From an uncultured Bacteroidales bacterium (GTDB taxonomy: Bacteria > Bacteroidota > Bacteroidia > Bacteroidales > UBA932): 10,305 nucleotides of DNA. The stretch covers positions 1 to 10,305 of the forward strand of contig CAKUSF010000069.1 of the NCBI GenBank assembly GCA_934678915.1, read 5' to 3'. Each line of letters begins with the position of its first letter. Within the stretch, counting starts at the first letter, position 1. Shown piece after piece: positions 1 through 10,305 of this stretch. A model generated the notes under the pieces. It saw only the letters and a list, made by a program, of their open reading frames with translations. It was not told the DNA's origin and did no database searches. The position numbers were made by a program, and so were the translations under genes.

Positions 1-320
1 TCGAAGTCCCTATTCCGTTGAAAATTACCACATTTTCTGTTAAAGGACAGTGCGAAAACACTTTCACCTAATATGTACGTTTCTGGTCATTCGACCTAAA
101 ACGATGCTAATATAGCAATATTTTCGCAGATGACAACACCTGTGAGGATGGCTCCGGGACAAAGATAATAGGACTGTGCAGCGAGAAAGATAGTGATATT
201 CAAGGAATTAACTGTCTCCCATTCTCAATGAGTGACGTGGCGGATAAATGAATTGTAATCAGTGATAAGATCAATTGTTCTCAGTAAGGAAAAGTTTTAT
301 CATAAAATGATTATCATAAA
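1..320. other. Gene-free leader region
   Basis: No convincing gene is seen on either strand. The longest notable stretch is an open frame from 111 to 251 (+) of 46 codons. It has no ATG near its beginning, starts right after an in-frame TAA, and ends in TGA; I do not recognise its product, and it may be a gene remnant or chance. The right end (about 298-340) is AT-rich and holds the repeats and promoter box listed separately. A sequence matching TAnnTTTG also occurs on the minus strand at 160-167, but no minus-strand gene follows it inside the window. Confidence 0.5.
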
Positions 321-325
321 ATGAT
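298..325. repeat. Two tandem 14-bp dyad repeats upstream of ATPase gene
   Basis: The 14-mer TATCATAAAATGAT occurs twice back to back without mismatch (298-311 and 312-325). Each copy contains a dyad, ATCAT-AAA-ATGAT. The pair ends 8 bp before a -7-like promoter box at 333-340, so it covers the region where RNA polymerase or an operator-binding protein would sit. I infer a possible operator; the sequence alone shows only the repeat and its position. Confidence 0.6.
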
Positions 326-332
326 AAAATGT

Positions 333-340
333 TATATTTG
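333..340 (+). promoter_or_regulatory. Bacteroidota-type -7 promoter box
   Basis: TATATTTG matches the Bacteroidota -7 consensus TAnnTTTG exactly. It ends 20 nt before the ATG at 361, implying a short leader. No clear -33 TTG is seen at the expected spacing; the corresponding position reads TTA inside the tandem dyads. The box before menA has nearly the same distance to its start codon, which supports both calls. Confidence 0.5.
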
Positions 341-360
341 CAGTATAAGATATTGTGAAT

Positions 361-1486
361 ATGATAAATCCATTCATCACGACCGGTTATGCCGGAGCAA
401 AATATTTTTGCGACAGGGTCAAAGAGACGAAGGATGTGGTGGAACTGCTGACCAATGGCAACAACATCGCTCTGATCTCTCCGAGACGCTACGGAAAAAC
501 TCCTTATACGACACTGCTTCGCACAAAAAGAAATAAGGGATAACTATCTCACCTTCATCATAGATGTGTATTCTACCAGATCTCTGGCTGAAATGGCAGA
601 CAAGATGGGAAAGACTATTCTTGAACAGTTAAAGCCTAAAGGAGAGAAAGTGTGGGGAAAATTCACCGGTGCCCTGACTTCACTCAAGGCTAGGATATCC
701 TATGATGCTGCCGGTGTCCCGTCATGGACTGTCGAGATTGGTGACATCAAGAATCCTGCGGTCACTCTAGATGAAATATTCAAGTACATTCAGAATTCAG
801 GCAAGCCCTGCCTTGTTGCTATTGATGAGTTCCAGCAGATTCTGAAATATGACGATAAGAATGTTGAAGCCACCATAAGGACATACGTTCAGTATTGTAC
901 TAACGCCAATTTCATTCTTTCCGGCTCGCAGAGAGAGATGATGGGAGCTATGTTCACATCATCCGCAAGACCATTCTACCAAAGTGCCACCATCATCAAC
1001 CTTCCACGAATCGAGATGTCGGAATATTCAAAATTCTGTGACAGACTGTTTGAAGAATATGGAAAGCATCTGGATGTTGATGTTGTCCCAGCCTTGTACA
1101 ACGAGTTTGACGGCACGACCTTCTATCTTCAGAAGATCATGAACGTTCTCTTTATGAGAACAAAAGAAGGTGAACAATGTCACAAGAGCAGTCTTGCAGA
1201 GGCAATTAACTACATTATCGACTTTAGCTCAGAAACCTACGAAGATTTAATCTACCAGTTACCGGAAAAGCAGAAACAGGTCATGCTCGCCATTTCAAGA
1301 GAGCGCAAGGCACAGAACATCACCTCAGCATCCTTTGTACGGAAATATACCCTCACATCTGCAAGTTCCGTCAATTCCGCTGTCAAAGGGCTGCTTGACA
1401 AAGGGCTGCTTACCTGTAACAGGGGTGTCTATCAAGTCTATGACCTCTTTCTGGATGTCTGGATCCGAGAGAGGTATCTAAAGTAA
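361..1486 (+). pseudogene. AAA+ ATPase (archaeal ATPase_2-like), frameshifted
   Basis: This is a predicted P-loop ATPase of the ATPase_2/COG1672 type, a family common in Bacteroidota with poorly known function. The N-terminal part is read in one frame from ATG 361 (an in-frame GTG lies at 355) and ends with the Walker A motif SPRRYGKT at about 478-501. That frame stops at 541-543. The rest continues in the +2 frame: translating it upstream of 566 gives LIRHCFAQKEIRDNYLTF, which joins smoothly to the Walker A helix. The downstream part holds a Walker B-like LVAIDEFQQI (about 811-840), a sensor-like FILSGSQRE (about 910-936) and a C-terminal winged-helix-like region ending VYDLFLDVWIRERYLK. The join lies at 501-503, and loss of 2 bp there is the simplest explanation. 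As it stands the gene would give a 60-residue peptide without the catalytic core. A sequencing or assembly error is the main alternative. It converges on uvrC with a 28-bp gap. Confidence 0.8.
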
Positions 1487-1514
1487 GTGGCGAGCGGAAG
1501 ATTCTGGCAGTTTC

Positions 1515-3323
1515 TCAGTTGTCATTCAGGGCCTTGAGGATTTCAGCAGCGAGGGTCGGGGAGACAAGTTTGGAAAGGTCTTCGAGAGAAGCAGCAGCGA
1601 TGCGGGCGACTGAGCCATAATGCATGAGGAGGCGCTTCTCGGTCTGCTCACCGACACCTTTGATCTCACGCAAAGCGCTTTGAATCTGGGCTTTGCTCCT
1701 GAGACTGCGATGGAAGGTAATTCCGAAACGATGGGCTTCATCGCGGATGTGCATCAGGACTTTGAGCGCCTGAGAGTTGCGGTCAAGGAACAGAGGATAA
1801 GGATCGTTCACCCTGATCACCAGTTCCATGCGTTTTGCAAGGCCGATGACCATCAGCCGGTCCATCAGCCCAAGCTCGGCGAGAGCCTGACGGGCGAACT
1901 CCAGCTGACCTTCTCCTCCATCAATCACAACCAATTGCGGAAGATCGTCCGGGGTCTCCTCAAGCATTCGGGAATATCTACGGTTGACGACCTCCTTCAT
2001 CGAGGCGAAATCATTGGCCCCGATGACTGTCTTGATCTTGAACTTGCGGTAATCCTTTTTGGACGGCACTCCGTCACGGAAAACGACACATGAGGCCACC
2101 GGATTGGTTCCTTGGATGTTGGAGTTGTCGAAGCACTCGATGTGGGTCGGAAGTTCCTTCATTCCCAAGGCCTTGCGCAGGTCCTCAAGAACCATGCGGC
2201 GATATTCGTCAGGATCGGTGTGCTCCCTCTGCTTGATGGAGTTGAAAAGATATTCCTTGGCATTCTTGACGCTCAGTTCGAGAAGGGAAAGTTTGTCGCC
2301 GCGCGCCGGGATGCGGAAGTCGATGCCGTCTATCTCCACATCCGGCTTGAACGGCACGATGACCTCTTTCGCCAATGCACCGAACTTGGATTCGATCTCG
2401 GCGATGAACGTGCTGAGTACAGATGCCTGCTCCTCCTCGATGTTCATCTTGAAGCCCAGATTCAACGACTGGATGACAGATCCGCCACGAACACGCAGGA
2501 AGTTTCCGAAAGCCTCCTGGCCATCGAAAACCAGAGAGAACACATCACAGGAAGTATCTGCGACAGAGGATATTATCGAATGTGAATAGTGCTTCTTCAA
2601 GGACTCTATCCTGTTTTTACAGACCTGCGCCTCCTCGAAACGGAGCTCCGCGGCCGCACGCTTCATCTCGGCCTCATATTCACGGATTATCTCATTCACG
2701 CCGCCTTTCAGCAGACGGGTGATCTCGGTGACGTAGGATGAATATTCCTCCTTGCTGACCGCGCCAACGCAGCAGCCTTTGCAGCGTCCGATGTGGAAGT
2801 CCAGGCACGGGCGGAATTTGCCCCGGAGGATCGTGTCGCCGGTGATTTTCAGGTTGCAGGAACGCAGAGGATAGTTCTTGCGGAAAAACTCCAGCAGGTA
2901 GTTTGCGTGCGAGACCGAGCTGTACGGCCCGAAATAGGTGCCGTTCTTCCTGTCTACGCGGCGGGTGAGAAAGACCTTCGGGAAGTCGTCGTTCGTGATG
3001 ACAATCCAAGGGTAGGTCTTGGAGTCCTTGAGCAGGATGTTGTAGCGAGGCTTGTACTGCTTGATGAGATTGTTCTCCAGCAGCAGCGCGTCGGCCTCCG
3101 AATCGACGACAGAGAACTGTGCGTCGGCGATCTTCGAGACCAGCAGCCTGGTCTTCACATTCAGCCTCTCCGGCGGCACGAAGTACTGCGCCACCCTCTT
3201 GTGCAGGTCTTTAGCCTTACCCACATAAATCACCTTCCCCGAGGCATCGTAGTAACGATAGACCCCCGGGGAATGTGGAAACAGGGCGATTTTCTCCCTG
3301 ACTGTAAGGTTTTTCTCGCTCAA
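1515..3323 (-). CDS. uvrC: Excinuclease ABC subunit C (UvrC)
   Basis: UvrC makes both incisions flanking a DNA lesion in nucleotide excision repair, acting with UvrA and UvrB in the cytoplasm. The 602-residue length is normal. In order: a GIY-YIG nuclease domain (GVYRYYD at 20-26, VIYVGKAKDLHKRV at 31-44, LLENNLIK at 81-88); a cysteine cluster C156, C173, C181, C185, matching in pattern the four cysteines reported to hold a 4Fe-4S cluster in E. coli UvrC, though with a longer first spacing; a UVR (UvrB-interacting) segment at about 213-248; an RNase H-like nuclease domain with ECFDNSNIQG (D399), VIDGG (D468) and DEAHRFGITFHR (H538); and C-terminal helix-hairpin-helix motifs at about 545-598. 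The usual GGKGQL reads GGEGQL here. The start at 3323 gives the expected N-terminus just before the GIY-YIG domain. It lies 65 bp downstream of the thioredoxin lipoprotein gene on the same strand and may be cotranscribed with it. Confidence 0.97.
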   Translation of the reverse strand: MSEKNLTVREKIALFPHSPGVYRYYDASGKVIYVGKAKDLHKRVAQYFVPPERLNVKTRLLVSKIADAQFSVVDSEADALLLENNLIKQYKPRYNILLKDSKTYPWIVITNDDFPKVFLTRRVDRKNGTYFGPYSSVSHANYLLEFFRKNYPLRSCNLKITGDTILRGKFRPCLDFHIGRCKGCCVGAVSKEEYSSYVTEITRLLKGGVNEIIREYEAEMKRAAAELRFEEAQVCKNRIESLKKHYSHSIISSVADTSCDVFSLVFDGQEAFGNFLRVRGGSVIQSLNLGFKMNIEEEQASVLSTFIAEIESKFGALAKEVIVPFKPDVEIDGIDFRIPARGDKLSLLELSVKNAKEYLFNSIKQREHTDPDEYRRMVLEDLRKALGMKELPTHIECFDNSNIQGTNPVASCVVFRDGVPSKKDYRKFKIKTVIGANDFASMKEVVNRRYSRMLEETPDDLPQLVVIDGGEGQLEFARQALAELGLMDRLMVIGLAKRMELVIRVNDPYPLFLDRNSQALKVLMHIRDEAHRFGITFHRSLRSKAQIQSALREIKGVGEQTEKRLLMHYGSVARIAAASLEDLSKLVSPTLAAEILKALNDN

Positions 3324-3388
3324 AGCGTTTGAATATAAGAGGTCAAGAGACCGCCATCTGGTAATCAGATAGGTTCAGAAACACCTTC

Positions 3389-4456
3389 CTACTTCTTGGC
3401 AGTCACGTACTTGGCGACCTCTTCCTCAATGCCTTCACCACGGAGGTTTCTCTTGAGGATAGTTCCGTCAGGGCCGAAGAGAATGATGTGAGGGATGCCT
3501 TGAATGCCGTAGAGCGAGGTAGGAATGGTCTGGGCATTGATGATCTCGTTCCAGTTCATACCGTAGGCCTTGGCTGTGTCAACTGAAGCCTGAGGCTGAT
3601 CCCAAACAGCTACGCTAAGAACATCGAAATCATTGCCAGCGTACTTGTCATAGACCTTCTTGATGTTAGGAATCTCCCTCTTGCAAGGGCCGCACCATGA
3701 TGCCCAGAAATCAACGAGAACATACTTACCCTTGCCAACATAGTCAGAAAGCTTCACGCCATCAATGTCGAAGTCAGTGAACATCTTACCTTCTGCGGTG
3801 TTCTTCTTAGCATCAACCGCCTTCCTCAACATGGAGACAGTTTGAGTCTCGGCCAGGGATGGATCAAGCAGGTTCAGCATCGAGTCCACCTGGGCCAGAT
3901 TAAGGTTGTACTGAAGCATGTTCAAAGCCATTGCTCCAAGACAGTTGTCTTTGTTTTCCTCAAACAGTCGCCTGTTGCAATCAGCGGTGGCAGCATCGTA
4001 GTCTTTGAAGATTTTGGTGCGAACAGCCTCGTCACCTGCCTCTCCGAGAGAGTCCAGACGGGCCTGTGTCTTGGCGCCAATCTCACTAATAGCGGTCTCG
4101 AAGGCGTTTTTCCTCTCCTGAAGGGACACGGACGGTGTTTTCGAGACAATCTCCACCGCACCTGTAGCCTTCACGGTAGCAATCAGCGGAGTGCCATCGG
4201 AGATAAATTCCGTCCTGAAGCCTCCACCGGTAAATCTAGCCGAGGCCGTCATGCAGGCAGGAAGCTCAACCGCAAACTTGCCGTCAGTCACAGTAACCGT
4301 GGTGTCAATCCCAAGTTCCTTGATTTTGATGTTCACCTCCTGAGGAGCATTGGCCTCAAAAGTACCCTCAAAAGCAGTCTTGTCTAAAACTTTAGGACCG
4401 CACGCAACAGCAGCAAAGGCAGCCACAGCTGCAAAAATCAATGAATTACGTTTCAT
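3389..4456 (-). CDS. TlpA-like thioredoxin-fold lipoprotein
   Basis: This is a predicted envelope-anchored thiol-disulfide oxidoreductase of 355 residues. The N-terminus is a lipoprotein signal: positive MKRN, an alanine-rich hydrophobic stretch, then a lipobox-like AAVAC with C19 as the lipidated residue. Residues about 25-105 resemble the beta-rich N-terminal domain (DUF4369-like) common in Bacteroidota TlpA proteins, and about 115-215 look helical. The C-terminal thioredoxin domain (about 230-353) carries VLVDFWASWCGPCKREIP with the redox pair C255/C258, and the cis-proline loop GIQGIPHIILFGPDG with P322. Family members reduce or resolve disulfides in the periplasm, for instance in cytochrome maturation or oxidative stress. 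The specific partner cannot be told here; no cytochrome c genes are adjacent. It is divergent from menA across 138 bp and upstream of uvrC. No convincing -7 box was found before its start. Confidence 0.92.
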   Translation of the reverse strand: MKRNSLIFAAVAAFAAVACGPKVLDKTAFEGTFEANAPQEVNIKIKELGIDTTVTVTDGKFAVELPACMTASARFTGGGFRTEFISDGTPLIATVKATGAVEIVSKTPSVSLQERKNAFETAISEIGAKTQARLDSLGEAGDEAVRTKIFKDYDAATADCNRRLFEENKDNCLGAMALNMLQYNLNLAQVDSMLNLLDPSLAETQTVSMLRKAVDAKKNTAEGKMFTDFDIDGVKLSDYVGKGKYVLVDFWASWCGPCKREIPNIKKVYDKYAGNDFDVLSVAVWDQPQASVDTAKAYGMNWNEIINAQTIPTSLYGIQGIPHIILFGPDGTILKRNLRGEGIEEEVAKYVTAKK

Positions 4457-4594
4457 ATTCTTTGAATGTTAATATTCTACTCTTTCTCTCAAGGTGGCGG
4501 CACAAACAAGATGAGCTACCCCAATCAAGAATTGTAAAGTTATGAATATTTTCAATAATATGTAGTATCTTTGTTTAACAATATCAAATAATTA
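4457..4594. promoter_or_regulatory. Divergent intergenic promoter region
   Basis: This 138-bp AT-rich gap separates the minus-strand thioredoxin lipoprotein gene from the plus-strand menA cluster, so it should hold promoters for both. On the plus strand the TATCTTTG box (listed separately) is clear. On the minus strand only a poor candidate is visible (CTTGTTTG, which lacks the TA). No strong palindrome or riboswitch-like structure was seen. Confidence 0.5.
4566..4573 (+). promoter_or_regulatory. Bacteroidota-type -7 promoter box before menA
   Basis: TATCTTTG matches TAnnTTTG exactly. It ends 21 nt before the TTG at 4595, implying a leader of roughly 15 nt without a Shine-Dalgarno sequence. 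A -33 TTG at the usual spacing is not obvious. It is the best candidate for driving the four-gene cluster up to 8301. Confidence 0.5.
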
Positions 4595-5500
4595 TTGAAC
4601 GTGACACTGAACGCCTGCATAAAATCCATGAGGTTAAGAACGCTACCGTTGTCTTTGGCTGGGGTGACACTTGGCGTATGCCTTGCCGCTGGCAAATTTA
4701 GAGTCAGCCCATGGACAGCAGTGCTAGTGTTCCTTACTACGGTCTGCCTCCAAATTCTCTCAAACCTTTCCAACGAACTTGGCGACTCCTTGAATGGGAC
4801 CGACACAGACGAACGTCAAGGTCCTCAGTACGCTCTGGGAAGCGGAGAGATGTCCGTGAGGGACATCAAAATACTCATCGGAATATTCGTTGGTCTTTGT
4901 ATTGTTTCCGGTCTAGCAATGATTCAGGTTTCATTCGGGGACATATTCAAAACAGAGTCAATCTGCCTGGAAGTAATAGGCGCAGCTGCGATTGCGGGTG
5001 CAATGAAGTACACTTTGGGGAAGAACCCTTATGGGTACAGAGGGCTCGGTGATGTGTTCGTGTTCATATTCTTCGGTCTCGTCTCGGTGCTAGGCGGGTA
5101 CTATGTCGCAGCCAGGGAACTGCCATCGCTAGTCATGCTGCTACCAGCTTCGGCCATAGGCTGCTTTAGTGTCGGTGTACTGAATGTCAACAACATAAGA
5201 GACATGAAGACCGATGCGGTGAATCGTGTGACCGTGGCCATCAAACTTGGAATGAAAGGTGCAAGAATATACCAAACCGTCCTGATCGTTCTAGGCCTAG
5301 CGCTGATGCTCGCCTTCTGCGCGGTCTATGACTTCGCACCATGGCACTTCTTGTTCATCATCACTATTCCTCTGTACATCAAACATTTACAAGGCATCTG
5401 GACTCGAAGCGACCGCTGTCTTGACCCGATGCTACCGATGCTCGTGATCTCAACTTTCTTCCTTTCCATCATCGTTGGAGTGGGATTTCTAATTTTCTAG
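4595..5500 (+). CDS. menA: 1,4-dihydroxy-2-naphthoate polyprenyltransferase (MenA)
   Basis: MenA is an integral membrane prenyltransferase that attaches a polyprenyl chain to 1,4-dihydroxy-2-naphthoate, giving demethylmenaquinone. The 301-residue protein belongs to the UbiA superfamily. The two Mg-diphosphate binding regions are seen as NELGDSLNGTDTDER (60-74, in the place of the usual N-D-Y-x-D) and NNIRDMKTD (199-207, matching NNxRDxxxD). Around them are about eight hydrophobic segments, for example at 40-56, 92-112, 153-170, 176-197, 227-245, 250-262 and 280-301. The start is uncertain: TTG 4595, GTG 4601 or ATG 4628. The ATG would remove residues before MRLRTLPLS that family members normally have, so I prefer TTG or GTG; the promoter spacing agrees. 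UbiE follows after 4 bp and performs the next step, which supports MenA over other UbiA enzymes. Confidence 0.93.
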   Translation: MNVTLNACIKSMRLRTLPLSLAGVTLGVCLAAGKFRVSPWTAVLVFLTTVCLQILSNLSNELGDSLNGTDTDERQGPQYALGSGEMSVRDIKILIGIFVGLCIVSGLAMIQVSFGDIFKTESICLEVIGAAAIAGAMKYTLGKNPYGYRGLGDVFVFIFFGLVSVLGGYYVAARELPSLVMLLPASAIGCFSVGVLNVNNIRDMKTDAVNRVTVAIKLGMKGARIYQTVLIVLGLALMLAFCAVYDFAPWHFLFIITIPLYIKHLQGIWTRSDRCLDPMLPMLVISTFFLSIIVGVGFLIF

Positions 5501-5504
5501 GAAT

Positions 5505-6350
5505 ATGCCGACAAAATCAAAAGTCAGGAATATGTTCGACAGCATCGCAGGCGACTATGATGCTCTGAATCACATACTTTCACTGGACATTGACAAGATT
5601 TGGAGAAGAAAGGCTCTGAAACAGATTGTGGACGCTCCTGCACCGGTTCAGGTTCTGGACCTAGCCTGCGGGACGGGGGATTTCTCCATCGCAATCGCCA
5701 AGGCGTTGACACGGTCGTTGAGCCTGCCGAAACGACCGGACTCTGGGAAAACGGCCCTTCGACAAGCTCAGGGACCTGTCAATGCGGTCACTGAGCCTGT
5801 CGAAGTGACCGACGCTTCGACAAACGCTTCGACAAACGCTTCGACAAGCTCAGCGACCGGAGGCCATGTCACAGGTGTGGATCTGTCCGAAGGCATGCTG
5901 GCCGTGATGCGTGAGAAAGTAGGGAAGGCCGGACTGAACGAGATGATCAGCATAGAGGAAGGCGACGGAGAGAACCTCAGATTTCCCGACAACACCTTCG
6001 ACAGAGTCACCATCGCATTCGGAATCAGGAACTTTGAAGACAGACTAAAAGGCCTAAAGGAGATGCTCCGCGTACTCAAACCCGGTGGCCGCCTCGTGAT
6101 CCTTGAGCTGTCACGCCCCGAGAACAAGGTGATCCGTTGGTTCTACGACCTGTATTTTCTCCACATTCTCCCGAAGGTCGGAGGAAAGGTCTCCGGAGAC
6201 AAGGCCGCCTACACCTATCTCCCCACCTCCGTTACTGCCTTCCCCGGCAAGAAGGAATTCATGGCGATGATGCGCGAAGCCGGCTTCCGCACCGTAACCC
6301 ACAAAGCCTTCACCCTCGGCATCTGCCGGATGTACACTGGCGAGAAATAG
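5505..6350 (+). CDS. ubiE: Demethylmenaquinone methyltransferase with REP-derived insert
   Basis: UbiE/MenG is a cytoplasmic SAM-dependent methyltransferase that converts demethylmenaquinone to menaquinone, the last step of the pathway. The protein has 281 residues against about 230-250 usual. Seen in order: the family N-terminus FDSIAGDYDALNHILSLDID (11-30); SAM motif I VLDLACGTGDFS (50-61); an insert at about 69-119; the next strand with the ribose-binding acid, VTGVDLSEGML (D126); EEGDGENLRFPDNTFD (151-166); IAFGIRNFEDR (170-180); and LRVLKPGGRLVILELSRP (188-205). The insert falls in the loop between beta1-alphaA and beta2 and consists of REP-like palindromes read in frame, giving a low-complexity stretch with ASTNASTNAST. 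Without it the length is about 230, as expected. All visible catalytic motifs are intact, so the gene is probably functional. An AGGA overlapping the menA stop may serve as ribosome binding site. Confidence 0.93.
   Translation: MPTKSKVRNMFDSIAGDYDALNHILSLDIDKIWRRKALKQIVDAPAPVQVLDLACGTGDFSIAIAKALTRSLSLPKRPDSGKTALRQAQGPVNAVTEPVEVTDASTNASTNASTSSATGGHVTGVDLSEGMLAVMREKVGKAGLNEMISIEEGDGENLRFPDNTFDRVTIAFGIRNFEDRLKGLKEMLRVLKPGGRLVILELSRPENKVIRWFYDLYFLHILPKVGGKVSGDKAAYTYLPTSVTAFPGKKEFMAMMREAGFRTVTHKAFTLGICRMYTGEK
5713..5858. repeat. Cluster of four alternating REP-like palindromes inside ubiE
   Basis: Four related palindromes with an 11-nt loop core GAGCYTGYCGA (or its complement) lie at 5713-5737, 5753-5776, 5786-5810 and about 5838-5858, alternating in orientation (GAG..., TCGA..., GAG..., TCGA...). 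Copy 1 has perfect 7-bp arms GGTCGTT/AACGACC. Copy 3 has different but equally perfect arms GGTCACT/AGTGACC. Copy 2 pairs GGCCCT with AGGGACC leaving one bulged A. Copy 4 pairs only CGCT/AGCG because its 5' arm runs into the 12-bp tandem repeat. Stem changes that preserve pairing indicate selection for a hairpin in DNA or RNA. The arrangement resembles a BIME (paired REP cluster). The whole block is free of stops in the ubiE frame. Confidence 0.85.
5812..5847 (+). repeat. Three perfect tandem copies of a 12-bp unit
   Basis: ACGCTTCGACAA is repeated three times exactly at 5812-5823, 5824-5835 and 5836-5847. The unit is part of the REP palindrome, so it probably grew by slippage or recombination after insertion. 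As 12 bp is a multiple of three, each unit adds four residues (A-S-T-N type) without breaking the ubiE frame. Copy number may vary between strains. Confidence 0.9.
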
Positions 6351-6366
6351 ATTAACAACAAGAATT

Positions 6367-7557
6367 ATGAATATTAAAAAGTATCTTTTAATAGCAGTTC
6401 TGGCGGTGCTGCCGTTCTTGGTAGGAGCGCAGAACGGGCCGGTCAGCGCGAAGATCGTGTGCGGACCTTATCTTCAGAATGTCACGACCGACAGCTTCAC
6501 GGTGATGTGGATCACTGATGTGGATGCGGTGGCATGGGTGGAGATCGCTCCGGACAATGAGGAGAATTTCTATTACAACGACAGGCCTAAGTACTACGAC
6601 ATGCGCGGTCACGGGCTCAAGCCGATTGGTAAAATCCACAAGGTGACGGTTGACGGGCTGAAACCAGGCACGAGCTACCGCTACAGGGTGATGATGACCG
6701 CTGTCCAGGACTACCATAACAACTACAACATTGCCTACGGAAAAGGTTCTGGCGCACCTGCCTACAAGGTCAATCTGCCTAAGGCCACAACCCTAAAGGA
6801 GGACTATAGTGAAGTCAAGTTCGCAGTTGTCAACGATGTGCACGCAAAGGATTCACTTCTACGTAAACTGTTCGAGGACAAGAAGAAAAACAAGGACTTC
6901 GACTTTGTCGTGTTCAACGGAGACATGACCTCCGACCTTGCCTACAGCGACAAGATCGTAAGGCACTACCTAAAGCCGGCCAGCGACCTCTTCGCGAACG
7001 AAACCCCTCTCTACATGGCCAGGGGCAACCACGAGTACAGAGGCAAGGATGCACTCAGAATCTCTGAATATTTTGACTTTCCTGAGCACGGACCATACTA
7101 CACCTTCAAGTACGGCAAATTCTTATTCCTTGTGATGGACAGCGGTGAGGACAAGGTTGACAACGACATCGAGAACCAAGGTAGGCTCTGCTCTGAGCCG
7201 TACCTCGACCAGGAGGCCAGATGGCTAAAGGACGTTGTCGAAAGCGATGACTGGAAGAACGCAGAAAGACGGATCGTGTTCAGCCACATCCCTCCGCAAG
7301 TCAAGGACGCATGGCATGGAAATCTGAATATGTCGCAGAAGTTCCTGCCTCTCCTCAACGATGCCGGAGTCGATCTGATGCTCAGCGGCCATGTCCATGA
7401 ATATACCTTCAGAGAGGTCGGCTCGACCGATGCCAAGTTCCCAGTCATCACCAACGACCAATGGCAAAGGATGGAGATCACCGTAAACGCCAAAAGCATC
7501 GCCGTCAGGATTTATGACACCGACGGCAAACTCACCCATTCCGTTGACCTTAAATAA
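6367..7557 (+). CDS. Secreted calcineurin-like metallophosphoesterase
   Basis: This is a predicted exported phosphoesterase of 396 residues with a dinuclear metal centre. A signal peptide covers about 1-21 (MNIKK, hydrophobic core, cleavage near VGA-QNG). Residues about 27-136 form a beta-rich domain like the purple acid phosphatase/fibronectin III N-domain (GPYLQNVTTDSFTVMWIT, then LKPGTSYRYRV). The catalytic domain carries the expected metal ligands in order: VVNDVH (D157, H159), FNGDMTSD (D186), ARGNHEYRG (N221, H222), FSHIPP (H307) and LSGHVHEYTF (H342, H344). All are present, so it should be active; the natural substrate is unknown. It starts 16 bp after ubiE and ends 9 bp before the PAP2 gene, which suggests cotranscription. 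No Shine-Dalgarno is visible, as is usual in this phylum. Confidence 0.93.
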   Translation: MNIKKYLLIAVLAVLPFLVGAQNGPVSAKIVCGPYLQNVTTDSFTVMWITDVDAVAWVEIAPDNEENFYYNDRPKYYDMRGHGLKPIGKIHKVTVDGLKPGTSYRYRVMMTAVQDYHNNYNIAYGKGSGAPAYKVNLPKATTLKEDYSEVKFAVVNDVHAKDSLLRKLFEDKKKNKDFDFVVFNGDMTSDLAYSDKIVRHYLKPASDLFANETPLYMARGNHEYRGKDALRISEYFDFPEHGPYYTFKYGKFLFLVMDSGEDKVDNDIENQGRLCSEPYLDQEARWLKDVVESDDWKNAERRIVFSHIPPQVKDAWHGNLNMSQKFLPLLNDAGVDLMLSGHVHEYTFREVGSTDAKFPVITNDQWQRMEITVNAKSIAVRIYDTDGKLTHSVDLK

Positions 7558-7566
7558 TTTACTATC

Positions 7567-8301
7567 ATGAAAAAATTCTTCTCCTCAATGCTGACGGCTC
7601 TGGTCTCCGTCATAATGTTCCTGACATATTCAGGAAACATCGCTGCACAGAAGCTGTACCTCTCTCAGGAGGATGTCGCGGACAGCAAGACTCTTTTGCC
7701 TCCGCCTCCACAGCCAGGTTCTCCGGAGTTTCTAGCCGATGAATACCACTTCTTCCAGGCCAAACTTCTAAGGGACACGCCTCGTGGTGAGCAAGCAATT
7801 CAGGACGCTGACATGAGCGACAAGGCTCTAATAAAATTCAAGGAGTCGTTCGGACTTGCCATCACCAAGGAAACAATGCCTCAGACCTACGAGCTACTGA
7901 TGCGTAGCAAAGAATGCTTCGGAGGCTTGGGATGCAAAGAAGCCAAGGAATATTATAAAAGAACACGTCCGTTCGCCTATTACGGAGAGAGCAGCCTGAC
8001 TCACTGGGACGATGGCTGGATGAAGACAAACTACTCCTACCCGTCCGGCCATTCAGCCAATTACTACGGTCTAGCCTACATTCTTTGCTCCCTGCGTCCT
8101 GAAAGGCAGAACGAAATCCTTCAGCGCGCGGATGAGGGAGCATATTCAAGGGTCATCGCTGGTTGTCATTGGATGAGCGACATCAAAGCCGCTCGGACCA
8201 TCGCAGGTGCCGTCTTTGCCAGACTTCAAGCTAACGAAGAGTACCAATCCCAGTTCCGCAAGGCCCAGAAAGAAGTCAGCAAGGCTGTAATCAGCAAGTA
8301 A
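7567..8301 (+). CDS. Class A nonspecific acid phosphatase (PAP2 family)
   Basis: This is a predicted periplasmic or secreted phosphatase of 244 residues in the vanadium-haloperoxidase/PAP2 fold. It has an N-terminal signal peptide (about 1-27, ending near IAA-QKL). All three parts of the PAP2 signature are seen: KX6RP at 127-135, PSGH at 159-162 within YSYPSGHSA, and SRX5HX3D at 194-205 within SRVIAGCHWMSD. H201 would be the nucleophile and H162 the acid/base. The proline-rich KTLLPPPPQPGSPEFLADE and the single PAP2 core without membrane helices fit the class A (PhoN/PhoC-like) acid phosphatases rather than membrane undecaprenyl-diphosphate phosphatases. Class A enzymes hydrolyse a broad range of phosphomonoesters. 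It is the last gene of the plus-strand cluster, 9 bp after the metallophosphoesterase. Confidence 0.93.
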   Translation: MKKFFSSMLTALVSVIMFLTYSGNIAAQKLYLSQEDVADSKTLLPPPPQPGSPEFLADEYHFFQAKLLRDTPRGEQAIQDADMSDKALIKFKESFGLAITKETMPQTYELLMRSKECFGGLGCKEAKEYYKRTRPFAYYGESSLTHWDDGWMKTNYSYPSGHSANYYGLAYILCSLRPERQNEILQRADEGAYSRVIAGCHWMSDIKAARTIAGAVFARLQANEEYQSQFRKAQKEVSKAVISK

Positions 8302-8411
8302 TTGTACAACAATTAATTAAGCAATGCTCTTTAGTGGGATGGAGCCAAAGGCAATTGCTCAATTATCTCAGTATAAAGCATTTGTATTTCACGCAAAATC
8401 AAGTGTGATAA

Positions 8412-8494
8412 GCGGTGCCAGAAGGCCCATGGTGGCCTACGCGCTTCGCGCGCCCTATCCGGGTAAATGGCCGCCATGGGCTTTCCGACACCGC
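8412..8494. repeat. 83-bp imperfect palindrome with GC-rich inner hairpin
   Basis: Arms of 26 bp at 8412-8437 and 8469-8494 are complementary at 22 positions; the other four are transitions, two of which would be G-U pairs in plus-strand RNA. The core of each arm is GCCCATGG followed by TGGCC or CGGCC. The 31-bp centre holds a perfect hairpin CGCGC-TTC-GCGCG (8440-8452) and a weak CCC-TATCC-GGG (8453-8463), giving a branched structure. There is no T-tract, so it is not a typical intrinsic terminator. I do not recognise the family; a dispersed palindromic repeat or structured RNA is possible. Confidence 0.7.
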
Positions 8495-8573
8495 AACTGA
8501 ATAGTAACGTTCCCGCCACATATCTCCCTTGACAAGTCACCAATCCGTAATCACGGAAATAACAATCACCGAC

Positions 8574-8643
8574 AAAGAACAGGATGCCTCTGTTCTGAAT
8601 TTTGGTAACGTGCAAAATTCAGGTTAAAGGCATCCTGTTCTTT
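8574..8643. repeat. 70-bp two-stem hairpin of unknown identity
   Basis: The outer arms AAAGAACAGGATGCCT (8574-8589) and its exact complement (8628-8643) form a 16-bp perfect stem. Inside, CTGAATTTTG (8595-8604) and CAAAATTCAG (8613-8622) form a perfect 10-bp stem with an 8-nt loop. A symmetric 5 x 5 internal loop separates the stems. The outer right arm ends in TTCTTT on the plus strand, and by symmetry the same is true on the minus strand, so a bidirectional terminator for the convergent genes is one reading. The two-stem design with an unpaired middle also suits a small non-autonomous palindromic element or a structured RNA. Confidence 0.75.
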
Positions 8644-8678
8644 CTGTATGTGATAATTCTAGATTATCCGTCACTTCG

Positions 8679-8702
8679 GGCGCTTCGACAAGCTCAGCGA
8701 CC
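8679..8702. repeat. REP-like palindrome, downstream copy 1
   Basis: GGCGCT, then the 11-nt loop TCGACAAGCTC, then AGCGACC: a stem with one bulged A and the same loop core as copies inside ubiE. It is in the same orientation as ubiE copies 2 and 4. It lies in non-coding sequence between the 70-bp hairpin and the DUF1080 gene. Confidence 0.8.
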
Positions 8703-8766
8703 GATCTCTGGCAATTCAACATTTTGACTGGCCAGTGGCCACCGGAAGGCCCTGCAGGCGATTCCG

Positions 8767-8790
8767 GGCGCTTCGACAGGCTCAGCAACC
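8767..8790. repeat. REP-like palindrome, downstream copy 2
   Basis: GGCGCT, the loop TCGACAGGCTC, then AGCAACC. It is the same family and orientation as the copy at 8679-8702, with one stem mismatch. It ends 6 bp before the stop codon of the DUF1080 gene (read on the minus strand it lies just after that stop), a typical place for REP elements at gene 3' ends. Confidence 0.8.
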
Positions 8791-8796
8791 GGAACA

Positions 8797-10305
8797 TTAT
8801 TTCTTGTCGCCAAGGTCGAGGATGCGGACATTGCGGATCTTCAGACCCTCACCGTGGCCGCAGAACGAGATGTAACCTTTCTTGTTGAACATCCCAGGGT
8901 GGTTCTTGTGGTCGACCGTGTAAGGGTTCTTCTTACTTCCGTCCGGAGCCACGTTGTGACCCTTGCAAGCCTTTCGGATATTCCCCTCAAGAATAACCTC
9001 ACCGTTTACTGTCACCTTGATGTTATCACCCTCGACACGAATCTCCTCGGTGCTCCACTCTCCAAGAGGCTTGTGAACGATTCTCTTTGCCGGAATCACG
9101 CCATAGACAGATCCATGCACTTGATATTCACGAAGTTTGGCGTACATCGGAGCATCGTGGTCAAGAATCTGAACCTCGCACATTCCGTCATAGGCCGCAT
9201 CAACCCCCATCGGAGTCCTGACACCCACGCCATTGTTCACGCCCTCACGCAGGAAACAGAATTCGAAACGATAGACGAAGTTGCGATATTCCTTCTTTGT
9301 GTAAAGGTTGCCAGTACTGCCGTAGTTCGCTGACACATAGATTGTTCCGTTGACAGGAGTGTAACCTTCCATGTCACCTTGCCACTTGTCCAGATTCGTG
9401 CCATCGAACAGCATTTCGAATCCCTGCTTCTTCTCCTCTTCAGTCAACTGCGAGATTGGAGAAGGCTCGGCCTCGCTGAGAATCTTGCCAATCTCATCGA
9501 CAGCGTAGCCGTCATCTGCGCCACCTGCAGCCTTGAAGATCACTACAGCCTTGTCTAGGTTGGACTTAAGGTCAGCATAGTTGATCTCCTCCTTGGTCTT
9601 GGAAGCGATTGTCCTGACACATTCAGCAGCGGAATGTCTGACACCTTTATCACTGTCATCTAAATACTTGCCGGCAAGCAGGAAGGCCTTCATGGTAGGA
9701 ACAGAAGCAAGAGACTTGAGGATGGATTTCTTCACGGCAGGAGTCTGGGCGAGCTCCAGAGCCTTGGCGAAATCCATACGTTTCTTGTCAATATTGGTCT
9801 CGTACTTAGAAACAAGGGAAGAATATCTCTTCACAGCCGCATCGGCAAGACTTGCGTCCGAACCGGCAATCTTGACGAGAACCGGAGCAACCTTGAAATT
9901 GTCAATCTTCAATAATGAAGTGAAAGCGGATTTGTCACCGGCCTCGTAAGCGGTGGCCAGATCGTTCACCGCCTCGTCAGTGCCGGTGGCGGCAAGGACA
10001 GGGTAGTAAGCGATGGAGTTCTTCGATTTCTTCATCAGAGCGCTTACCTTAGCATACTGCTCAGCAGGAGGGAGAGTGTGCACAGAAGCGATCAAAGCGT
10101 TCTGCAACGCTAATTCATCTGAAACGGAAGCATTGTCAAGCAAAGCGCCAACCTTGTCAATGTCCTGGACACCGACTATGTTTGCAAGCGCAAATTTCGC
10201 AATCAATGAAGTCTCAGCATCATCCGAATCTATCAATGAATATACCTTCGGAGCCGCTGCTGTCATCCTTCTGGCCATCACGAGGCCGAGGATGCGGACA
10301 ATGGT
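8797..10305 (-). CDS. HEAT-repeat protein with C-terminal DUF1080 domain, 5' partial
   Basis: The frame stays open to the window edge (eight more codons beyond the GTG at 10281), so the true start lies outside. At least 503 residues are seen. Counting from the GTG at 10281, residues about 1-270 are helical with HEAT-like repeats, for example LLAGKYLDDSDKGVRHSAAE at 201-220. Residues about 287-490 are a DUF1080 domain (PF06439, 3-keto-disaccharide hydrolase), with the hallmark start FEMLFDGTNLDKWQGD, then REGVNNGVGVRTP, CEVQILDHDAP and a closing GYISFCGHGEGLKIRNVRIL. DUF1080 domains have a concanavalin-like beta-sandwich fold and are linked to carbohydrate breakdown in Bacteroidota; many are exported, but the signal region is not in view here. 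Proteins with this HEAT plus DUF1080 order often exceed 1000 residues, so probably half or more is missing. Confidence 0.9.
   Translation of the reverse strand, partial: TIVRILGLVMARRMTAAAPKVYSLIDSDDAETSLIAKFALANIVGVQDIDKVGALLDNASVSDELALQNALIASVHTLPPAEQYAKVSALMKKSKNSIAYYPVLAATGTDEAVNDLATAYEAGDKSAFTSLLKIDNFKVAPVLVKIAGSDASLADAAVKRYSSLVSKYETNIDKKRMDFAKALELAQTPAVKKSILKSLASVPTMKAFLLAGKYLDDSDKGVRHSAAECVRTIASKTKEEINYADLKSNLDKAVVIFKAAGGADDGYAVDEIGKILSEAEPSPISQLTEEEKKQGFEMLFDGTNLDKWQGDMEGYTPVNGTIYVSANYGSTGNLYTKKEYRNFVYRFEFCFLREGVNNGVGVRTPMGVDAAYDGMCEVQILDHDAPMYAKLREYQVHGSVYGVIPAKRIVHKPLGEWSTEEIRVEGDNIKVTVNGEVILEGNIRKACKGHNVAPDGSKKNPYTVDHKNHPGMFNKKGYISFCGHGEGLKIRNVRILDLGDKK

Follow-up and report, generated by a model that had tools for sequence, protein, structure and literature searches.

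A cluster of REP-like hairpin repeats within the ubiE reading frame of an uncultured Bacteroidales bacterium

The DNA analysed in this study (hereafter the window) is a stretch of 10,305 nucleotides from an uncultured Bacteroidales bacterium. In the window, menA (4595..5500, + strand) precedes ubiE/menG (Table 1). The ubiE frame is complete and contains no internal stops. The MenG/UbiE model TIGR01934 matched its product with 255.2 bits (cut-off 158.35), and the match was split into two separate stretches because residues 70-118 of UbiE are foreign. An earlier reading of this DNA from the letters alone (hereafter the sequence-only reading) had placed an insert of 51 codons at 5709..5860. Comparison with the insert-less relative P0076 showed that this span is two codons too wide and gave the 49 codons listed in Table 1. 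The insert can equally be placed at 5709..5855, since one Thr is repeated. The other two statements on the frame were borne out: it is kept through the insert as a stop-free ORF of 281 aa, and removal of the insert leaves a protein of normal length (281 - 49 = 232 aa, the length of P0076).

Table 1. Features of the ubiE insert and related hairpin units in the window
Feature	Position	Strand	Basis and description
ubiE/menG, demethylmenaquinone methyltransferase, 281 aa including the insert	5505..6350	+	ORF and TIGR01934
In-frame insert, 147 nt / 49 codons	5712..5858	+	homologue loops; relatives there read KALT|GGHVT
Hairpin unit 1	5713..5737	-	perfect 7-bp stem GGTCGTT/AACGACC; diverged core TTCGGCAGGCTCA; translated RSLSLPKRP
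Hairpin unit 2	5753..5776	+	stem GGcCCT/AGGGaCC with bulge; core TTCGACAAGCTCA; translated LRQAQGP
Hairpin unit 3	5786..5810	-	perfect 7-bp stem GGTCACT/AGTGACC; core TTCGACAGGCTCA; translated VTEPVEVT
12-nt tandem, three exact copies of ACGCTTCGACAA	5812..5847	+	partial-unit duplication after unit 3, overlapping unit 4
Hairpin unit 4	5837..5858	+	4-bp stem CGCT/AGCG; core TTCGACAAGCTCA; translated STSSAT
Same-family unit, intergenic	8680..8702	+	GCGC-TTCGACAAGCTCA-GCGACC
Same-family unit, intergenic	8768..8790	+	GCGC-TTCGACAGGCTCA-GCAACC

The insert holds four hairpin units in the orientations -,+,-,+, and no two of these units share a stem. When up to two mismatches to the core TTCGACARGCTCAG were allowed, six matches were found in the window (0.21 expected); none of 200 shuffles reached six. 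Four of these matches lie within the insert, at 5718 (-), 5758 (+), 5791 (-) and 5840 (+), and two lie outside it, at 8684 (+) and 8772 (+). Folding of 5700..5865 as single-strand DNA gave a z of -3.79, and none of 200 shuffles was equally stable. The alternating cores and the folding confirm the REP/BIME-like cluster of four palindromes that the sequence-only reading had described. A general repeat search found a 12-nt spacing in two repeat families (D1, D2) at the tandem, a feature absent from the sequence-only reading; between 5600 and 5950 it reported no inverted pair, because the short stems fall under its thresholds. At gathering scores, Rfam matched nothing in the window. With four units, four stems and four reading frames, the insert appears, as far as its letters tell, to be a non-coding repeat caught in an ORF.

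The unit measures about 22-25 nt. Its 13-nt core, TTCGACARGCTCA, is conserved, and the stem that closes it varies yet stays complementary. The stem was examined in 108 distinct units from the window and from loci of five copy-rich genomes, the fixed core having been used to find them. The core-proximal pairs 1, 2 and 3 were Watson-Crick in 106, 106 and 95 of the 108 units, while 1000 shuffles of the arms gave means of 79.0, 67.8 and 52.2 and maxima of 88, 80 and 70, respectively. The stems (CCC/GGG, TCC/GGA, TGG/CCA, TGC/GCA and others) therefore vary around a constant core. The covarying stem comprises 3 bp and a fixed T-A pair, leaves an 11-nt loop and is followed further out by a mismatch or bulge. 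A scan of a viral collection yielded 42 stretches, which served for the stem test only; in pairs 1 and 3, one of the two bases is set by the scan pattern. Among the 43 viral-contig units fitting this pattern, the free pair 2 held in 40 (shuffle maximum 26). Pairs 1, 2 and 3 held in 17, 18 and 18 of the other 20 (shuffle maxima 18, 18 and 15), where only pair 3 exceeded every shuffle.

Beyond the stem, a consensus A-CCG was seen on one side (A.85, C.89, C.93, G.84). Known terminal tags were sought within 16 nt of 107 units. GTAG stood to the left of five units and to the right of none, and CTAC was absent. CGTC was found to the left of 18 and to the right of nine (GACG: eight right, seven left), TGTC to the left of eight and to the right of one (GACA: two right, nine left), and none of these is fixed. 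ATGAC adjoined only three of the 107 units. A sister repeat, with a loop of CTTCG, CTGCG or similar, was also present in the fetched Bacteroidales loci. Each of its first four stem positions was paired in 17 of 18 units, and its right flank carried ATGAC in 14 and GACA in 15 of 19 units.

UbiE homologues were collected as 189 different proteins from the best 120 of each of two protein-collection searches. In the loop between the SAM motif and GVDLS, 60 of these listed homologues are insert-less, 38 are forward-type and 91 are reverse-type; the sample is biased toward inserts (129 of 189 have one), since the first query itself held the insert. Orthologues lacking the insert and having exact flanks (KALT|GGHVT), which the sequence-only reading had named as support, were thus found. 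Insert-less relatives have a short loop such as IAIAKALTGGHVT. Among the listed homologues, their cores are at most 94.8% identical to that of the window UbiE, and an insert-less and a forward-type protein can share 98.6% identity outside the loop. Inserts in the other listed homologues range from 20 to 74 residues, the latter being the longest forward form. The shortest, in P0039, adds 20 residues (RSFRQAQRPTCAVTEPAEVT) and reads as one inverted pair. P0182 and P0183 retain SSAT, a stretch that also ends forward inserts and that looks like a deletion footprint in these two proteins.

The reverse-type proteins differ in loop length by steps of four residues. In the seven tested, the loop matched a reverse-strand frame of the window insert (VEAxxxxxVEAxVTSTGxVT) with scores of 53-61, which none of 300 shuffles reached; the best forward frames scored 32-42. 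Two forward-type proteins also beat all 300 shuffles in a reverse frame, with scores of 59 and 47 (forward scores 178 and 122). The reverse-frame score alone is therefore weak proof, because quasi-palindromes score in both directions. The order of the parts, the 12-nt tandem followed by unit 3, is preserved in reverse in the reverse-type loops, and this is a stronger argument for inversion than the frame score. It is possible that the reverse-type loops represent an independent insertion and not a flipped module. Judged from protein sequences, they apparently carry the same module in the opposite orientation. The two types occur in very similar proteins: P0016 and P0181, one forward-type and the other reverse-type, have cores that are 99.5% identical.

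No match to the reverse-type DNA was found in the contigs of the viral collection. In the genomes searched at the DNA level, the best UbiE was 80-82% identical over part of the query, and the insert was absent from the loops inspected. Since no closer genome DNA was found, both the UbiE inversion and the comparison of empty with filled UbiE sites stand at the protein level. The UbiE loops in those genomes measure 14-29 residues against 64 in the window by the same loop measure. Two proteins (L138 from G353 and L140 from G360) have loops of 48 residues at the same place that, by eye, are unlike the repeat. These unrelated loops and the range of 14-29 residues indicate that the UbiE loop tolerates length change generally. 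In a tree of loop-free cores with 95 rows (36 forward, 28 of 82 reverse, 29 of 58 insert-less and two outgroups), the insert classes are mixed and 51 of 92 inner branches are open. With this poor resolution, gains and losses of the insert cannot be counted well or dated. In a Treponema-titled contig (L034:5400-6450), an elongation-factor-like stretch runs straight into a Bacteroidales ubiE; it was left out as a probable chimeric assembly because of this junction.

The window UbiE was modelled with AlphaFold from 29 sequences, with a mean pLDDT of 80.4. The pLDDT falls below 50 at residues 74-117, between the helix of residues 59-73 (helix A) and the strand of residues 121-126 (strand 2). From this position, the insert is predicted to hang off the turn after helix A, which we take to point away from the cofactor edge in this fold. 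Most of the insert is disordered in the model and no fold is assigned to it. Its placement in a loop, suggested earlier from the letters, agrees with this model.

The repeat is real, neither a product of chance nor a one-off, and is spread through part of Bacteroidota. In a related genus, 45 of 151 sampled genomes contain the exact core at least once, 34 of them in one to three copies. The richest five hold 54, 47, 37, 34 and 22 exact cores (194 in all), and a reversed-pattern control was non-zero in three of the 151 genomes. In a phylum-wide sample of 296 genomes, 94 contain the exact core and 16 contain it at least ten times; the control was non-zero in eight. The CTTCG sister repeat occurs in 21 of 37 genomes, which are partly different ones (67 copies in G434, 53 in G136, five in G420 and none in G389). 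An in-frame inverted pair of similar units, STGSAPESVVPEPVEG, was also seen in uvrC of a Microbacterium sp. plasmid (NZ_CP072877.1, L244:2501-2572), with 78.1% identity over 72 nt.

The location of the copies was analyzed at 70 loci with 86 distinct copies from the five rich genomes, with G271 contributing few. Of the 86 copies, 76 lie within open frames as chosen by a simple longest-ORF rule, which is crude and includes some false frames. The in-frame share of the copies was 88% against 92% for control positions at the same loci with frames of at least 60 aa, 73% against 85% with at least 150 aa, and 64% against 70% with at least 250 aa. A coding share below that of the controls indicates either that genes are avoided to some extent or that some of the frames are false, and the copies shun genes only mildly. 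When 30 of 45 selected copy-bearing frames were compared with Pfam, a family was assigned to 25 at an E of 0.001. The copy-bearing families include Dxs, DnaX, PurD, PriA (in two genomes), CysS, SAH hydrolase, MutL, FtsK, RmlD, DcuC and an aminotransferase. The unit lies within the matched domain in DcuC, FAD_oxidored, Aminotran_1_2 and GARS_A, and between or after domains in DnaX and MutL. The frames used by 55 copies in ORFs of at least 250 aa, a tally that includes some related genes repeatedly, were LRQAQ in 23, VPExVEG in 17, PSTxSxT in 12, FDxLRD in three and SLSLSKG in none. This skewed usage suggests selection on the encoded peptide.

The sequence-only reading had called an intact cluster in a conserved enzyme unusual, which holds in part. 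What makes UbiE striking is the length of its insert, its place in the quinone pathway and the apparent occurrence of two orientations among close relatives. Coding insertions as such, however, are common in this clade, as the above count shows, and intragenic REPs and Rickettsia palindromic elements (RPEs) have already been published.

Three further insertion sites were compared at the DNA level. The purD gene of G136 shows a clean in-frame gain of 21 nt at TTCGGCC^AC, and this site is empty in 13 of 14 other rows (12 of 13 other genomes). At the same point, purD of G420 (L257) has a different unit, a GGTTGGTGAGCCTGTCGAACCAC unit that seems to be nested in the loop of another unit. In CysS (L265-L280, near residue 364 of the G420 protein), G420 carries a TTCGACAGG unit in frame. 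Nine of 15 other rows have at this site an in-frame CGTC-like sister repeat of the TCCTGAGCGAAGCGAAGGA type or a near variant, and G271 has a longer one. At the SAH hydrolase site (L212 and L281-L291, near residue 398 of the G420 protein), a TTCGACAAG unit with an ACAAG loop was found in G420 and G331, a nested unit in G434, a CTGCG-loop hairpin in G001 and G302, and other loop variants in G539, G217 and G556. None of these loops was present there in G136, G459 and G481; L292 and L293, in which the alignment breaks off at this site, were left unscored. The three sites may be either recurrent landing sites or old hairpins with exchanged loops.

One rival reading takes the cluster for a classical REP/BIME that is moved by a RAYT (REP-associated tyrosine transposase) of the same genome. 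Short alternating palindromes of variable copy number would be in line with such an origin. According to the relevant portion of one report (PMC6006769), REPs are tied to some TnpA(Y1) subclasses, two of which are common in Bacteroidetes. Of ten copy-bearing genomes tested, nine had a match to Y1_Tnp (PF01797); however, so did 13 of 20 zero-copy genomes, and the copy-rich G418 had none. The 18 matches examined for proximity came from G420, G136, G331, G389, G271 and G306. Among the listed copies (26 each for G389 and G420, with those of G418 outside the lists), a copy lay within 1 kb of only two. One is a RAYT-like gene of G389 (L228:781-1906) with a unit 147 bp downstream, at 2053, the closest pair seen; the other is a RAYT-like frame of G420, where a neighbouring transporter frame contains a unit at a distance of about 0.7 kb. 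The scarcity of GTAG and CTAC near the units also speaks against a classical REP. The PF01797 search in 30 genomes thus tied no mobilising gene to the repeat, RAYT-like genes being present in genomes with and without it. A RAYT link is not supported overall, yet a weak case for it can be made in G389 and G420, and we consider mobilisation of a classical REP by a RAYT rather unlikely.

Formation of the repeats in place, by slippage or tandem duplication and with no mobile element, would agree with the 12-nt tandem inside the insert and with the four-residue steps of the reverse-type loops. The core recurs with different stems across genomes, genes and contigs, however, and PurD gained one entire unit at a clean site. 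Because of the shared core elsewhere and the gain in PurD, slippage accounts for the tandem and not for the units. Slippage is probably the origin of the tandem; as an origin of the whole insert it is hardly credible. It had also been suggested that the element is domesticated, in which case the insert would serve UbiE, for example in folding, partner binding or mRNA control. An in-frame insert is maintained in many lineages, as its frequency among the listed homologues indicates within the bias of that sample. Nevertheless, even proteins with 98-99.5% identical cores differ in whether they carry the insert, in how long it is and in which way it is oriented, and most of the insert is unfolded in the structure model. 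Such variation among near-identical cores speaks for tolerance and not for function, which makes domestication improbable.

Very probably, then, a non-autonomous REP-like hairpin element landed in frame in the UbiE loop that joins helix A to strand 2, and the insert is a cluster of its units. One inverted pair, as in P0039, may have been inserted first between KALT and GGHVT. Extra units, 12-nt slippage copies and loop changes would then have lengthened the insert, and other lineages would have lost it or come to carry the module in reverse. The insert would be neutral for the enzyme, selection removing only those insertions that break the frame or the fold. Our best guess for the movement is a single-strand hairpin, moved by a Y1-type transposase in trans or by an accident at the replication fork. 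The hairpin cluster in UbiE thus looks like selfish DNA that is put up with by tolerant protein loops. A more far-reaching view can be offered tentatively, and we lean somewhat against it: a stem-TTCG-N5/6-CTCA-stem superfamily of Bacteroidales would still be mobile, hardly avoiding genes and repeatedly re-invading the same loops. UbiE, CysS and SAH hydrolase would then be landing pads with in-frame replacement, nesting, deletion and flipping, and the conserved loop would be recognised by some enzyme.

These observations extend protein-coding palindromic elements, which are best known from Rickettsia, to uncultured gut Bacteroidales. In housekeeping enzymes they bring together sites that are empty, sites with one unit or a pair, and sites with nested or apparently reversed insertions. 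This natural series opens questions as to how the element moves, why some loops are hit repeatedly and how disordered peptides enter proteins. It also carries a warning for annotation, since LRQAQGP, VTEPVEV, PSTSSGT and VPELVEG may be one DNA repeat in different frames.

BIMEs are intergenic clusters of E. coli type REP units in alternating orientation. The insert resembles them in its alternating units with spacers and differs from them in that it lies in a coding frame. The present repeat was not found in the part of the open-access literature covered here, where the lone match to RQAQGP belonged, by its title and abstract, to an unrelated protein study. REPs in general are short palindromes (20-40 nt) able to form a stem-loop, and the present units, with their covarying stems, resemble them in this. 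REPs also typically occur in many copies per genome; the 10-kb window alone has six units, and counts in related genomes reach 54. In the sections of PMC3733652 drawn on here, most REPs are intergenic, CGTC loops have 4-5 nt, and CGTC repeats are listed without a transposase association. The same sections place GTAG and CGTC REPs inside genes as well, some clusters encoding 43-82 residues, possibly in linkers or loops. The repeat is like these intragenic REPs in that short palindromes, single or grouped, lie in housekeeping and DNA-repair frames. The ATGAC right flank of the sister repeat is, moreover, the reverse complement of GTCAT, the CGTC-type start given in that source. Unlike CGTC REPs, which have stems of 8-9 bp, the repeat has A-CCG beside the stem and a conserved loop, 11 nt as counted. 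Most copies examined also lie in frames and not between genes (76 of 86 in the five related genomes), and among the 107 units neither a fixed GTAG nor a fixed CGTC/TGTC tag was found. Since it has neither such a tag nor a mostly extragenic location, we do not file the repeat under GTAG or CGTC REPs. The RepRanger search is built on intergenic regions, according to the portion of PMC12306157 on its design.

The RPEs, as far as they are treated in the relevant part of PMC3767692, enter existing frames without destroying them, and the segments that they encode are solvent-exposed. They are 100-150 bp in length, and different types occur near one site in orthologues. Unlike these, the present unit has only 22-25 nt and another core, and its hosts are Bacteroidota and at least one actinobacterial record. 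Judged by the motif alone, ATGAC of RPE-4/-6/-7 is not characteristic of it, since it adjoins three of 107 units. Tolerated in-frame insertion, on the other hand, was observed for UbiE, PurD, CysS and SAH hydrolase, with disorder predicted for UbiE. The repeat therefore shares with RPEs an insertion that preserves the frame and the occurrence of differing types near one site (PMC3767692, same part).
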